A stretch of 64,000 nt of DNA, from positions 1 to 64,000 of the forward strand of contig DASVBS010000085.1 of NCBI GenBank assembly GCA_036375715.1, read 5' to 3'. The notes beneath the pieces were generated by a model. That model searched no databases and was not told the DNA's origin. It worked only from the letters and a program-made list of their open reading frames with translations. Shown here one piece after another: positions 1-64,000 of this stretch; positions within the stretch are counted from its first letter, which is position 1, and each line of letters starts with the position of its first letter. The stretch is from Longimicrobiaceae bacterium (lineage in GTDB: Bacteria > Gemmatimonadota > Gemmatimonadetes > Longimicrobiales > Longimicrobiaceae). A program made the translations under genes and the position numbers.

Positions 1-87
1 GGTCCGCTGGCATCGTGCTCAGTGCCGGTCTTAGAAAAGGAAGCCACAAAACCATCTGCAGCAGGCTCCCGACACCAAGCTTGAACG

Positions 88-822
88 TCATGCAGATCCA
101 CGCTTCGTGGCAATAAAGGCCATGCGCTGGGGCGGCAGCGGCACCCCTCCGTAGTGGTCCTGCCGCCGGACTTCGAAGCCCGAGCTCTGGAGAAGCTGCT
201 CGAGCTCGTCGGCGGAGAAGGTCCGCACCAGGTGCTCCTCTTCCGATCGACGCGGGCCGCCCTCCCATTCTCGAATGGTGGAGATCCGACGCGTGAGAAG
301 CGACCTGTCCGGATCCTCCACCACCTCCACATCGACCCGCCATCCCTCGCCCTCCCGCGACGCGCGATACCGCATCGGCTCCCACTCCGACCGCAACAGC
401 ACGTCGAAGATGAACAGGCCGTCGGGTCGCAGCGCCTGATAGACGCGCTGAAATAACGGGGCTAAATCGGCCTCGGCCGCCTCGGTCGCGAGGTAGCACA
501 ACACCTCCCCGATCGCGGTGATCCCCACGCACGGTGGAAATACGAATTCATAGACGGAGGCGCGCACGAACCGCGCACCCGGCGCGGTTGCCGCCGCGAT
601 CTCCAGCATGGCGGGAGAAATGTCGACCCCCACCACGTCATATCCCGCCTCGATCAGCTGTCGGGCCAACAGGCCGCTCCCGCAGCCAAGATCCACCACC
701 AGGCCACTGTGGAACCCCGCTTCGCGCAGCACGCCGAGCAGCCCGTCCGCCGACCGGATGGCAAAGTCACCAAAGCCCACGTGATGGATGTGGCTGAGGT
801 CGGCCCCGTAGAAATCTGCCAT
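88..822 (-). CDS. class I SAM-dependent methyltransferase
   Basis: A 244-residue cytosolic protein with the Rossmann-fold methyltransferase signature: motif I VVDLGCGSG at about residues 42-50, then VVGVDIS with the acidic residue expected to bind the SAM ribose, and a later segment (LRPDGLFIFDVL) matching the post-II region. The length is normal for a small stand-alone class I methyltransferase. The ATG at 822 is chosen because the N-terminal helix precedes motif I at the usual distance. It is monocistronic in view and divergent from the hydrolase at 1300. The substrate cannot be read from sequence; small-molecule O/N/C-methylation is most likely. The fold call is firm; the role is unknown. 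Confidence 0.85.
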   Translation of the reverse strand: MADFYGADLSHIHHVGFGDFAIRSADGLLGVLREAGFHSGLVVDLGCGSGLLARQLIEAGYDVVGVDISPAMLEIAAATAPGARFVRASVYEFVFPPCVGITAIGEVLCYLATEAAEADLAPLFQRVYQALRPDGLFIFDVLLRSEWEPMRYRASREGEGWRVDVEVVEDPDRSLLTRRISTIREWEGGPRRSEEEHLVRTFSADELEQLLQSSGFEVRRQDHYGGVPLPPQRMAFIATKRGSA

Positions 823-1299
823 GGTCTATCAGGGATGCTTCTACCGCGTTCCGACGTCTCACTACCGCGACATGATTATAGCCTAACGGTTGGCGCCGCT
901 GGATCTCTACTGCTCCAGCGCGCGTTACGTACGGGCAAACCATCGTCAGACGGCTCGCGTTGAGCCGGGGGCGACGAATAGCAATTCATACTGTCATGAC
1001 AGAGCCTTGACAGTCCACCGCATCCAGACGCCTATTGTCCGGGATCCAGTTGGAGCCCGCGCTGCAGGTTGAAGTCCCCAGGCAGGTCTTGGCGCCCTGA
1101 AAGCCAGCCCTCGTCGCGCCAGACGCTCTCTCGATCACGCTCCATCCACAGCCTCCCGTTCCCCAAGCCATCCTGAATCAGGGTGTCATCATCCGACAGT
1201 GCTGTGCCACCACGGCGATCGCGTAGGCCAACCGCGCCGTGACCAGCTATCGCTCGATCTAAACACTTCCTTTCCCCCACTCAACCACGTGACAGTACT
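823..1299. other. intergenic region between divergent genes, with TGACAG half-sites
   Basis: No convincing gene lies in this 477-bp gap; short open frames here have no recognisable domain. It holds the methyltransferase -10 box (875-880) and a cluster of dyad half-sites: the perfect palindrome CTGTCATGACAG (991-1002) and a further TGACAGT (1008-1014), which could bind a dimeric regulator serving either neighbour. Confidence 0.5.
870..880 (-). promoter_or_regulatory. candidate sigma-70 -10 box for the methyltransferase
   Basis: On the minus strand a perfect TATAAT (875-880) preceded by GGC lies about 50 bp upstream of the ATG at 822. The -35 region 17 bp further up is weak, so this would rely on the -10 element. 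Confidence 0.4.
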
Positions 1300-2607
1300 A
1301 TGCCAGAGCGCCCGGTGGTTCTCGTCCATGGCTATTCCGATTCACACAGAGGCTTTCGCGTTTGGAAGGAAATCCTCGACACAGACTTCGACGTTCGGGT
1401 AGCCTCATACAAGTCCCTGACCAACGAGATCAGCATCAAGGACATTGCGGAGGGATTCGATCGTGCGCTCAGGTGCCAAGCCGGCTTGGATCAGGACCAG
1501 GACTTCGATGCTATCGTCCATTCGACAGGCATGCTCGTCCTCCGTTCCTGGCTTACGACGTACCCGCGTCGCAAGGATCGGCTGAAGCATCTGATAGCGC
1601 TGGCGCCTGCAACCTGGGGGTCGCCGCTCGCTCACAAGGGGCGTAGCTGGCTCGGCTCGGTCTTCAAGGGGAGCAAGAACATCCTCCGTCCGGACTTCCT
1701 CGAGGCAGGGGACGGGGTGCTCGACGGACTGGAACTGGGAAGCCGTTTCACGTGGGATCTGGCCCACCGGGACCTGTTTGGCGCAGAGATCTACTATGGT
1801 CCCAGTCGATACACGCCTTACGTGTTCACCTTCTGTGGGACAGAGGATTATGGTGGCGTGCGGAAGATCGTGAATGAGCCCGGCACGGACGGGACGGTAC
1901 GCCTCGCGGGCGTTGCCCTCAACAGCCGCAAGGCGATTATCGACCTGACCGAAAGACCGCAAGACCCCAAACGCGCCTACTTCACTGGTTTCAAGAGCGT
2001 TGACGACCTTCCAGTAGTGCTCATCGATGGAGTGAACCACGGGACCATCATGAGCCGGCCGACGCCCGAGCTCGTGCAGCTCGTGCGCTCGGGACTTAAG
2101 GTCGGGAACAAGCCGGCCTATGACAAGTGGTTGCGGGAAGCAGAAAGGGTGTCATCCAAAGGGAAGGACGGACCATGGCAGCAGTTCGTGGTTCGACTCG
2201 TCGACGAGAGGGGGGATCCTATCCCTGACTACAACGTGCGCCTATTTGAAGGTCGTCACGAGCTTCATGACTTCACGGCCGACGTGCACGCTTATAGCGG
2301 AGACAAGAGTCTACGGAATTTCCACGTGAATGTGAGCGAGCTCGCTGATCAAAAATTCACGAACCTGAGGATGCGCCTGATCGCGAGTTCGGGCACTCAG
2401 CTGGTAGGATACGTCGGTTACGGAAACGGGACTGGCGCGTCGCCGCATCCGACGATGGAAGTCGTGCTGGACATCACAAACCTCGTTACCGGCGACACCA
2501 AGCTCTTCTACCCGTTCACGACCACCCTGGTGGAGATCAAGCTCAATCGAGAGCCGCTGCCGTTGAACGGCGAGAGCCGTTTGTGTAGGATTTTGCGTGA
2601 ACTGTAG
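1300..2607 (+). CDS. alpha/beta-hydrolase (lipase/esterase-like) with C-terminal extension
   Basis: A 435-residue protein. The N-terminal half is an alpha/beta hydrolase: PVVLVHGYSDS (residues 5-15) supplies the oxyanion region, and IVHSTGM puts the likely nucleophile at Ser75 (the usual GxSxG is written HSTG here). GTDGTVRLAG and VNHGTIM (candidate catalytic His) follow in the order seen in lipase- and phospholipase-like hydrolases. From about residue 285 to 435 a second region rich in beta-strand residues resembles an accessory sandwich domain; I cannot name it. There is no signal peptide, so it is probably cytosolic. The substrate is unknown, probably an ester or lipid. The stop codon directly abuts a tandem-repeat array (see 2607-2912). 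Confidence 0.7.
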   Translation: MPERPVVLVHGYSDSHRGFRVWKEILDTDFDVRVASYKSLTNEISIKDIAEGFDRALRCQAGLDQDQDFDAIVHSTGMLVLRSWLTTYPRRKDRLKHLIALAPATWGSPLAHKGRSWLGSVFKGSKNILRPDFLEAGDGVLDGLELGSRFTWDLAHRDLFGAEIYYGPSRYTPYVFTFCGTEDYGGVRKIVNEPGTDGTVRLAGVALNSRKAIIDLTERPQDPKRAYFTGFKSVDDLPVVLIDGVNHGTIMSRPTPELVQLVRSGLKVGNKPAYDKWLREAERVSSKGKDGPWQQFVVRLVDERGDPIPDYNVRLFEGRHELHDFTADVHAYSGDKSLRNFHVNVSELADQKFTNLRMRLIASSGTQLVGYVGYGNGTGASPHPTMEVVLDITNLVTGDTKLFYPFTTTLVEIKLNREPLPLNGESRLCRILREL

Positions 2608-2912
2608 GTTATCCGTTGGACGTTATCCGTTATCCGTCATCCGTTGTACGTTATCAGTTGGGACAGGTTGTTTGCCTCGAGATCGACTGGTCGCCGTGAT
2701 GGTTATTAGCCATCAGAGTCACAACCAGTCTACAGCGCACAGGCTTGTCGGCTGGCTACAAGATCAGACCATTGGAGCCGCTCGACGCCTGAGCGCCAAT
2801 GACTTTCATCAGCTGAGTGCACCCGCCCAATTTGAGCTCGACCGCCTGGTCCCGACTGATAACTGATAATTGATAACCCACAACGGATAACGGATAACGG
2901 ATAACGGATAAC
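2607..2912. repeat. structured intergenic element bounded by inverted heptamer arrays (element A)
   Basis: The left array (2607-2660) is built of GTTATCC units and ends in GTTATCAGTT; the right array (about 2857-2912) is its inverted counterpart, ending in four GGATAAC units. Both go from a CCG-type unit outside to a TGATAA-type unit inside. The core adds a closing stem (AGTTGGGACAGG against CCTGGTCCCGACT) and two nested hairpins: GACTGGT/ACCAGTC around TGATGG/CCATCA, and ATTGG/CCAAT around CGCTC/GAGCG. The element fills the whole gap between two convergent genes and touches both stop codons to within 5 bp. An open frame across it (2597-2866) has no recognisable domain and looks non-coding. 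Confidence 0.75.
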
Positions 2913-2917
2913 CTTCC

Positions 2918-4690
2918 TCAGTATCCCGGATTCTGCACCAGCGCCGGATTCCGATTCATCTCGTCCCGATGGATCGGCATGAAATACATCTTGTCATCCC
3001 AGGCGCGGTTCTGGATGCTCTGCACCTCGTAGCGATAATTGGTCCAGGTGCTCCGGTCGGTGCGGCTCGTTCCCTCGATGTAGATGTTGATCCCCCGCGC
3101 GTTCTCCGAGAATTCCTCCGGGGCGATCATCCACCGACGCACGTCGAAGAAGCGCTGCTCCTCATAGGCCATCTCGATCCGCCGTTCGTTGCGGTATTCC
3201 TCGCGCAGCGCATCCTGCCCCATGGAGGCCGAAAGCTCGGGCATCCCCGCCCGCCGCCGGATCTGATTGAGCGCCATCACCGCATCATCCAGCTCCCCCA
3301 GCTCGATCGAGGCCTCGGCGTAGTTCAGCAGGATCTCCGCGTAACGGAAGAAGATCCAGGGGATCTCCTGCTTAGTGAACTGATGGTTCACGGTCGGATC
3401 GATGAACTTCCGCAGATAGTATCCCGAATAGCTCCCATTCCAGTCCTCGATCGGGCTGTCGCGGGTATCTACCCCCGGAAACGTACGCCCGTCGGGGAGG
3501 GTCAGCCGGCGGAATGTCTGGATGATGCCGTAAGGCTCGATCTCCATCACGTCGTCTGGACGCTCTCGCCATTCGGCCCCGTCGTACAGGATGGTCCCGT
3601 AGAAGCGCGGATCGCGGCTGTCGTACGGCGAGGCCGCGTGCTCGGGATTGCCCCAGTCGAACGGAGCGCCGTCCAGCATCCGGTAGTCGTCGACCAGGTT
3701 CTGGGTGGGCGTGTTCCCGGCCCAGTTGTGGAATCCGTTGGGGCCATTGTGCAGCCCGGGGTGGTAGCCGTCGTCCCGCGTGCGCAGGAAGAACCGACTG
3801 AGGATCACCTCCTCGCTGATCTTCTGGAGGAACAGGTCCGCGTAGTTCTGCGCTGCTTCCTCGGGCGTAGCAGGATCCGGCCGGAAGAGACCATACACGC
3901 CGAGATCCATCACCTCCTTGGCGGCATCCTTCGCGGCGCGCCACATCGCCTGTCGATCCTGCGGCGTGGTATAGCCCGTTTCGGCCATGCCACTCGGGTT
4001 CTCGTGATACAGGTCGCTGGCCGCGTAGAGCAGCACACGAGCTTTGAGCGCCAATGCGGCCCCTTTGGTTGCCCTTCCCAGGTTCGAAGCTTCCACCGGT
4101 AGCAGCTCGGCAGCCTGGGTAGCGTCCGCCAGGATGAAGTCGACCGTTTCCTCGAAGCTGCTCCGCGGGATCTCGTAGTCGTCATTCAGGCCGTACACTT
4201 CGGTGACCAGAGGCACCCCTCCGTACATGCGCAGCAGATTGTGGTAGAAGTAGGCGCGCAGGAAAAGCGCTTCCCCCTTCATCTGCCGCTTCCGCTCCTC
4301 GTCGTACGTGGTCGAGTCGATCCTCGAGAGGACGAGGTTCGCCTGACGGATGCGGAAGTAATTGTCCCCCCAGTCGAAATGGTTGAAGCGACCGTCGTCG
4401 ATCGCCCCGCGGTCACTGGGGGAGATGATGGCCTGTACGACCTTGTCGGTATTGTAGCCGTGGACGAAATGGGCCTCGTCGCTCAGGGAGCTGAGCATGA
4501 TCTCGTAGAGACCGTGTCCCATCCCCAGATAGATGTCGTTGAGGAATGCCTGCGTGAGGTTCGGATCCTCGAAGATGGCCTCTTCCGCGATCTGATCCTT
4601 GGGTGAGACGTCCAGAACGGACGAATCACACGCTGCCAGCCCGCAAACGGCCAGGAGGGCAGCTCCGACCAGAGAAAGATGGTGCCTCAT
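2918..4690 (-). CDS. RagB/SusD-family outer-membrane glycan-binding lipoprotein
   Basis: A 590-residue surface lipoprotein that captures oligosaccharides and works as the lid of the adjacent SusC-type channel. A lipoprotein signal ends at Cys21 (GLAAC), followed by the SusD N-terminal block (DVSPKDQIAEEAIFED), the TPR-like middle (GEALFLRAYFYHNLLRMYGG) and the conserved C-terminal motifs LNQIRRRAGMP and RRIEMAYEEQRFFDVRRW; it ends in the usual NPGY. I take the ATG at 4690, which has GGAGGG upstream; an ATG at 4702 overlaps the SusC stop codon and would add four residues. It lies directly downstream of susC, as expected. The glycan specificity is unknown. Confidence 0.95.
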   Translation of the reverse strand: MRHHLSLVGAALLAVCGLAACDSSVLDVSPKDQIAEEAIFEDPNLTQAFLNDIYLGMGHGLYEIMLSSLSDEAHFVHGYNTDKVVQAIISPSDRGAIDDGRFNHFDWGDNYFRIRQANLVLSRIDSTTYDEERKRQMKGEALFLRAYFYHNLLRMYGGVPLVTEVYGLNDDYEIPRSSFEETVDFILADATQAAELLPVEASNLGRATKGAALALKARVLLYAASDLYHENPSGMAETGYTTPQDRQAMWRAAKDAAKEVMDLGVYGLFRPDPATPEEAAQNYADLFLQKISEEVILSRFFLRTRDDGYHPGLHNGPNGFHNWAGNTPTQNLVDDYRMLDGAPFDWGNPEHAASPYDSRDPRFYGTILYDGAEWRERPDDVMEIEPYGIIQTFRRLTLPDGRTFPGVDTRDSPIEDWNGSYSGYYLRKFIDPTVNHQFTKQEIPWIFFRYAEILLNYAEASIELGELDDAVMALNQIRRRAGMPELSASMGQDALREEYRNERRIEMAYEEQRFFDVRRWMIAPEEFSENARGINIYIEGTSRTDRSTWTNYRYEVQSIQNRAWDDKMYFMPIHRDEMNRNPALVQNPGY

Positions 4691-4701
4691 GATGCCCTCC
4701 A

Positions 4702-7700
4702 TCAGAATGTGACGGTCGTTCCGACATTGAACACGCGCTTCTGGGGGTAGTACATGCCCTGCGGATGACGAACTTCAGGATCCATGTACTTGAACTTGTC
4801 CCAGGTGAGGAGGTTGAATGCTCCCACGTAGACGCGCATGGCGTCGATTCCGAGGGCAGCGGTGAGGCGCGCCGGCAGCGTATAGCCGACGTCAACCGTC
4901 TTGAGCCGGATGTAGTCGGTGCTCCTGAGGAAATAGGTGTTGTCGTTCGCGACCCAGTACTCGTCCTGGCGATTGTACGCCCGGGGATGCTTCGAATTGG
5001 GACTCTCGGGCGTCCAGCGGTTCTCGGCGAAGGCCTTCAGGTAGTTGCCAATGTCGCCGGAGAGCGTCTCCAGGTACTGGACGCCGCCCATGGCCCCCTG
5101 AAAGAAGACGCTCGCATCGAAGTCGCGGTACTGCAGACCCAGCGTCAGCCCGCCGTTGAAGGTCGGCTCGCTGTTCTTGTTGATCCGCACCCGGTCGTCG
5201 CTGTTGATCATCCCATCGTCGTTGACATCCTCGAAGATGATGTCGCCGGGTCGCGCGCCGGGCCAATGCGGATACGCGTCCACCGCCGCCTGATCCTCGA
5301 AGACGCCGATCGCCTTGTAATACAGTCCCGTCCCCATCCGCCGCCCGGTGGAGCGCTGCCACTCGGGCGCGCCAGCGGGTTCATCCCAGTCGATGATCTT
5401 GTTCTGGGAGTAACCCAGGTTGAGGGTGATGTCGTAGGAGGTCCTCTCCCCGACCGCGTCACTCCAGCTCAGGCTCCCGTCCCACCCCCAGCTCGCGACT
5501 TCGCCGATGTTCTCCCGCGGCAGGCTGAGGCCGCTGGTCTGCGGAACGGAGGCGTTTCGCCAGTGGAGGATGTCCTTCCTCCGGTAGTTGTAGTAGTCGA
5601 ATACGAATGACAATCGGTGATCGAACAGCGCACCCTCGACGCCGACGTCGAGCTGGTTCGCCACCTCCCAGGTGACATTCGGATTGGGGGTGCGCGTCTG
5701 ATAGACGCTCTTGGCTTCCTGGTCGATGTCGAAGACGTAGCCACCCCCGAACCCGTACGTGGCGAGGTACTGCCACTCGTCGATTCGGTCGTTGCCGGTC
5801 TGCCCCCACGAAGCGCGCAGCTTCAGATCGTCGAAAATCGGAACGGCGTTCCGGAAGAAGTCTTCCTCGGACAGGCGCCAGCCCGCCGAGACCGCGGGGA
5901 AGAAGCCGAACCGCTTTTCTTCCGGGAAGATGTATGAGCCGTCGTATCGGCCCACGAACTCGAGGAGATACTTGTCGTGGTAGTCGTAGTTGATGCGCGT
6001 GAAGTAGTTCTGCCGCGCGGAAACGCTGGCGCTCCCCCAGTTGTTCTTCTCGGCGTCGCCCCCGGCGAACATCTGATCGATCTGATCGGAGACGAAATGC
6101 TTGCGAAAAGCACCGAGATTTTCGCCTTCTCCCGTCTGTCGCTCGACGCCTCCCAGTATCGCGAGCGAGTGGGAGCCGAAGTCGCGACGATACTCGGTGA
6201 CGAAGTTGAGTAGCGCGCTCTCGTATCGCTCGTTGGCTTGCTCCAGCTCAGGCTCGCTGTAGCCTCGCTGCGCAGGCTGAAGGACGGGCTCTCCGTTGGC
6301 GTCCCGCGTCTCGTAGTCCCAGGTGTACAGCGTCCAGGGAGTCCTCCACGTCTTGCGGTACCGGCTCATATGGTCCAGCGCCGCCGTTGCCCGCAGCGTC
6401 AATCCGTCTATACCGGGAACGGCGAAGTCGAAACCGAGATTCCCCTGCAGGTAATAGCGCTCATCGTTGTCGTAGCCGGTCGCCGGCGTGCCGATCACGA
6501 CGGGGTTGTCACCATACTGGATATCCGGACCGGGAAGACCATTGGGCCAGTACGCGGGCATGTTCGGCTTGCCCATCATGACGGCCTGGAAGAGGTAGAA
6601 TGAGCTTCTAGTCGGAAGGTTCCGGTCTTCCAGACGACCCGTCACATCAAATCGGAGGGCCAGGTTGTCTGTGATCTCGCCGTCGATATTGCTGCGGAAG
6701 CTGTACTGGTTGTAACGGGTGGCGCTGTTTCGGTAGAAGCCGTCTTCGGTGAGACCGCCGAGCGAGAGGTAGTAACGCATGCGCTCGCCACCGCCACGCA
6801 GCGACACGTCGCCGCGCGACTGCATGGATACCGGCTTGATTACTTCCTGGAACCAGTCGGTATTCGGATAGAGCCAGGGATCGGCTCCTTCGCGGAAATT
6901 GCGGATTTCCTCCTCGCTGTAACGCGGCGTCCTGTCGCGGTACATGTCGATCTCATTGAGCATCGCCATGTACGTCGCGGCGTCCGCCATCTCCGGCAGG
7001 CGAGTGGGCTGATTGAACCCGTGGTTGACCGACACGGAAAGGGTCGGCTCGCCGCTCGTGCCTCGCTTCGTCGTCACCAGGATCACGCCGTTCGCGGCGC
7101 GAGATCCGTAGATCGCCGCCGAGGCATCCTTCAGAACGCTGATGCTTTCGATGTCCTGCGGCGCGATCCGCTCGAGGCCGCCGGCGCGATTCGGAACTCC
7201 GTCGATGACGACGAGCGGACTGTTGTCGTTCAGCGTCTGGCTGCCGCGAATCCGGATGCTCGAACCGTCGAATCCCGGCTCTCCACTGGCGTTTACGGTC
7301 ACCACGCCCGGGAGCTTGCCACCGACCGAGTTCGACAGGTTGGGAATGGGCACCGACTCCAGTTCCTCACCGTCCACCGCGGAGACGGCGCCCGTCAGCG
7401 TCTCCTTCCTCTGCGTCCCGTAGCCCACCGCCACGATGCCTTCCAGCTCGAGCGCCTGTGGGGTGAGCGAGATCGCGACGTTTGCGACACCACCAGCCGT
7501 CACCGAAACGTCTACGGTCTGCCCACTGTACCCGATGAGGCTCGCTCGCAGGGTATGATCTCCCGCCGGCACGCCTTCGATGGCGAACGTGCCAGTCGCG
7601 CCCGACGTAGTGCCTATGCTCGTTCCGACGACCTGAATGCTGACGCCGGATAGAGGCTGCCCATTGTCGTCGGCCACGGTTCCAGTAACCCGCCCCACCG

Positions 7701-7779
7701 CCTGCGCCCCCACCATGGTCGGCAAAGTCGCCGCCATGGCTGCAAAAATTGAGATTAAAGATACCGCTCTGACCCGCAT
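4702..7779 (-). CDS. SusC/RagA-family TonB-linked outer-membrane transporter
   Basis: A 1025-residue TonB-dependent channel that imports the glycan bound by SusD. Signal peptide at residues 1-25; a carboxypeptidase-regulatory-like domain (GTVADDNGQPLSGVSIQVVG) at about 30-110; the plug beginning GIVAVGYGTQRKETLTGAVS, diagnostic of SusC; then a beta-barrel ending NVGTTVTF with a terminal Phe. The ATG at 7779 has a strong ribosome-binding site (GGAGGTG, about 5 bp away); an in-frame start at 7908 would add 43 residues that do not look like protein. Last but one gene of the unit 11685 to 2918. A GC-rich hairpin lies in the leader (7812-7837). Confidence 0.95.
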   Translation of the reverse strand: MRVRAVSLISIFAAMAATLPTMVGAQAVGRVTGTVADDNGQPLSGVSIQVVGTSIGTTSGATGTFAIEGVPAGDHTLRASLIGYSGQTVDVSVTAGGVANVAISLTPQALELEGIVAVGYGTQRKETLTGAVSAVDGEELESVPIPNLSNSVGGKLPGVVTVNASGEPGFDGSSIRIRGSQTLNDNSPLVVIDGVPNRAGGLERIAPQDIESISVLKDASAAIYGSRAANGVILVTTKRGTSGEPTLSVSVNHGFNQPTRLPEMADAATYMAMLNEIDMYRDRTPRYSEEEIRNFREGADPWLYPNTDWFQEVIKPVSMQSRGDVSLRGGGERMRYYLSLGGLTEDGFYRNSATRYNQYSFRSNIDGEITDNLALRFDVTGRLEDRNLPTRSSFYLFQAVMMGKPNMPAYWPNGLPGPDIQYGDNPVVIGTPATGYDNDERYYLQGNLGFDFAVPGIDGLTLRATAALDHMSRYRKTWRTPWTLYTWDYETRDANGEPVLQPAQRGYSEPELEQANERYESALLNFVTEYRRDFGSHSLAILGGVERQTGEGENLGAFRKHFVSDQIDQMFAGGDAEKNNWGSASVSARQNYFTRINYDYHDKYLLEFVGRYDGSYIFPEEKRFGFFPAVSAGWRLSEEDFFRNAVPIFDDLKLRASWGQTGNDRIDEWQYLATYGFGGGYVFDIDQEAKSVYQTRTPNPNVTWEVANQLDVGVEGALFDHRLSFVFDYYNYRRKDILHWRNASVPQTSGLSLPRENIGEVASWGWDGSLSWSDAVGERTSYDITLNLGYSQNKIIDWDEPAGAPEWQRSTGRRMGTGLYYKAIGVFEDQAAVDAYPHWPGARPGDIIFEDVNDDGMINSDDRVRINKNSEPTFNGGLTLGLQYRDFDASVFFQGAMGGVQYLETLSGDIGNYLKAFAENRWTPESPNSKHPRAYNRQDEYWVANDNTYFLRSTDYIRLKTVDVGYTLPARLTAALGIDAMRVYVGAFNLLTWDKFKYMDPEVRHPQGMYYPQKRVFNVGTTVTF

Positions 7780-7811
7780 GGGACACCTCCGGAGGAGAAT
7801 GGTGGTGAGTC

Positions 7812-7837
7812 CCGCCCCCGTCTTAGCGCGGGGGCGG
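7812..7837 (-). promoter_or_regulatory. GC-rich hairpin in the susC leader
   Basis: Nine-bp arms CCGCCCCCG and CGGGGGCGG separated by 8 nt, between the TIM-barrel gene and susC and about 30 bp before the susC ribosome-binding site. There is no U-tract, so it is more likely an RNA-stability or partial-attenuation structure setting susCD expression than a full terminator. Confidence 0.55.
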
Positions 7838-7915
7838 AGGGCCGATGGTGAGAGGCCGATCGGCGGCTGAGCGATGCTTACGCGGATCGGCTCGGGCACG
7901 CCGTCCACGCTGCAG

Positions 7916-8794
7916 CTAGCCGCCGAAGAGATCTCTCATGAACCTGGAATTCCAGTGATATGACTCCATGAGGTCCGCGCCTTGGGGCACTGCGCCCTCG
8001 ATCTGAACCCACCCGGAATAGTCGATCTCCGCGAGCGCGTCCTTCACGCGCTCGAAATCGATCACCCCCTTTCCCAGCAGAGCTCCGTTTTCCTTCGCGT
8101 GCACCTCGCAGATGAGCTCGCTCCCGAGCTCGCGGATTTCGCTGTAGACGTCGTAGCCCATCTGATTGGAGTTGGCGACGTCGTAGTAGACGCGCACATT
8201 CGGGGACCCCACCGCGTCGATGATCTCCCGGTGCTCGTCTGCGCTGAGCCACGACTCGATGCCCAGTATGACGCCCGCGTCCTCGGCCCTCGGCGCGACC
8301 CGCTTGAGCCGCCGGACGACTTCGCGCTGCCCCTCGGCATCGTTCTTCAGATCGTTGTGGTTGAAGAAGGCGAGCAGGATCACTTCCAGGGACATTGCGC
8401 CTGCCAGGTCGATGCTGTCGCGCACCCATGTCTCGGTGATCGCCTCCGACTTGTAGGGCACCTGGTTGAGGATCCCGAGCGCGAGGCTCGCAATGGCAAC
8501 TCCGTGCTGCCGAGCAGCATCCTCGAACGCCTTCCTCTTGCCAGCATCGAGGAAGGAAGACGGGTTCTCTCCGAGATCGAGCTGCACCCCATCGAGGCCC
8601 AATGTGCGGGCGATTGCGAATGAGCCGGGATCGGATCTCTTCCCCAGCGACCAGTCGCAGGCGCCGAGCCGTACATTGGGACGCCAGATGCCGTCTGCTC
8701 GTGCCCGGGAGGTGCCGAAGCCGACCATCCCGGCGAGCAGCATCGTTCTCCGTAGCGCCTCGCGCCGAGTGAGCATTTCAGGCAGGCAGGTCAT
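7916..8794 (-). CDS. exported sugar-phosphate isomerase/epimerase-like TIM-barrel protein
   Basis: A 292-residue protein of the xylose-isomerase-like TIM-barrel superfamily (AP endonuclease 2 fold). The N-terminus has twin-arginine features (TRREALRRTMLLAGMVG, about residues 9-25) followed by an Ala-rich cleavage region, implying Tat export to the periplasm. Barrel landmarks: RLGACDWSLGK, LDGVQLDLG, GIESWL, YYDVANSNQMGYD and EVHAKENG, whose Glu/His/Asp residues match the metal-binding positions of the family. It overlaps the upstream c-haem gene by 4 bp (ATGA), so the two are probably translationally coupled. Exported members of this family act on oxidised (keto) glycosides in some Bacteroidota pathways; that role here is an inference. 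Confidence 0.85.
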   Translation of the reverse strand: MTCLPEMLTRREALRRTMLLAGMVGFGTSRARADGIWRPNVRLGACDWSLGKRSDPGSFAIARTLGLDGVQLDLGENPSSFLDAGKRKAFEDAARQHGVAIASLALGILNQVPYKSEAITETWVRDSIDLAGAMSLEVILLAFFNHNDLKNDAEGQREVVRRLKRVAPRAEDAGVILGIESWLSADEHREIIDAVGSPNVRVYYDVANSNQMGYDVYSEIRELGSELICEVHAKENGALLGKGVIDFERVKDALAEIDYSGWVQIEGAVPQGADLMESYHWNSRFMRDLFGG

Positions 8795-11685
8795 CGTGGA
8801 TTCAGGAGGAAGGCGGCAACATCCGCGATCTGCTGGGCCTCCAGCTCCAGCTCCGGGGGCCGGGGCATCATGCTCACGGGCAGCGTCTGGAGGCTCTCGA
8901 TGTCCGAGCGCGCCACGGTATGCCGCTGCCCGTTCGCATCCTTGATCACGACCGTCGCACCGTCGGACAGCAGGAAGCCGAATAGCACCCGACCATCCCT
9001 GCCCGTCAGAACGTGGGTTTCATAACCGTGCGATATGTCGGTGCTCGGGTGGACGATCGCTTCGAGGAGGGTGGCACGATCGAACTTCGATGCCGCGTGG
9101 CTGAGATCTGGCCCCACATCCGCTCCCACGCCGTCCACCGTGTGACAGACGGCGCAATTGCCGTAGAAGACGGTCCGACCCCTCTCGGCATCGCCCTCCA
9201 GCGCGGCGACCTCGTCGGCGGTAGGCCCTCCTCGGCGGGGGAAGAACGCCTCGGTGAGCACGCGCACCTGTCGATCCAGATGGTCCCCGATCGTGCGGCG
9301 GGCCATGTCGGTGACGAGGCTGGGCAGCTCCCCCTCGGCCAGGACGCCGATCAGCAGCGCGCCGCCCAGCGAATCCGCGCCCAGAGCCGCCACAGCGTCG
9401 ACCCGTTCCTCGACGCTGCGGGTGGAATCCAGCACCACCGAGCGCAGCCGCATGAGCTCGGCGGCGTTCGTCGGTGCCGCTATCGATTCGGGCATGACCG
9501 CGCCGGTCACGGCGAAGCCGTTCCAGCGAGTCGCCAGGCCGTGCTCCAGCCACCACGCCGCCTGGCGAGCGACATCGTCGAGCTCGCTGTGGGTCAGATC
9601 GGCCATCGTCTGCGCAGCCTCCCGGGTGGGGATGAAGCCGATCGCCACCAGTGCGCGATTGCGCTCCGACTCCGGCACCTGGGGAGAGCTGGCCCGCTGC
9701 CTCAGGTCCTCCAGAGCCACGGCCGGGTGCAGCCGCCACGCGATGCCGGCGAAGCGGGCGTCCCAGTCGACGGGATCGGATGCGCCGAGCTGCTCACGCA
9801 GGAAGGGGTAGAGCTCTTCCTCCTTCCCGTCGGCCGCCATGCCGAGGGCTTCCAGGTACCAGCGATCCTGGCCATCGAAGCCCCGCGCCAGCTCGAGGAT
9901 GATGTCCTGTGACTCCGACAGCGGAACGTCACGAAGAGAGATGGCCACCTCGCGCCGAACGGCGGGTGACGGATCCTTCGCCATCATCGCCGCATAGGGG
10001 AGCATGTTCCTGCCGGTGGCCCGGAGCGCACGGTAAGCCACCAGCCGGGTCTCGGGATCGCGATCTTCTAGGAGGCGCTCGACCTCTCTCACTCCGCGCG
10101 GCCCCAGCTGGGCAAGGAGCCAGATGGCACGCGCTCTGTGGTAGGGATTGTCCCGGCGCAGAAGCGCGCGGACTTCGCCCAGTACCTTTTCACCCTGCGC
10201 GCGGAGCCGGACGAAGCCGCTCGCCCGTACGTTGATGGCGGGGCTCAACAGCGCCTGGATCTGCCCCTTCGTGGTGGTGAGGTCGATCTCGGGCACAGGC
10301 AGGTCGTGCCCTCTCGGCGCAATGCGGTAAATGCGGCCCACCTGTTGGTGGTCGTACATTGCGTGCCCGCCGACGACCGGGTCGTACCAGTCGGCCACAT
10401 ACACGGCACCGTCAGGTCCGACGGCAACGTCGCTGGGGCGGAACCATTTGCGCTGGTCCTCCCCCACGTCTTCATTCCAGACATAATCCGCGGTACCCCC
10501 CGCAACCGAGCTGATGAGCTCTCCTCTCTCCAGCCGATAGCCGGCTCCTTCCGGCATCGTCCGGTATCCGAAGACGACATTTCGACCGGCGTCGGCGCTC
10601 AGCAGCATTCCGCGGAACTCCCGCCCCAGCTCGTCTCCTTCGTAGACCACGATGCCGGTGGGCGCGCCCGCGCCGACCCGGTCTCCGGCCGGGATGACCC
10701 CGGGATCCTCCTGGCGCCAGTGGGCGGTAAAGAGGTCCTGCCCCGGGCGCTGATCCGCGCGCCAGGTACGCGAGCCATCGGGACTGAAGTAGCCGAGGCT
10801 ACCCCCCTCCATCACCCACGCAGTGCGGGTCGCGACGACCTCGTCGTCGTTGTCGTTCTGCCATAGGTCGCCGCGCGAATCGACGGTCACCTCGTAGGCA
10901 TTCCGGAAGTTGTGCCCCAGGACCGTCAATCCTCGTCCGTCGGGGTCGATGCGCAGCGCCAGACCTCCGGTCCAGATGCGTCCGTCATCGCTGACCCGTC
11001 CCGGCGTATTGTCCGTGTTGTACGGGGTCCCGCCCGTATAGACGCTGCCGGAGCGCAGCGTCCAGCCGGCGCTGTCGGTGACCACGTGCGGGCCCGCGTT
11101 GCCGGTGTTGAAGTACCAGCGTCCGTCCGGCCCTGCCACGAAGGCGTGGAGCCCGTGGTCGTGGTCGAAACCGCCGAAGCCGGTCAGGAAGACCTCCCTG
11201 CGATCGGGGCGATCGTCGCCGTCCTCGTCGGTATAGACGATCACCGACGGCGAGCTCGAGACGATCACCTTGTTGTCGATGACCGCCAATCCCAGAGGGG
11301 AATGAAGGGCCGTGTCCTGCACGAAGGTCTTGGAGCTGTCCGCGACCCCATCCCCGTTCGTGTCCTCGAGGATGACGATCCGATCTCCCTCCGGCCTGCT
11401 CGGATGATCCGGCTTGAAGGTGCGGTAATTCGCGGCCTCGGCGACCCAGACGCGCCCCCGTATGTCCACGTCGATGTTGGTGGGGTTCACGAACATCGGC
11501 GTCTCCGCCCAGAGGATGACCTCGAGACCCGCCGGCACCACGAACCGGTCGGTGACCACGGCCGATGCGGGGGGCGGCGTGTAGTCGGGAGTGGTCCTGC
11601 AGCTCAGCGGGACGGCGGTCGCGGCGATCGACAATGCCACGAGGCGGAGAGGAGCAGGCGACGAGGTTCTCTGTGGGTGCGCCAT
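8791..11685 (-). CDS. PVC-type haem-binding membrane-bound dehydrogenase with HEAT repeats
   Basis: A 964-residue exported protein with the three-part layout of the Pirellula/Verrucomicrobium-type CxxCH family. Residues about 45-430 form a beta-propeller resembling a sugar dehydrogenase (FVNPTNIDVDIRGRVWVAEA; DTNGDGVAD repeats). Residues about 490-760 are HEAT-like helical repeats. The C-terminal cytochrome domain carries CAVCH at 844-848 and a likely distal Met in VSMMPRP. The N-terminus (LSIAATAVPLSC) resembles a lipoprotein signal. It probably passes electrons from oxidation of a sugar or alcohol to the respiratory chain in the periplasm. First gene of the unit running to susD, about 118 bp downstream of a TGTCCGGACA operator. 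No ribosome-binding site is obvious at the chosen ATG. Confidence 0.85.
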   Translation of the reverse strand: MAHPQRTSSPAPLRLVALSIAATAVPLSCRTTPDYTPPPASAVVTDRFVVPAGLEVILWAETPMFVNPTNIDVDIRGRVWVAEAANYRTFKPDHPSRPEGDRIVILEDTNGDGVADSSKTFVQDTALHSPLGLAVIDNKVIVSSSPSVIVYTDEDGDDRPDRREVFLTGFGGFDHDHGLHAFVAGPDGRWYFNTGNAGPHVVTDSAGWTLRSGSVYTGGTPYNTDNTPGRVSDDGRIWTGGLALRIDPDGRGLTVLGHNFRNAYEVTVDSRGDLWQNDNDDEVVATRTAWVMEGGSLGYFSPDGSRTWRADQRPGQDLFTAHWRQEDPGVIPAGDRVGAGAPTGIVVYEGDELGREFRGMLLSADAGRNVVFGYRTMPEGAGYRLERGELISSVAGGTADYVWNEDVGEDQRKWFRPSDVAVGPDGAVYVADWYDPVVGGHAMYDHQQVGRIYRIAPRGHDLPVPEIDLTTTKGQIQALLSPAINVRASGFVRLRAQGEKVLGEVRALLRRDNPYHRARAIWLLAQLGPRGVREVERLLEDRDPETRLVAYRALRATGRNMLPYAAMMAKDPSPAVRREVAISLRDVPLSESQDIILELARGFDGQDRWYLEALGMAADGKEEELYPFLREQLGASDPVDWDARFAGIAWRLHPAVALEDLRQRASSPQVPESERNRALVAIGFIPTREAAQTMADLTHSELDDVARQAAWWLEHGLATRWNGFAVTGAVMPESIAAPTNAAELMRLRSVVLDSTRSVEERVDAVAALGADSLGGALLIGVLAEGELPSLVTDMARRTIGDHLDRQVRVLTEAFFPRRGGPTADEVAALEGDAERGRTVFYGNCAVCHTVDGVGADVGPDLSHAASKFDRATLLEAIVHPSTDISHGYETHVLTGRDGRVLFGFLLSDGATVVIKDANGQRHTVARSDIESLQTLPVSMMPRPPELELEAQQIADVAAFLLNPR

Positions 11686-11981
11686 AGCGTTGGCGGGCTA
11701 TAGGTCAGCGCTGTTGGTCGGCTAAGGCACGATGCGGGTACGGTCGTGCCGCCGACATCCAGGGGCTTCGATGGGTCGTGTGGCAGCCACAGTACATCCG
11801 AATGTCCGGACAATCAAGAGTTTTGATCTCGCCCTGGCTCGGCGGAGGCCCCCTTGGCCCGAAAAATCAGAGGGTTAGAGATCTCTCGCCGTTCCAGGAG
11901 GAGAGGTTGTCACCACGGCCCACGCGCATCGCGCCCTCCCGGAGCGGAAATCGGCCCCTGCGTGAGATTCTCGCCGGCGGC
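11686..11981. other. intergenic region carrying an operator
   Basis: This 296-bp gap separates the phosphotriesterase stop codon from the start of the c-haem gene. It contains the TGTCCGGACA operator (11803-11812) and presumably the promoter of the c-haem/TIM/susCD unit. Nothing else recognisable. Confidence 0.6.
11803..11812. promoter_or_regulatory. operator copy 1 (TGTCCGGACA) of the GntR/HutC regulon
   Basis: A perfect 10-bp palindrome, extended to ATGTCCGGACAA, upstream of the c-haem gene. Flanking bases are shared with the copy at 18268 (ATCCGRATGTCCGGACAATC), so the match is longer than the palindrome itself. Confidence 0.75.
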
Positions 11982-12944
11982 CTAGTCCCCGGCTCGAAAG
12001 GCGAAGGCGCGGCTCGGGTTCTTCACCATGATCCGATCGAAATCTCCCGGGCTCAGTCCGGCCTCCAGGAGCTGAGAGCGGAACTCGGTGACGAGAAAGG
12101 TCAGGCCCGGGGCGCCGCCGTACATCCGCCAGTATCCGCGTCTCGCCGCGTCCATCCCCAACATCACCTGGTCTCCCAGACCCTCGGCGAACAGCGCCAC
12201 CACGAGATCGCGCGTGGGGTTGCCCTGCCCCGGCTTCCACCGAAACGCCGAATCGAACTCGACGAAAACTCCGGTCGACAGAATCTCCCGGTGATATGCA
12301 AGGTCCGGGTTGCGATCGGTGTGGGAGAGGACGACGTGGCGCGCCTCCACGCCCGCGTCGCTTAGCAGCTTCACCTGCTCGAGCGCCGCGGTGCCCTGCT
12401 CGGTGTGCGTCAGGATCGGAGCCCCGGTGATGCGATGTGCCGCAGCCGCCGCCCGGAACGCCTTCTGTTCATGGGCATTCAGACTGTTCAGACCCCCCGC
12501 GACCTTGATCACCCCCGCGCGATGCGGCGTCCTCCGGATCTCGGGGCCCTCGTAGTCGTTCGCGTCCACGCCGTCGCGAATGTCGGCCACGAACAGCTCG
12601 GTGAGCGCGTCCTCGTCCAGACCCAGCAAGGGATGGTCAGGGGGATAGTACTTCCGCAGGTGCAACCCGGTGGGACATACGATGTGCACCCCCGACCGAC
12701 TGGAGACCTCCGCCAGCTTGGTCGCACTGCGGCTGCAGCCCGCCGGCATGGAGTCGACCATCGCCCGCACGCCCGCCGCGTAGCACTCGGCCAGCTCATC
12801 CGCCGCGTGCTCCACCGAGTTCAGCAGAAAATCGGGGTACTGCTCCGTCGTGTACCCCTGTTCGATGATGATATGCTCGTGGGCGTAGCACGGGCCCAGC
12901 TCACCCGGCGGAACGTCTCCGAGGACGGTGCGCACGAAGGTCAT
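11982..12944 (-). CDS. phosphotriesterase-family metal hydrolase (likely sugar lactonase)
   Basis: A 320-residue amidohydrolase-superfamily enzyme. The binuclear metal site is complete: H22 and H24 (AHEHI), K147 for the carboxylated bridging lysine (VIKVAGG), H180 (LTHTEQG), H208 (LSHTDR) and D265 (LGMDAARRG). Characterised members of this family include lactonases acting on phosphorylated sugar lactones, which suits a sugar dehydrogenase cluster; true organophosphate hydrolysis is unlikely to be the native role. The ATG at 12944 overlaps the upstream stop codon as ATGA and has GGGGAGG before it, so an upstream ATG at 12986 is rejected. Last gene of the six-gene unit starting at 18205. Confidence 0.85.
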   Translation of the reverse strand: MTFVRTVLGDVPPGELGPCYAHEHIIIEQGYTTEQYPDFLLNSVEHAADELAECYAAGVRAMVDSMPAGCSRSATKLAEVSSRSGVHIVCPTGLHLRKYYPPDHPLLGLDEDALTELFVADIRDGVDANDYEGPEIRRTPHRAGVIKVAGGLNSLNAHEQKAFRAAAAAHRITGAPILTHTEQGTAALEQVKLLSDAGVEARHVVLSHTDRNPDLAYHREILSTGVFVEFDSAFRWKPGQGNPTRDLVVALFAEGLGDQVMLGMDAARRGYWRMYGGAPGLTFLVTEFRSQLLEAGLSPGDFDRIMVKNPSRAFAFRAGD

Positions 12945-14344
12945 AGAATGGCCTCCCCGCGCTTCGCTCCGCGGTTGGCTGCCCACGCGTGCGCCGCGGT
13001 GGCCGCAACCTCGCCGGGCGTCTCCAGTACCGCGCCCAGGGCGGCCAGGCGCTCCTGCAGCTCGGTCACCGGCAGGTCACGCGCCCCGCAGTCACGCTCC
13101 AGCGAGAGCGCTGCCGCCAAGCCTGCCGCCTGACCCATCGACATGGTCTGACCCATCGACCGGCAGGACGCGTGAGCATCGTGAGTGGCGCTGAAGCATC
13201 GTCCGGCAACCCATACCTCGTCCCGCCCCCGCGGGACGAGAGTCCGGTAGGGCACGTCGTAAGCCTTTCCCTCGGGCACGTACGCCCAGACGGTCTCTTC
13301 TTCGCCCGCAGCGTTCTGGCGGTGGTCCTCGATGGGCGCACCACACAGGAGCACCCGGTCGTCGAAACGCCTCGCCTGCAAGCAGTCGTCGCGGGTGAGG
13401 CGGTACTCGCCGTAGACGCGTCTCGACTCGCGCACGCCGATCTGCGTGCTCAGGCCGATGATGCGGGCGTTCTCGTAGCCAGGCACACGGTCGCGGAAGA
13501 AGGCTTCGTAGATGTAGGCCTGCCGGCGCCCCTCGCGCTCCGCCTTACCAAGCTCGTGCACATCGGTGGCGTCGACGCTGGCCACTCGCACCGCGACCGT
13601 GGAGATGCAGCCCGGCTGCACCATGGCGTGTGCGCTTCCCGCCCGCCGAGGCAACGGATGGGTGCCTTCTTCCACCGCCCGCGCCATCCGCTCCGCGAGC
13701 ATCTTCTTGCCTCCCGCACGCTCGAACCGCTCGAGGTCCACATTGCACATGCGGAAGGTGGTGGTGAGCGTCTGCGCGGGATCGATTTCGCCCGCTCGCT
13801 CAAAGGCGATTCCCGCGTGGTAGCACAGGTCGGCGTCGCCGCTCGCGTCGATGAAACGCTTCGCCCGTATCCGCCTGAGGCCCTGCTTGGTCGCGATCAC
13901 CACCGCGTCGACGCGACCGTCCGGATTGTCTTCAACGCCCACCAACAGCGAATGGAGGTAGAGGTCTACACCCGCCTCCTCCAGCAAGCGGTCCCAGATG
14001 ATCTTCAGTCGCTCCGGGTCGTAAGTGACTCCGGTGCCCGCTCCATACGTGTTCGGTCGCAGGTACATCGCGCCCTCGGCATCCAGGGCGTCGACCACCT
14101 GGTCGGGAATGCCTCCCACGACCTTTCGCGGCTCCGGCCCCGGGGTGAAAAAGCCGTAGAAGGTATCCAGGACCTGGGTGGAGCACCCTCCGAAGAAGCC
14201 GTAGCGTTCGACGAGCGCAACATGGAACCGGCCGGATCGGCTCGCCGCGAGGGCGGCGCAGCACCCCGCGGATCCGGCGCCGACGACCAGCACGTCGACG
14301 TCCGCCAGAGTGGGGATGTGTGCGGAGATCAGCGGGGAAGGCAT
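12941..14344 (-). CDS. FAD-dependent oxidoreductase (FAD_oxidored family)
   Basis: A 467-residue flavoprotein. Residues 18-27 hold the dinucleotide-binding motif VLVVGAGSAG, followed by ALVERYGFFGGCST, typical of the FAD_oxidored (PF12831) family. The C-terminal FAD-closing region reads GRCFSATHDAHASCRSMGQ and ends with MGQAAGLAAAL. Family members have mostly unknown substrates and are frequent in carbohydrate clusters of soil bacteria. No signal peptide, so cytosolic. It overlaps the downstream lactonase gene by 4 bp and follows the SIS gene with a 9-bp gap. It may oxidise a sugar or sugar-acid intermediate ahead of the lactonase; this is inference from position. Confidence 0.85.
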   Translation of the reverse strand: MPSPLISAHIPTLADVDVLVVGAGSAGCCAALAASRSGRFHVALVERYGFFGGCSTQVLDTFYGFFTPGPEPRKVVGGIPDQVVDALDAEGAMYLRPNTYGAGTGVTYDPERLKIIWDRLLEEAGVDLYLHSLLVGVEDNPDGRVDAVVIATKQGLRRIRAKRFIDASGDADLCYHAGIAFERAGEIDPAQTLTTTFRMCNVDLERFERAGGKKMLAERMARAVEEGTHPLPRRAGSAHAMVQPGCISTVAVRVASVDATDVHELGKAEREGRRQAYIYEAFFRDRVPGYENARIIGLSTQIGVRESRRVYGEYRLTRDDCLQARRFDDRVLLCGAPIEDHRQNAAGEEETVWAYVPEGKAYDVPYRTLVPRGRDEVWVAGRCFSATHDAHASCRSMGQTMSMGQAAGLAAALSLERDCGARDLPVTELQERLAALGAVLETPGEVAATAAHAWAANRGAKRGEAIL

Positions 14345-14353
14345 TCGTCTTCC

Positions 14354-15139
14354 TTACTCCTGAAGCCCAACATTCTGGTACAACCGTGAGAGTCGGCGGG
14401 CATGCTCGTCGTAGGCCGACTGGAACAGCTCGGTCGATTCTTCCGGGCCCACCACCGCGGCAGCCGTAAGGACTCTCGGTGGACTTCCCGCCTTCGTGAG
14501 TCGCAAGGCGACTTCGGCTTTGATGGCGTTGACGAGCAGTACGCCCCCGACCGTCGAACCGGGCCCGACGGGCGTGGGCAGGCCATCGACATACACCATT
14601 GCGTCCCCCACTGGCGCGCCGGTGTCGAGTACGAGGTCCGCGAAATCAGGCAGCTTGAGACCACGCGGATCCCTGCTCGTCGAGGCGTCCGAATGCGCCT
14701 TGCTGACGATCGCCACCACCCGAATGCCGCGCTTCTGAAAGCCCTCCGCGATCTCGATGGAGACCACGTTGCACCCGCTCGACGAGATGACGAGCGCCGA
14801 ATCCGCTTCGGACAGGTCGAAGTTGCGCAGGATCTGCTCAGCCAGGCCGGGCACGTTCTCGAGGAACATGGCCTGCCGCTGCCCGTTGGGGCCCACCACC
14901 GGATTGTGGAAGGTGAGGGAGAGCTCGACGATCGGGTTGAAGCCCGGAAACGAGCCGTAGCGGGGCCACATCTCCTCGACCATCATGCGGCTGTGGCCGG
15001 AGCCGAACAGGTGCACCATCCGGCCGGCGAGAATGCTGGCCGAGAACCAGTCCGCAGCACGTTCGATGGCCTCTTCCTGCGCCGCGACGGCTGCCAGGAT
15101 TCTTCGACACTGCGCCAGATAGTCTTGAGTTGGTTTCAC
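14354..15139 (-). CDS. SIS-domain sugar isomerase-like protein (UPF0309-like)
   Basis: A 261-residue cytosolic protein of the sugar-isomerase fold. VHLFGSGHSRMMVEE is the first phosphosugar-binding segment, and ALVISSSGCNVVSIEIAEGF is the second, with the Ser cluster that binds the phosphate. The layout matches the UPF0309/GmhA-like group rather than GlmS-type proteins. I choose a GTG start at 15139 because it overlaps the stop codon of the ROK gene as GTGA, the same 4-bp coupling seen at 12941; upstream in-frame codons translate the kinase reading region. It probably isomerises, or cleaves the ether or amine of, a 6-phosphosugar made by the neighbouring kinase. Confidence 0.8.
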   Translation of the reverse strand: MKPTQDYLAQCRRILAAVAAQEEAIERAADWFSASILAGRMVHLFGSGHSRMMVEEMWPRYGSFPGFNPIVELSLTFHNPVVGPNGQRQAMFLENVPGLAEQILRNFDLSEADSALVISSSGCNVVSIEIAEGFQKRGIRVVAIVSKAHSDASTSRDPRGLKLPDFADLVLDTGAPVGDAMVYVDGLPTPVGPGSTVGGVLLVNAIKAEVALRLTKAGSPPRVLTAAAVVGPEESTELFQSAYDEHARRLSRLYQNVGLQE

Positions 15140-16065
15140 GTTGCACAGCTTGTGAGCGCATGGCGTGCCGCACCGTACGCACCTGCGAATGCTCCCAGCC
15201 GCGCAGGGACGATGGGTACGGAGACCCCGGTCGGGCGCCACTCCAGCGAGTGAACAAAGCGAGTGAGCGGCTGGAAAAGCTCATCCCCCGCGCGAGCGAT
15301 TCCCCCTCCGATCACGATCATCTCCGGATCGAGGACATTGATCAGGGAGACGATTCCGCAAGCGAGCAGATACACCGAGCGAAGCCAGATGTCGGTTGCC
15401 TCGGCCTCCCCTCTTCGGTGGGCATCGACCAGCGCCTCAGTAGTCGTGAATCGACCATTGGTTCGCCTGGCGACCGTGCAATCACCGATCGCCTCCTCCA
15501 GCGTTCCGGGCGTTCCCACGATGTCCGGAGGACCATCAGGGTCCAGGCAGATGTGTCCCAGATGCCCGGCTCGCCCGAGGTGCCCCCTGAGGAGGTGGCC
15601 GTCGACCATCGCCCCTCCCCCGACTCCGGTGCCCAGCGTGAGCATCATCACGTTGGAGCACCCCGCCGCGGCGCCCAGCCATGCTTCACCGAGCAGGGCC
15701 GCGTGAGCGTCGTTGATGACCGGCACCGTGACGCCGAGGCCCAGGGCATCGGTCCAGTCGAGACCGGTGAGCGCGTCGAGGCGGCCCTGCATCCAGGCCA
15801 CACTACGCTGATCGCGAGCCACCAACCCCGGCGCGGCGATCCCCACCCAGCTCGCGGGGCGGCCCACTTGCTCCTGGAGCGTGCCGAGCATGCCGCGAAT
15901 CTTCCGCACCCAGGACTCGGGGTCGTCACCGCTCGACTCGGTCCAGCAGCCCAGCTCGGTGCCGTCCCCGGTGAGCGCCACCACCTTCAGGTTGGTCCCA
16001 CCCAGGTCGAACCCGACCGTGTAGGGCGCCGCTGCGCCGTGCGGCTTCAAGCGCTCACCGTCCAT
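15136..16065 (-). CDS. ROK-family sugar kinase
   Basis: About 309 residues. The phosphate-1 motif GFDLGGTNLK (residues 18-27) and the second glycine-rich loop LGTGVGGGAMVDG identify an ASKHA-fold ROK protein; GHLGRAGHLGH carries the sugar-contacting His. There is no N-terminal helix-turn-helix, so it is a kinase rather than a repressor. Odd: the cysteine-rich zinc site that follows the GH motif in most ROK proteins (CxCGxxGCxE) is reduced to one Cys in ICLDPDGPPD, so zinc binding is probably lost. The ATG at 16065 lacks a clear ribosome-binding site; a TTG at 16050 overlapping the upstream stop as TTGA is an equally good start. Confidence 0.85.
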   Translation of the reverse strand: MDGERLKPHGAAAPYTVGFDLGGTNLKVVALTGDGTELGCWTESSGDDPESWVRKIRGMLGTLQEQVGRPASWVGIAAPGLVARDQRSVAWMQGRLDALTGLDWTDALGLGVTVPVINDAHAALLGEAWLGAAAGCSNVMMLTLGTGVGGGAMVDGHLLRGHLGRAGHLGHICLDPDGPPDIVGTPGTLEEAIGDCTVARRTNGRFTTTEALVDAHRRGEAEATDIWLRSVYLLACGIVSLINVLDPEMIVIGGGIARAGDELFQPLTRFVHSLEWRPTGVSVPIVPARLGAFAGAYGAARHALTSCAT

Positions 16066-16844
16066 CCGCCGTCGACCGAAATCACCTGCCCGGTGATCGA
16101 GCGCGCGGCCGGGCTCAGCAGGAAGAGCGCGGTCGAAGCTATGTCCCCGGGCTCCAGCAATCCCCCGGGCAGCGGCTGCTTCACGCGCATGTACTCCACG
16201 ATCGCGGGATCGTCCTGCGCGCGGCGACTCATGGGCGTGCGCACCAGACCCGGAGCGATCGCGTTGATGCGAATGCCGTGGGGAGCGTAGTAGGCGGCGG
16301 CCGAGCGGCTCATGGCGATGATCGCTCCTTTGCTGGCGGCGTACCCATGGGTCGCGAACGACCGGGCCGACGGAGAGAACGCCAGCACGCTCGCCATGTT
16401 CAGCAGGACCCCGCGCATGCCGTCGCTGTCCGGCTCCTGCAGGAGCATCCTTCGCAGCACCTCGCGGGACATCAGGAACATGCTGCGGACGTTGGTCTCG
16501 AATGTCCGGTCCCAACCCTCGTCCGTGCACTCGTGCAGCGGCCCGTCGCCGAAACGCCGCCCGCTGATGCCGACCACGTTGAACAGTGCGTCGATGCGGC
16601 CGAGGTCAGCGGCACAGACGCTGACCACCTGGGCGACGCGCGCCGGATCCGTTACGTCCGCCTCGAGGAAGCGACAGTCTCCACCCTCCGCGCCCACTTC
16701 CCGGGCGAGGCTCTCCCCACTCTCCGTATCGATGCCGATGACCACCACGCGTACACCCGACCGCGAGGCCACGCGGGCGGTTTCCGCGGCGATGCCGGTC
16801 GTGCCGGTCACCAGTAGCGTGCGCCCGGTCAGCTCACCCGACAT
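16047..16844 (-). CDS. short-chain dehydrogenase/reductase
   Basis: A 265-residue classical SDR. The cofactor loop is TGTTGIA (residues 14-20, last Gly replaced by Ala), with Asp at the end of beta-2 (VIGIDTES) favouring NAD. LEADVTD, the catalytic Ser region (NMASVLAF), YAASK with the Tyr-Lys pair, and PGLVRTPM follow in order; VDGGW near the C-terminus is typical. It probably interconverts a sugar or polyol hydroxyl and keto group in the cytosol. It overlaps the ROK gene and follows the Gfo/Idh gene after a 155-bp gap in which I see no promoter, so it may belong to the same transcript. Confidence 0.9.
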   Translation of the reverse strand: MSGELTGRTLLVTGTTGIAAETARVASRSGVRVVVIGIDTESGESLAREVGAEGGDCRFLEADVTDPARVAQVVSVCAADLGRIDALFNVVGISGRRFGDGPLHECTDEGWDRTFETNVRSMFLMSREVLRRMLLQEPDSDGMRGVLLNMASVLAFSPSARSFATHGYAASKGAIIAMSRSAAAYYAPHGIRINAIAPGLVRTPMSRRAQDDPAIVEYMRVKQPLPGGLLEPGDIASTALFLLSPAARSITGQVISVDGGWTVSA

Positions 16845-16999
16845 GAACCCTCGAGCTCGCCCGGGGTGTGCCCCCCTCTGCGCGGGCGGTCAGTGACACA
16901 CATCATCCGTATGGTTGGGACCTGGAGTACAGCGAGCGCGACACACGATCTTCCCCGAAGGGGACATTCGACAGCGTTGGCGATCATGAACGTCCACAA

Positions 17000-18205
17000 T
17001 CATGCGACCGCGTTCACCGTCTGGGTGATCTCGCCGGTCTGCAGATCTCGCAGGATCGACCGCACGGTGCCGTCGGGCAGGCGCTCCTTCTTGATCAACA
17101 CCTTCCCATCGACTTCGACCGCCTGGGCGCGAACGCTCCTGGCGGGTTCGCGGGCACGCCAATCGTCGAGCACGACCGGCTCCCACTGACGCGTGCGCGC
17201 CGATCGGTAGCAGGCATCGATCACCGCGTTCACCACGTAGCCGTCGTAGAACGTCTCCGTCGGCGGGCGCCCCTCTTCCAGCGCGTCGAACATGTCCACG
17301 AACATGGGCACGTAGCCCAGCGCGTGCGGCTCGTCCCCGACCGGGAACATCCAACCGGTCTCCGATTCCAGCTTCTCGGCCACGTAGCCCTTGCTGCCGG
17401 CGGCGGAGAACATCTCGAAGCCCGTGCGCAGCCAGTGGTTGAGCATGATCGTGCCCTCCGTGCCGGCGACCTCGTCACGCAGGTCCATTCCGCCCCGGAA
17501 TGCCCAGCTCGTTTCGACCTGACCCACGGCCCCACTCTCGAAGCGGATCAGGGCGATGGCGTGATCCTCGGCTTCGATGGGGTGAACCAGGGTGTCGGTC
17601 CAGCACATGACCTCGAGCGGCCGGTTCTCCTTGCCAACGAAGCTGCGGATGATCTCGATGCAGTGGCAGCCCATGTCGATCAGCGATCCGCCACCGGCCT
17701 GCTCGGGCGACCAGAACCAAGCGCTGTGCGGTCCCGGGTGAGTCTCGCGCGACCGGACCCAGAGGACGTCGCCGACCGCACCGGCACGGGTCGCGGCGAT
17801 GGACTTGAGCGTCTTGGGCGTGTAGACGAGGTCCTCGAGATAGCCGTGGAAGACCCCCGCGCGCTCCGCCGCGTCCAGCATACGCTTGGCCTCCTCCGCG
17901 TTGCGGCCCAGCGGCTTGGTGCAGAGGATCGCCTTGCCGGCTTCGGCCGCCAGTGTGACGGCTTCCTCGTGCAGATGGTTGGGTATGCCGATCACCACCA
18001 CGTCCACCTCGGGATCCTTGATCGCGGCTGCCATATCGGTGGTGTGGCGTGGGATACCCCAGCGGCCGGCGAAGTCACGCGCGCGCGCCTCGTCGCGGGA
18101 GTAGACGACCTCGATGCGATCACGGCGGCGCTGCCCCAGGATCGAGGTGGCGTAGAAGGAGCCGATCAATCCTGTGCCGAGAAGAGCGATTCGGTGAGCC
18201 CGCAT
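17000..18205 (-). CDS. Gfo/Idh/MocA-family oxidoreductase
   Basis: A 401-residue NAD(P)-dependent sugar dehydrogenase. N-terminal Rossmann fold with ALLGTGLIG (residues 7-15); [14 protein letters not shown] and CTKPLGRN (the family's EKP motif with Thr for Glu); the C-terminal domain carries [15 protein letters not shown], with the Asp/His pair expected at the active site. No Tat signal, so it is cytosolic, unlike many exported Gfo/Idh enzymes. The ATG at 18205 aligns with the start of the Rossmann fold; an upstream ATG at 18247 would add 14 residues and crowd the operator. It heads the unit 18205 to 11982, with a TGTCCGGACA operator 63 bp upstream. Confidence 0.9.
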
Positions 18206-18267
18206 GATGGCGATCCGGGTTGGAGGACGAAGGGGTCGGCCCGACACCGGGCCAAGCTATATCCGGA

Positions 18268-18277
18268 TGTCCGGACA
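18268..18277. promoter_or_regulatory. operator copy 2 (TGTCCGGACA)
   Basis: Identical palindrome to 11803-11812 and 19438-19447, placed 63 bp upstream of the Gfo/Idh start. It shares the longer context GRATGTCCGGACAATCAAG with copy 1. Confidence 0.75.
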
Positions 18278-18325
18278 ATCAAGCGTTTCGTCGGGCCTTG
18301 TGCGCGGGGTTCAGACTGCATGCCG

Positions 18326-19276
18326 TCAAGCGCCGCTCAGACCGAACACCTCCAGGGCGTAGTCGATACTGCGCTTGTGGGCTTCGACCGCGTCCATGGT
18401 GTGGGGCGTCCCCTCCTCGACGGCCTGCTCCAGGACGAGCAGAGGTCGGACCTCCAGGCGCTCGAGCTCCTGCGCGAAGCGGACGTAGTCGATGTCACCG
18501 GGACCGAAGGTCTCGGTCCAGACTCCGCCTTGCGACTGGCGGAGGTGCACCTCCACCGTACGGCGCCCGTAGAGCCGGATGATGTCGAAGAGCGCGACCT
18601 GGGAGTTCCCCGCTCCTCGGTAGATCCAGTGAGGTTCCAGACAGAGGCCCACGTGCTCCGGGTCGGTGGCGAGCATCATGTGGTGGAACTCGCGCGCCGC
18701 GCAGCGCAGCTCGGGGTCGTGATTGTGGTAGGCGAGGGTGAGCGCGCGTTCCCTGAGCGCGGCCCCCAGGCGGTCGAGGTTACGCGCCTGGGTGCGCAGC
18801 TGAGCGTCGGACTTGCACTGCTGCTCGGGTAGAGGATTCGGGTTGGTGACGATGATGCGCGCGCCCAGCGCTCGGGCCGAATCGGCGATCTGCAGAATCT
18901 GCGCGATGCTCTCCTCCGCCTCGGCATCGTCATGCAGGCTGCTGCCGACGTAGACGGAGTCCATGCGCAGGCCGTGTTTGCGCAGCAGCGGTCCGAGGGT
19001 CGCCAGCTCCGAGGCGGAGCCCACCGAGGGCTCGAAGACGGTGAGCCCCGATCGGGCGTATTCCGCCAGGCTCGCATCCAGATCCTCGAACCAATCGCGC
19101 CCCTCTCGACCGAAAAACGTCATCCACGTGTAGACGTTGCAGGACAGGGCGCGTTCCTGTGAGACGGGCTTACTCGCGCGACCCGGAACCAGACCCGGGC
19201 GACCGAGCGCCGCCGCGGCGAGGAAGGAGGCCGCGGAACCGAGAAACGTGCGGCGGCTTGCCTTCTGGGGAACCAT
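18326..19276 (-). CDS. second exported sugar-phosphate isomerase/epimerase-like TIM-barrel protein
   Basis: A 316-residue xylose-isomerase-like TIM-barrel protein with a clear twin-arginine signal: SRRTFLGSAASFLAAAALG (residues 7-25). The barrel includes LTVFEPSVGS, MDSVYVGSSLHDD, IIVTNPNPLP, LAYHNHDPEL, VGLCLEPHW and VEVHLRQSQGGVW, giving the family's Glu/His metal ligands. It is only distantly similar to the exported protein at 7916, so the two probably catalyse different steps on the same substrate outside the cytosol. It is transcribed divergently from the GntR gene; the operator at 19438 lies between them and could control both. Confidence 0.85.
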   Translation of the reverse strand: MVPQKASRRTFLGSAASFLAAAALGRPGLVPGRASKPVSQERALSCNVYTWMTFFGREGRDWFEDLDASLAEYARSGLTVFEPSVGSASELATLGPLLRKHGLRMDSVYVGSSLHDDAEAEESIAQILQIADSARALGARIIVTNPNPLPEQQCKSDAQLRTQARNLDRLGAALRERALTLAYHNHDPELRCAAREFHHMMLATDPEHVGLCLEPHWIYRGAGNSQVALFDIIRLYGRRTVEVHLRQSQGGVWTETFGPGDIDYVRFAQELERLEVRPLLVLEQAVEEGTPHTMDAVEAHKRSIDYALEVFGLSGA

Positions 19277-19498
19277 ACGGACCTCGCTTATGGGCGGTGG
19301 AGGAGAACATGGAGGAGGCGAGAGCTACCGATCAGCGCGACCGCCTCCGGGCCGTGCTGCCGGCGAACAGGCCCCCTCGCTTGTATATACCTCTTCCGCA
19401 TCGACAAAAGGCCGATTAGGTTGGCGCATCAACCTAATGTCCGGACAAAGGACACGACAGGGTCCGGTCCGGATTCTCCCTCCCATTTGCACGCGCCC
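19277..19498. promoter_or_regulatory. divergent regulatory region with two adjacent palindromes
   Basis: Between the TIM-barrel gene and gntR. It contains the inverted repeat ATTAGGTTG-N6-CAACCTAAT (19415-19438, perfect 9-bp arms) whose last base is the first base of the TGTCCGGACA operator (19438-19447). The two dyads together make a 33-bp control block about 50 bp before the gntR start. Confidence 0.65.
19438..19447. promoter_or_regulatory. operator copy 3 (TGTCCGGACA), autoregulatory site
   Basis: The same palindrome as copies 1 and 2, in front of the regulator gene itself, which is the usual pattern for a GntR-family repressor controlling its own gene and its regulon. Confidence 0.75.
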
Positions 19499-20227
19499 AT
19501 GTTGGTTGACCCGAATAGTCCGGTTCCGCTGTACTTTCAGGTGGAGTCGGATCTGCGCCGGCGGATTCAGTCCGGGGAGCTTCCCCCGGGCTACGTCCTA
19601 CCACCGGAGTACGACCTGTGCCGCGACTACGGGGTCAGCCGACACACCATACGCACGGCACTCGCCCGGCTCTCCGCGGACCGGCTCATCGCGCGCGGGG
19701 CGGGTCGTGGCACGGTCGTGCTGCCGCAGTCGAATCGGGTCCGCTTCTACCTCGACCGGAGCTTCACCCAGCAGATGGCCGAGCTGGGGCGGAAGGCGCG
19801 CTCCCGGGTGATCAGCGCCGAGGTCGGTCGCGTGGACGAGGGGGACCCGGAAGCGGTGTGGGCGGAGAAGGGGGCCCCGTGCTTCCGTCTCGAGCGCCTC
19901 CGCTTCGGTGACGACGAGCCCATCGGCGTCCAGAAGACCCTGGTGCTGACGCATCGCTGTCCGGACCTGCAGAAGCACGATTTTGCCAACGAGTCATTGT
20001 ACGCGATCCTGAGCCGCGAGTACTCGTTGGTGGTGACCCGCATCCATCACACCGTGGGGGCCGCCGTGGCGGATGCTCGTGATGCCGAGTTGCTGGAGAT
20101 TGGAGAGGGGGCGCCGCTGCTGGTGGTGAACACGACGGCCTTTCTGGGCGAGTCCGAGGTGTTGGAGCACACGGTGAGCCGGTACCGCGCGGACCGGTAC
20201 GAGTACAGCATAACGCATACGCTGTGA
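19499..20227 (+). CDS. GntR/HutC-family transcriptional regulator
   Basis: A 242-residue regulator. Winged helix-turn-helix at about residues 7-75 (PLYFQVESDLRRRIQSGELP, then YGVSRHTIRTALARL); the rest is a UTRA ligand-binding domain (FRLERLRFGDDEPIGVQKT; the closing VSRYRADRYEYSI is typical). UTRA domains of this subfamily usually sense sugars or sugar phosphates. I start at the ATG at 19499, which gives the canonical short N-terminus; a TTG at 19421 would put the operator inside the gene. It probably represses the three units preceded by TGTCCGGACA and is released by a pathway intermediate. Repressor versus activator is not decidable from sequence. Confidence 0.9.
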   Translation: MLVDPNSPVPLYFQVESDLRRRIQSGELPPGYVLPPEYDLCRDYGVSRHTIRTALARLSADRLIARGAGRGTVVLPQSNRVRFYLDRSFTQQMAELGRKARSRVISAEVGRVDEGDPEAVWAEKGAPCFRLERLRFGDDEPIGVQKTLVLTHRCPDLQKHDFANESLYAILSREYSLVVTRIHHTVGAAVADARDAELLEIGEGAPLLVVNTTAFLGESEVLEHTVSRYRADRYEYSITHTL

Positions 20228-20251
20228 GTGTACGCCTGCGGCGGGCTTTTT

Positions 20252-20404
20252 GTCGCCTGCGGCGAGCTGGTGGCGCCTGCGGCGGGCTGATGCGGGACGT
20301 CAGGGCTCGGGTGAGGCTCGGGCAGGGGTCGCGCTCCTCGGTACTGTTGCCCTTTCGTCGCGCGACCCCCGCCCGAGCCCTGACATCCCGCAGGGAAAGG
20401 GTTT
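20252..20404 (+). repeat. hairpin-forming dispersed repeat, copy 1
   Basis: A core palindrome at 20291-20392: perfect 10-bp inner arms GGGGTCGCGC (20325-20334) and GCGCGACCCC (20360-20369) around a 25-nt loop, and outer arms of about 22 bp (TGCGGGACGTCAGGGCTCGG against its near-complement). Preceded by GCCTGCGGCG boxes and followed by GGGAAAGGGTT. A second copy is at 21566-21686 in the same orientation. Confidence 0.8.
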
Positions 20405-20540
20405 TGGGGGCGGATATCCTGCCAGACCGCCGCTACGGGACTACGCCGCCTCTGCGGTCGAATCGAGGTCGTGCAGCGGCTTCTGGGCGGGTCGGTCGGG
20501 CTCCAAGCCGGGGAACGCGTCAGGACTGATGACCGAAAAG

Positions 20541-20577
20541 CCACAAACGGATAACGGATAGCGGATAACGGATAACC
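20541..20577. repeat. one-sided GGATAAC heptamer array (element F)
   Basis: Four GGATAAC-like units (one reads GGATAGC) ending 8 bp from the cytochrome c stop codon. The flank (CCACAAACGG) resembles the right arm of element A (CCCACAACGG), but no inverted partner array is visible on the other side. Confidence 0.7.
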
Positions 20578-20585
20578 AACCCGCT

Positions 20586-21545
20586 CTAGTCCTCCTCCCT
20601 CCTCGGCACCTCGTTCCGAATCGGCTTCAACGTACGCAGGTAGCGATAGATCGCCCGCAGGTCGTCGTCGGTCATGCGGCGGTACTCGCGCCAGGGCATG
20701 AAGGCGTGCAGGGAGTCGCCCTCGGGGTTGACTCCGGTGCGGATGGTGCGCAGGAAGTCCTCCTCGCTCCAGTTCCCGATCCCGGTCTCGGGGTCGGGGG
20801 TGAGGTTGGACGGGTTCGCGGGGAAGCCCCCCGGCGGCGAGGCGGTGCCGGCAAAGAGACGGTCCCGGTCGGGAGTGGAGCGGATGCCGCCGCGCGGGGT
20901 GTGGCAGTCGGCGCAGAGGCTGACGTGCAACGCCAGGTACTCGCCGTACTCGGCGGTGGGTCCGCGCGGAGGCGCCTGATCCTGCGGTGGGTCCTTCGGT
21001 CCGAGGAAGAAGAGTCGTGCGGCGCGGTAGATGAGGTTGGGATCGTTGTCGACCTCCTTGCGTACCGGCGGAAGGCTCTTCAGGTAGCGTGCGACCGCCA
21101 ACGCATCGCGGTCCGACATCCCGTGGAACCACTCGTACGGCATCACCGGCGCAAGCACGTGCCCCTCGCGATCCTCGCCGGTGCGTATGGCGCGCACGAT
21201 CTCCTCCTCGCTCCACCGTCCCAGCCCGGTCGCGGAGTCGGGGGTGAGGTTCGCCGCGCGGATCGCGCCGAGGCGCCAGTTCCGGAAGGTCATCCCACCG
21301 CTGAGCGGCCCATCCGGGTCCCGCTGCGGGTCCTCCGCGTGACAGTGACCGCAGACGGCCGCGTTGCGCACCAGGTACTCGCCGCGCTCCGCCAGCCCGG
21401 CCGTGTCCACCAGTGCGCCGGAGAGATCTGGAAGTGGAACGTTGCCTCCCCCACAGCCGATGCCAGAGGCCAGGAGCAATATTGGTCCGCAACCCCGAAT
21501 CCAGGTCACGGCGCGGCACATGGGCTTCTGTCCCGTTCTGAACAT
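20586..21545 (-). CDS. di-haem c-type cytochrome
   Basis: A 319-residue exported cytochrome with two similar c-type domains, each with one CxxCH: CGHCH in the first and CADCH in the second, each followed by a GxWSEEE(I/D)xxxIRTG segment and a Met-bearing MPYEWF/MPWREY loop that supplies the likely distal ligand. This repeat layout resembles the cytochrome subunit of alcohol and gluconate dehydrogenases. The N-terminus is hydrophobic (GPILLLASGIGCGGG) and may be a lipoprotein signal. The ATG at 21545 has GGAGG 5-6 bp upstream. It probably ferries electrons in the periplasm, perhaps from sugar oxidation by the neighbouring cluster, though it is not in its regulon. Bracketed by two hairpin repeats. 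Confidence 0.85.
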   Translation of the reverse strand: MFRTGQKPMCRAVTWIRGCGPILLLASGIGCGGGNVPLPDLSGALVDTAGLAERGEYLVRNAAVCGHCHAEDPQRDPDGPLSGGMTFRNWRLGAIRAANLTPDSATGLGRWSEEEIVRAIRTGEDREGHVLAPVMPYEWFHGMSDRDALAVARYLKSLPPVRKEVDNDPNLIYRAARLFFLGPKDPPQDQAPPRGPTAEYGEYLALHVSLCADCHTPRGGIRSTPDRDRLFAGTASPPGGFPANPSNLTPDPETGIGNWSEEDFLRTIRTGVNPEGDSLHAFMPWREYRRMTDDDLRAIYRYLRTLKPIRNEVPRREED

Positions 21546-21565
21546 CTTCGCCTCCGGCGGTGGTA

Positions 21566-21686
21566 GTCGCCTGCGGCGGGCTGGTGCGGGGCGCTCTGGC
21601 TCGGGAGGGGCCGCGCTCCTCGATACTTTTGCCCTTTCGTCGCGCGGCCCCTCCCCAAGCCCCGGCATCCCGCGGGAAAAAGGGTT
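21566..21686 (+). repeat. hairpin-forming dispersed repeat, copy 2
   Basis: Inner arms GGGGCCGCGC (21607-21616) and GCGCGGCCCC (21642-21651) around a 25-nt loop that matches copy 1 at 23 of 25 positions. Relative to copy 1 one stem pair changes from T-A to C-G, a compensatory change. Ends in GGGAAAAAGGGTT. Confidence 0.8.
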
Positions 21687-22055
21687 GAATGTTCAGCTTC
21701 GCGCCCGGTCGCCCGATTCGTGCCATCGCGCAGGGCGGTCACGCTCGAAACAGAACCGGGCAAGCTGGGGATGCAGCCGACTGCGCTTTTGCGAGTAGTT
21801 GTAGGTCGGTGGGGTGGGCGCGGACAGCGGGATGGATCCAGCCGCGGGTTCTTCGCCCGGTGTCTCGCTCCGCGACACCTCGCACGCGTGTGGCCGAAGG
21901 CCGATGAGTTCGGGGCCCGTCGCAGGCGAATCACCAAACCGACCAGAGCCGCGAAATTGACCGATCCACACACCACGCCCAGGGAGATTGTCGCTCGCGC
22001 GGAGCGTGCCTCCGCCTGAAGTTCGCCTGAGGCAGGCGAAACCTCCCCCACACGC

Positions 22056-22084
22056 TTGACGAGTCACCACACCGCTCGTACTAT
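22056..22084 (+). promoter_or_regulatory. sigma-70 promoter of the siderophore receptor operon
   Basis: TTGACG (22056-22061), a 17-bp spacer and TACTAT (22079-22084). The predicted start near 22091 falls at the edge of the Fur-like box. Confidence 0.65.
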
Positions 22085-22092
22085 GCCGCGCG

Positions 22093-22109
22093 TTGAGACT
22101 GATTCTCAA
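22093..22109 (+). promoter_or_regulatory. Fur-box-like operator
   Basis: The dyad TTGAGA-CTGAT-TCTCAA, with the GATTCTCA half typical of Fur boxes, directly downstream of the -10 element, where bound Fur would block transcription under iron-replete conditions. Confidence 0.65.
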
Positions 22110-22130
22110 TCGCGTCAAACGAGTGGAGAC

Positions 22131-24476
22131 ATGCATCGCTTTCTTCTTCCACTTGCAGTCTTTATAGCCGCAGTCACCCCACTCGAAGCGCAATCCGGGA
22201 TCATCCACGCTCGGGTCACCGATGCCGAGACCGGCCGGCCGCTGCCCGGGGTGCAGATTTCCCTGGAGGGGGGACAGGACGGAGGCATCTCGACGGAAGG
22301 TGGTCGAGTGGTGATCCGCGGGGTGCCGGCCGGCACACGGACGATCATCGCCCGCTTGATGGGTTATGAGCCGGCGCGCCGCGAGGTGCAGCTCCGCGGC
22401 GGGGAGACGCTCGTGCTGGACATCGAGCTGTCCCGCCAGGCGGTGGCGCTGAGCGGCATCACGGTGGTCGGGCAGCAGGGCGGATACGTCGCCACCCGCT
22501 CCAACACGGCGACGAAGATGGACCTGCCGCTGATCGAGACGCCGCAGTCGATCACCGTGGTGACCTCCGACCAGATCCGTGACCAGGCCTCGCCCAATCT
22601 GCAGGAGGTCCTGCGCTACACGCCGGGCGTGCGCCACGAGCTCTACGGCATCGACAACCGGGGCGACTGGGTCTCGCTACGCGGCAGCCAGGAGACGACG
22701 ACGCTGCTCGACGGGATGCGGCTCCCCCTCACCGGCTGGTACGGCGTGGTTCGCACGGAGCCCTACGCCTACGAGCGTATCGAAGTGCTGCGCGGCCCGG
22801 CCTCGATCATCGCGGGCCAGAACGACCCTGGCGGGGTGGTCAACCTGGTCTCGAAGCGGCCGCAGCCGGTGGCATCGCGGGAGGTGGGCCTGCGCCTGGG
22901 TAACTACAACCGCCGCGAGCTCCAGGCGGACTTCACCGGCCCGCTCGACGCGGACGGCAACTGGCTCTACCGTCTGGTCGCGGTCGGGAAGGACGGCGAC
23001 ACCCAGGTCGAGTACGCGGACGAGCAGCGCACCTTCGTCGCCCCGTCGCTCACCTGGCAGTCCGAACACGGTCACGCGCTCACCCTCTATGGTGAGTACC
23101 AGTTCGACGAAAGCAAGAACACGAACGCCTTCCTCGGGCTCGACGGGACTCTGAGGCCAGCGCCGAACGGTCCTATCCCCATGGATCTGTTCATCGGCGA
23201 GCCGGACTGGGACACCTACGGTGGTACGCGCTATCGCTTCGGCTACTCCGCGGACCTCGGGCTCGGCGGATCCTGGCGCCTGCGCAACAACGTGCGCCAC
23301 GACCGGGTCGATGGCTTGATGAAGTCCCTCTACGCAGCCTGGTGGCTGGGCTTCCTCGACGAGAACGGAGAGCCGGATGCGAACGGTCGCTATCTAGGCC
23401 GCGAGTGGTACGTCTACGACGACGCCTCGCGCATGACGGCGGGGGAGGTCCTTCTCCAGGGCACCCCGCGGACCGGGGGCGTCGAGCACACCGTGCTGAT
23501 CGGCGTGGACGGGCTGCTCCACGACGCCACCCAGATCTCCGCTGCCGGGACGGGCACCCCGCTGAACGTCTACGACCCCGAATACGGCACCTTCCCCGAG
23601 CCTACGCTCGAGGGCGGCACCCGCACCGACAACGAGATCCGGCGCGTCGGATTCCTGGTGCAGGACCAGATGAAGTTCTCCGATCGCCTGAGCCTTCGGC
23701 TCGGGCTGCGGCGGGAATACGTGCGGAACGCGGTCGTGGACGGAGAGGTGAGCCGAGATTGGGCGACCAGCCGGAACGTCGGGATCGTCTACAAGATCCT
23801 TCCCGGGCTCGCCCCCTACGCGAGCTACTCGGAGTCATTCAACCCGGTGGGCGGCACGGACGCAGAGGGCAAGGCGTTCAAGCCCAAGCGTGGCGAACAG
23901 ATCGAGGGTGGGATCAAGTGGGCCCCGACATCGCTCCCCTTCCAGGCATCCGCCGCCGTCTACTCGATCGAGGAGAAAAACCGGCTCGCCAGCGATCCCG
24001 AGAACGTCAACGAGAGCATCCAGATCGGCGAAGCTCGCGTACGCGGGGTCGAGCTGGAGGCGCAGGGCGCCGTCGCCGGTTGGAATCTGCTGGCCAGCTA
24101 CAGTTACACGCGCGCGACCGCGAGCGCCGACCCCTTCGGAACCGACCTCGATCCCGACCAGCAGATCGAGGGGATTCCGGAGCACAGCGCCTCCACCTGG
24201 GCCGTGTACGACTTCGGGTTGCTCGGCCTCCCCGGCCTCTCCCTGGGCGGCGGCGTGCGCTACGTCGGCCGGATCGGCGACGGGACGGGCAACGTCTTCG
24301 TACCTGCGGTCACGCTGTTCGACGCCCTCGCCTCCTTCCACCGAGGCTCCTGGCGATTCGCCCTGAACGCGAACAACCTCGCCGACAAGAGCTACATCGC
24401 CACCTGTCTCGCGCGCGGCGACTGCTGGTTCGGCGCGCGGCGGGGGATCACCGGCACCGTCTCGTACCGGTGGTGA
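22131..24476 (+). CDS. TonB-dependent siderophore receptor
   Basis: A 781-residue outer-membrane receptor. Signal peptide at residues 1-22; a carboxypeptidase-regulatory-like domain (ARVTDAETGRPLPGVQISLE) at about 27-105; a TonB box/plug region with MDLPLIETPQSITVVT and QEVLRYTPGVR, wording characteristic of ferric-siderophore receptors of the FpvA/FhuE type; then a barrel ending GTVSYRW with a terminal aromatic. LRGPASIIAGQNDPGGVVN is the plug's conserved loop. The ATG at 22131 follows GTGGAG; an earlier in-frame ATG at 22056 would overlap the promoter. It imports ferric siderophores with TonB energy and heads an operon with the two membrane proteins downstream. Fur regulation is supported by the box at 22093. 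Confidence 0.9.
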   Translation: MHRFLLPLAVFIAAVTPLEAQSGIIHARVTDAETGRPLPGVQISLEGGQDGGISTEGGRVVIRGVPAGTRTIIARLMGYEPARREVQLRGGETLVLDIELSRQAVALSGITVVGQQGGYVATRSNTATKMDLPLIETPQSITVVTSDQIRDQASPNLQEVLRYTPGVRHELYGIDNRGDWVSLRGSQETTTLLDGMRLPLTGWYGVVRTEPYAYERIEVLRGPASIIAGQNDPGGVVNLVSKRPQPVASREVGLRLGNYNRRELQADFTGPLDADGNWLYRLVAVGKDGDTQVEYADEQRTFVAPSLTWQSEHGHALTLYGEYQFDESKNTNAFLGLDGTLRPAPNGPIPMDLFIGEPDWDTYGGTRYRFGYSADLGLGGSWRLRNNVRHDRVDGLMKSLYAAWWLGFLDENGEPDANGRYLGREWYVYDDASRMTAGEVLLQGTPRTGGVEHTVLIGVDGLLHDATQISAAGTGTPLNVYDPEYGTFPEPTLEGGTRTDNEIRRVGFLVQDQMKFSDRLSLRLGLRREYVRNAVVDGEVSRDWATSRNVGIVYKILPGLAPYASYSESFNPVGGTDAEGKAFKPKRGEQIEGGIKWAPTSLPFQASAAVYSIEEKNRLASDPENVNESIQIGEARVRGVELEAQGAVAGWNLLASYSYTRATASADPFGTDLDPDQQIEGIPEHSASTWAVYDFGLLGLPGLSLGGGVRYVGRIGDGTGNVFVPAVTLFDALASFHRGSWRFALNANNLADKSYIATCLARGDCWFGARRGITGTVSYRW

Positions 24477-24484
24477 GCCCCGAG

Positions 24485-25048
24485 ATGTTCGCGATGACAG
24501 CCTGGCTACTCGGAGCGTCAGCGGTAGCGTGCACCGTGGCGGCGCTCGTTCTCCTCTACCGCTCCTGGTCTCGGAGGCTGTCGGGGTCGCGTGCCACGGT
24601 GCTGACGGCCTGGACCCTTCTGCTGGTTGCGTCCGCTTGCTGGGTCGCGCTGGGCGGCTGGGAATTCGGGACGATCTACGCCATCACGGTCCCTTCCGTG
24701 GCGGCTCTGCCACTGCTCTGGTTGGTGGCCGACCGCCGGACCGGAAGGGTGGTCGCCACGCCTCGGCGTCGTCTGTCCAAGCCATCGTGGACGGGCATCG
24801 CGAAGCACCTGCGGACGTTCCTGCTCGTGGTGGTACTGGGGATCATCGCGAGTACCCTGATCACCAGCGCCGTGGGTCTCCTGCTCCCCTTCGGGGAGAT
24901 CAACCAGCTGGTCTTCATCGTCTGCGTGATGCCGACGGTCTGGGGCCTCATCGCTTTCTGGCTTGCGATGGACGCTGACCGACGCCGTCCGGTGCTGTCG
25001 CTGGTGGCGCTATCGGCGATCAGCCTGGTGGCCATTCTCATCCGCTGA
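24485..25048 (+). CDS. integral membrane protein of the iron-uptake operon
   Basis: 187 residues, mostly membrane: about five hydrophobic helices (WLLGASAVACTVAALVLLY; TLLLVASACWVALGGW; a short one around VPSVAALPLLWLV; FLLVVVLGIIASTLITSAVG; VLSLVALSAISLVAIL). I do not recognise the family. Small membrane proteins often sit between TonB receptors and PepSY reductases, so a role in siderophore reduction or inner-membrane transfer is plausible. The ATG at 24485 is used; a GTG at 24473 that overlaps the receptor stop as GTGA is a credible alternative adding four residues. Five bp separate it from the next gene. Confidence 0.7.
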   Translation: MFAMTAWLLGASAVACTVAALVLLYRSWSRRLSGSRATVLTAWTLLLVASACWVALGGWEFGTIYAITVPSVAALPLLWLVADRRTGRVVATPRRRLSKPSWTGIAKHLRTFLLVVVLGIIASTLITSAVGLLLPFGEINQLVFIVCVMPTVWGLIAFWLAMDADRRRPVLSLVALSAISLVAILIR

Positions 25049-25053
25049 ATGCC

Positions 25054-26562
25054 ATGGACCTGACCCCGTCTCCCGGCCTGGTCAAGCGATCGCTGGCGGC
25101 GCACGGCTGGCTGGGCCTGCTGGTCGGTGCCCTCATGTACATCGTGTGTCTGACCGGCACCCTGTCGGTCTTCTATCCCGAGTTTGAGCGGTGGGAGCAG
25201 CCTCAGGTCCGAGAGTCGTTGGACTACGATCCGGTCGTATTGGAAAGGGCGTTCAACGACTTCCTCGCGCAGGAGTCGCTGCGAACCGAGCACATGTACC
25301 TGAACCTCCCCACCGAGGAGATCCCGCGCGCCTCGGTCTCGAACCAGCAGCGCGGCTGGTTCGTGCGGGAGGATGGGTCGCTGGGTGATGAAGTCGAGCA
25401 CGAGTGGACGCACTTCATAATCAACACACACCTCTATCTGACCCTGCCGGAGACGTTCGGCATCGTCCTGGTCAGCTCGCTCGGTGCCATGCTGGTGGGG
25501 CTGATCGTGTCCGGGTTGCTGGCTCACCCTCGCCTCTTTCGGGACGCCTTCCACTTGCGGCTGCGCGGCAACGGACGGCTGGATCAGACGGACATCCACA
25601 ACCGTTTGAGCGTCTGGGGTGCACCCTTCCACCTGCTGATCGCCATCACCGGTGCCTACTTCGGGTTGGTGACGCCGGTGCTGGGCGTGGTGGCCGAGCT
25701 GACCGGACGCGATGCCCAGACGATCGTTTCGTCGGTGTTTGGAGAGGAGCCTGAGGTAAAAGAGACGGGGGAGATCCGGCTCGCTGCGGCGCTGGCCGAG
25801 CTCTCCGCGCGCGCGCCTGCAGCGAACCCCTTCGCGGTGACGGTGCACGGAGCCGGGACCGAGCGCCAGTTTTTGGAGATTCACGCGAGTCATCCCGGAC
25901 GGATGATCTACTCCGAGAACTATCGCTACGACAGCGCCGGCAACTACCTGGGCAAGGCGGGGTTCTCGGATGGCGAGGTGGGCAAGCAGATCGTGTACTC
26001 GATGTACTACCTCCACTTCGGCCACTTCGGCGGCTTCGCGGTCAAGCTGATCTACTTCGTCCTCGGCCTGACGCTCACCGTCGTCTCGGTGACCGGGATA
26101 AACATCTGGCTATCCAAGCGCAAGCACCGCGACGCGCTGAACGACATCTGGGCCGGGATCGTCTGGGGCGTGCCAGTGGCGCTGTCGGCGAGCGCGACCT
26201 CGCAGATCGCCTTCGGCTTCGTCTCGCCGGTGCTGTTCTGGTCCGTGCTGGCGATGTGCGTGGCGTGGAGCCTCCGCCGCCGCGAGCCGGCGCGGGCACG
26301 ACAAGACCTGATCGCCGTCTGGGCTGGACTGGTCGGGCTGCTGCTGACGACCCACCTTGTCCGCTTTGGTGTGGACGCCTTGGCGCCGGCGGCGCGGACC
26401 ATCAACACGGCGTTGCTGCTCCAGCTCGGGCTGCTGGTTTGTCTGCTGCGGCGACGGAGGACAGATCGTTCGGACCCAAGCGCGGTCGCCGCCCCGGAGC
26501 GGCAGGAGCGCTTCGAGCCGAGAGCAAGTCCTGAGCTTGAGAAAACCGAGGCCCGCGCTTAG
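25054..26562 (+). CDS. PepSY-associated transmembrane protein (ferric-siderophore reductase-like)
   Basis: 502 residues. It opens with the family's first helix (HGWLGLLVGALMYIVCLTGT), then a periplasmic PepSY region, THFIINTHLYLTLPETFG, a second helix pair, and DIHNRLSVWGAPFHLLIAITGA, where conserved His residues are suited to haem or metal binding; a late helix block follows (residues about 330-465). The family is usually linked to reduction or uptake of iron-siderophores at the inner membrane. Third gene of the Fur-type operon. The last 40 residues are polar and charged. A strong dyad follows the stop codon (26583-26629). Confidence 0.85.
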   Translation: MDLTPSPGLVKRSLAAHGWLGLLVGALMYIVCLTGTLSVFYPEFERWEQPQVRESLDYDPVVLERAFNDFLAQESLRTEHMYLNLPTEEIPRASVSNQQRGWFVREDGSLGDEVEHEWTHFIINTHLYLTLPETFGIVLVSSLGAMLVGLIVSGLLAHPRLFRDAFHLRLRGNGRLDQTDIHNRLSVWGAPFHLLIAITGAYFGLVTPVLGVVAELTGRDAQTIVSSVFGEEPEVKETGEIRLAAALAELSARAPAANPFAVTVHGAGTERQFLEIHASHPGRMIYSENYRYDSAGNYLGKAGFSDGEVGKQIVYSMYYLHFGHFGGFAVKLIYFVLGLTLTVVSVTGINIWLSKRKHRDALNDIWAGIVWGVPVALSASATSQIAFGFVSPVLFWSVLAMCVAWSLRRREPARARQDLIAVWAGLVGLLLTTHLVRFGVDALAPAARTINTALLLQLGLLVCLLRRRRTDRSDPSAVAAPERQERFEPRASPELEKTEARA

Positions 26563-26582
26563 GAGTTCACCAGACCCCGACA

Positions 26583-26629
26583 TAGGGCGACTTTTCCGGA
26601 CAGATAAGCCTGGCCGGAGGGTCGCCCTA
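26583..26629 (+). terminator. two-tier hairpin after the iron-uptake operon
   Basis: Outer arms TAGGGCGAC (26583-26591) and GTCGCCCTA (26621-26629), inner arms TCCGG and CCGGA. The sequence CATAGGG(G)CGACTT recurs as a direct repeat at 26649. No U-tract, so termination is likely but not certain. Confidence 0.5.
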
Positions 26630-26685
26630 CGGCTATTCCGCAAGCTTATGCATAGGGGCGACTTCTCACATTCTGGGACGTGAAG

Positions 26686-27405
26686 ATGAGGATCTTTGTG
26701 GCAGGTGCCGGTGGCGTGATCGGACGGAGGCTCTGCCCTCTGCTCGTCGAGGAGGGCTGGACGGTCGTGGGGACCACGCGCTCACCGTCCAGAGCGGAGA
26801 CGATCCGCGCCATGGGGGTGGAGCCGGTGGTCATCGACGTCTTCGACCGGATCGGTCTGCTGCGGGTGGTGAAGGAGGCGAGGCCGGACGTCGTCATCCA
26901 CCAGCTGACCGATCTGCCCCCAGCGCTCGACCCGGCGCAGATGGCCGAAGCGCGCGTGCGCAACGCGCGTCTCAGGGACGTCGGAACGCGCAACCTGGTG
27001 GAGGCCGCAGTTGCCGCCGGGGCAAAACGGTTGATCGCCCAGAGCATCGCCTTCGCCTACGCGCCGGGACCCCAGCCCTACGACGAGAATTCGCCGCTGG
27101 ACGTTCAGCGGCAGGACGACGCCGGTCTTTCGGCCCGCGGCGTCGCCCGATTGGAGCGGCACGTACTGGAGGCGCCACTGGTGGGGATCGTGCTGCGCTA
27201 CGGCAAGCTCTACGGTCCCGGCACCGGCTTCGACGACCCCCCTCCCGGCGGTCCGCTCCACGTCGATGCCGCCGCCGAGGCCGCGCGCCTGGCGGTCACC
27301 CGTGGCGAGCGCGGCACTTACAACATTGTCGAGTGGGATGGCACGGTGTCGAGCAGGAAGGCGGCCCGGGAGCTCGGGTGGAGACAAGCCGAAGACAAGG
27401 AGTGA
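26686..27405 (+). CDS. NAD-dependent epimerase/dehydratase family protein
   Basis: A 239-residue extended-SDR-like protein. The cofactor loop FVAGAGGVIG (residues 4-13) is at the very N-terminus; VVIDVFDR and VVIHQLTDLP follow; the usual YxxxK is not obvious (IAFAYAPGP and the later region diverge), so catalytic assignment is uncertain. It is shorter than typical epimerases (about 300 residues), lacking part of the C-terminal substrate domain. The ATG at 26686 is preceded by a weak GGGACGTGAAG; a GTG two codons earlier is possible. Its last codons run into the left array of element C, so the array provides the stop codon. Confidence 0.75.
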   Translation: MRIFVAGAGGVIGRRLCPLLVEEGWTVVGTTRSPSRAETIRAMGVEPVVIDVFDRIGLLRVVKEARPDVVIHQLTDLPPALDPAQMAEARVRNARLRDVGTRNLVEAAVAAGAKRLIAQSIAFAYAPGPQPYDENSPLDVQRQDDAGLSARGVARLERHVLEAPLVGIVLRYGKLYGPGTGFDDPPPGGPLHVDAAAEAARLAVTRGERGTYNIVEWDGTVSSRKAARELGWRQAEDKE

Positions 27406-27629
27406 CGGGGTGAGGGGGTGACAAGGTGAACGGCTGATGGACGGTAGTCCCCCACCTTCGCCTCGGAAGATCGGGAGGCGCTGGCCTTCGCCTACAAAGC
27501 AGCCCGCCACGCCGTTGCAACTCGCCCCCGCTCCTCGAAGCCACCGAAGGATTGCGCGGTCGACCGGCATCTTCAGCCGTTAACAAAGCTGCGGCAGGCC
27601 CGTTCACCTTGTCACCTTGTCACTCCTTG
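27397..27629. repeat. structured intergenic element bounded by inverted octamer arrays (element C)
   Basis: The left array (27397-27433) reads AAGGAGTGAC...GTGACAAGGTGAACGG and overlaps the epimerase stop codon. The right array (27599-27629) is the inverted copy (CCGTTCACCTTGTCAC...CTCCTTG). The 165-bp core has a hairpin CGCCTC/GAGGCG and a long-range stem AACGGCTGA (27429-27437) against TCAGCCGTT (27573-27581) that competes with array pairing. The right end supplies part of the -35 box of the next gene. Confidence 0.7.
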
Positions 27630-27658
27630 ACGCACTTCTCGGTAAGCACTACCTTACC
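27627..27658 (+). promoter_or_regulatory. promoter and operator of the ArsR-AHSA1 operon
   Basis: TTGACG (27627-27632), 17 bp, TACCTT (27650-27655). A dyad GGTAAG-N6-CTTACC (27641-27658) overlaps the -10 box, the expected position for autorepression by the ArsR-type protein that follows. Confidence 0.6.
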
Positions 27659-27666
27659 GTTAGCAT

Positions 27667-27981
27667 ATGCTTACCAATCCCATGTGGGAGGCACTGGGTG
27701 ATCCCACGCGACGAGAGATCTTCGAGCGTCTCGCCGACCGGCCTCGGGCGGTAGGCGAGCTGGCGGCGGAGCTGCCGATCAGCCGTCCCGCGGTTTCACA
27801 GCACCTCAAGGTGCTGAAGGAGGCGGGTCTGGTGATCGACCGTCCGGTCGGCACCCGCCGCATCTACCAGGTGAATCCGGCCGCGGTGGACGCCTTGCGG
27901 GCGCAGCTCGACCGGTTCTGGAGCAAGGCCCTGACGGCCTACAAGGAGGTCGTCGAACAATCCGCTCGGGAGGAGCCATGA
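27667..27981 (+). CDS. ArsR/SmtB-family helix-turn-helix regulator (non-metal type)
   Basis: 104 residues with a winged-helix fold: LGDPTRREIFERLADRPRAV, then ISRPAVSQHLKVLKEAGLV as the recognition segment and RRIYQVNPAAV as the wing. There are no Cys residues, so it does not sense arsenite or other thiophilic metals. This subgroup typically pairs with SRPBCC/AHSA1 proteins, and here it overlaps such a gene by 4 bp (ATGA). It is probably an autorepressor via the GGTAAG dyad at 27641. Confidence 0.85.
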   Translation: MLTNPMWEALGDPTRREIFERLADRPRAVGELAAELPISRPAVSQHLKVLKEAGLVIDRPVGTRRIYQVNPAAVDALRAQLDRFWSKALTAYKEVVEQSAREEP

Positions 27982-28457
27982 ACACACAGACGGAAGGAAC
28001 TTCGGTGCGGCAGCAGGTGGTCGTCGGAGCGCCGGTGGAGCGCGCCTTCCGGATCTTCACGGAGCAGTTCGACCGCATCAAGCCGCGCGAGCACAACCTC
28101 CTCCAGGTCCCCATCGCGGAGACGGTCTTCGAGCCGCGCGTCGGCGGGCATGTCTACGATCGGGGCGTCGACGGAAGCGAATGCCGCTGGGCGCGCGTGT
28201 TGGCCTTCGAGCCGCCCCACCGTATCGTGATCAGTTGGGACATCTCCCCGCGGTGGCAGATCGAGACCGATCCCGCGCGCACGAGCGAAGTCGAGATCCG
28301 CTTCGTCGCCGAGTCAGCCGACCGCACGCGGGTGGAGCTCGAGCACCGCAAGCTGGAGCGGCACGGAGAGGGGTGGGAGTCGGTGCGCGACGGCGTCGCG
28401 GCGGATGGCGGCTGGCCGCTGTACCTCCAGCGGTACGTCGATCTGGTCCAGGGCTGA
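27978..28457 (+). CDS. SRPBCC (AHSA1-like) domain protein
   Basis: 159 residues of the START/Bet v 1-like fold: VVGAPVERAFRIFTEQFDRI at the N-terminus, VGGHVYDRG and VLAFEPPHRIVISWDI in the middle strands, and the C-terminal helix (GWPLYLQRYVDLV). The fold binds small hydrophobic ligands; AHSA1-like proteins next to ArsR regulators are common, but no reaction is established. Start at the ATG overlapping the ArsR stop, with GGAGG just upstream. Co-transcribed with the regulator and the RibD-like protein. Confidence 0.85.
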   Translation: MNTQTEGTSVRQQVVVGAPVERAFRIFTEQFDRIKPREHNLLQVPIAETVFEPRVGGHVYDRGVDGSECRWARVLAFEPPHRIVISWDISPRWQIETDPARTSEVEIRFVAESADRTRVELEHRKLERHGEGWESVRDGVAADGGWPLYLQRYVDLVQG

Positions 28458-28475
28458 ACCGGAAAGGAACCGCGT

Positions 28476-29006
28476 ATGGCGAAGCTCGTCTTCGGAATGA
28501 ACCAGTCCCTCGACGGCTACGTGGACCACACGGCCTTCGGCCCGGGACCCGAGCTCTTCCGGCACTTCATCCGGGAGGCGGAGGGACAGGCGGGGAGCGT
28601 TTACGGCCGCGAGATGTACGAGGTGATGCGGTACTGGGACGACGATCACCCGGAGTGGGATGAGGACGAGCTCGCCTTCGCGGCGGCGTGGCGCCGGCAG
28701 CCGAAGTGGGTCGTGTCGCGCACGATGAAGTCGGTCGGGCCCAACGCGACGCTGGTCGGACATGACCTCGAGGGCGCGATCCGCGCGCTCAAGGCCGAGC
28801 GCGAGGGGGAAATCGAAGTCGCCGGCCCCACCCTGGCGCGAAGCCTCATCGAGCTCGGGCTGATCGACGAGTACCGGATCTACCTGCACCCGGTGGTGCT
28901 CGGCCACGGCAAACCCTACTTCCTCGGATCTCCGCCACCGCTCCGCCTGGTGGGTAACGACCGCATCGATGAGAACGTCGTCCGATTGACCTACGCGCCT
29001 GCCTGA
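28476..29006 (+). CDS. dihydrofolate reductase-like (RibD C-terminal domain) protein
   Basis: 176 residues matching the RibD_C/DHFR-like family: KLVFGMNQSLDGYVD at the start (the MSLDGY motif), FGREMYE-like VYGREMYEVM, VVSRTMKS, EVAGPTLARSLIELGLIDEY, and HPVVLGHGKPYF near the end. This NADPH-binding fold is frequently found with ArsR-AHSA1 pairs. It is not a housekeeping folate enzyme. It lies 18 bp downstream of the SRPBCC gene with GGAAAGGAAC as ribosome-binding site. The substrate is unknown. Confidence 0.85.
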   Translation: MAKLVFGMNQSLDGYVDHTAFGPGPELFRHFIREAEGQAGSVYGREMYEVMRYWDDDHPEWDEDELAFAAAWRRQPKWVVSRTMKSVGPNATLVGHDLEGAIRALKAEREGEIEVAGPTLARSLIELGLIDEYRIYLHPVVLGHGKPYFLGSPPPLRLVGNDRIDENVVRLTYAPA

Positions 29007-29039
29007 TTCCACGGGCGGCGCGACCATCGCTGGGGCCCG

Positions 29040-29081
29040 GTTTAACCGCGGAGGGCACGGAGGAACCGCAGAGGCCGCGGA
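29040..29081. repeat. imperfect CCGC(R)GAGG direct repeats
   Basis: Four imperfect copies of a unit like CCGCGGAGG or CACGGAGG follow each other in the gap before arsR. Repeats of this wording are widespread in intergenic regions of high-GC genomes; here there is no visible partner array. The last 40 bases of the window have similar but inverted wording (CCTCTCCGCGG). Confidence 0.45.
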
Positions 29082-29143
29082 GGAATTTCTGCCACGGCCG
29101 AGGCTCTGCGCAGGAAATTTACGGCCTCGTTCTCACGCACCGC

Positions 29144-29173
29144 TTGACTCATCAATATCTATTGATGTATTAT
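29144..29173 (+). promoter_or_regulatory. arsR promoter with ArsR operator 1
   Basis: TTGACT (29144-29149) and TATTAT (29168-29173), 18 bp apart. The spacer is almost entirely the perfect dyad CATCAATA-TC-TATTGATG (29150-29167), so ArsR binding would occlude polymerase. Confidence 0.75.
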
Positions 29174-29179
29174 TCGCTC

Positions 29180-29524
29180 ATGGAGACTACGGTTACGAAT
29201 CCGGCCCGGGTTGCGCGCTGGTTCCACGCGCTTTCGGACGAGACTCGCCTGCGCATCGTCGACCTGCTCCAGCGTGGCGAGCGTTGCGTCTGCGAGTTGC
29301 AGGACGCGCTCGGGGCGGCGCAGTCCCGCCTGTCCTTCCACCTCAAGGTGCTGCGGGAGGCCGGGCTGGTGAACGACCGGAAGCAGGGGCGCTGGAACTT
29401 CTACTCGCTACGCCCTGAGGTGCTGGACGAGATGGCCGCGTATCTCCAGGAGCGGAAGCCGGACGAGGAGGTGTGGAGCTCGTGCGCCTGCGGGGAGGAT
29501 CATACGGGACCGCGCTGCGCCTGA
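29180..29524 (+). CDS. arsR: ArsR-family arsenite-responsive repressor
   Basis: 114 residues. Winged helix: FHALSDETRLRIVDLLQRG, then GAAQSRLSFHLKVLREAGLV. The metal-sensing Cys pair in the classical alpha-3 position is present as RCVCELQDAL, with further Cys at the C-terminus (SSCACGEDH...RCA) that may add a third ligand. The ATG at 29180 fits the usual short N-terminus; a TTG start at 29144 would lie inside the promoter. First gene of arsR-arsM-arsN2. Arsenite binding should release it from the two CATCAA/TTGAT operators at 29150 and 29551. Confidence 0.92.
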   Translation: METTVTNPARVARWFHALSDETRLRIVDLLQRGERCVCELQDALGAAQSRLSFHLKVLREAGLVNDRKQGRWNFYSLRPEVLDEMAAYLQERKPDEEVWSSCACGEDHTGPRCA

Positions 29525-29550
29525 CGACCGGCTTTTTTTTCGCATCATCC

Positions 29551-29566
29551 ATCAAACTTTATTGAT
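29551..29566 (+). promoter_or_regulatory. ArsR operator 2, directly before arsM
   Basis: ATCAA-ACTTTA-TTGAT, the same half-sites and spacing as operator 1, ending 2 bp before the GGAGG ribosome-binding site of arsM. A T8 run lies at 29533-29540 just upstream. Confidence 0.7.
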
Positions 29567-29576
29567 CGGAGGACCC

Positions 29577-30443
29577 ATGAACGACCGTCTGCGGGCCATC
29601 GTGCGGGAGCGCTACGGGCAGGCCGCGCTCCGCGTGGCACAGGGGCAGGAGAAGGCATCGTGCTGTGGATCGGGCGGGTGCTGCGGCTCGGGGGATCCGA
29701 TCACGCGCGACCTCTACGACGCCGCAACCATCTCGGGCCTGCCGGACGAGGCCGTGCTCGCCTCGCTCGGGTGCGGCAACCCGACCGCCCTGGCGGAGCC
29801 GAAGGAGGGAGAGGTGGTGCTCGATCTCGGCTCGGGCGGCGGTATCGACGTGCTGCTCTCCGCCAAGCGCGTGGGGCCGTCGGGCAAGGCCTACGGCCTG
29901 GACATGACCGACGAGATGCTCGACCTTGCCCGGAAGAACGCCGCCGCGATGGGTGCGAGCAACGTGGAGTTTCTGAAGGGCCACATCGAGGAGATTCCCC
30001 TCCCCGACAACAGCGTGGACGTCATCATCTCCAACTGCGTGATCAACCTCTCGGCGGATAAGCGTCAAGTGCTGAAGGAGGCCTTCCGCGTGCTGAAGCC
30101 GGGAGGGCGCTTCGCGGTGTCGGACGTGGTGGTCGTTGGCGAGGTGCCGGCGGAGATGCGCCGCTCCCTGGAGCTCTGGGTGGGCTGCGTGGCCGGTGCC
30201 CTGGCGGTCGGGGAGTTCGAGGCCCTGCTCAGCGAGGTCGGCTTCGAGGATGCGTCCATCGAGCCGACTCGGGTCTATCGGACGGAGGACGCCCGCGCCT
30301 TCCTGGAAGAGGCGGGGCTCGACGTGGAGGCGTTTGCCGCGGCCGTGGACGGGAAGATCATGGCCGCCTTCGTGCGGGCGACCAAGCCGGCGGTTGCGGC
30401 TGAGATGGTCGGGGCGTGCTGCGCCCCCGGGTGCTGCTCCTGA
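29577..30443 (+). CDS. arsM: arsenite S-adenosylmethionine methyltransferase
   Basis: 288 residues; methylates arsenite using SAM in the cytosol. VVLDLGSGGGIDVLLSA is motif I; the arsenic-binding cysteines are at the expected places: the CC of the N-terminal CCGSGGCCGSGD, Cys in SNCVINLS, and Cys in WVGCVAGAL. LDMTDEML and ISNCVINL are family signatures. The C-terminus ends in CCAPGCCS, an extra Cys cluster common in bacterial ArsM. The ATG at 29577 has GGAGG upstream. It lies between arsR and arsN2, with its own ArsR operator. Confidence 0.95.
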   Translation: MNDRLRAIVRERYGQAALRVAQGQEKASCCGSGGCCGSGDPITRDLYDAATISGLPDEAVLASLGCGNPTALAEPKEGEVVLDLGSGGGIDVLLSAKRVGPSGKAYGLDMTDEMLDLARKNAAAMGASNVEFLKGHIEEIPLPDNSVDVIISNCVINLSADKRQVLKEAFRVLKPGGRFAVSDVVVVGEVPAEMRRSLELWVGCVAGALAVGEFEALLSEVGFEDASIEPTRVYRTEDARAFLEEAGLDVEAFAAAVDGKIMAAFVRATKPAVAAEMVGACCAPGCCS

Positions 30444-30458
30444 GCCTTCCGAACACCG

Positions 30459-30920
30459 ATGCGGGAAGCGAATAGCGCGGTCCTCCGGCCGATGCGGCCG
30501 GAGGACCTGGAGAAGGTCCTGGCGATGTTGCGGAATGCGAAGCTACCTCTCCACGGCGTCGCGGAGGGTCTGCACGCTTTCATCGTGGCTGAGTCCGGCG
30601 GACGCATCGTCGGGGTGGCCGGGCTGGAGCGCTATGGTCGCTACGGCCTGCTTCGCTCCGTGGCTGTGGCGCGGGACTGGCGCGGTAGGGGCCTGGGAAG
30701 CTCGTTGACGCGGAAGGCTCTCGACCTCGCTTCACGGGAGCGGCTCGCCGCGGTCTATCTCCTCACCGAGACCGCGGCAGACTACTTCCCGCGTCATGGG
30801 TTCGAGCGGATCCCGCGCTCCGAAGTCGCCGACGCGGTTAAAGCCTCCGCGGAGTTCCGGGAGGTCTGCCCGGAAGGGGCCATCGCGATGGTCTGCTCCC
30901 TGGCTCACCCGGAGGGCTAG
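30459..30920 (+). CDS. arsN2: ArsN2-type GNAT acetyltransferase
   Basis: 153 residues of the GNAT fold. The acetyl-CoA loop is RDWRGRGLGSSLT (the RxxGxG/A motif); LRPMRPEDLEKVLAMLRNAK opens the domain. The C-terminal block LLTETAADYFPRHGFERIPR and the following SEVADAVKAS...FREVCPEGA match the ArsN2 group found in arsenic operons, thought to acetylate an arsenic species or related toxic amine (the related ArsN1 acetylates phosphinothricin and arsinothricin). Its position 15 bp after arsM supports this. Substrate unproven. Confidence 0.85.
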   Translation: MREANSAVLRPMRPEDLEKVLAMLRNAKLPLHGVAEGLHAFIVAESGGRIVGVAGLERYGRYGLLRSVAVARDWRGRGLGSSLTRKALDLASRERLAAVYLLTETAADYFPRHGFERIPRSEVADAVKASAEFREVCPEGAIAMVCSLAHPEG

Positions 30921-31055
30921 CGGCCATCCTGGTGTAGTTCCTCCATTCTCGCCGCTTCGCGTCACCCACCCGCGCAGCCATTTCTCCGCAGCCGTTTCTC
31001 CGATGGCCAACGATATGCGGCTGACGCGCCGCCGTCCCCGCGCCTGAAACTACGC

Positions 31056-31084
31056 TTGCGATTTCACTGTATTGAGAGTACAAC
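31056..31084 (+). promoter_or_regulatory. candidate promoter upstream of the small membrane protein gene
   Basis: TTGCGA (31056-31061), 17 bp, TACAAC (31079-31084). Inside lies TGTA-N7-TACA (31069-31083), a dyad of the size bound by TetR or MarR proteins. Confidence 0.4.
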
Positions 31085-31135
31085 TAAATTCGCTCGCCGT
31101 CCGGTAGTGTAACCCCGAGCCTGGAGTTGCTCCCG

Positions 31136-31507
31136 ATGTCGTCCACCGTCCGCACCTTCCTCCTCGTCGAGGCGCTCGCCTTCGGGTTCGCGTCGCTCGC
31201 CCATCGGGGGATCCTCGTCGAAGGCTACTATCACCAGGGCGCTTACACCGCCGAGACGGTGATCGCCCTCGTGCTCGCTCTGGGGCTGGTCGTGGGGCTG
31301 CTCGCGCCGGGGCGCGCCCGCCCGACGGCCATCGCCGCACAGGCGTTCGCACTGCTGGGCACCTGCGTCGGGCTGTTGACGATCGCCATCGGGGTCGGGC
31401 CGCGCACGGTACCCGACGTCGTCTACCACCTGGCGATCGTGGCCGTGCTCGTCTGGGGGCTCGTCGTGGCCGTGCGCGAGCGCCGTGCGGGCGCCGCATC
31501 CGACTGA
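31136..31507 (+). CDS. small four-helix membrane protein
   Basis: 123 residues with four hydrophobic segments (FLLVEALAFGFASLAHRGIL; ETVIALVLALGLVVGLLA; AIAAQAFALLGTCVGLLTIA; VVYHLAIVAVLVWGLVVAV) and short polar loops. It resembles small DoxX-like or unknown-function membrane proteins, but I cannot name a family. It starts at an ATG preceded by CTGGAG; a TTG three codons earlier is possible. It is followed 64 bp later by an SDR gene in the same direction. Confidence 0.7.
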   Translation: MSSTVRTFLLVEALAFGFASLAHRGILVEGYYHQGAYTAETVIALVLALGLVVGLLAPGRARPTAIAAQAFALLGTCVGLLTIAIGVGPRTVPDVVYHLAIVAVLVWGLVVAVRERRAGAASD

Positions 31508-31571
31508 GTGTCGCCAACCGCGACCCGCGCCGGATACGGCACGCCTCTACCACCACAGGACGGGGGAACTG

Positions 31572-32333
31572 ATGAAAGCACTGCAGGGACGGATTGCGCT
31601 CGTCACCGGCAGCTCACGCGGAATCGGCGCGGCCATCGCCCGGCTCTTCGCGCGCGAGGGCGCCGCGGTCGCGGTGCACGGCCGCGATAGGAACGCCATC
31701 TCCGCCGTGCGGGCCGAGATCGAACGCGCCGGCGGGCGCGCCATCGGAGTGACGGCGGACGTCACGCGCGCCGAGGAGATCGAGGCGATACGCCGCCGGG
31801 TGGAGGAGGAGCTCGGGCCCATCGACGTGCTCGTTGCCAACGCCGGCGCGAGCCTCACGCACCCGCACCTCCCGCTCGAGGAGATCACCGAGGAGGGTTG
31901 GCGCGCGACGGTGGACGCCAACCTCACCGCCACCTTCCTCACCCTGAAGAGCGTGCTGCCGGGGATGAAGGAGCGGCGCCGCGGAAGCATCATCACCATG
32001 TCGTCGGCAGCCGCGCGGCGGCCGACCGCGCGCTCGCCCATACCGTACACCGCGGCCAAGGCAGGCCTGCAGCTGCTCACACAGTGCGCGGCGGCGCAGG
32101 CCGGTCCGTTCGGTGTGCGCGTGAACTGCCTCGCCCCCGAGACCATCCTCACCGAACGCAACGAGCAGCAGATCCCGGACGACATCCAGGCGCTGCTCGT
32201 TGAGGAGCACCCCGTGCGCCGTCTCGGCACGCCTGAGGACGTGGCGCGGGCAGCGCTCTACCTCGCCTCCGACGCCTCGGCCTGGGTCACCGGAGTCATC
32301 CTCGACATCGCCGGTGGAGCGGTGCTGCGTTAG
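31572..32333 (+). CDS. short-chain dehydrogenase/reductase (3-oxoacyl-ACP reductase-like)
   Basis: 253 residues, a complete classical SDR: VTGSSRGIGAAIA (cofactor loop), VTADVTR, VLVANAGAS, the Ser-Tyr-Lys triad (ITMSSAA; YTAAK), NCLAPETI, and a C-terminus GVILDIAGG. The GR after the second strand (AVHGRDR) favours NADPH. The ATG at 31572 has GGGGGAAC before it. Likely a keto-acyl or quinone-type reductase, or a xenobiotic carbonyl reductase; the substrate is unknown. Confidence 0.88.
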   Translation: MKALQGRIALVTGSSRGIGAAIARLFAREGAAVAVHGRDRNAISAVRAEIERAGGRAIGVTADVTRAEEIEAIRRRVEEELGPIDVLVANAGASLTHPHLPLEEITEEGWRATVDANLTATFLTLKSVLPGMKERRRGSIITMSSAAARRPTARSPIPYTAAKAGLQLLTQCAAAQAGPFGVRVNCLAPETILTERNEQQIPDDIQALLVEEHPVRRLGTPEDVARAALYLASDASAWVTGVILDIAGGAVLR

Positions 32334-32380
32334 ACGCCGCGCTTCGCCGATCCGACCATATCACCACGCGGGAGCGGACC

Positions 32381-32992
32381 ATGCAAGCACCTTTCGTTGC
32401 CAGGGGCTACGCAATCGCCCTGTTCATCCACATTCTAGGCGTTGTCGCTCTCTTCGCGGGATTCTCGATGCAGCAGCGCGCGGGAAGCCGTCTGCGCAGC
32501 GCCACCACTCACGAGGAGGCCCGTCGCTGGACCGAGATGCTCGGCATGTCGCGCAGCATGGTGCCGTCGGGCGTGGTCATGCTGCTGGTCACGGGTGGCT
32601 ATCTCGCCTACCTGCTCGGCGGCTCTCAGCCCGCGGCCTGGATCTCGACCGCGATGGTGACCGCCCTGCTCATCGGAATCGTGGCGGTCGCGGTGACAAA
32701 TCGCGGCTTCGGCGCTATTGCCCGCGCGGTGTCGGCCGGTGCCGGGCCACTCTCCGGAGAGGCCGCGCGGCGCATCGGCAGCGCCACTACCTGGAGCGCG
32801 CTCGCGGCGACGAACGGCGCAGCCCTGGGTACGCTCTGGTTGATGACCGCCAAGCCGGGGACGCTCGAGTCAATAATCGCGGTCGTCCTCCCCGCCGCAA
32901 TCGGGGCAATCGTCGGCGCGCGGCTCGGGCGCGCCGCGCCGGCCGCAGCGTCTCGGCCGACCCTGGCGTCAGGACCGACGATCGACAATTAG
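32381..32992 (+). CDS. DUF2269-like integral membrane protein
   Basis: 203 residues, four hydrophobic helices: YAIALFIHILGVVALFAGFS, MVPSGVVMLLVTGGYLAYLL, ISTAMVTALLIGIVAVAVT and ESIIAVVLPAAIGAIVGARL, with an early His in the first helix as in DUF2269/YndB-like proteins. Length and helix pattern are consistent with that group, but the match is by eye only. It follows the SDR after 47 bp in the same direction and precedes a convergent TetR gene. Function unknown. Confidence 0.65.
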   Translation: MQAPFVARGYAIALFIHILGVVALFAGFSMQQRAGSRLRSATTHEEARRWTEMLGMSRSMVPSGVVMLLVTGGYLAYLLGGSQPAAWISTAMVTALLIGIVAVAVTNRGFGAIARAVSAGAGPLSGEAARRIGSATTWSALAATNGAALGTLWLMTAKPGTLESIIAVVLPAAIGAIVGARLGRAAPAAASRPTLASGPTIDN

Positions 32993-33031
32993 CGGAGCGC
33001 GAAATAGCGGAGGCGCATTAGCGCGGGTGAA

Positions 33032-33730
33032 TCAGCCGGGAGTCGTCCGGCGGCGCGTCGGTCGGTCCGGGGCGGTAGGCGCGGACGCGGGGAAAGCGAG
33101 CGGTTTCCCGCCATCCATCCCGAGAATCTTGCGCGCCAGCTGGTGCACGAGCGGGGCGACGTCGGCGAAGCTGTGCTGCGTGCCCGCCATCGCCTCGAAC
33201 GCCTCGGGGGAGACCACGGCGTACAGCGCGGCCGTCGCGGCTTCCATATCGAGCTCAGGCGCCGCACCGGCGCGCGCCGCGGCCACCCTCGACGTGATCT
33301 CGCGCATGCCCCCCCGGCGGCGACTCTCGCGCGCGTCCCACACCCGCGCGAACTCGGGATCAAGCGCCGCCAGCCCCTGCAACCGCCGGATGACCAGCCG
33401 GTCCTCTTCCCACACTCCGGCGAAGGTGCGCACGAACGCCGCGAGCGTCTCCTCCGGGTCGCTCAACTCGAGCGCGGCCCGTAGCCGCTGCACGCCTTCC
33501 CGCACGATCGCCAGCGAATCGAAGACGGCCTCGATCAGCCCGGTCTTGGAGCCGAACTGATGGTAGACAGTCATGCGCGCCACGCCCGCCGCCCGCGCGA
33601 CCGCGTCCACGGTGAACGCGTCGATGCCGCCGGGTGCCGCGATGACCTCACGCGCGGCCGCGACGATTCGGGCGCGGGTCTCCTCGGCAGCAGCCCGGCG
33701 GGCAGCCATGCGGTACGGGCGCGGGGACAT
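33032..33730 (-). CDS. TetR-family transcriptional regulator
   Basis: 232 residues. The N-terminal helix-turn-helix is typical: RARIVAAAREVIAAPGGIDA, then VARAAGVARMTVYHQFGSKT (recognition helix). The C-terminal ligand domain (about residues 75-210) resembles the group with a TetR_C domain found beside SDR and membrane-protein genes. The C-terminal tail is Pro/Arg/Thr-rich and probably disordered. It is convergent with the membrane protein at 32381 and divergent from the large kinase gene. It may regulate the 31136-32992 genes. Confidence 0.85.
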   Translation of the reverse strand: MSPRPYRMAARRAAAEETRARIVAAAREVIAAPGGIDAFTVDAVARAAGVARMTVYHQFGSKTGLIEAVFDSLAIVREGVQRLRAALELSDPEETLAAFVRTFAGVWEEDRLVIRRLQGLAALDPEFARVWDARESRRRGGMREITSRVAAARAGAAPELDMEAATAALYAVVSPEAFEAMAGTQHSFADVAPLVHQLARKILGMDGGKPLAFPASAPTAPDRPTRRRTTPG

Positions 33731-33866
33731 CGGGGAAAAGCGTCAGTTCCGGTTAGCGAGGCTCGACCGACACCTTCGTATTATGGACCCCCACCCGGCA
33801 CGCGGCCAAACTTGACGAGCGTACGGGTTGACTCCTGTCGGCTCTCGGCTGCACTGGAAGGTCGCG

Positions 33867-36800
33867 ATGACGGGTTCCGGATATGTGTTCGAAGTCCTGA
33901 GGTCCGGCGGGGAGTTCACCCTCTATCGGGCTCGCAAAGCCGGGGAGCCGCCGGTGCTCGCCCTGGCGGTCACCGGGCCCTATCCGTCGCCGCAGAGCGA
34001 CGAGCGCCTGGCGCACGAATACGAACTGGCGGCTGAGCTCGACTCCGCGTGGGCAGCGCGACCGCTGGCCCTCACCCGCCTCGAAGGTCAATTGATGCTC
34101 CTGCTCGAGGACTGCGGCGGTGAGCCCCTGGATCTCGTCCTGGAGCGCTCGGAGGGGCGGCCCCTGGAGCTGGAATCCGTCCTTCGGATCGCCAGCGACC
34201 TGGCAGCGGCTCTCGGGAAGGTGCACTGCCGCGGTCTCGTCCACAGGGACATCAAGCCTGCGAACATCCTCATCGACGAATCTGGCCGCGTCCGGCTCAT
34301 GGGGTTCGGAATCGCCTCGCGGTTTCAAGGCGAGCAACGCTCACCCAGCCCGCCCGAGCTGATAGCCGGCACGCTCGCCTACATGGCACCTGAGCGGACC
34401 GGCCGCATGAATCGTTCGATCGATGCCCGCAGCGACCTCTACTCGCTGGGGGTTACCCTCTACGAGCTGCTCACGGGCACTCTGCCGTTCACCGCTCTGG
34501 ATCCGATGGAGTGGATCCATTCTCAGCTCGCCCGACAGGCAGTGCCGCCGAGCGGGATCGTATCCGGGCTGCCACCACCGGTTGACGCGATCGTCCTGAA
34601 GCTCCTCGCAAAAGATCCTGAGGATCGCTACAGAACCGCCGCCGGTTTGGAGGCGGACCTTCGCAGATGCCTCGCCGCATGGATGGCGCACGGACGGATC
34701 GACCCCTTTCCCCTCGGCCAACAGGACGTCCCCGATCGGCTGCTGCTGCCGGAAAAGCTGTACGGGCGGGAAGCGGAGATCCAGGTCCTGCTGACCGCTT
34801 TCGAGCGAGTCGCCACCCAGGGGAGGACGGAACTGGTCCTGGTGTCGGGCCACGCCGGGATCGGGAAGTCCTCCATCGTGAACGAGCTCCACAGGGCACT
34901 CGTGCCGAGGCGAGGATGGTTCGCGGCCGGAAAGTTCGACCAGTACAAACGCGACATTCCATACGCGACCCTGGCGCAGGCATTTCAGCTTCTGGTCCGG
35001 CAGATTCTCAGTCGGAATGATGCGGAGCTCGAGCGCTGGCGCCGCGACCTGCTTGCGGCACTGGAGCCGAACGGGCAGCTGATGTTGAACCTGATCCCGG
35101 AGCTCGAGCTCGTCATCGGCGAACAGCCGCCCCTTCCGCAGGTCGATCCGCAATACGCACAGGCACGCTTCTATCAGGCTTTCCGCGGCCTCCTCGGCGT
35201 CTTCGCGACTCCGGAACATCCGCTCGTCCTGTTTGTCGACGACCTGCAGTGGCTGGACGCGGGCACCCTGGAGGTGCTGCAGCGACTGGTCACAGATCCG
35301 GAGGTTCGCCATCTCCTGCTGATCGGCGCCTACAGGGAGAACGAAATCCAGCCCGAGCACCCGCTCTCGAGGACTCTGACAACGGTTCGCCAGGTCGGAG
35401 CCGCACTCTCCGAGATCGCGCTGGGCCCCCTGCAGGTGGACCACCTGGCACGGCTCTCCGCGGACGCACTCTACACCGATTCGACGCGGACGCACGAGTT
35501 GGCGGTACTGCTGGGGGAGAAGACCGCAGGGAACCCGTTCTTCGCCATCCAGTTCATTACCTCGCTGGCCGAGGAGGGGCTGCTTTCATTCGATGCCGAC
35601 AACTCCGCCTGGCGGTGGGACATCGGCCGGGTGCGCGCGAAGGGCATCACGGACAACGTGGCGGAGCTCCTATCCGCCAAGCTAAGTCGCCTCCCTGCGA
35701 ACACCAGTGAGGCTCTGAGCCAACTCGCCTGTCTGGGGAATATCGCGCCGATATCGACGGTCGCGCTCGTTCGTGGAAGCACGCCGGACGAGGTCCACTC
35801 GCTATTGCGCCCTGCCGTGGAGGCCGGCCTCATCCGCCACGATGACGGGGCCGTCGCGTTCACGCACGATCACATTCAGGAAGCCGCCTATGCACTGATT
35901 CCGTCGGTCGACCGGGCCGCGGCACACCTGCGCATCGGCCGGGTGCTGCTGTCCCTCACGCCTCCCGCCGAGCTCGAGGAGAACATCTTCGAGGTCGTCA
36001 ATCAGCTCGACCGTGGAGCGACGGCCCTGGAGTCATCGTCCGAACGTGAGCGGGTGGCGGAGCTCAATCTGCTCGCGGGTCGGCGAGCAATGACATCGAG
36101 CGCGTACGCCTCGGCGCAGGCACTGTTCATCGCAGGGATGGAGGCCCTCGGCGAGAACGGCCGCGAGAATCGACACCGATTGAGCTTGGACCTGGAGCTC
36201 TGCCTGGCCGAATGCGAGATCGTCGTCGGTGACCTGGCCAGCGCGGAGGAAAGGCTCACCCGTCTCTCGTCCGAAGCGCGGGAGCTCGTAGATCAGGCGA
36301 AGGTCGTCTGCCTCACCGTACTCCTCTACTTCTCGACGGGGAGGAGTCTGCGCGCAGCCGAAGTGGCGCTCGGGTTCCTCCCGCGCGTCGGCATCAACTG
36401 GCCGATGCGGCCCAGCGAAGCAAAGGTTCGCCGTGAGTATCAGCGGTTGCGGTGCAACCTTGCCGCGCGTTCGCTGGAGTCGCTCCGTGAGCTGCCCCCC
36501 ATGTCCGACCCCATCAGCCTGATCGCGATGACGGTGTTGATGGAGCTCTTCCCGGCGGCTTACGCGATCGACCGATATCTCATGGAGCTCGTGCTCCTGC
36601 GCATGAGCAACCTCAGCCTGAAGCTCGGGAACTGCGAGAGCTCCGCGGTTGCATACTCGGCCCTGAACATGGCTCTCGGGTCCCATTTCGCCGACTACAC
36701 CACCGCATATGGTCTCGGTCAGCTCGCCCGCGAAATGGTGGACGCGCGTGGAGCGGATCGGTTCAGGGGACGAGTCTACTCGCTCTTCGCCGCGTTCACC

Positions 36801-39404
36801 CTCCCTTGGAGCGAGCACCTCCCACGCTGTCAGCCGCTGATGAAACACGCCTTCGAGGTCGCCAGCTCGAGGGGGGACGCAGCTTTCGCTGCCTACGACG
36901 CCAGGAATTCGGTCACCCACCTCCTGGCCTGCGGGGTTCCGCTCACCCAGGTGCAACGGGAGGCCGAGCAGGCGATCGAATTCGCCCGGAAGATCCAGCT
37001 CGGCATGGAGACGGAGCGGTTCTTCAGCCAGCTCGAGCTCGTGAAGCGGCTGCGAGGGCTGTCGGGCGTGGATCGTCCCGAGGACGAGGAATGGGCGCGG
37101 CAGGACGTGGAGGGGGCGCCCGGTGTTGCCATGATGGTGTGCTACTTCTGGGTCTTCCGCCTGCAGGCCCGGCTTCTCGCCGGAGATATCCGCGCTGCCC
37201 TGGAAGCTGACGCGAGGGTGGCTCCGATCCGCTGGGCGATGCGCTCGTCCATCGAGGAGGCGGAGTACGACTTCTACGCGGCGCTGACCAGGGCCGCCGC
37301 CGCGGACAACGCGATCGGCAAAGACCGCGGGGATCACCTGGGGGCCCTCCGGAACCACCACGAGCGGATCGCCGCGTGGGCCGAGAGCTGTCCCGAGAAT
37401 TTCGCCAGCCGCAAGGCACTGCTGTCAGCTGAGATCGCCCGGTTGGAAGGCGGCGAGGCCGAGGCCCGCTCCTGGTACGACGCCGCCATCCAGCTGGCGC
37501 GGAAGCAGGGATTCGTACAGAACGAGGCGCTCGCGAACGAGCTCGCGGGGCGGTTCCACGAGGCACTGGGACTCACGACGATCGCCGACGCGTATCTGCG
37601 GAACGCTCGCGACTGCTTCGAGCGGTGGGGAGCGCTCGCCAAAGTACGGCAGCTCGACGAACGATACCCCCACCTGCGCGCCCGGACGTTGCCGGGCCCA
37701 CTCCGGGCCACGATCGACAAGTCTGTGGCTCAGCTCGACATCGAGGTCGTGGACAGGGCCTCGCAAACCCTCTCCAGCGAGATGGTCCTGCCGAGCCTGC
37801 TCGAGAAGCTCATGCGCCTGACAGTCGAGCACGCGGGGGCCGAGCGGGGCCTGCTCGTCCTCCTGCGCGGAGGCGAGCTCCACGTCGAGGCAGAAGCGAA
37901 GACAGCCGGCGGGAGTGTCGAGGTAACCGTGCAGGGGATTGGCGTCACTCCGGTCGATCTTCCGCAGTCGGTGCTGCAATACGTGCGGCGAACGGGGGAG
38001 CGGGTGGTGCTGGACGATGCCTCCGCCGGCGGCCTCGATCCCGACGACGAGTACGTGCGGCACAACCGTCCGAGATCCGTGCTGTGCCTCCCGATCTTCA
38101 AAGAGACGAAGGTGATCGGCGCGCTGTACCTGGAGAACAACCTGACCCCGTCCGCCTTCACCTCTGAGCGGGTGGCGGTGCTGGATTTCCTTGCTTCACA
38201 GTCGGCGATCTGGCTGGAGAACGCGCGCCTGTATTCCGAGCTGCGACGCAGCGAGGCATTGCTGAGGGAGGCGCAACACCTCAGCTCGACCGGCAGCTGG
38301 TTCTGGCGCGCGGACCAGGACGTGCTCGACTTCTCGGAACAGGCCTGTCGGATCTATGAGCTGAAACCGGGGGAGACGGTGACTGTGGACCTGATCGAGG
38401 ACCGGACCCATCCGGAGGATCTATCCATTCTGCGGGAACTGTTCGCCGCCGCACGCGGCCCCGCTACCGACCTGGATGGCCATTACCGCGCCCAGATGCC
38501 GGATGGCGCCGTCAAGCATCTGCACCTCGTCGCGCACGGAAGCTACGGCGCGAGCGGTGAGCTCGAGTACACCGGCGCGATCCAGGACGTGACGCGGCGG
38601 CAGCTCGCCGAGGAAGCTCTCACCGAGGCTCGATCCGAGCTCGCCCACGTTGCCCGCGCTACGACGCTGGGAACCCTGACCGCCTCCATCGCCCACGAAG
38701 TCAGTCAGCCTCTGTCCGGCATCATCACCAACTCCAGCACCTGCCTTCGGATGCTGGACGCCAACCCTCCCAATGTGGAGGGTGCGAAGGAAACGGTGCG
38801 GCGCACGATCCGCGACGGCCACCGGGCCTCGGACGTGATCAACCGGCTGCGCGCACTATTCGGCAACAAGGGTTACGTCTACGAACCGGTCGACCTGAAC
38901 GACGCGGCCCGAGAAGTGATCGCACTCACGCGGAACGAGCTCCAGAGCGGCAGGGTCGCTGTCCGGGCCGATCTCGCGGCCGACCTCCCCTCCGTTATGG
39001 GCGATCGCGTCCAGCTCCAGCAGGTGGTGCTGAACCTCTTGCTGAACGCGTCGGAGGCGATGAGCGACGTCGATCCGCATTCGAGGCAGGTGGTGATCCG
39101 CACCGAATGCGAGGAGGGGGACCGAGTGCGGCTGAGCGTGCAGGATACGGGGATGGGTCTCGATCTGGAGAGCTTGGACAGCCTGTTCGAACCGTTCTAC
39201 TCCACGAAGGCCAACGGCATGGGGATGGGCCTGTCGGTCAGCCGCTCGATCGTGGAGACCCATGGCGGCCGGCTGTGGGCGGCTCCCAATTCAGGCTCGG
39301 GGGCGACGTTTTCATTCTCTCTTCCCCGTGCTTCGGAGAATGTGCGGCAGTCCACTGCCCCTCGAGTCACGCGCAAGAACGCTCCGACACCCCCACAGGG
39401 TTGA
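33867..39404 (+). CDS. giant hybrid sensor: Ser/Thr-kinase-like, AAA ATPase, GAF, PAS and histidine kinase
   Basis: 1845 residues, cytosolic. Order: protein-kinase-like domain (about 10-275) with HRDIKPAN (126-133); an AAA/ORC-type ATPase with Walker A GHAGIGKS (328-335) and Walker B LVLFVDDLQWLD; a long TPR-like helical region (about 700-1290); GAF (about 1310-1455); PAS (about 1468-1585); and HisKA/HATPase with phospho-acceptor His1610 in IAHEVSQPL. Odd: the kinase DFG motif reads GFG (Gly146), losing the Mg-binding Asp, so phosphotransfer is doubtful. The ATG at 33867 has GGAAGG before it. Two response regulators follow at once (9 and 35 bp gaps). Related multi-domain proteins act as stress or metabolite sensors. 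Confidence 0.9.
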   Translation: MTGSGYVFEVLRSGGEFTLYRARKAGEPPVLALAVTGPYPSPQSDERLAHEYELAAELDSAWAARPLALTRLEGQLMLLLEDCGGEPLDLVLERSEGRPLELESVLRIASDLAAALGKVHCRGLVHRDIKPANILIDESGRVRLMGFGIASRFQGEQRSPSPPELIAGTLAYMAPERTGRMNRSIDARSDLYSLGVTLYELLTGTLPFTALDPMEWIHSQLARQAVPPSGIVSGLPPPVDAIVLKLLAKDPEDRYRTAAGLEADLRRCLAAWMAHGRIDPFPLGQQDVPDRLLLPEKLYGREAEIQVLLTAFERVATQGRTELVLVSGHAGIGKSSIVNELHRALVPRRGWFAAGKFDQYKRDIPYATLAQAFQLLVRQILSRNDAELERWRRDLLAALEPNGQLMLNLIPELELVIGEQPPLPQVDPQYAQARFYQAFRGLLGVFATPEHPLVLFVDDLQWLDAGTLEVLQRLVTDPEVRHLLLIGAYRENEIQPEHPLSRTLTTVRQVGAALSEIALGPLQVDHLARLSADALYTDSTRTHELAVLLGEKTAGNPFFAIQFITSLAEEGLLSFDADNSAWRWDIGRVRAKGITDNVAELLSAKLSRLPANTSEALSQLACLGNIAPISTVALVRGSTPDEVHSLLRPAVEAGLIRHDDGAVAFTHDHIQEAAYALIPSVDRAAAHLRIGRVLLSLTPPAELEENIFEVVNQLDRGATALESSSERERVAELNLLAGRRAMTSSAYASAQALFIAGMEALGENGRENRHRLSLDLELCLAECEIVVGDLASAEERLTRLSSEARELVDQAKVVCLTVLLYFSTGRSLRAAEVALGFLPRVGINWPMRPSEAKVRREYQRLRCNLAARSLESLRELPPMSDPISLIAMTVLMELFPAAYAIDRYLMELVLLRMSNLSLKLGNCESSAVAYSALNMALGSHFADYTTAYGLGQLAREMVDARGADRFRGRVYSLFAAFTLPWSEHLPRCQPLMKHAFEVASSRGDAAFAAYDARNSVTHLLACGVPLTQVQREAEQAIEFARKIQLGMETERFFSQLELVKRLRGLSGVDRPEDEEWARQDVEGAPGVAMMVCYFWVFRLQARLLAGDIRAALEADARVAPIRWAMRSSIEEAEYDFYAALTRAAAADNAIGKDRGDHLGALRNHHERIAAWAESCPENFASRKALLSAEIARLEGGEAEARSWYDAAIQLARKQGFVQNEALANELAGRFHEALGLTTIADAYLRNARDCFERWGALAKVRQLDERYPHLRARTLPGPLRATIDKSVAQLDIEVVDRASQTLSSEMVLPSLLEKLMRLTVEHAGAERGLLVLLRGGELHVEAEAKTAGGSVEVTVQGIGVTPVDLPQSVLQYVRRTGERVVLDDASAGGLDPDDEYVRHNRPRSVLCLPIFKETKVIGALYLENNLTPSAFTSERVAVLDFLASQSAIWLENARLYSELRRSEALLREAQHLSSTGSWFWRADQDVLDFSEQACRIYELKPGETVTVDLIEDRTHPEDLSILRELFAAARGPATDLDGHYRAQMPDGAVKHLHLVAHGSYGASGELEYTGAIQDVTRRQLAEEALTEARSELAHVARATTLGTLTASIAHEVSQPLSGIITNSSTCLRMLDANPPNVEGAKETVRRTIRDGHRASDVINRLRALFGNKGYVYEPVDLNDAAREVIALTRNELQSGRVAVRADLAADLPSVMGDRVQLQQVVLNLLLNASEAMSDVDPHSRQVVIRTECEEGDRVRLSVQDTGMGLDLESLDSLFEPFYSTKANGMGMGLSVSRSIVETHGGRLWAAPNSGSGATFSFSLPRASENVRQSTAPRVTRKNAPTPPQG

Positions 39405-39413
39405 GAGGCAGAC

Positions 39414-39788
39414 GTGATATCGACGCGACAGTTCGTAGCCGTCGTGGACGACGACGAGTCGGTGCGCGAATCGCTACCCGACCTGCTGAGAGAGCTCGGT
39501 TACGACGCCCGCGCCTTCTCCGCGGCCGAGGAGTTCCTCGCCTCGGAGTATCTGGACCGCACGCACTGCCTCATCCTCGACATCGCCATGCCGGGCATGA
39601 CCGGACCGGAGCTCCAGCTGGAGCTGACACGACGCAGGCAGGACATTCCGATCATCTTCATCACCGCCTACATCGACGAAGCCGTTCGCCAGGGCGTGCT
39701 CCAACGGGGCGCGGTGGGCTGCCTGTTCAAACCATTCAGCGAGGCCGATCTGCTCGAAGCGCTCAACACCGCGTTACCACCGGCCTGA
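39414..39788 (+). CDS. single-domain response regulator
   Basis: 124 residues: one receiver domain and nothing else. Acidic pocket VVDDDE, phospho-acceptor Asp in CLILDIAMPGMTG, switch Thr in IFITAY, and Lys in FKPFSE are all present. GTG start with GAGAGGC before it. It starts 9 bp after the giant histidine kinase and is surely co-transcribed; it probably receives phosphate from His1610 and relays it or acts by protein contact, as in single-domain receivers of the FixJ/CheY type. Confidence 0.9.
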   Translation: MISTRQFVAVVDDDESVRESLPDLLRELGYDARAFSAAEEFLASEYLDRTHCLILDIAMPGMTGPELQLELTRRRQDIPIIFITAYIDEAVRQGVLQRGAVGCLFKPFSEADLLEALNTALPPA

Positions 39789-39823
39789 GCAATCCGGCAC
39801 CGGCTTTCGACAAGGACGGCACC

Positions 39824-40480
39824 ATGTCGCAGACCACACCCATCGTGTTTGTCGTGGACGACGATATCTCGGTACGCGAGTCGCTCGAGCTGCTGATCCT
39901 CTCGGCGGGCTGGCATCCGGAGACGTTCGCGTCCGCGCAGGACTTCCTTTCCCATCCCCGGATCGCCGCACCGAGCTGTCTCGTGCTCGACGTCAGCCTG
40001 CCAGACCTGAACGGACTGGAGCTGCAGAAGCACCTCGCCGCCGATCGAACGGACATGCCCATCATCTTCATCACCGGCTACGGCGATATCCCCACGACCG
40101 TCCGCGCGATGAAGGCGGGAGCAGTCGAGTTCCTGACGAAACCTTTCGGCGACGACGTGTTGTTGGCCGCGATCCAACACGCCATCGAGCGCAGCGAGAA
40201 CGCGCTGTCACGGGAGCAGGAGATCCAGGGCCTCCGTGAGGCGTACGCCTCGCTCACCCCACGCGAACGCGAGGTCATGGCGCTGGTAGTCACCGGTCGT
40301 CTGAACAAGCGGGTGGGCCGCGAGCTCGGCATCAGCGAGATCACGGTGAAGGCCCATCGAGGCAAGGTGATGCGGAAGATGAAAGCCAGATCCCTGCCCG
40401 ACCTCGTGACGATGGCCGCGACGCTCGGTCTCGCGACACCGCCCCCCGCCCCGGTCGGCGAATCAGGGGGCGCCCACTAG
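39824..40480 (+). CDS. FixJ/NarL-family response regulator
   Basis: 218 residues. Receiver domain (FVVDDDISVRESLELLILSA; phospho-acceptor in CLVLDVSLPDLNG; IFITGYGDIPTTVRAMKAGA is the FixJ-type signature; LTKPF) followed by a LuxR-type helix-turn-helix (LTPREREVMALVVTGRLNKR, then LGISEITVKAHRGKVMRKM). The final 20 residues are Pro-rich. Activates or represses promoters when phosphorylated. It follows the single-domain regulator by 35 bp and is convergent with the second histidine kinase, whose stop codon lies 16 bp away. Confidence 0.93.
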   Translation: MSQTTPIVFVVDDDISVRESLELLILSAGWHPETFASAQDFLSHPRIAAPSCLVLDVSLPDLNGLELQKHLAADRTDMPIIFITGYGDIPTTVRAMKAGAVEFLTKPFGDDVLLAAIQHAIERSENALSREQEIQGLREAYASLTPREREVMALVVTGRLNKRVGRELGISEITVKAHRGKVMRKMKARSLPDLVTMAATLGLATPPPAPVGESGGAH

Positions 40481-40496
40481 GCACTCCCCGCCTGCG

Positions 40497-42425
40497 TCAC
40501 GCCGTCGTTCCGCCTGGTGGCGAGCCGACCCTGGCGTCGGTCTGCGCAGACAGCGCGGGAATGGAAAAAGAGAATGTGGCGCCCGGACCATCATTGGGTT
40601 CCGCCCATAGTCGGCCGCGATGGCTCTCCACGATCGAGCGGCTGACCGCCAGCCCGACGCCCATACCACCGCGCTTGGTGGTGTAGAACACGTCGAAGAG
40701 CCTGTCCATTCCCTCGGCCTGCAGACCTTCTCCGGCATCCCGCACGCTCAGCCGCACGCGATCGCCCTCCTCTCGCCCCGTTCGGATCAGCAGCTCCCTC
40801 GGGCGATCGTGGACCTCGCTCATCGCGTCCAGAGCGTTGCGCAGGAGATTCAGCATCACCTGCTGTAGCTGGACGCGATCGCCGGTGACGTGAGGCAGGT
40901 CTTCCGCTAGCTCGGTTCGCAATAGCACCCGACCCCTCTGCATCTCGCCGGACGAGAGCGCAATCACCTCCCGGGCCGCATCGTTCAGGTCGATGGCCTC
41001 CGTCGCCGTGCCCTTGTTGGCGAAGAGGGCGCGCAGTCGGCCGACCACCTCCGATGCTCTCTGTCCATCCCGAATCGTCCTGCGTGCGGTCTCGCGAGCA
41101 CCCTCCAGGTTCGGCGGTTCGGATGCCAGCATCTTGAGGCACGTACTGGCGTTGGTGAGGATTCCCGAAAGCGGCTGGTTGACCTCGTGCGCAATGGACG
41201 CGGTCAACGCCCCGAGCGTGGTTGCCCGTGTGACGTGGGCAAGCTCTGACTGAGCCTGGCCGAGCGCCTCCTCGGAGAGTCGGCGCTGCGTCACATCCTG
41301 GACCGCGCCGATGTACTCGAGCTCGCCGTTCGTGCCATGGCTTCCGCGCGCGACCAGGTGCAGGTGTTTGACCGTTCCATCCGGCAACATCAGCCGGTAT
41401 TCATAGTCCAGATCACTCCCGGGGCCTCGCGCCTCCGCGATCATCTCACGCAGCAGCCTGACGTCCTGCGGGTGAGTTCGCGCCCCGATCATCTCGAGCG
41501 TCACCGGCTCGCCAGGCTGGAAGCCATATGTGCGGTAGGTTTGCTCGGACAGCGTTACGTCATCGCTCGCCACCCGCCAGTAGAAGCTGCCCGTCAGACT
41601 CAGCCGCTGTGCCTCGGCGAGAAGTGCTTCACTGCGTCTCAGCTCGTCCTCGGCCTGCCTGCGTCCCGTGACGTCGCGCAGGTAGCCGGTAAACGAGGGA
41701 GGGCCCTCCAGCGGGATGCGAGTGATGGCGAGCTCGACGGGGAACTCGGTGCCGTCCGCCCGTAGAGCCGTCATCTCGACCCTCCTCCCGAGCACGTGCG
41801 GCTCCTCGGTGGCAAGGTAGCGGGCGAGTCCCTGCCAGTGCGCCTCCCGCTGGTGGGGAGGGATGATCACCTCGGCCAGCGGCCTGCCCAGAACCTGTTC
41901 GCGAGAGAAGCCGAACGTCCGCTCGGCGGCCGGATTGAACTCGGTGATGCGACCCTCGTGATCCATCGTGACGATGCAGTCGAGGGCCGAATCCAGGATG
42001 GCCGTCTTGCGCGCTTCACTCCGCCTCAGCTCCACGTCGGCCTGCGCGCGCTGCACGGAGATGTCCTCCGTCACGTCCTCCTCGATTTCGTGGATCGTCC
42101 CGCACCACTTGACGATCCGGCCTGCTTCGCCGGTCAGGGGACGAGCGCGAACGATCGACCATCGATACCACCCGTCGGACCGACGCAGACGCGCCTTCAT
42201 TTCGCCAGCCTGACCCGAAGCGAGGATGGAACGCCAGCGCTCACGCAGGTCAGTCAGATCCTCGGGCGCGAAAGCAGCCAGCCACCCACGTCCGCGGGAT
42301 CTTTCGGGAGAGAATCCGGTGTGGTCGCACCAGAATTGATTGACGAAATCGACGTTCCCATCGGGGAGCGCGGTCCAGACGACCCCCGGGAGCGCGTCGA
42401 TCACGCGCCTGAGCTCGATCTCCAT
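40497..42425 (-). CDS. PAS-domain sensor histidine kinase
   Basis: 642 residues, no membrane segment, so it is cytosolic. Three PAS domains: residues 3-120, 139-258 (FNPAAERTFGFSREQVLGRP is a classic PAS wording) and 265-385; then HisKA with His413 in IAHEVNQPLSG, and HATPase with NLLRNALDAM, DAGEGL and GGMGVGLAVSRSI. From about residue 262 to the end it aligns with the C-terminal part of the giant kinase at 33867, including PAS, H-box and ATPase, so the two are paralogues. It is convergent with the FixJ-type regulator, which is a plausible partner of either kinase. Confidence 0.92.
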   Translation of the reverse strand: MEIELRRVIDALPGVVWTALPDGNVDFVNQFWCDHTGFSPERSRGRGWLAAFAPEDLTDLRERWRSILASGQAGEMKARLRRSDGWYRWSIVRARPLTGEAGRIVKWCGTIHEIEEDVTEDISVQRAQADVELRRSEARKTAILDSALDCIVTMDHEGRITEFNPAAERTFGFSREQVLGRPLAEVIIPPHQREAHWQGLARYLATEEPHVLGRRVEMTALRADGTEFPVELAITRIPLEGPPSFTGYLRDVTGRRQAEDELRRSEALLAEAQRLSLTGSFYWRVASDDVTLSEQTYRTYGFQPGEPVTLEMIGARTHPQDVRLLREMIAEARGPGSDLDYEYRLMLPDGTVKHLHLVARGSHGTNGELEYIGAVQDVTQRRLSEEALGQAQSELAHVTRATTLGALTASIAHEVNQPLSGILTNASTCLKMLASEPPNLEGARETARRTIRDGQRASEVVGRLRALFANKGTATEAIDLNDAAREVIALSSGEMQRGRVLLRTELAEDLPHVTGDRVQLQQVMLNLLRNALDAMSEVHDRPRELLIRTGREEGDRVRLSVRDAGEGLQAEGMDRLFDVFYTTKRGGMGVGLAVSRSIVESHRGRLWAEPNDGPGATFSFSIPALSAQTDARVGSPPGGTTA

Positions 42426-42999
42426 GGCAGCCCCTTGAGGCGGAAGCCCGACGCCCCCGGAGGGCCGCTGATCGAGTGACCCAGCGTCAGGTTGAGCGCA
42501 TTCCGCGGCTCGAAATCGCTCGAATCGGGAGACGAACCGATCTCAAGCGACTCCTCGCCAAGCTCAACCAATACTGGGGTGAGGACCCGGGTTGTCCAGC
42601 TTGGCGGTCGCCGGCTCCCGGGCCAATCCCTTTCGCGCTCCGCACCGCCCCTCCCGATCGCGTCCCCCACCCAGCCGCTCGTCTCGAGCAACCGCGGGAC
42701 CTGCCTTGGTCGCTCCGGATGATGCTATGGTATTGGCGATACCAACGTCTGATAGGGCCTCCCCGTCCCTCTCACTACTGTTCTGGTCCGATCAATCGAA
42801 TGAGTTCGTCGCATACGACGTCGCGGATGCCGCAGAGGAAAATCTCAGCCATCGGCCGGAGCTGCAGACCTACCGGCCTCGAGTGCCGGGCCTGCCCGGC
42901 TGACCCGCGGCCGCCCGAGTAGACGCCACACCGCTCCGACCGACCCGCGACGCGTTTCTGGGCGCGACGGGTTCCTGGAGTGGGCACTTGGAGGAAACG
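42426..42999. other. long intergenic region before the LuxR gene
   Basis: This 574-bp gap has no convincing gene on either strand. It contains GGTAT-TGGCG-ATACC (42729-42743), a small dyad within a weak promoter-like segment (TTGGTC, 16 bp, TGGTAT) that could drive the LuxR gene with a 250-nt leader. I see nothing else. Confidence 0.5.
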
Positions 43000-45909
43000 A
43001 TGAGCGTTCTCACGGAAGCTGCGCCGCGCTCCCCGATGCGCATGCGTCGGAGAAACCACGGACGGGTGGTGCGGCAGGGAATCGGCAGGGCTGAATCCCT
43101 TCGGTTCCTGACAGAGGGGGATGACGTCCCTGCAGGATCGCTCGACTACCCGGCTGGCCGGCGGGCTCCCGAGTTTCTGGACCGGTTCGCTGAGCGCGCC
43201 GTGCTGCATCAGCTGGTGGCGCACGTACGTGCGGGCCAGAGCCAGGTCCTGGTGCTGCGGGGCGAGGCGGGTTGTGGGAAGACCGCGCTTCTCGAGCAGC
43301 TATCGGAAACCGCCACCGGATGTCGGATCGCCTGGGCAACGGGCGTCGAATCGGAGATGGAGCTGGCCTTCGCCGGGCTGCATTCCCTGTCCGCGGGCCT
43401 GCTGAGCAACCTCGACAAGCTCCCGGAGCCACAGCGCGAGGCCCTGAGCACGGCCTTCGGCATGAGCTCAGGACCGCCTCCGGATCGATTTCTGGTGGGT
43501 CTGGCCGTACTCAGCCTTCTGTCTGAGCGGGCCGAGGATCAGCCGCTCGTCTGCATCGTCGACGACGCGCAGTGGCTCGACCCCGTATCGTTGCAGACGC
43601 TGGCTTTCGTCGCTCGTCGCTTGCTCGCCGAGGGCGTGGGATTGGTATTCGCGGTCCGCGATCACGACAGCGAGGGTGTACTCGACGGGTTGCCGGAGCT
43701 CGAGATTCCCGGTCTGGATGCCGAGCACGCCCGGATGCTGCTGGACGCGATCATCCCGGGCCCGCTCGACGAACAGGTGAAGACCCGGATCCTCGAGGAA
43801 ACGCGCGGCAATCCTCTGGCGCTGATCGAGCTGCCAAGCTGCCTGACGCCGGCGGAGCTCGCCGGTGGGATGGGCTTCCCCGACGCCCACCAGCTGGCGA
43901 GCCGCATCGAGCGAGGGTTCGTGCAGCGCTCTGAAGAGCTTCCGCGCGACGCTCAGCTGCTCCTGCTGACTGCAGCCGCCGAACCGACGGGCGATCCGGG
44001 ATTGCTGTGGCGCGCCGCGGAGCGTCTCGGGCTCGGTGGAGAGGCGGGGGTTGCGGCCGAGACCGCGGGATTGATCGATCTCGGCGTGCGGGTCCGCTTC
44101 CCGCATCCGCTCGTTCGCTCGGCGATTTACGCCGCATCGAATCCGAGCGATCGTCGCGACATCCATCGAGCACTGGCTGACGTCACGGATCCGTTGCTCG
44201 ACCCCGACCGGCGGGCCTGGCATCGCGCCCACGCAACGGCACTGCCGGACGAGGAGGCGGCCACTGAGATGATGGTTGCGGCCGACCGCGCGCAGGCGCG
44301 CGGGGGCCTGTCTGCAGCCGCTGCCTTTATGCAGCGGGCTTCGGAGTTGACCCCCGATGCCGCCGTACGCGTCGAGCGTACGCTGACAGCGGCGCAGACG
44401 AAGCTCGATGTCGCCGACTTCGCATCGGCATCCACGCTCGTGGCCGCTGCCGGGTTGGGGCCGCTCGATGACCTCCAGAGAGCGCGCCTGGAGCGATTGC
44501 ACGCTCAGATCGTGTTCGCCACCCAGCGCGGACGCGATGCACCGGCGGTATTGCTCAATGCGGCCCGACGGCTCGAATCCTTGGACGACGCCCTTGCCCG
44601 CGAGACCTACCTCGAGGCGATCTCGTCGGCGTTGTTCGCGGGCCGCCTGGGTACCGGCCCGCACGCCCGCGAGCTCGCCGAGAAGGCGCGTGTACTGCTC
44701 CCGCAGACGCCGCTGAGTGTCGCGGACCTGCTGCTCGACGGACTCGTGAAACGGTTCACCGAAGGGTACGCAGCTTCCGTCGCTCCGCTGACCCGCGCGC
44801 TGCGCTCGCTCGTCGACGCCGATGACCTCGGGTCGCATCATCGATGGCTCTGGCTGGCCTGCCGTCTCGCGCAGGAACTGTGGGACGACGAGCTCTGGTC
44901 AGCGCTTGCGGCACGCGGTGCGCGGGTGGGACGCGCAAGCGGAAGGCTGAGCTTGCTCGCCCATTCCGTCAATCATCTCGCCGCCTTCCACGTCCATTCC
45001 GGAGCCTTTGCCCAGGCAGCGCTGCTGATCGACGAAGCCAACATGATCACGCAGGCGACGCGGCTCCCACGGCTGACATACGCGGAATGCAAACTGGACG
45101 CGGCCCGCGGCGACCCCGTCCGGATGCAGGCGATATCCAATCTGTCGCTGGAGGATGCCGCCAGCCGCGGGGAAGGTTGGGCATTCGATCTGTACTGGAG
45201 TCTGTCGGCGTTCATGTACAATGGCCGGGGCCAATATGACAGAGCCCTTTCGGAGGCCCGGCAGGCGCGTGAAGACGAGGATGTGATCGCGTACGGCTCG
45301 CCATTGGTCGAACTGATGGAGGCCGCTGTCCGCGTTGGAGACTTCGACGAGGCGGCCGCAGCCCTCGACGTTCTGAGCACGCGGACCCGGGCGGCCGGCA
45401 CCGAGTGGGCGTTGGGAATCGAGGCGCGCTGTCGTGGGCTGCTCACTGACGACGAGGCGTGCTACGAGGAATCGATCGAGCGGCTCACCCGCAGCCACGC
45501 GGCGATCGATCTGGCTCGCAGTCACCTCGTCTACGGGGAGTGGCTCCGCCGGGCGAACCGGCGGGTGGACGCGCGCAAGCACCTGCGGACCGCCTATGAA
45601 AGCTTCAGGCAGATGGGCGCCGCGGCGTTTGCGGAGCGTGCCCGCCGCGAGCTCCTCGCAACCGGCGAGACAGTCCGCCGGCGAGCGGGAGAGGGGGTGG
45701 AGACGCTGACGCCTCAGGAAGTTCACGTCGCGATGATGGCCTGCGAGGGGCACACCAACCCCCAGATCGGTGCCCGCTTGTTCATCAGCGCGCGCACGGT
45801 CGAGTACCATCTCCGAAAGGTGTTCCGAAAGCTCGGCATCGCCGGCCGACGGGAGCTACGTGACGCGCTCGCGGAGGTCACGCAGCAGACGGCTGCGGGT
45901 CTCGCCTGA
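43000..45909 (+). CDS. LuxR-family AAA-ATPase transcriptional regulator (LAL type)
   Basis: 969 residues of the MalT-like large ATP-binding LuxR class. Walker A is GEAGCGKTA at about residue 91, Walker B VCIVDDAQWLDPVS; a long TPR-like helical region follows; the C-terminal helix-turn-helix is LTPQEVHVAMMACEGHTNPQ with FISARTVEYHLRKVFRKLGI. The ATG at 43000 has GGAGGAAA upstream. Odd: residues 32-50 (ESLRFLTE...GSLDY) match residues 33-51 of the histidine kinase at 52806, where they open a GAF domain; here the GAF is missing. This suggests the start of the gene was captured by recombination. The inducer is unknown. Confidence 0.9.
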   Translation: MSVLTEAAPRSPMRMRRRNHGRVVRQGIGRAESLRFLTEGDDVPAGSLDYPAGRRAPEFLDRFAERAVLHQLVAHVRAGQSQVLVLRGEAGCGKTALLEQLSETATGCRIAWATGVESEMELAFAGLHSLSAGLLSNLDKLPEPQREALSTAFGMSSGPPPDRFLVGLAVLSLLSERAEDQPLVCIVDDAQWLDPVSLQTLAFVARRLLAEGVGLVFAVRDHDSEGVLDGLPELEIPGLDAEHARMLLDAIIPGPLDEQVKTRILEETRGNPLALIELPSCLTPAELAGGMGFPDAHQLASRIERGFVQRSEELPRDAQLLLLTAAAEPTGDPGLLWRAAERLGLGGEAGVAAETAGLIDLGVRVRFPHPLVRSAIYAASNPSDRRDIHRALADVTDPLLDPDRRAWHRAHATALPDEEAATEMMVAADRAQARGGLSAAAAFMQRASELTPDAAVRVERTLTAAQTKLDVADFASASTLVAAAGLGPLDDLQRARLERLHAQIVFATQRGRDAPAVLLNAARRLESLDDALARETYLEAISSALFAGRLGTGPHARELAEKARVLLPQTPLSVADLLLDGLVKRFTEGYAASVAPLTRALRSLVDADDLGSHHRWLWLACRLAQELWDDELWSALAARGARVGRASGRLSLLAHSVNHLAAFHVHSGAFAQAALLIDEANMITQATRLPRLTYAECKLDAARGDPVRMQAISNLSLEDAASRGEGWAFDLYWSLSAFMYNGRGQYDRALSEARQAREDEDVIAYGSPLVELMEAAVRVGDFDEAAAALDVLSTRTRAAGTEWALGIEARCRGLLTDDEACYEESIERLTRSHAAIDLARSHLVYGEWLRRANRRVDARKHLRTAYESFRQMGAAAFAERARRELLATGETVRRRAGEGVETLTPQEVHVAMMACEGHTNPQIGARLFISARTVEYHLRKVFRKLGIAGRRELRDALAEVTQQTAAGLA

Positions 45910-45916
45910 CGCTCCG

Positions 45917-45983
45917 TCGATCTGTCACCTGAAGCCTCGCCGGCCCGTCGAATGTCTGTTGCTTCGATCTTCGATCTGTCACC
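45917..45983. repeat. 13-bp direct repeat TCGATCTGTCACC
   Basis: Two exact copies (45917-45929 and 45971-45983) in the 98-bp gap between the LuxR gene and the PEP-mutase-like gene. They could be a regulator's tandem site or a relic of slippage. Confidence 0.4.
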
Positions 45984-46007
45984 GATCCTCCTGACCGGAT
46001 GTGAACT

Positions 46008-46814
46008 ATGAATCCCTCGAGCGCGACGGACCTGTCGAACAAGTGTCATCTCTTGCGCTCCCTGCACCGGCCCGGTGCGCCTCTGTTGCTTCCGAACGCG
46101 TGGGACGTAGCCACTGCTCGGGCCGTGGTCGCGGCGGGGTTTTCGGTGGTGGCCACCACCAGCTTCGGCGTCGCGGCCGCTCTCGGGTTCGATGACCACG
46201 AGAACGCTCCTCCTGAAGAGATGCTGGCGGCGGCGCGTCGGATTGCCCAGGGGGTCGATGTCCCGGTGACCGTAGACGCCGAGGCTGGCTACGGGATGGA
46301 ACCCCGCGAGCTCGTTGAAGCCCTGCGTGACGTCGGCGCCGCTGGATGCAACCTCGAAGAATCGGACCACCGGGCGGGCACCCTCCGCGATCCTGCCGTG
46401 CACGCCGAGTGGCTCCGGTCGGTTCGCCTGGCCGCCACGGAGATCGATTACCCGTTGGTCATCAACGCCCGGATCGACGTCTTCCTCCGTGGCTACCTCG
46501 CAGGTGCCGACCCGGCGACCCAGCGGCAATCGGTTCCCGAGGCACTCGAGCGCGCCAGCGCCTATTTCGAAGCCGGCGCCGATTGTGTATACCCGATCGC
46601 CCTCGGGGAACCGGAGGCGTTGGCTCACTTCATGTCCGAGGTGCGGGGCCCCGTGAACGTCACCTACCTCCCTCAGGTTCGGTCGCTCGCGGACCTCGCT
46701 TCCCTCGGGGTAGCGCGGGTGAGCTGGGCCGCCTTCCTGTTCCACGCGTCGATAGCCCATTTCGAGAGCCAGCTTCACTCGATCAAGGAATCTGCTGTCG
46801 GCATACCCGCCTAG
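46008..46814 (+). CDS. isocitrate lyase/PEP mutase-family enzyme
   Basis: 268 residues, a TIM-barrel of the ICL/PEP-mutase superfamily: LLLPNAWDVATARAVVAAGF, TVDAEAGYG (metal-binding Asp/Glu region), GCNLEESDH, INARIDVFL and VSWAAFLFHASI. The catalytic Cys loop of true isocitrate lyases (KKCGH) is absent, so 2-methylisocitrate or isocitrate cleavage is unlikely; the pattern fits the carboxyvinyl-phosphonate or oxaloacetate-decarboxylase-like subgroup. It stands alone, ending in a strong hairpin shared with the convergent gene. Confidence 0.85.
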   Translation: MNPSSATDLSNKCHLLRSLHRPGAPLLLPNAWDVATARAVVAAGFSVVATTSFGVAAALGFDDHENAPPEEMLAAARRIAQGVDVPVTVDAEAGYGMEPRELVEALRDVGAAGCNLEESDHRAGTLRDPAVHAEWLRSVRLAATEIDYPLVINARIDVFLRGYLAGADPATQRQSVPEALERASAYFEAGADCVYPIALGEPEALAHFMSEVRGPVNVTYLPQVRSLADLASLGVARVSWAAFLFHASIAHFESQLHSIKESAVGIPA

Positions 46815-46841
46815 CTCTATCGCAGCCGGTTGAAGCATCAG

Positions 46842-46875
46842 CCGAAGGGCGCTCGCCGGCCCCGAGCCCCTTCGG
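46842..46875. terminator. hairpin between convergent genes
   Basis: CCGAAGGG (46842-46849) and CCCTTCGG (46868-46875), continued by GCTCG/CGAGC after one bulged base, giving a 13-bp stem with a 7-nt loop. No U-tract on either side, but the position between two converging stop codons suits a bidirectional terminator. Confidence 0.6.
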
Positions 46876-46940
46876 TCCGGCATGCGCCAGCCGCCCTGCA
46901 GGATTTTCCCGAAATCGAATGTGGAAGGAGCGTGCTCGAG

Positions 46941-48626
46941 CTATTCGGCGAGCACGCGATGGATGAACGAGACTGCGATCGAGCCTTCGCCCACCGCCGA
47001 GGCAACGCGCTTGATGTTCGCGCAGCGAACATCCCCCACGGCGAACACGCCGGGACGTGACGTTTCGAGGAGATAGGGAGGACGCTGCAGAGGCCACCGA
47101 GCCGCGGCGAGGTCTTCGGATGTCAGGTCCGGGCCGGTCCTGATAAAGCCCTTCGAATCGAGCGCGACACGGCCATCGAGCCAGCCGGTATTCGGTTCAG
47201 CCCCGGTCATCAGGAAAACGTGCCGGACATCATGGCTCGTGACCGTGCCGCTACCATCGCGCCAGGTCACGCGCTCCAGGCGCCCGTTTCCTTCGAGAGC
47301 CAGGATTTCAGTTCGAGTTCGGACCTGGATGGTCGGAATCTCCTCGATGCGGCGAACCAGGTAGCGCGACATTCTCGCGGAGAGACTGTCGGAGCGGACC
47401 AGGACGTGTATTCTCCTGCCGGTCCGGGCGAGAAATACCGCCGCCTGACCGGCGGAGTTGGCACCTCCGACGACGATCACCTCCTCGTCGTCCGCGAGCT
47501 GCGCCTCTTCCATGAACGTGGCGCTGTAATAAACTCCGGCGCCCTCGAACTGAGCGAGATTGGCGAGCGCCGGTCTACGGTAGCGGGCTCCCGTGGCGAG
47601 AATGACCGACCGACCGCTGATGATGGAGCCGTCGCTCAGCCTCACACGGTTGTGTCCCCCGTCGCAGATCAGCTCCACCGCGCCTTTCGCGATCAGGACG
47701 GCTGCGCCGAACTTCTGTGCCTGAGCATATGCACGTCCGGCCAGCTCCTGACCGGAGATCCCGCTGGGAAATCCCAGGTAGTTTTCGATTCTCGAGCTCG
47801 ATCCTGCCTGGCCGCCAGGCGCACTGGCCTCGATTACCAGCGTATCGAGCCCCTCGGAAGCCGCGTAGACCGCCGCCGCAAGGCCGGCAGGCCCCCCACC
47901 GACGATCACCACGTCGCGAAGGCGCACCCGGTCGATTCCCTCATTGAAGCCGAGGTAGTCGGCGATCGTTTCGTCGCTGGGGTTCTTCAATACAGAGTCG
48001 CCACGGGAGATCAGTACCGGCGTGTCGGTCGGGCCCAGGTGGAAGCGAGCGAATAGATCCCGCACATCGGTGTCACGGTCGAGGTCGAGGTACTTGAACG
48101 GATGACCGTTGCGGGTGAGGAACGCTTTGATGCGAAGGGTGGCCGTGCAGTGGCTGGAGCCCACCAGCAGCACGTCGCCGATGCCCTGCGCGACCAGCTC
48201 TGATCGCCGATAGATCAGCGCTCTCATCAGCACCTCGCTGATCTCGCCGTCGGTCTGAATGAGCGCGTGCATCTGGCGGCGGCTCAACTGCACGACCTGA
48301 CCCGACCCGCTGGCACGAACCCGCATCATCGCAGGCCGGCCGAGAACCATGCTCACTTCGCCGGTGAATTGACCCGGTCCATGGAACGCGATGGTAAGAT
48401 CGCCCTGGCTCGATGGACGGATGACCTCGATCTCCCCGTCCTGCACCACAAAGAACGGCACATCCGTCTGACCGCTCTCGATCAACACCTCACCGCGGGC
48501 GATCGGGCGAACCGAGCCGTGGGCCGCGATCCGTGCGATCTGGGCGGCATTCAGCGTCGGAAACATAAGGGGTGCCGTCGCGGCCCTCATGAGCGGCGCG
48601 GAACGGGTGGGGGCTTCGGTCTGCAT
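46941..48626 (-). CDS. cNMP-binding, glutaredoxin-like and thioredoxin-reductase-like fusion protein
   Basis: 561 residues. A cyclic-nucleotide-binding domain (about 15-130: RGEVLIESGQ, FFVVQDGEIEV); a glutaredoxin-like segment with a single Cys (GSSHCTATLRIKAFLTRNG, about 155); then an FAD/NAD module with VVIVGGGPAGLAAAVYAASE and VIVVGGANSAGQAAVFLAR. Odd: the CxxC of thioredoxin reductase is replaced by VYYSATF, so disulfide exchange is not possible there; it should behave more like a ferredoxin/flavodoxin-NADP reductase. Start at the ATG at 48626; a second candidate is 48590. Fusions of this type are known in several phyla, with no settled function. Confidence 0.85.
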   Translation of the reverse strand: MQTEAPTRSAPLMRAATAPLMFPTLNAAQIARIAAHGSVRPIARGEVLIESGQTDVPFFVVQDGEIEVIRPSSQGDLTIAFHGPGQFTGEVSMVLGRPAMMRVRASGSGQVVQLSRRQMHALIQTDGEISEVLMRALIYRRSELVAQGIGDVLLVGSSHCTATLRIKAFLTRNGHPFKYLDLDRDTDVRDLFARFHLGPTDTPVLISRGDSVLKNPSDETIADYLGFNEGIDRVRLRDVVIVGGGPAGLAAAVYAASEGLDTLVIEASAPGGQAGSSSRIENYLGFPSGISGQELAGRAYAQAQKFGAAVLIAKGAVELICDGGHNRVRLSDGSIISGRSVILATGARYRRPALANLAQFEGAGVYYSATFMEEAQLADDEEVIVVGGANSAGQAAVFLARTGRRIHVLVRSDSLSARMSRYLVRRIEEIPTIQVRTRTEILALEGNGRLERVTWRDGSGTVTSHDVRHVFLMTGAEPNTGWLDGRVALDSKGFIRTGPDLTSEDLAAARWPLQRPPYLLETSRPGVFAVGDVRCANIKRVASAVGEGSIAVSFIHRVLAE

Positions 48627-49079
48627 GTCAGTGGCTCTCGAGCCGGAAGGGCATGCCCACGCGGACCGATCGGATTCGGGTCCGTGGACACGCGGTGTAC
48701 GAACGATCTGTGCGTTCGGGGGCACGCGATTCCGTGCGAAGCACGGACTTCGCGGACCGCCGAGATGATACGATGCGTCCCGGCCTTCCGGCCCTCTTCC
48801 GTCAAAGCCCTGGTCTGGTCCCCAGTCCAGCTACCTGCCGGATCCAGCCAACGACAGAGGGTCACGGAGGATCCTACCATCCGCCGTGACCCTCCGCGAC
48901 GTCCTCCATCTCCTCTGCGGTTTCCCGCCAGAGCTCGCCAGAACGACAACCAACAACGGCCCCTGTCGGGAGGTCCGACTGGGCAGTCGACCGGGCATCC
49001 CCCTGACGCGGTCAGAGGAGCGCCGGCGCCATCCTGCTCCACGCTGACCCACGTGTCGACTATCCTGAAGGAGCACGCG
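48627..49079. other. intergenic region before the hydrolase gene
   Basis: A 453-bp gap between divergent genes with no gene I can support. Its last 84 bp form a leader that resembles the one before the hydrolase at 50290 (CATCCCCCTGACGCG at 48997 and a GGAGCACGCG ribosome-binding region). Confidence 0.5.
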
Positions 49080-49991
49080 ATGAACACCATGACCGAGCAA
49101 ACCGCGAACGCCACCCCGAGCGAAGACAGGTCCCGGAGCAGAGGCAGGGGGAAGACACCGCCCACCAGCCCCGACACCATCGTCCTCGTTCACGGCTTCT
49201 GGGTGACCCCTCGCAGCTGGGAGCGCTGGATCCCCTACTATCAGGGGAAGGGATACCGCGTCCTGGCCCCCGCCTATCCGGGGCTGGAGGTGGAGGTCGA
49301 GGCGCTGAACAGCGACCCCTCCCGCATCGAGCAGCTGACCGTTCGGGCGATCATCGACCACCTGGAGGAGATCGTACGCCGGGTGGATCCCCCACCCATC
49401 CTGATGGGGCACTCCGCGGGCGGGGCGTTCGTGCAGATCCTGCTCGACCACGGGTATGGCGCGGCAGGCATCGTCATCGACTCGGCGCCGACCGAGGGCG
49501 TCCTGGTGGCGCCCCTATCACAACTCCGGTCGACGTTCCCGGTACTGAGAGATCCGGCCAACCACCACCGAGCGGTGGGGCTCACCTTCGAGCAGTGGAA
49601 TTACGCCTTCACGAACACCGTCGGCGAGGCCGAGTCGCGGGAGTTTTACGAGCGCTACCACGTACCGGCGTCGGGCAGGATCGTCTGGGACGGCGTGCTG
49701 GCCAATTTCATCCCGGGACCGCAGGGCGTCTTCGTCGACTATCATAATGACGCCCGCGCGCCGCTCCTGTTCATCTCGGGTGCCGAAGACCACCTCATGC
49801 CGCCGTCCGTGCAGCGGTCGAACGCCCGGCACTACAAGTCGGCAACGGTCACGGAGGTGAAGGAATTCCCCGGCCGCGCGCACCTGATGCCGGCTCTTCC
49901 CGGCTGGGAGGAGGTCGCCGATTTCGCGCTCGACTGGGCCAGCCGGCACGTCCACATCGACGCCGCACACGCGAATCCCGCTGAGTCGTGA
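49080..49991 (+). CDS. alpha/beta-hydrolase
   Basis: 303 residues. After a polar, Arg-rich N-terminus (about 30 residues): TIVLVHGFWVTPRSWERWIP, the nucleophile elbow GHSAGG, an acid-bearing strand (LFISGAEDHLMPP) and the His in GRAHLMP. All three catalytic positions are visible. No secretion signal. The ATG at 49080 has GAAGGAG 6 bp before it. Its stop codon overlaps the first GTGACAAG unit of element D. An 84-bp leader resembles that of the next hydrolase at 50290, so both may respond to the same sigma factor or regulator. Esterase or haloperoxidase-like activity; the substrate is unknown. Confidence 0.82.
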   Translation: MNTMTEQTANATPSEDRSRSRGRGKTPPTSPDTIVLVHGFWVTPRSWERWIPYYQGKGYRVLAPAYPGLEVEVEALNSDPSRIEQLTVRAIIDHLEEIVRRVDPPPILMGHSAGGAFVQILLDHGYGAAGIVIDSAPTEGVLVAPLSQLRSTFPVLRDPANHHRAVGLTFEQWNYAFTNTVGEAESREFYERYHVPASGRIVWDGVLANFIPGPQGVFVDYHNDARAPLLFISGAEDHLMPPSVQRSNARHYKSATVTEVKEFPGRAHLMPALPGWEEVADFALDWASRHVHIDAAHANPAES

Positions 49992-50160
49992 CAAGGTGAC
50001 AAGGTGACAAGGTGAACGGGTGGCGGGACAGACAAGGAGACGAGGCGACAAGGAGGAAGGGTTGGCCGGCCTGGGCTCTCGAGCCGTTCACCTTGTCACC
50101 TTGTCACCTTGTCACCTTGTCACCTTGTCACCTTGTCACCTTGTCACCCTGTCACCCTCT
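49988..50160. repeat. inverted octamer-array element (element D)
   Basis: The left array: three exact GTGACAAG units plus GTGAACGG (49988-50019), overlapping the hydrolase stop codon. The right array (50084-50160): CCGTTCAC, then seven TTGTCACC units and one CTGTCACC, in inverted orientation. The 64-bp core contains GGCTC/GAGCC and GGCCGGCC dyads. Same unit and same inner GTGAACGG boundary as element C. Confidence 0.8.
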
Positions 50161-50289
50161 CGAGTCATCGCTCTGCCGCCCCCGCCCGACTAGGGTCCTC
50201 ACCAGTCATCCCCCTGACGCGACCCCGGGGCGGAAGGGCGATCGTGCTCCTCGCAAACCGTCGGATCAACCTGCACCGAGGAGCACACG

Positions 50290-51141
50290 ATGAGCACGAT
50301 CGCCGAACGCACCCGGAACACCATCACCACCGAGGACGGCACCCGGATCTACTACAAGGATTGGGGCTCCGGACCAGTCGTCACGTTCTCCCACGGATGG
50401 CCACTCAGTGCCGACATGTGGGACGGACAGATGCTGTTCCTTGCGGCGAACGGATACCGGGTGATCGCCCACGATCGACGCGGGCACGGCCGGTCCAGTC
50501 AGACGCCGTCCCACAACGACATGAATGGCTATGCCGACGATCTGGCGGCGGTGATCGAGGCGCTCGATCTCCGTGACGCCACGCTGGTTGGCCATTCCAC
50601 CGGGGGCGGTGAGGTCGCGCGCTACATCGGCCGACACGGAACCGCCCGCGTGGCGAAGGCCGTCCTCATCGCCGCAGTCCCGCCGCTCCTGCTCAAGACT
50701 GAGGCGAATCCCGAGGGCCTCCCCATCGAGGTGTTCGATGGCCTGCGCGCAAGCCTCCTGAAGGACCGTTCGCAGTTCTATCGCGACCTGGCGATTCAGT
50801 TCTATGGCGCGAACCGACCAGATGCCCAGGTCTCACAGGGGGTTCTCGATCAGTTCTGGCTGTGGAGCATGCAGTGCGGCCTCCTCAACGCCTACGACAG
50901 CATCAAGGCGTTCTCCGAGACCGATTTCACCACGGATCTTCTCGCCTTCGATGTGCCGACGCTCGTGCTGCACGGCGAGGACGACCAGATCGTGCCGGTG
51001 CATGATTCGGCGAGGAAGTCGGCGCGACTGATCAAGGGCGCGAAGGAGGTCTACTTCCCGGGAGCTCCGCACGGCATCACGGCCACTCACCAGGATCAAC
51101 TGAACGCGGAGTTGCTGGCCTTCCTCAGGAGCGGGAACTAG
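50290..51141 (+). CDS. alpha/beta-hydrolase (non-haem chloroperoxidase/esterase family)
   Basis: 283 residues matching bacterial arylesterase/perhydrolase proteins: [40 protein letters not shown], nucleophile elbow VGHSTGGGE, Asp in [10 protein letters not shown] and His in [10 protein letters not shown]; the order and spacing are canonical. Cytosolic. The ATG at 50290 has CGAGGAGCACACG upstream. The HD-domain gene starts 3 bp after its stop, so they form an operon. Likely ester hydrolysis with promiscuous perhydrolysis. Confidence 0.9.
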
Positions 51142-51143
51142 GC

Positions 51144-51815
51144 ATGGCCACCACGAGCGCTCAGACCGCCTTGAGCAGTCCGTCTCGCCTCCTGGGTGGC
51201 ATCACGGTGAGCGACACACCGCTCATCCGGGAGGCGATGGAGTATGCCAGGGAGCACTCCGAACCATACCTCTACAATCACGCGGTTCGCTCCTGGCTCT
51301 TTGCCGTCCGTCTCGCCCAGCTGCGGCAGACTGCGCACGATCCCGAAGTGATCGCCGTCGGGACATTGCTCCACGACATCGGATTGACCGCGGCCGCCAG
51401 CGGCCCGAGGCGCTTCGAGGTCGAAGGGGCTGATTGCGCGAGATCCATGGCGGAACGGCACGGGCTCGACGAACGTCGAGCCCAGTTGATCTGGGACACC
51501 GTCGCGCTGAACTCCACCCCTTCAATCGCGGCGTACAAGGAAACGGAGGTCGCCCTCTGCACGGCCGGTATCGGCCTGGATTGGGGCGGGTTCGGTTACG
51601 ACCAGTTCCCACCGGAGGAGATGCGGGGAATTCTCGCGGCCTTTCCCCGGCTGGACATGAAGCTCCGCTTCACGGATGCCGTCTGTGGCATCTGCATCAG
51701 CAGGCCGGAGACCACCTACGACAATTTCGCTCGCGACTTCGGGGAACGTTTCGTCCCCGGGTACCAGCGGCCATCGGTGGTGGATCACCTGCTGAATGCG
51801 CCGTTCGAGGACTGA
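51144..51815 (+). CDS. HD-domain protein (cyanamide-hydratase-like)
   Basis: 223 residues. The HD metal-binding residues are visible: YNHAVRSWLFA (first His), LLHDIGL (His-Asp pair) and later Asp in DTVALNST. The N-terminal MEYAREHSEPYLYNHAVRS matches the group annotated as cyanamide hydratase or HD phosphohydrolase. It may hydrolyse a nitrile-like or phosphate compound; the name is by family resemblance only. Co-transcribed with the hydrolase 3 bp upstream. An inverted repeat (51850-51880) and the next gene follow. Confidence 0.78.
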   Translation: MATTSAQTALSSPSRLLGGITVSDTPLIREAMEYAREHSEPYLYNHAVRSWLFAVRLAQLRQTAHDPEVIAVGTLLHDIGLTAAASGPRRFEVEGADCARSMAERHGLDERRAQLIWDTVALNSTPSIAAYKETEVALCTAGIGLDWGGFGYDQFPPEEMRGILAAFPRLDMKLRFTDAVCGICISRPETTYDNFARDFGERFVPGYQRPSVVDHLLNAPFED

Positions 51816-51849
51816 GCGTACAGCCGGACGATCGTAGGCTCGCGCTCTA

Positions 51850-51880
51850 AGCCACATATCGCTGAAAAGCCAATGTGGCT
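51850..51880. promoter_or_regulatory. inverted repeat AGCCACAT-N15-ATGTGGCT before the NAD(P)-binding gene
   Basis: Perfect 8-bp arms (51850-51857 and 51873-51880) in the 90-bp gap between the HD gene and the next gene; AATGTGG recurs at 51891. It is either an operator or a leader hairpin. Confidence 0.5.
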
Positions 51881-51905
51881 GCACCAATCAAATGTGGAGC
51901 ACGTA

Positions 51906-52670
51906 ATGAAAATCGTGATCATAGGTGGAACCGGCAGGATCGGCTCACTGGTGGTTGGCAGGCTGAGAGCCGGTGGCCACCAGGCCATACCGGCCGCACC
52001 AAACACGGGCGTGAACACGCTGACCGGAGAGGGTCTGGCCGAAGCGCTGGATGGCGCGGACGTGGTCGTGGACGTGTCGAACTCGCCGTCCTTCGAGGAC
52101 GCGGCAGTGCTGAGGTTCTTCGAGACGTCGACGCGAAACCTGCTGGCCGCTGAGGCGGTGGCGGGCGTTCGCCATCACGTCGTGCTATCGGTCGTGGGGA
52201 CAGGCACGGAAGGGGTCGAAGAGAGCGGCTATTTCCGCGCGAAGGTCGTGCAGGAGAACCTGATTCGAGACTCGTCGCGCCCGTACTCGATTGTCCGTGC
52301 GACGCAGTTCTATGAATTCATCAGGGGCATCGCCGACACCTCCACCGTGGGTGACACCGTGCGGGTCCCTGCCGTGCTGATCCAACCCATGGCCGCCGAG
52401 GATGTGGCGTCGGCGGTGGCGCAGGTCGCTGTCGGAGCACCGGTGAACGGAGTGGTCGAAGTGGCGGGGCCAGAGCGGTTCCGCCTCGATGAGCTCGTCC
52501 GCCAACGCCTCCTGTCGGACCAGGATCGTCGGGAGGTGATCGCCGATCCGGACGCGCGCTACTTCGGCGCGAGGCTGCGGGAGCAGACCCTCCTCCCGGG
52601 GGATGGAGCGAGTCTCGCCAGGACCCGCTTTGACACATGGCTGAATGAAGCGCAGATGGCCGCACGGTAG
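51906..52670 (+). CDS. NmrA-like NAD(P)-binding protein
   Basis: 254 residues of the atypical SDR/NmrA group: MKIVIIGGTGRIGSLVVGRL (cofactor loop GGTGRIG), VVVDVSNSPSFED, RHHVVLSVVGTG, YFRAKVVQENLI and VRATQFYEFI, all family wording. No obvious catalytic Tyr-Lys pair, as is usual for NmrA-like proteins, which often act as redox sensors or quinone reductases. Start at the ATG at 51906 with GGAGCAC before it. Followed by a 135-bp gap with a strong inverted repeat and the histidine kinase gene. Confidence 0.85.
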   Translation: MKIVIIGGTGRIGSLVVGRLRAGGHQAIPAAPNTGVNTLTGEGLAEALDGADVVVDVSNSPSFEDAAVLRFFETSTRNLLAAEAVAGVRHHVVLSVVGTGTEGVEESGYFRAKVVQENLIRDSSRPYSIVRATQFYEFIRGIADTSTVGDTVRVPAVLIQPMAAEDVASAVAQVAVGAPVNGVVEVAGPERFRLDELVRQRLLSDQDRREVIADPDARYFGARLREQTLLPGDGASLARTRFDTWLNEAQMAAR

Positions 52671-52683
52671 CGGGATGGGCCTG

Positions 52684-52751
52684 CATTCGGGCGGCAAGGG
52701 CGCGAGCAATGTGCTGGACGTTGCACGTATGAAGCCGGAGCCGCCCGAATG
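52684..52751. terminator. long-armed inverted repeat between two genes
   Basis: Perfect 12-bp arms CATTCGGGCGGC (52684-52695) and GCCGCCCGAATG (52740-52751) enclosing 44 nt that contain a further small stem (GTGC/GCAC). It may terminate the upstream gene or act as a leader structure. No U-tract. Confidence 0.5.
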
Positions 52752-52805
52752 AACCTTCAGTTTCGACATACAGCAATGTCAATAACGGACAGGAGGCGGG
52801 GTAAC

Positions 52806-54116
52806 ATGACTACGCTCGTCGATGCGTCCGACCCTGGGCTCGCGAGGGAATTCGCGGCGACCGGCGGACGGAGGTATCTCCGCCCGCGCATCCGCACGCG
52901 GGAATCACTGCAATTCCTCACCGAAGTCGGCAACGCCCTCGTCGGGTCGCTCGACTACCAGGTCACGCTGCAGAAAGTGGCCGAGCTTGCGGTACCACGT
53001 CTCGCGTGCTACTGCGAGCTCGCCCTGATCGAGGACGGAGGAGTCCAGCGGGTAGGGCTGGGTCACCGGAAGCCCTCGCAGGAGGCGCAGAGCCACAGGT
53101 GCTTCTTCCCGGCGGAGGTGGGCACCAGTGGACCCCTGGCCGATGTGCTCCGCTCCGGCGAGCCGCTGCTCCTCACGCCGAATCGCGAAGATCTTCCCGA
53201 CATGGAGACCGGAAACCCGGCCGAGCAAGACCTCCTTCGGCTCGCCGGAGCGACCTCGTTGCTGCTGGTCCCGCTGATCGCGCGGGGTGCCGTTCTCGGA
53301 GCCCTGCTCCTCGCTTCCACCCGGACCGACCGCTTCTACGGTCCGCAGGACCTCCTTCTGGCTGAAGAGCTCGCCCGCACCGCTGCGTTAGCCATCGACA
53401 ACGCACGTCTCTATTCCGAGGCCAATCAGGCAATCCGGGCGCGCGACGAGGTTCTACGAATCGTTTCCCACGATCTGCGAAATCCGATCGGCGCCATAGC
53501 GACAGCGGCGACGCTGGTGCTGAAGCGGTCCGCGACGGACTCAACGGACGTGAGCGCGCGAATGCTGCGAACGATCCTTCGCGCCTCGCGACAGGCCACT
53601 ACCTTGATCGATGACCTGATGGATCTGTCGCGGATCGAGAGCGGGCGCCTGGCGGTCGATCCCCGGCCAAAGCCACTGGTGCCACTCGTCATGGAAGCGG
53701 TCGAGCTTCACGCGCCCGCGGCTCGGGAGAGGGGCATCCAGCTCAGTTGGACCGTAGCGGCGCCGTCGCCGGTGGTGATGGTGGACCACGCGCGCTTTCT
53801 GCAGCTCATCGGGAATCTCCTGTCCAACGCCATCAGGTTCACGCCGCCAGGTGGCCAGATCCAGATCGCCGCGGCAACCCACGGGGATGAAGCGCGTTGC
53901 TGCGTGACGGATACCGGCCCGGGGATTCCACCGGACCAGATCCCCCACGTCTTTGACCGATTCTGGCAGGCAGCCCGAGGCGACGGGGGAGGACTCGGGC
54001 TCGGGCTTGCCATCGTACAGGGGATCGCTACGGCGCATGGAGGACGCGTCTGGGCCGAAAATGAACCGGGAAAGGGTGCCCGGTTCGTGTTCACCCTTCC
54101 CCTGGCCGCGGCCTGA
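52806..54116 (+). CDS. GAF-domain sensor histidine kinase
   Basis: 436 residues, cytosolic. Residues about 33-195 form a GAF domain (ESLQFLTEVGNALVGSLDYQ opens it; LLLVPLIARGAVLGALLLAS is the core strand); then HisKA with the H-box IVSHDLRNPIGAI, and HATPase with NLLSNAIRFTPPGG, DTGPGIP and GLGLAIVQGIATAHGG. Start at the ATG at 52806, preceded by GGAGGCGGGG. No partner regulator gene is adjacent. Its first 51 residues resemble the start of the LuxR protein at 43000. Confidence 0.92.
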   Translation: MTTLVDASDPGLAREFAATGGRRYLRPRIRTRESLQFLTEVGNALVGSLDYQVTLQKVAELAVPRLACYCELALIEDGGVQRVGLGHRKPSQEAQSHRCFFPAEVGTSGPLADVLRSGEPLLLTPNREDLPDMETGNPAEQDLLRLAGATSLLLVPLIARGAVLGALLLASTRTDRFYGPQDLLLAEELARTAALAIDNARLYSEANQAIRARDEVLRIVSHDLRNPIGAIATAATLVLKRSATDSTDVSARMLRTILRASRQATTLIDDLMDLSRIESGRLAVDPRPKPLVPLVMEAVELHAPAARERGIQLSWTVAAPSPVVMVDHARFLQLIGNLLSNAIRFTPPGGQIQIAAATHGDEARCCVTDTGPGIPPDQIPHVFDRFWQAARGDGGGLGLGLAIVQGIATAHGGRVWAENEPGKGARFVFTLPLAAA

Positions 54117-54359
54117 GCAGTCAGGCCGGGTCGAGGAAGGCTCGATCTGTCGGCAGTACAACGAGCTGGCACAGGACGGGTGGTGTTGTCCGCTCGTACT
54201 CCAACTACCGGGGAAGTGCGACGTGCGGGCCACATCATGCCCGCCTACGCCGCCCATTCCATGTTGCATTTCAGTGATTGGACGATCTCCAGCATTCCCG
54301 ACGACGCACGATGCTGGATCCGAGATGCTGGACCTGATCCGGGCCCAACGAAGACCACG

Positions 54360-54379
54360 CCGGGTGGGAAGCCGCCCGG
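54360..54379. terminator. short GC hairpin between convergent genes
   Basis: CCGGGTGG-GAAG-CCGCCCGG, an 8-bp stem with one G-T pair and a 4-nt loop, in the 298-bp gap (54117-54414) between the histidine kinase and the methyltransferase. No U-tract. Nothing else recognisable in the gap apart from a GATGCTGGA direct repeat near 54310. Confidence 0.4.
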
Positions 54380-54414
54380 GCTTTCGCCGTAATCGGCAAC
54401 GACGAGCTCAGCCC

Positions 54415-55074
54415 CTACGTGGCGGCGGCCTTCCGACCCAGCACGTACCCCAGGCTACCGAATCCCAGCGCGCCGGTGGCGACCTCCTGGAATCCGCGTT
54501 TCCGGATGAGATCCTCCACCTCCCGGATCGTCTCCAGCGATTGTTGACCGTGCAGCAGGACGATCGGATTCATTCGAGCGAGCAGCCCGCCTTCCCGGGA
54601 TAGGTCGACAATCAGCGCGCGGCCGCCCGGGACGAGCACCCGGAACATCTCCGCGATCGCGTCCGCCCGCTGGTCGCGCGGCAGGTGGTGCATGACCATC
54701 GTGCAGAGGATGGCATCGAAAGAGCCATCCTCGAAGGGTAGATGCTGCGCAGCGGCCACCTTATAGCCGATGTCGAGCTGTCTGGCGGCCGCTTTCTCTT
54801 TCGCCAGCGCCACCATCTCCGGGGATGCATCGATGCCGTGCACCACCCCCTCGGACCCCACCTTCTTCCGGATCTCCATGGCGAGCGTCCCGGTACCGCA
54901 GCCGACGTCGAGCACCCGCTCTCCGAACGAAAGCGCGGCACGTGTGAGGATCGCCTCGCGGATTCGCCGCGCACGTCCCAGCGTGACCACGGGCGCGAAC
55001 AGGTCATAAAACCGGGCATGCCGGATCAGGGTTCCCGGAGCATGATGATCATGTCGATTCTTGACCGCTGACAT
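54415..55074 (-). CDS. UbiE/COQ5-like SAM-dependent methyltransferase
   Basis: 219 residues. Motif I is VLDVGCGTGTLAMEI, the acidic residue for SAM is in GIDASPEMV, and ALIVDLSREGG is the post-II strand; TMVMHHLP supplies the motif IV region. It resembles the UbiE group, but the position is not next to quinone genes, so a general small-molecule or lipid methyltransferase is the safer call. Divergent promoters are not shared: the next gene is 31 bp upstream in the same direction, so it may be the second gene of an operon with the pyruvate dehydrogenase. Confidence 0.85.
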   Translation of the reverse strand: MSAVKNRHDHHAPGTLIRHARFYDLFAPVVTLGRARRIREAILTRAALSFGERVLDVGCGTGTLAMEIRKKVGSEGVVHGIDASPEMVALAKEKAAARQLDIGYKVAAAQHLPFEDGSFDAILCTMVMHHLPRDQRADAIAEMFRVLVPGGRALIVDLSREGGLLARMNPIVLLHGQQSLETIREVEDLIRKRGFQEVATGALGFGSLGYVLGRKAAAT

Positions 55075-55105
55075 TGCAACTACTCACCAAGCGTGGAATT
55101 GTCCT

Positions 55106-56827
55106 TCACCTCCACACATTCGTCCGCGCGAGATCGATCACCTCGTCCGCGCGGCCACTGAGCACTGCCTTCACCAGATACAGGCTGAACCCGCCCGCCA
55201 GCTGCCGTGTGATGGTCGGCGGCAGCGACAGCTCCTGGCGGTTGACCACCACATCTACGAGCGCGGGGCCTTTGTGGTTCAGCGCGGCGCGAATCGCGTC
55301 ATCCACCTTACCGGGATCCTCAACGCGTATGCCCGTGATTCCTACAGCCTCCGCGACAGCGGCAAAATCGGGGTTTTCGAGATCGGTTCCGTAAGGGAGA
55401 AGCCCCGCCGCCTTCATCTCGAGCTCGACGAAGGCAAAGGAGCCGTTGTTGTACACGATCACTTTGACCGGGAGGCCGTGCTGCACGATGGTGAGCAGGT
55501 CGCCCAGCAGCATCGCGAGGCCGCCGTCGCCGGCAAGGGCGACAACCTGGCGTTCGGGGCTCGCCAGCTGGGCGCCTATCGCGAGCGGGATCGCCGCCGC
55601 CATGGAGCCGTGCATCCAGGAGCCGAGCAGCCGGCGCATGCCGCCCAGCATCAGGTACCTCGCGGCCCAGATCGTGGGCGTGCCCACGTCGGCAGTGAAC
55701 ACAGCGTCGGGATCCGCTCGCTCGTTCACGACGCGCGTGAGATGCTGCGGATGGATCGGGCGCCGCTTGTAGTCGCCGCTGGCGAGTCGGTCGAGCTGCG
55801 CGCGCGTGTCCCGATAGCGGCGAAGAGAATCGTCCAGGTGCTCGCGGTCCTCCCGCTTGGAGAGCCGCGGTAGCAGCGCGCGCAAGGTGTTGCCCACGTC
55901 CCCCACCAACCCCAGATCGAGCCGGGTGCGCCGACCCAGGTGCTCGGCATGGATGTCGACCTGTGCGATCCAGGCTTTCTCAGGATAGAACTGCTGATAT
56001 GGGAAGTCGGTGCCGAGCATGAGGAGCGCATCGCAGCGCTCCATAGCCTGATAGCCGGACGCGAAGCCGAGCAGCCCGGTCATCCCCACGTCGAACGGGT
56101 TGTCGTGCTCCACGAACTCCTTGCCGCGCAGGGTGTGCACGATCGGCGCAGCCAGCCGGTCCGCCACGGCCATCAGCTCGTCGTGCGCACCGGCGCATCC
56201 CAGGCCGGCGAGAATCGTCACCCTCCGTGCCCGTTCGAGCCCCTCCACGAGCGCGTCCAGGTCGGCGTCGGAGGGGCGAACGATCGCGTGCGGCTTGCGG
56301 ATCGAAACGCGTGGGGCGTCCGAAGGGGCACGCATGGCGGCGACGTCGCCGGACACGATCACCACGGCCACACCCTCCCGGCCGAGTGCCGCCTGGATCG
56401 CCATCTCTATCACCCGGGGCGCCTGCGACGGCTGGGAGATGGTCTCGCAATAGGCGCTGCAGTCGCGGAAGAGAAGCTCCGGGCGGGTCTCCTGGAAGTA
56501 TCCGCTCCCGATCTCGGCGCTGGGGATGTGCGCGGCGATGGCGAGCACCGGCACCCTCGAGCGGTGACAGTCGTAGAGCCCGTTGACGAGGTGCACGTGC
56601 CCCGGGCCGCAGCTCCCCGCGCACACCGCGAGCGTGCCGGTGATCTGTGCTTCCCCACCCGCGGCGAAGGCTGCCACCTCCTCGTGCCGCACGGTGATCC
56701 ACTCGATGTCGTCCCGCGCTCGGATCACCTCGGTGATGCTGTTCAGCGAGTCGCCCACGACTCCGAGCACGCGGCGCACGCCCGCGCGGACGAGGGTCTC
56801 GACCAGGACCTCGGCAACGGTGGCCAT
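55106..56827 (-). CDS. poxB: pyruvate dehydrogenase (quinone), PoxB-type
   Basis: 573 residues, the same size as E. coli PoxB. Thiamine-diphosphate enzyme that oxidises pyruvate to acetate and CO2 and passes electrons to quinone. MATVAEVLVETLVRAGVRRV starts the PYR domain; the catalytic Glu is in VRHEEVAAFAAGG; the FAD region (LGTDFPYQQFYPEKA) is in the middle; GDGGLAMLLGDLLT...NN is the ThDP-magnesium motif. The C-terminus GRADEVIDLARTNVWR matches the membrane-binding tail of PoxB. The ATG at 56827 gives the expected N-terminus; longer in-frame extensions do not. Confidence 0.92.
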   Translation of the reverse strand: MATVAEVLVETLVRAGVRRVLGVVGDSLNSITEVIRARDDIEWITVRHEEVAAFAAGGEAQITGTLAVCAGSCGPGHVHLVNGLYDCHRSRVPVLAIAAHIPSAEIGSGYFQETRPELLFRDCSAYCETISQPSQAPRVIEMAIQAALGREGVAVVIVSGDVAAMRAPSDAPRVSIRKPHAIVRPSDADLDALVEGLERARRVTILAGLGCAGAHDELMAVADRLAAPIVHTLRGKEFVEHDNPFDVGMTGLLGFASGYQAMERCDALLMLGTDFPYQQFYPEKAWIAQVDIHAEHLGRRTRLDLGLVGDVGNTLRALLPRLSKREDREHLDDSLRRYRDTRAQLDRLASGDYKRRPIHPQHLTRVVNERADPDAVFTADVGTPTIWAARYLMLGGMRRLLGSWMHGSMAAAIPLAIGAQLASPERQVVALAGDGGLAMLLGDLLTIVQHGLPVKVIVYNNGSFAFVELEMKAAGLLPYGTDLENPDFAAVAEAVGITGIRVEDPGKVDDAIRAALNHKGPALVDVVVNRQELSLPPTITRQLAGGFSLYLVKAVLSGRADEVIDLARTNVWR

Positions 56828-57223
56828 GGCAATGTCTGTTGAAGTGGATGCATTTAGATCCCGGTGCTGCGCAGCCGGAGACCGTTGCTCTGGCCCGCGT
56901 GCACGAAGCTGGCCGCCGCGGCATGCTGGGCGAGTATGGCCTGGCAGCGGTGCATCCGCCGGAGCCGTATACATGAGCTGGCTGCAATTGCCCACGTGAC
57001 CAGGTGCGCCCTGGTGCCAGTCGGTTTGGCAGGACGATCCTTGCCGCCAGCGGAAGACGTCGGCATCGCGCGTCGCGCGACTGGCCGTGGAGAAGCTGGT
57101 CAGCCGTTTAGAGCTGTCGGGGTTGCCGGAACCCGCCCCGACGGCAAATTGCTGGAATCCCTCACCGAGCGGCCGTTGACCGCGGTGGTCGTCGCCGGCG
57201 CACCCTCGCCCGGAAAGCGCAAC
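56828..57223. other. intergenic region between poxB and the Ser/Thr kinase
   Basis: This 396-bp gap between divergent genes contains GTCGGGG-N13-CCCCGAC (57116-57142), which can alternatively pair as GGGTT/AACCC, and CGCGCG/CGCGCG near 57068. No promoter motif is convincing. In-frame extension of the kinase across it has no domain support. Confidence 0.5.
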
Positions 57224-58603
57224 GTGGCAGATCCTCTCTCGCCCGCGAACTCCTCGAGGCCGGATCCGGCTGGCACACCGCGCGTGATCGCTGACCGCTA
57301 CCAGATCCTGCGGCTCCTCGGCGAGGGAGCGTCCGCGCGCACCTTGCTCTGTTCGGACCTTCGGGAGAACCGCCGCGTCGCCATCAAGGAGTTGCACCTC
57401 GCCCGCCTCGGCGACTGGAAGCACCTCGAGCTATTCGAGCGCGAGGCCCGAACGCTCTCCAAGCTCGATCATCCCGGAATCCCCAAAGTCTTCGCTTTCT
57501 TCGAGGGAGAGGGGGATGCCGCGACGTTCTACCTCGTGCAGGAATTCATCGAGGGCCAATCGCTCCAGCAGAGAATGGACTCGGGGCCGCTGCCGGGGCG
57601 GAAGGAGGTCCTCGATCTCACCCTCGGCTTGCTGGACGTGCTCGAATATCTCCACGGGCGCGTACCGCCGGTCATCCACCGCGACCTAAAGCCTTCCAAC
57701 GTGCTGCTGCGCCCCGGTGGGACCCCCGCGCTCGTGGATTTCGGCGGGGTTAACCTGGGCTGGCAACCCGCGGGGGCCACGAGGACGACAGTGGTGGGCA
57801 CCTTCGGCTACATGGCCCCCGAGCAGCTCGTCGGACAGGGTGGCCCCGGCTCCGACCTCTACTCGCTCGGTGCCACGCTCCTCCATGTGGTTACGGGTCG
57901 CCCTCCCTCGGACTTTCCATTCGACGGTGGCCGCATCGAGGTCCCCGACAACCTGCCGGTCGACCCGCCGCTCCGGCGGTTGATCGCGGCGCTGCTTCAC
58001 CCGGCGCCGCGGGATCGCCCGCAAACGGCCGAGACGGCCCGGCGCATTCTCACCGAGCCGGCGCAGGAGCGGTCGACCTCCGTCTCTCACCACCGGGTCG
58101 TGGTGCCCGCGCCGGCCCCCACCCCGCCCCGGTCCCTGCTGGGGATCGCCGGCGAGCCCCGCTTCGTGGACATGGCAGATCCCCCACGAGACCCCGGAGG
58201 TGAGCTCAGGGATGTCTACCGGAACCTGATGCACCCCCTCTTCCCCGCCCGCCGCGCCTGGTCGGGTTTGGAGCATCTGCTATGGCTTGGCATTTCCGGC
58301 GCGACCGCAGTTGTCACGCTCGGGGGCATCACGGCTGCCTATGCCTGGGGAGTGAAGAAGCGGAGGAGGGAGTACGACGACCTCTTTCGTAACGGTAGGT
58401 TCACCGTCGGAACGATCCGGGCCGCCGTCCCCACGGGCGGCATATACGCCGTGGTCAGGTACGAGTTCGAGGCGGACGGTGTCTACCACGTGGGGTCGAT
58501 GCGCTGCGCCCAGGAGATGACCCGGTACTGGGGGCCCGGCGACGTGGTCTCCGTGCTCTACGATCCCGAAGAGCCGACTAGATCCTGCATCGTCTATCGA
58601 TGA
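57224..58603 (+). CDS. Ser/Thr protein kinase with membrane anchor and DUF3592-like C-terminus
   Basis: 459 residues. The kinase domain (about 28-280) has a glycine loop (LLGEGASARTLL), catalytic Lys in VAIKEL, HRDLKPSN, an intact DFG in LVDFGGVN, and the APE-like MAPEQL; every catalytic residue is present, unlike in the protein at 33867. A Pro-rich linker leads to one transmembrane helix (LLWLGISGATAVVTLGGITA), then a DUF3592-like segment (GTIRAAVPTGG...VRYEFEADG...VSVLYDPEEPTRS). A GTG start at 57224 with GGAAAG before it is chosen. It resembles bacterial eukaryote-like kinases with an extracytoplasmic sensor domain. Confidence 0.85.
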   Translation: MADPLSPANSSRPDPAGTPRVIADRYQILRLLGEGASARTLLCSDLRENRRVAIKELHLARLGDWKHLELFEREARTLSKLDHPGIPKVFAFFEGEGDAATFYLVQEFIEGQSLQQRMDSGPLPGRKEVLDLTLGLLDVLEYLHGRVPPVIHRDLKPSNVLLRPGGTPALVDFGGVNLGWQPAGATRTTVVGTFGYMAPEQLVGQGGPGSDLYSLGATLLHVVTGRPPSDFPFDGGRIEVPDNLPVDPPLRRLIAALLHPAPRDRPQTAETARRILTEPAQERSTSVSHHRVVVPAPAPTPPRSLLGIAGEPRFVDMADPPRDPGGELRDVYRNLMHPLFPARRAWSGLEHLLWLGISGATAVVTLGGITAAYAWGVKKRRREYDDLFRNGRFTVGTIRAAVPTGGIYAVVRYEFEADGVYHVGSMRCAQEMTRYWGPGDVVSVLYDPEEPTRSCIVYR

Positions 58604-58700
58604 GGCAGTCTGGTCTCACGTGTACACCGAACTGAGCAGAGGAACCTTCGACCCCGAGGCTGAGATTTCGTCCAGGCACAATCACCTTCTCCCAGCCACC

Positions 58701-59252
58701 ATGGGCAAAGTCTTCGAAAACATCACACCCGAGCTGCAGGCCTTCATCGAGGCTCAGCCGGTCTTTTTCGTCGCCTCGGCGCCGCTCTCCCGCGACGGCC
58801 ACGTCAACCTCTCGCCCAAAGGGCTCGATTCGCTGCGCGTGCTCTCGCCCGTGCAGGTAGCGTATCTCGACCTCACCGGCAGCGGGAATGAAACGGCGGC
58901 GCACCTGACGGAGAACGGGCGAATCACGTTGATGTTTTGTGCGTTCGACGGGCCACCTCGCGTCCTGCGCCTCTACGGGCGAGGCAGGGTGGTGCTCCCC
59001 GGCGATCCGTCCTGGCCGGAGCTGGCCGAGCGGTTTCCGAGCTATCCCGGCACACGCCAGATCATCGTGACCGACATCTCGCGAGTCCAGACGTCCTGCG
59101 GGTTCGGCGTTCCCCGGCTCTCGCTGGTCGAGCAACGCGACACGCTCATCCGCTGGGCGGAGGCGAAGGGAGAGAAGCTCACGGAGTACCGACTCAAGAA
59201 CAACTCGCGAAGCATCGACGGACTTCCCGCCCCGCTGGCGCCGAAACCATGA
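58701..59252 (+). CDS. pyridoxamine 5'-phosphate oxidase-family protein
   Basis: 183 residues of the PPOX/flavin-reductase split-barrel fold: MGKVFENITPELQAFIEAQ, FFVASAPLSRDGHVNLSPKG and TGSGNETAAHLTENGRITLM. The ending TEYRLKNNSRSIDGL is characteristic of a conserved subgroup. It probably binds FMN; the reaction is unknown. The ATG at 58701 is preferred; a GTG at 58620 would add 27 residues without family support. Confidence 0.88.
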   Translation: MGKVFENITPELQAFIEAQPVFFVASAPLSRDGHVNLSPKGLDSLRVLSPVQVAYLDLTGSGNETAAHLTENGRITLMFCAFDGPPRVLRLYGRGRVVLPGDPSWPELAERFPSYPGTRQIIVTDISRVQTSCGFGVPRLSLVEQRDTLIRWAEAKGEKLTEYRLKNNSRSIDGLPAPLAPKP

Positions 59253-59398
59253 GCCGAGCCCACGCGTAGACGGGCGCGGTCGTGCACCGAGGCGGCTGAA
59301 GTGTCGCGGTTGCCTCGGCCGGTCCCGTCTGCAAGCGCTGCAGCAGCCCGGCTGACGCAGCGGCTGACACTCACCTCCAAGCAACGCGGGAGACCCGC

Positions 59399-60412
59399 AT
59401 GAAATCATTCCGACGCGCGGCGGCCGTCGCGCTTTTCTTTGTCCCCCTGGTGGCCGGATGCGCCTCTTACGCGAGCCCGGCCGCGCGCAGTTCACCCACG
59501 GCGGGAACGGCAGAGGCCAACGGCATCACCCTGGCCTACGAGCGCCACGGTCCGGCTGATCGCGAGACCATCCTGCTCATTGGCGGGACGGGCATGCAGC
59601 TGATCGACTGGCCGGAGGCGCTGATCCAGGAGCTGGTGGATCGGGGCTATCACGTCGTCACCTTCGACAACCGCGACACCGGGCTCTCGACCCACCTGGA
59701 TTCCGCCGGTCCGCCGGACTGGGCGGCCCTGCAGCGGGCCGGCGAACAGGGTCTGCCGCCGCCGCTCCCTTACACGCTCGAGGACATGGCCGCCGACGCC
59801 GTGGGGCTCCTCGACGCGCTCGGGATCGAGCGTGCGCACGTCGTCGGCGCGTCGATGGGCGGCATCATCGCGCAGTTGATGGCGATTCATCACCCGGAAA
59901 AGCTGCTCTCACTTACCTCGATGATGGCCGGGTCGGGCAATCCCACGCTTCCGCTCCCCGCCAAACCGGAAGTGCTGGCCTCGGTGGGAACTCCCCCGGT
60001 CGGCGGCACCGTGGAAGAGCGGATCGCCTACGAGGTGAGGGCGCGCAAGGCTCTGGGAAGCCCGGCTCATCCCACAGACGAAAGCGTGATCCGCGAGCGG
60101 GTGGAGCGCGATTTTCGGCGGGCGGATGATCCGGTGGGTCTTGCCCGGCAGCAGGCGGCGTCGCTCGTGGCCAGCTTCCAGGATCGTCGCGAGACGTTAC
60201 GCCAGGTGCAGCTGCCGACCGTAGTGATTCACGGGGCGGAAGATCCGCTGGTACCCGTCCAGGGCGGGCGTGAGGTGGCGGAGAGCATCGCCAACGCCGA
60301 ATTCCGCGTGATCCCGGGCATGGGGCACGACCTGCCCGATGCCTTCGTGCCGACGATCGCCGATGGCATCGTGGCGGCAGCCTCGCGTGCTTCCGTGTCC
60401 CGGACCGACTAG
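59399..60412 (+). CDS. lipoprotein alpha/beta-hydrolase
   Basis: 337 residues. A lipobox at residues 18-21 (LVAGC) after a short charged start (MKSFRRAA) anchors it to a membrane. The hydrolase domain has ILLIGGTGMQLIDWPEALIQ, VTFDNRDTGLSTH, the nucleophile elbow VGASMGG (GxSxG), Asp in IHGAEDPLVP and His in PGMGHDLPD. Similar proteins include bacterial proline iminopeptidase-like and esterase lipoproteins. The ATG at 59399 has GGGAGACCCGC in front. Convergent with the large membrane protein; a hairpin follows. Confidence 0.88.
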   Translation: MKSFRRAAAVALFFVPLVAGCASYASPAARSSPTAGTAEANGITLAYERHGPADRETILLIGGTGMQLIDWPEALIQELVDRGYHVVTFDNRDTGLSTHLDSAGPPDWAALQRAGEQGLPPPLPYTLEDMAADAVGLLDALGIERAHVVGASMGGIIAQLMAIHHPEKLLSLTSMMAGSGNPTLPLPAKPEVLASVGTPPVGGTVEERIAYEVRARKALGSPAHPTDESVIRERVERDFRRADDPVGLARQQAASLVASFQDRRETLRQVQLPTVVIHGAEDPLVPVQGGREVAESIANAEFRVIPGMGHDLPDAFVPTIADGIVAAASRASVSRTD

Positions 60413-60466
60413 CGATCGGCTCGATCCTCGGGTTAGCTCGGAGATCAGACCGTCAAATAGGAAAGT

Positions 60467-60494
60467 GGGAGTCAGGGACTGACCCCTGGCTCCC
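60467..60494. terminator. hairpin between convergent genes
   Basis: GGGAGTCAGGG (60467-60477) pairs with CCCTGGCTCCC (60484-60494), with one G-T pair and a 6-nt loop. It lies between two converging stop codons (60412 and 60560). Confidence 0.55.
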
Positions 60495-60559
60495 CTCGTC
60501 AAAACAGACGTGCGGATTCCACCTCTGACTCTCCCGCCGGACGCGCCTCTCAGTCTCCG

Positions 60560-62626
60560 TCAGTTGTCGGGGGCTGGCGTGCGTACCGGAGCTGAAGTCT
60601 GAACCGCCAGCGCCTGTTCCGCGGCCGGCGCAGGTGCCTTCATCAGCATCGGCACCATCGTCTCGATCTCCGCCTGCTCCACACTTTCCGCCCGCTTCAA
60701 GGCGTTCAGGAAAACACCCTCCCCGAGATCCCAGAAGCGCAGTAGCTCCCACGAGAAGACGCGAGTCGGAGGGTCCTGGCGGCGGAAGCGGCGCAGCTGC
60801 GGCATCCAGGGATCGTCGCTTATCGCGTCCAGGATGACACGAATCCGCCACGGCCCGTTCTCAGTGCGCCCAAGCAGGGACCGGAGAGCGGCTGTGTCAT
60901 TGCGGGCCTCGGCCAGCTCCCAGGCACGAACCAGGTCGGTGGCGTTCCGGATCCCGTGGTCACGCAGGATGTCGAGCGACGTTGCCCCCACCGCCGTATC
61001 GGCGGCACCGCGCGGCAGGGCATGCAGGATGAGAATCGACTGGTCTACCCAGTCGAGCAGGGTCTCCAGTGGAATGCGGGTGTGGAGCATGAGGTCGACG
61101 ATATCCGCATGGGCAAGATTCTCGATATTGTCCACCCCTTCGTCCATCAGCCGGGCGCGGTGGTACAGGTTTACCCCGTCCAGCAGGTCGAGCGGGTACG
61201 GGTCGCTCACGCTACTCACCTCGATGGAGGCCCGCGATTGCGCCCACTCCCGCAGGTACGTGATCCACGTCTCCGGGAAGAAGCCGATCACGAACGCGGT
61301 GGTCAGCAAAACCCCCGACGGAGCCGCGCCCTCCTCGGGGCCGAGAAAGGGGAAAACGGCGGAGACCCACCCAACCACGACCGCCACGAAGATGCGCGCC
61401 ACCACGTGCGCGTAGGCCTCAGGCTTCAGGTCGGAGCGCACGTAGCGGCGGAAGATCATTCCAACCGCAAACACGTAGGCGCCGAGGAAGGCGAAGACGA
61501 CCGGGCTGGCCCGCGGGGTCAGATACTCGTGCAGTTGCCTGGCCGAAGTCTCCGGGGGAGCGACGCCAGGCGTGTCCGGGCCGACGGCGAGCGTGTCCGG
61601 GGCAACGAAATCGAGCGCGGTGATCCAGCCGAGAGTGATGACGAATGTGGCCAGAAGGATGATGAGGAGCCGGGTGAAATGGGGGTGTGTCACACCTGCC
61701 TCGTCAGGCCTACCCAGCATCTCGTCGGCGCGCGCACCGTACACGCTCTCCGCATCCTCGAGCGTCCGGATCTCGGGGTCGAGGAGCACGACCGAGCGGA
61801 AGAACCGCTCTCGGAGGCTCGACAACTTACGCCGGTCGAAGAGGAAATAGAGGAACCCCGGCATTACGGCTACCGACCCAATGAAGCCGAGTTGTAGGGC
61901 TCGGCCTGTCGCCCGCGGGGCATCGGTCTCGAACTGCAACCGCAGCCACTCGAAGACCTCCATGGGACCGGTGGCGCCCCCCGGAACGACGCAGCATCCC
62001 TCGGCCGAGAGGAGCGCTGCCAGGGGCAGCCCGAAGGAGATGAGGAATACGAGGACAGCGAAGACGGCGCTCACCGAGAAGGTGAACTTCCGGTAGAGGT
62101 ATCGGGTCACCTCCTTGGATCGGCCAGCACTGTGGAGCTGCAGCAGCATTCCACCCAAACCGACCACCAGCATGATCTGTGGGACGTACGTCCAGTACGA
62201 CGTGGGCGGCTCCCACAACAGCTCCCAGACTCCCCACACCAGGATCGCGTAGAAACCCACACCGAGCAGGCCTAGCGCCAGGCCGCTCGCCAGCAGGCTC
62301 GCGAGCGAGGGGAGCACCATCACCTTTCGTGTGCTGATGATCGACCGCGACTCCCACGACTCGAGGTCGAGCTTCTCACACTCCTCCTCGGGCAGCAGCC
62401 GGCTCCCCCAGGGAGGAACGTGGAGAATCCGTCGGCGCGGCTCCTCCCTGAGGCCAATCGCGATCCGATACGGCGTCTGATTGCGGATCTCGCGTTGCGG
62501 AGCAGCCCGCCCCTCGGGCATCAGCGCCTCCGCCGCGCCGCGCGCGTGTGAGGTGGCGGTTCCGGGGGGTTGGCGCGTCGAGCTCTTCGACCCCGGCTCG
62601 GCCTGTAGACTATTCGGGTCGGTCAT
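60560..62626 (-). CDS. large multi-pass membrane protein of unknown function
   Basis: 688 residues. After a polar N-terminus with PPGTATSH and a stretch with YRIAIGLREEPRRRILHVPP, eight hydrophobic segments run from about residue 125 to 465 (for example SLASLLASGLALGLLGVGFY, FSVSAVFAVLVFLISFGLPL, LLIILLATFVITLGWI and PVVFAFLGAYVFAVGMIF). A soluble C-terminal domain of about 200 residues follows, rich in short helices, ending in a tail with PAPAAEQALAVQTSAPVR. I recognise no domain. The C-terminal part has the look of a tandem helical-hairpin domain (DGVNLYHRARLMDEGVDNIE; DILRDHGIRNATDLVRAWEL). The ATG at 62626 is chosen; an upstream in-frame ATG at 62869 would run through element E. Confidence 0.65.
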   Translation of the reverse strand: MTDPNSLQAEPGSKSSTRQPPGTATSHARGAAEALMPEGRAAPQREIRNQTPYRIAIGLREEPRRRILHVPPWGSRLLPEEECEKLDLESWESRSIISTRKVMVLPSLASLLASGLALGLLGVGFYAILVWGVWELLWEPPTSYWTYVPQIMLVVGLGGMLLQLHSAGRSKEVTRYLYRKFTFSVSAVFAVLVFLISFGLPLAALLSAEGCCVVPGGATGPMEVFEWLRLQFETDAPRATGRALQLGFIGSVAVMPGFLYFLFDRRKLSSLRERFFRSVVLLDPEIRTLEDAESVYGARADEMLGRPDEAGVTHPHFTRLLIILLATFVITLGWITALDFVAPDTLAVGPDTPGVAPPETSARQLHEYLTPRASPVVFAFLGAYVFAVGMIFRRYVRSDLKPEAYAHVVARIFVAVVVGWVSAVFPFLGPEEGAAPSGVLLTTAFVIGFFPETWITYLREWAQSRASIEVSSVSDPYPLDLLDGVNLYHRARLMDEGVDNIENLAHADIVDLMLHTRIPLETLLDWVDQSILILHALPRGAADTAVGATSLDILRDHGIRNATDLVRAWELAEARNDTAALRSLLGRTENGPWRIRVILDAISDDPWMPQLRRFRRQDPPTRVFSWELLRFWDLGEGVFLNALKRAESVEQAEIETMVPMLMKAPAPAAEQALAVQTSAPVRTPAPDN

Positions 62627-62757
62627 GGGGAGGTCACGTGCCTGACGAGGATCGGAGGATCTGTCGAAGAAGGGAGGGCAGCGATGAAGAAGGGATGAGA
62701 CAGCAGGATGCAGGTGGCGAGCCGCGGAAGCAATAGTGGCGGCGGAGCGGGCCGGAT

Positions 62758-62950
62758 AATTACGAATTACGGTGACGTACGCTCCCCGCACTGATAAGGT
62801 TCTGACTGCCTTGCCCTGATTTACTGTTTTTGTCACCCTTAGCGGAGCGAAGGATCGCGCCGCAGCCATGCCGGCACTCGATCCTTAGTCTCTTTCGGCC
62901 CGGTCGTTCGTTGAGGCGTAATTCGTAATTTGTAGTTCGTAATTTTTCGC
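62758..62950. repeat. inverted heptamer-array element (element E)
   Basis: The left array (62758-62771) has two AATTACG units; the right array (62918-62950) has inverted CGTAATT-type units with two variants. The core folds: GGTGAC (62771-62776) against GTCACC (62832-62837), and AAGGATCG (62850-62857) against CGATCCTT (62879-62886) around GCCG/CGGC. The AGCGGAGCGAAGGATCG wording is a type of intergenic sequence I have seen in many high-GC genomes. The right array ends about 7 bp from the HAD stop codon. It fills most of the 330-bp gap 62627-62956. Confidence 0.6.
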
Positions 62951-62956
62951 GACGTG

Positions 62957-63646
62957 CTATTGCGCCGCGCGAATCCCGATCTCGTCCAGGTGGTTCATCA
63001 GGTCGGCAGGATCCTGGTAGACCCGGTACGCCCCGGCGCGGTTGAGCTCATCCTCACCATAGCCACCGGAGAGCAGACCCACTCCCAGCGCTCGGGCACG
63101 CTGGGCCGCCAGCAGGTCCCAGACGCTGTCCCCCACCACGATGGAGGCGTCAATGGGAACGCCGAGCCGCTCCGCGGCTGCCAGAAAGAGGTCGGGATCG
63201 GGCTTGGCATACCGCACCTGGTCTCGGGTCACGATCGGAACTCCGGGTGGCACGCCCAGCATCTCCAGGTTCGGCCCGGCCGTGCGCAGCCTGCCGCTGG
63301 TGGCGATCGCGTAGGGAACCCCGCGCTCCGAAAGGTGCGCTAGCAGCTCCCGCGCGCCGGGAAGCGGGCGGACCTGGTTCGAGCGTCGCTCGAAGGCGAG
63401 GGCGTGCAGCTCCCGCACCCGCTCCGCCTCCTCCTCGGTGACCGAGCGCCCGGTCTCCCGCAGCAAGGCGTTCACGAACAACCCCCCACTCATCCCGATG
63501 CGCCGGTGGATCCGCCAGACCGAGAGCTCGATCCCCGCTTCCTCCAGGGCGTCGCGCCAGGCGAGGACGTGCTGGTAGACGCTGTCGATCAACGTGCCGT
63601 CCAGATCGAAGAGAAGCGCGGGACCCTCTGACAGGCTGGCGTTCAT
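62957..63646 (-). CDS. HAD-superfamily hydrolase (phosphoglycolate phosphatase-like)
   Basis: 229 residues with all four HAD motifs: I FDLDGTLID (nucleophile Asp14, acid Asp16), II AIATSG, III with Lys in AKPDPDLF, and IV VGDSVWD. The cap is of the C1 helical type (residues about 25-90), as in Gph- and beta-phosphoglucomutase-like phosphatases. VIxxE-type signatures of mutases are absent, so a phosphatase is more likely. ATG at 63646. The right array of element E lies just downstream. Confidence 0.9.
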   Translation of the reverse strand: MNASLSEGPALLFDLDGTLIDSVYQHVLAWRDALEEAGIELSVWRIHRRIGMSGGLFVNALLRETGRSVTEEEAERVRELHALAFERRSNQVRPLPGARELLAHLSERGVPYAIATSGRLRTAGPNLEMLGVPPGVPIVTRDQVRYAKPDPDLFLAAAERLGVPIDASIVVGDSVWDLLAAQRARALGVGLLSGGYGEDELNRAGAYRVYQDPADLMNHLDEIGIRAAQ

Positions 63647-64000
63647 GGTGCGGTGAGGTCGGGTGGCTGTCGTGGACTCCGCGGCCGGGGAAGCCAGATG
63701 CGTGCCGTGGCTGTGACCTCCCTGCAGCCCGCCGGACTACCTGGAACCCAGAGATCGTGGAGCATTTTACGGAGTACGTAAAGGAGTCGCCGCTGATTGA
63801 GATTGATGCTTCGCCGCTGATTGGGATTGATAGCGGTTGGAAGAATGACCGGAAAGCGAGAGAAGTCTTCGTTCTGCCAGGAGGAACGAAGTGGTAGCGG
63901 GCGATTCGCCCAGCGCAAAGCTGTTCGTTATTACTCCGGGAACGGGACGTGTCCGGCCTTCCCTCATCCTCTCCGCGGCCAACTATGCGTCCTCTGTGAC
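63647..64000. other. terminal intergenic region with a 24-bp-period tandem repeat
   Basis: Two copies of a 21-bp unit starting TCGCCGCTGATTG (63787-63807 and 63811-63831) differ at one position and are 24 bp apart. An open frame on the minus strand through this region (63643-63918) has no recognisable domain and seems to be a by-product of the repeats. The window ends before another gene is visible. Confidence 0.55.

Follow-up and report, generated by a model that had tools for sequence, protein, structure and literature searches.

What is the long inverted repeat that fills the gap between two convergent genes near the start of this DNA, and does it belong to that gap alone? The window, meaning the whole stretch of 64,000 nucleotides that was analysed, covers positions 1-64000 of contig C85 in genome G000 (4.37 Mb in 87 contigs). 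An initial annotation had pointed to a mirrored array with a multi-stem core, here called Element A, and had taken it for a structured RNA tied to its convergent gap. The observation is confirmed as real, whereas the interpretation is partly supported. We consider it likely that Element A belongs, as a non-coding and MITE-like representative, to a dispersed family of insertions associated with S23p, the protein family PF05635, and is not a gene-specific RNA. S23p-coding elements and the intervening sequences (IVSs) of rRNA are probably its relatives.

Architecture of Element A and its dispersed siblings

Element A extends from 2608 to 2912 and consists of two facing arrays, (GTTATCC)n and (GGATAAC)n, with a core of about 180 nt between them. 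The left arm (2608-2659) is built of GTTATCC-type tandem heptamers with the variants GTTGGAC, GTCATCC, GTTGTAC and GTTATCA, and it runs into a left inner terminal motif, AGTTGGGACAGG (2656-2667). The core (2668-2844) has predicted hairpins at about 2685-2730 and 2735-2796 and is followed by the right inner terminal motif, CCTGGTCCCGACT (2845-2857), and by the right arm (2856-2912), whose tandem heptamers of the form GATAACN are inverted with respect to the left arm. The two mirrored arrays are thus where they had been described. The imperfect symmetry of about 55 bp also holds, with an inverted repeat of 57 nt (2608-2664 with 2849-2905) that is 77% complementary overall and 90% complementary over its best 39 nt. 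With up to two mismatches, GTTATCCGTTATC is matched 12 times in the window versus 0.39 expected, and nine of the 12 matches lie in Element A.

The upstream gene (1300-2607, + strand) is alpha/beta-hydrolase-like, with a weak Palm_thioest match under the curated cut-off, and its stop codon ends at 2607, directly abutting the element. On the other side, a SusD-family gene (2918-4702, - strand) has its stop codon at 2918-2920, 5 nt from Element A. The element therefore occupies the gap to within 5 nt, which bears out the earlier statement that it spans from stop to stop.

Other arrays are found in the same window. An unpaired GGATAAC array at 20546-20576 lies 9 nt from a stop codon, and its left partner was not found. 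At 49985-50163, inverted octamer arrays, (GTGACAAG)n and (TCACCTTG)n, enclose a core of about 70 nt; the architecture is that of Element A, but the unit has 8 nt. The pair detector reported a further inverted pair of these octamers at 27407-27626. A degenerate inverted element of GAATTAC and GTAATTC units is present at 62755-62946; the GAATTAC unit also brackets a PF05635 gene on contig C76.

The arms of Element A recur throughout the genome, where GATAACNGATAACNGATAAC (up to two mismatches) has 162 matches versus 0 for the reversed control. Among the strong arrays examined, Element A included, 51 of 59 are paired convergently with another array no more than 420 bp away, and divergent pairs are absent; these family counts come from pattern searches and fetched stretches rather than from a full census. 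Thirty paired elements were measured and range from 84 to 305 bp (median 142), Element A being the longest. An inner terminal motif with a consensus of about GTCGGGACCGG (up to two mismatches) follows the arrays in 15/30 halves on the left and 15/30 on the right, compared with 16% of genomic 75-mers. The closing stem that had been noted in Element A, AGTTGGGACAGG with CCTGGTCCCGACT, is present as described, but it is this inner terminal motif of the family. The family is thus multi-copy with conserved terminal inverted repeats, as expected of MITEs. The cores are mostly unrelated to one another, and nothing homologous to that of Element A was found in the rest of the G000 genome.

The initial annotation had also remarked that both arms change unit in the same order. 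Although this order is visible in Element A, it is not specific to the element: over the 30 elements, arms within an element match no better than arms of different elements (permutation P = 0.70 and 0.56), and a mirrored order is not significant as a sign of arm copying. Some single elements, such as L105, do have identical arms. Two loci (L048 and L034) hold hybrid arrays of GAATTAC, GGATTAC and GGATAAC units, which suggests that units evolve into one another or that arrays recombine.

The association with S23p genes

In the order, 23 of 99 genomes carry PF05635 (23S_rRNA_IVP, or S23p), a relative of which has been solved (XCC0516, 2gsc); all 23 belong to families f1 and f2, with none in the sampled f3 genomes. 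Inverted tandem arrays, mostly of 7-nt units, bracket 21 of the 31 PF05635 loci of the order versus 4 of 2000 control intervals, with about a third of these genes falling below the array detector. The same arrangement extends to other phyla. Of 20 genomes chosen across phyla only for containing (GTTATCC)4, 15 have PF05635, and in this set 8 of 30 PF05635 loci are bracketed versus 0/3000 controls, with a period of 7 in seven of the eight and with most of the genes sampled falling below the detector. However, the heptamer sequence by itself is not diagnostic, since (GTTATCC)4 occurs in many phyla and mostly as unpaired arrays: eight of 80 loci were paired and one had an S23p ORF. A diagnostic value of the GTTATCC heptamer was rejected on this ground.

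Inverted 7- or 8-mer pairs in ribosomal regions follow the presence of the gene. Genomes with PF05635 gave 20 such pairs in 191.5 kb, distributed over 7 of 14 genomes (a count that takes in several genomes of one genus), versus none in 180.9 kb from ten genomes without PF05635. At the level of single units, the PF05635 gene of G002 (C258:10369-10680) lies between CGATAAC arrays, and a non-coding element at nusG|rplK is built of this unit too. Likewise, in G001 the GGCTATC unit is common to the PF05635 gene and to the rpsK|rpsD element.

Such sharing was found in G001 and G002 but not for Element A. The two PF05635 genes of G000 are bracketed by other units, GAATTAC in one case and GGAGCCA/GAAGCCA in the other, and not by GGATAAC, so that a coding element with Element A's own unit was not found. 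Its tie to S23p therefore runs through architecture and relatives alone. Ten cores, among them that of Element A, were tested for a remnant of PF05635 and none was detected, and the idea that Element A is a decayed S23p gene was rejected on this ground.

Some PF05635 loci have arrays of unusual extent or sequence. In G037, the gene at L120 is flanked on both sides by very long GGAAAGC/GGAAGGC arrays. In Desulfobacterales, heptamers of the TTAACCC type, which resemble telomere repeats, bracket PF05635 genes at L255 and L270.

Probable insertion, turnover and alternative origins

Comparison between relatives points to a rapid turnover of the elements. Within the family to which G000 belongs, the corresponding gaps are either short or filled by hairpins of other units, namely GGCTATC in G001, CGATAAC in G002 and AGTGCCC in G007. 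In another genus of this family (g8), the genomes G013 and G014 share 95.8% identity along 15.3 kb, and nearly every dissimilar stretch between them is a heptamer element. After the rpsK stop, these two genomes have different elements at precisely one position, with GGGACTA/GGGAATA units in G013 and GGGGAAT units in G014; G017 has no element there, its TAAG running directly to GCAGTTCC bar 3 nt. The secY|adk gap contains an element in G013 and none in G014. In addition, the rplX|rplE element (L035:6365-6499) has an inverted counterpart at an unrelated locus (L041:3508-3642, contig C22) to which it is about 77% identical from end to end. From these alignments, we interpret the occupied and empty sites together with the inverted copy as whole elements being inserted and copied.

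In the model that we favour, each element consists of terminal inverted repeats, made of tandem heptamers and a short inner motif, around a variable core. Siblings of the same architecture with a longer core encode S23p, a four-helix-bundle protein of the PF05635 family; these coding forms may represent a fuller version, from which Element A would be a MITE-like derivative. The elements would spread by DNA or RNA insertion through some machinery in which S23p would take part. Insertion after a stop codon would be tolerated because the hairpin could split the transcript harmlessly, for example through RNase III, as IVSs are excised, and the elements would bring the host no specific benefit. A broader generalisation, which we offer tentatively and with more doubt than belief, is that a hitherto unrecognised class of minimal mobile elements exists in several phyla. 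Its complete form would comprise only an S23p gene of about 115 aa between inverted heptamer arrays, its non-autonomous forms, Element A among them, would be short hairpins that insert repeatedly after stop codons, no canonical transposase or reverse transcriptase of their own would be needed for movement, and rRNA IVSs would be those members that landed in rRNA.

Could the hairpins instead have formed where they stand? Hairpins after stop codons would then gain heptamer arrays by slippage, template switching would keep the arms complementary, and recombination between arrays would share out a unit, all with no mobile element. Clean occupied and empty alleles at rpsK|rpsD and secY|adk are difficult to reconcile with such an origin, as is the copy of a whole element, with a homologous core, at an unrelated locus. 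What appears to be one PF05635 locus in genus g8, with a shared flanking gene and related genes (L101, L109, L122, L124 and L126), is more favourable to it. The array units at this locus differ between the five genomes (GTGCGTGA, AAGTGCT, AAGTCCT and TAGTCCT), and both arms are still matched where AAGTGCT, AAGTCCT and TAGTCCT replace one another between species. Since the gene persists and the unit differs, arms may also change in place, and some of the unit change may be turnover of this kind and not transposition. The mostly unrelated cores and the commonness of unpaired heptamer arrays in other bacteria point in the same direction, as does the fact that no target-site duplication was seen in the listed G000 flanks or at the occupied and empty sites of G013, G014 and G017. 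Formation in situ does not predict a non-repeat inner motif common to many elements, nor the pronounced enrichment of arrays that is seen around PF05635 genes, and we regard it as an unlikely account of the family as a whole.

The positions of the elements relative to genes raise a different possibility, namely that they are functional RNA structures at 3' ends (stabilisers, processing sites or attenuators, similar to REP/BIME) which the host retains. Based on gene calls by codon model, 28 of 36 classified elements lie in co-directional gaps, eight in convergent gaps and none in divergent gaps, at a median distance of about 10 nt from the stop codon. Convergent gaps are therefore not special, and the proposed tie of Element A to its gap is not supported. 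Ten elements lie within the most conserved operons (ribosomal-protein, tuf, nusG and rpoB); the sites, with gene names assigned from translated sequences, are after both tuf copies, nusG, rpoB, rplB, rpsQ, rplX, secY, rpsK and a map-like gene. This arrangement is compatible with transcription of the essential genes downstream.

The strictly post-stop location would suit a 3'-end function, but selection against damage elsewhere explains it equally well. Such a function would also agree with the predicted hairpins, which are very stable on either strand: as RNA, the whole of Element A has a fold z of -9.0 (+ strand) and -10.2 (- strand) relative to shuffled sequence, and by this modelling it can adopt a long hairpin fold with branches, as had been proposed. 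The core alone is marginally better than shuffled sequence (z = -1.9 and -2.4), so that the stability comes from the arms. Against a 3'-end function, the corresponding gaps of relatives are empty or contain different units, the cores are mostly unrelated, and a terminator signature is lacking. Element A itself was ruled out as an intrinsic terminator, as no U-tract follows the stem-loop and many siblings lie between genes of ribosomal operons; in this respect the initial annotation, which had set it apart from a simple terminator, was correct. Retention for a 3'-end function thus seems very improbable. Hardly credible is the original reading of Element A as a dedicated regulatory RNA of its convergent gap, for although the predicted fold is branched and the core is single-copy in the genome, Rfam 15 gave no match at gathering score across the 64-kb window, the core folds marginally, no homologous cores were found to align for covariation, the arms are genome-wide repeats that surround unrelated cores at dozens of loci, and the siblings are mostly in co-directional gaps.

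Comparison with known systems

As a likely MITE-like insertion, Element A can be placed among several kinds of dispersed repeat. Like MITEs and foldback elements, the family is non-autonomous and dispersed and has terminal inverted repeats; arms made of tandem repeats are a feature of eukaryotic foldback elements. In the flanks inspected no target-site duplication was seen, the cores are mostly unrelated, and no partner transposase was found among the transposition-related families searched in G000 (Y1_Tnp and reverse transcriptase). Reverse transcriptase (PF00078) is absent from this genome, which is about 95% complete, and a retroelement (DGR, group II intron or retron) was rejected accordingly.

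REP/BIME sequences and REPINs, the latter mobilised by RAYT, are short, inverted, extragenic and dispersed, often in 3' regions. The elements described here are likewise short, inverted, extragenic and dispersed. Unlike in REPINs, the arms are tandem heptamer arrays and not single REP units, and the RAYT profile (Y1_Tnp, PF01797) has no match in G000, whereas 5 of 14 control genomes give hits. Membership of Element A in the REPIN/RAYT system was rejected for this reason.

Heptanucleotide repeats were also described in the P6b stem of the Nostoc tRNA-Leu intron. According to the available part of that report, complementary 7-nt repeats occupy both sides of the hairpin, as in the present elements, and the repeat class was replaced several times independently with the structure kept (PMC4476775). 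The same part of the report describes one fixed group I intron site, not dispersed, and mentions no associated gene, which differs from the family here (PMC4476775).

The intergenic heptamer repeats (TAACTGA and others) of Beggiatoaceae, Cyanobacteria and Bacteroidetes are similar in being tandem and intergenic, in including rotations of GATAACT and in occurring near ribosomal protein genes as well (PMC4679880). Those repeats are mostly direct arrays located just before start codons, with one inverted case, while the arrays of Element A and its family are convergently paired and follow stop codons. Neither '23S' nor 'four helix' appears in the text of that paper (PMC4679880). A link between S23p and heptamers could account for part of the intergenic heptamer repeats that have been reported in bacterial genomes without an explanation. 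In a search that covered mainly the non-subscription literature, we found no paper that ties S23p genes to inverted heptamer arrays.

S23p is a widespread bacterial protein family with no assigned function. Besides coding IVSs, short non-coding versions exist in Salmonella, and the present family likewise has both forms. In Coxiella burnetii, the S23p ORF of the IVS, an element described as selfish, is preceded by three heptamers in tandem, and the ends of this IVS make a stem of 28 bp (PMC4990558). A mobile origin of IVSs has only been hypothesised (PMC4990558). The family described here resembles the 23S rRNA IVSs of Coxiella and Leptospira in its terminal inverted repeats joined in a long stem, its PF05635 protein, its sporadic occurrence and the tandem heptamers that precede the ORF in Coxiella (PMC4990558). 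Element A has the long terminal inverted repeats that make the closing stem of an IVS. In contrast to IVSs, which lie inside rRNA helices, the family elements have arms of tandem heptamers and are found, dozens of times over, after the stops of protein genes; Element A itself lies between two protein genes and not inside an rRNA gene, and unlike the S23p-carrying IVSs it is non-coding. Arrays around S23p genes outside rRNA, together with non-coding insertions of the same unit in the essential operons of relatives, make the idea that S23p and the IVSs belong to mobile elements directly testable.
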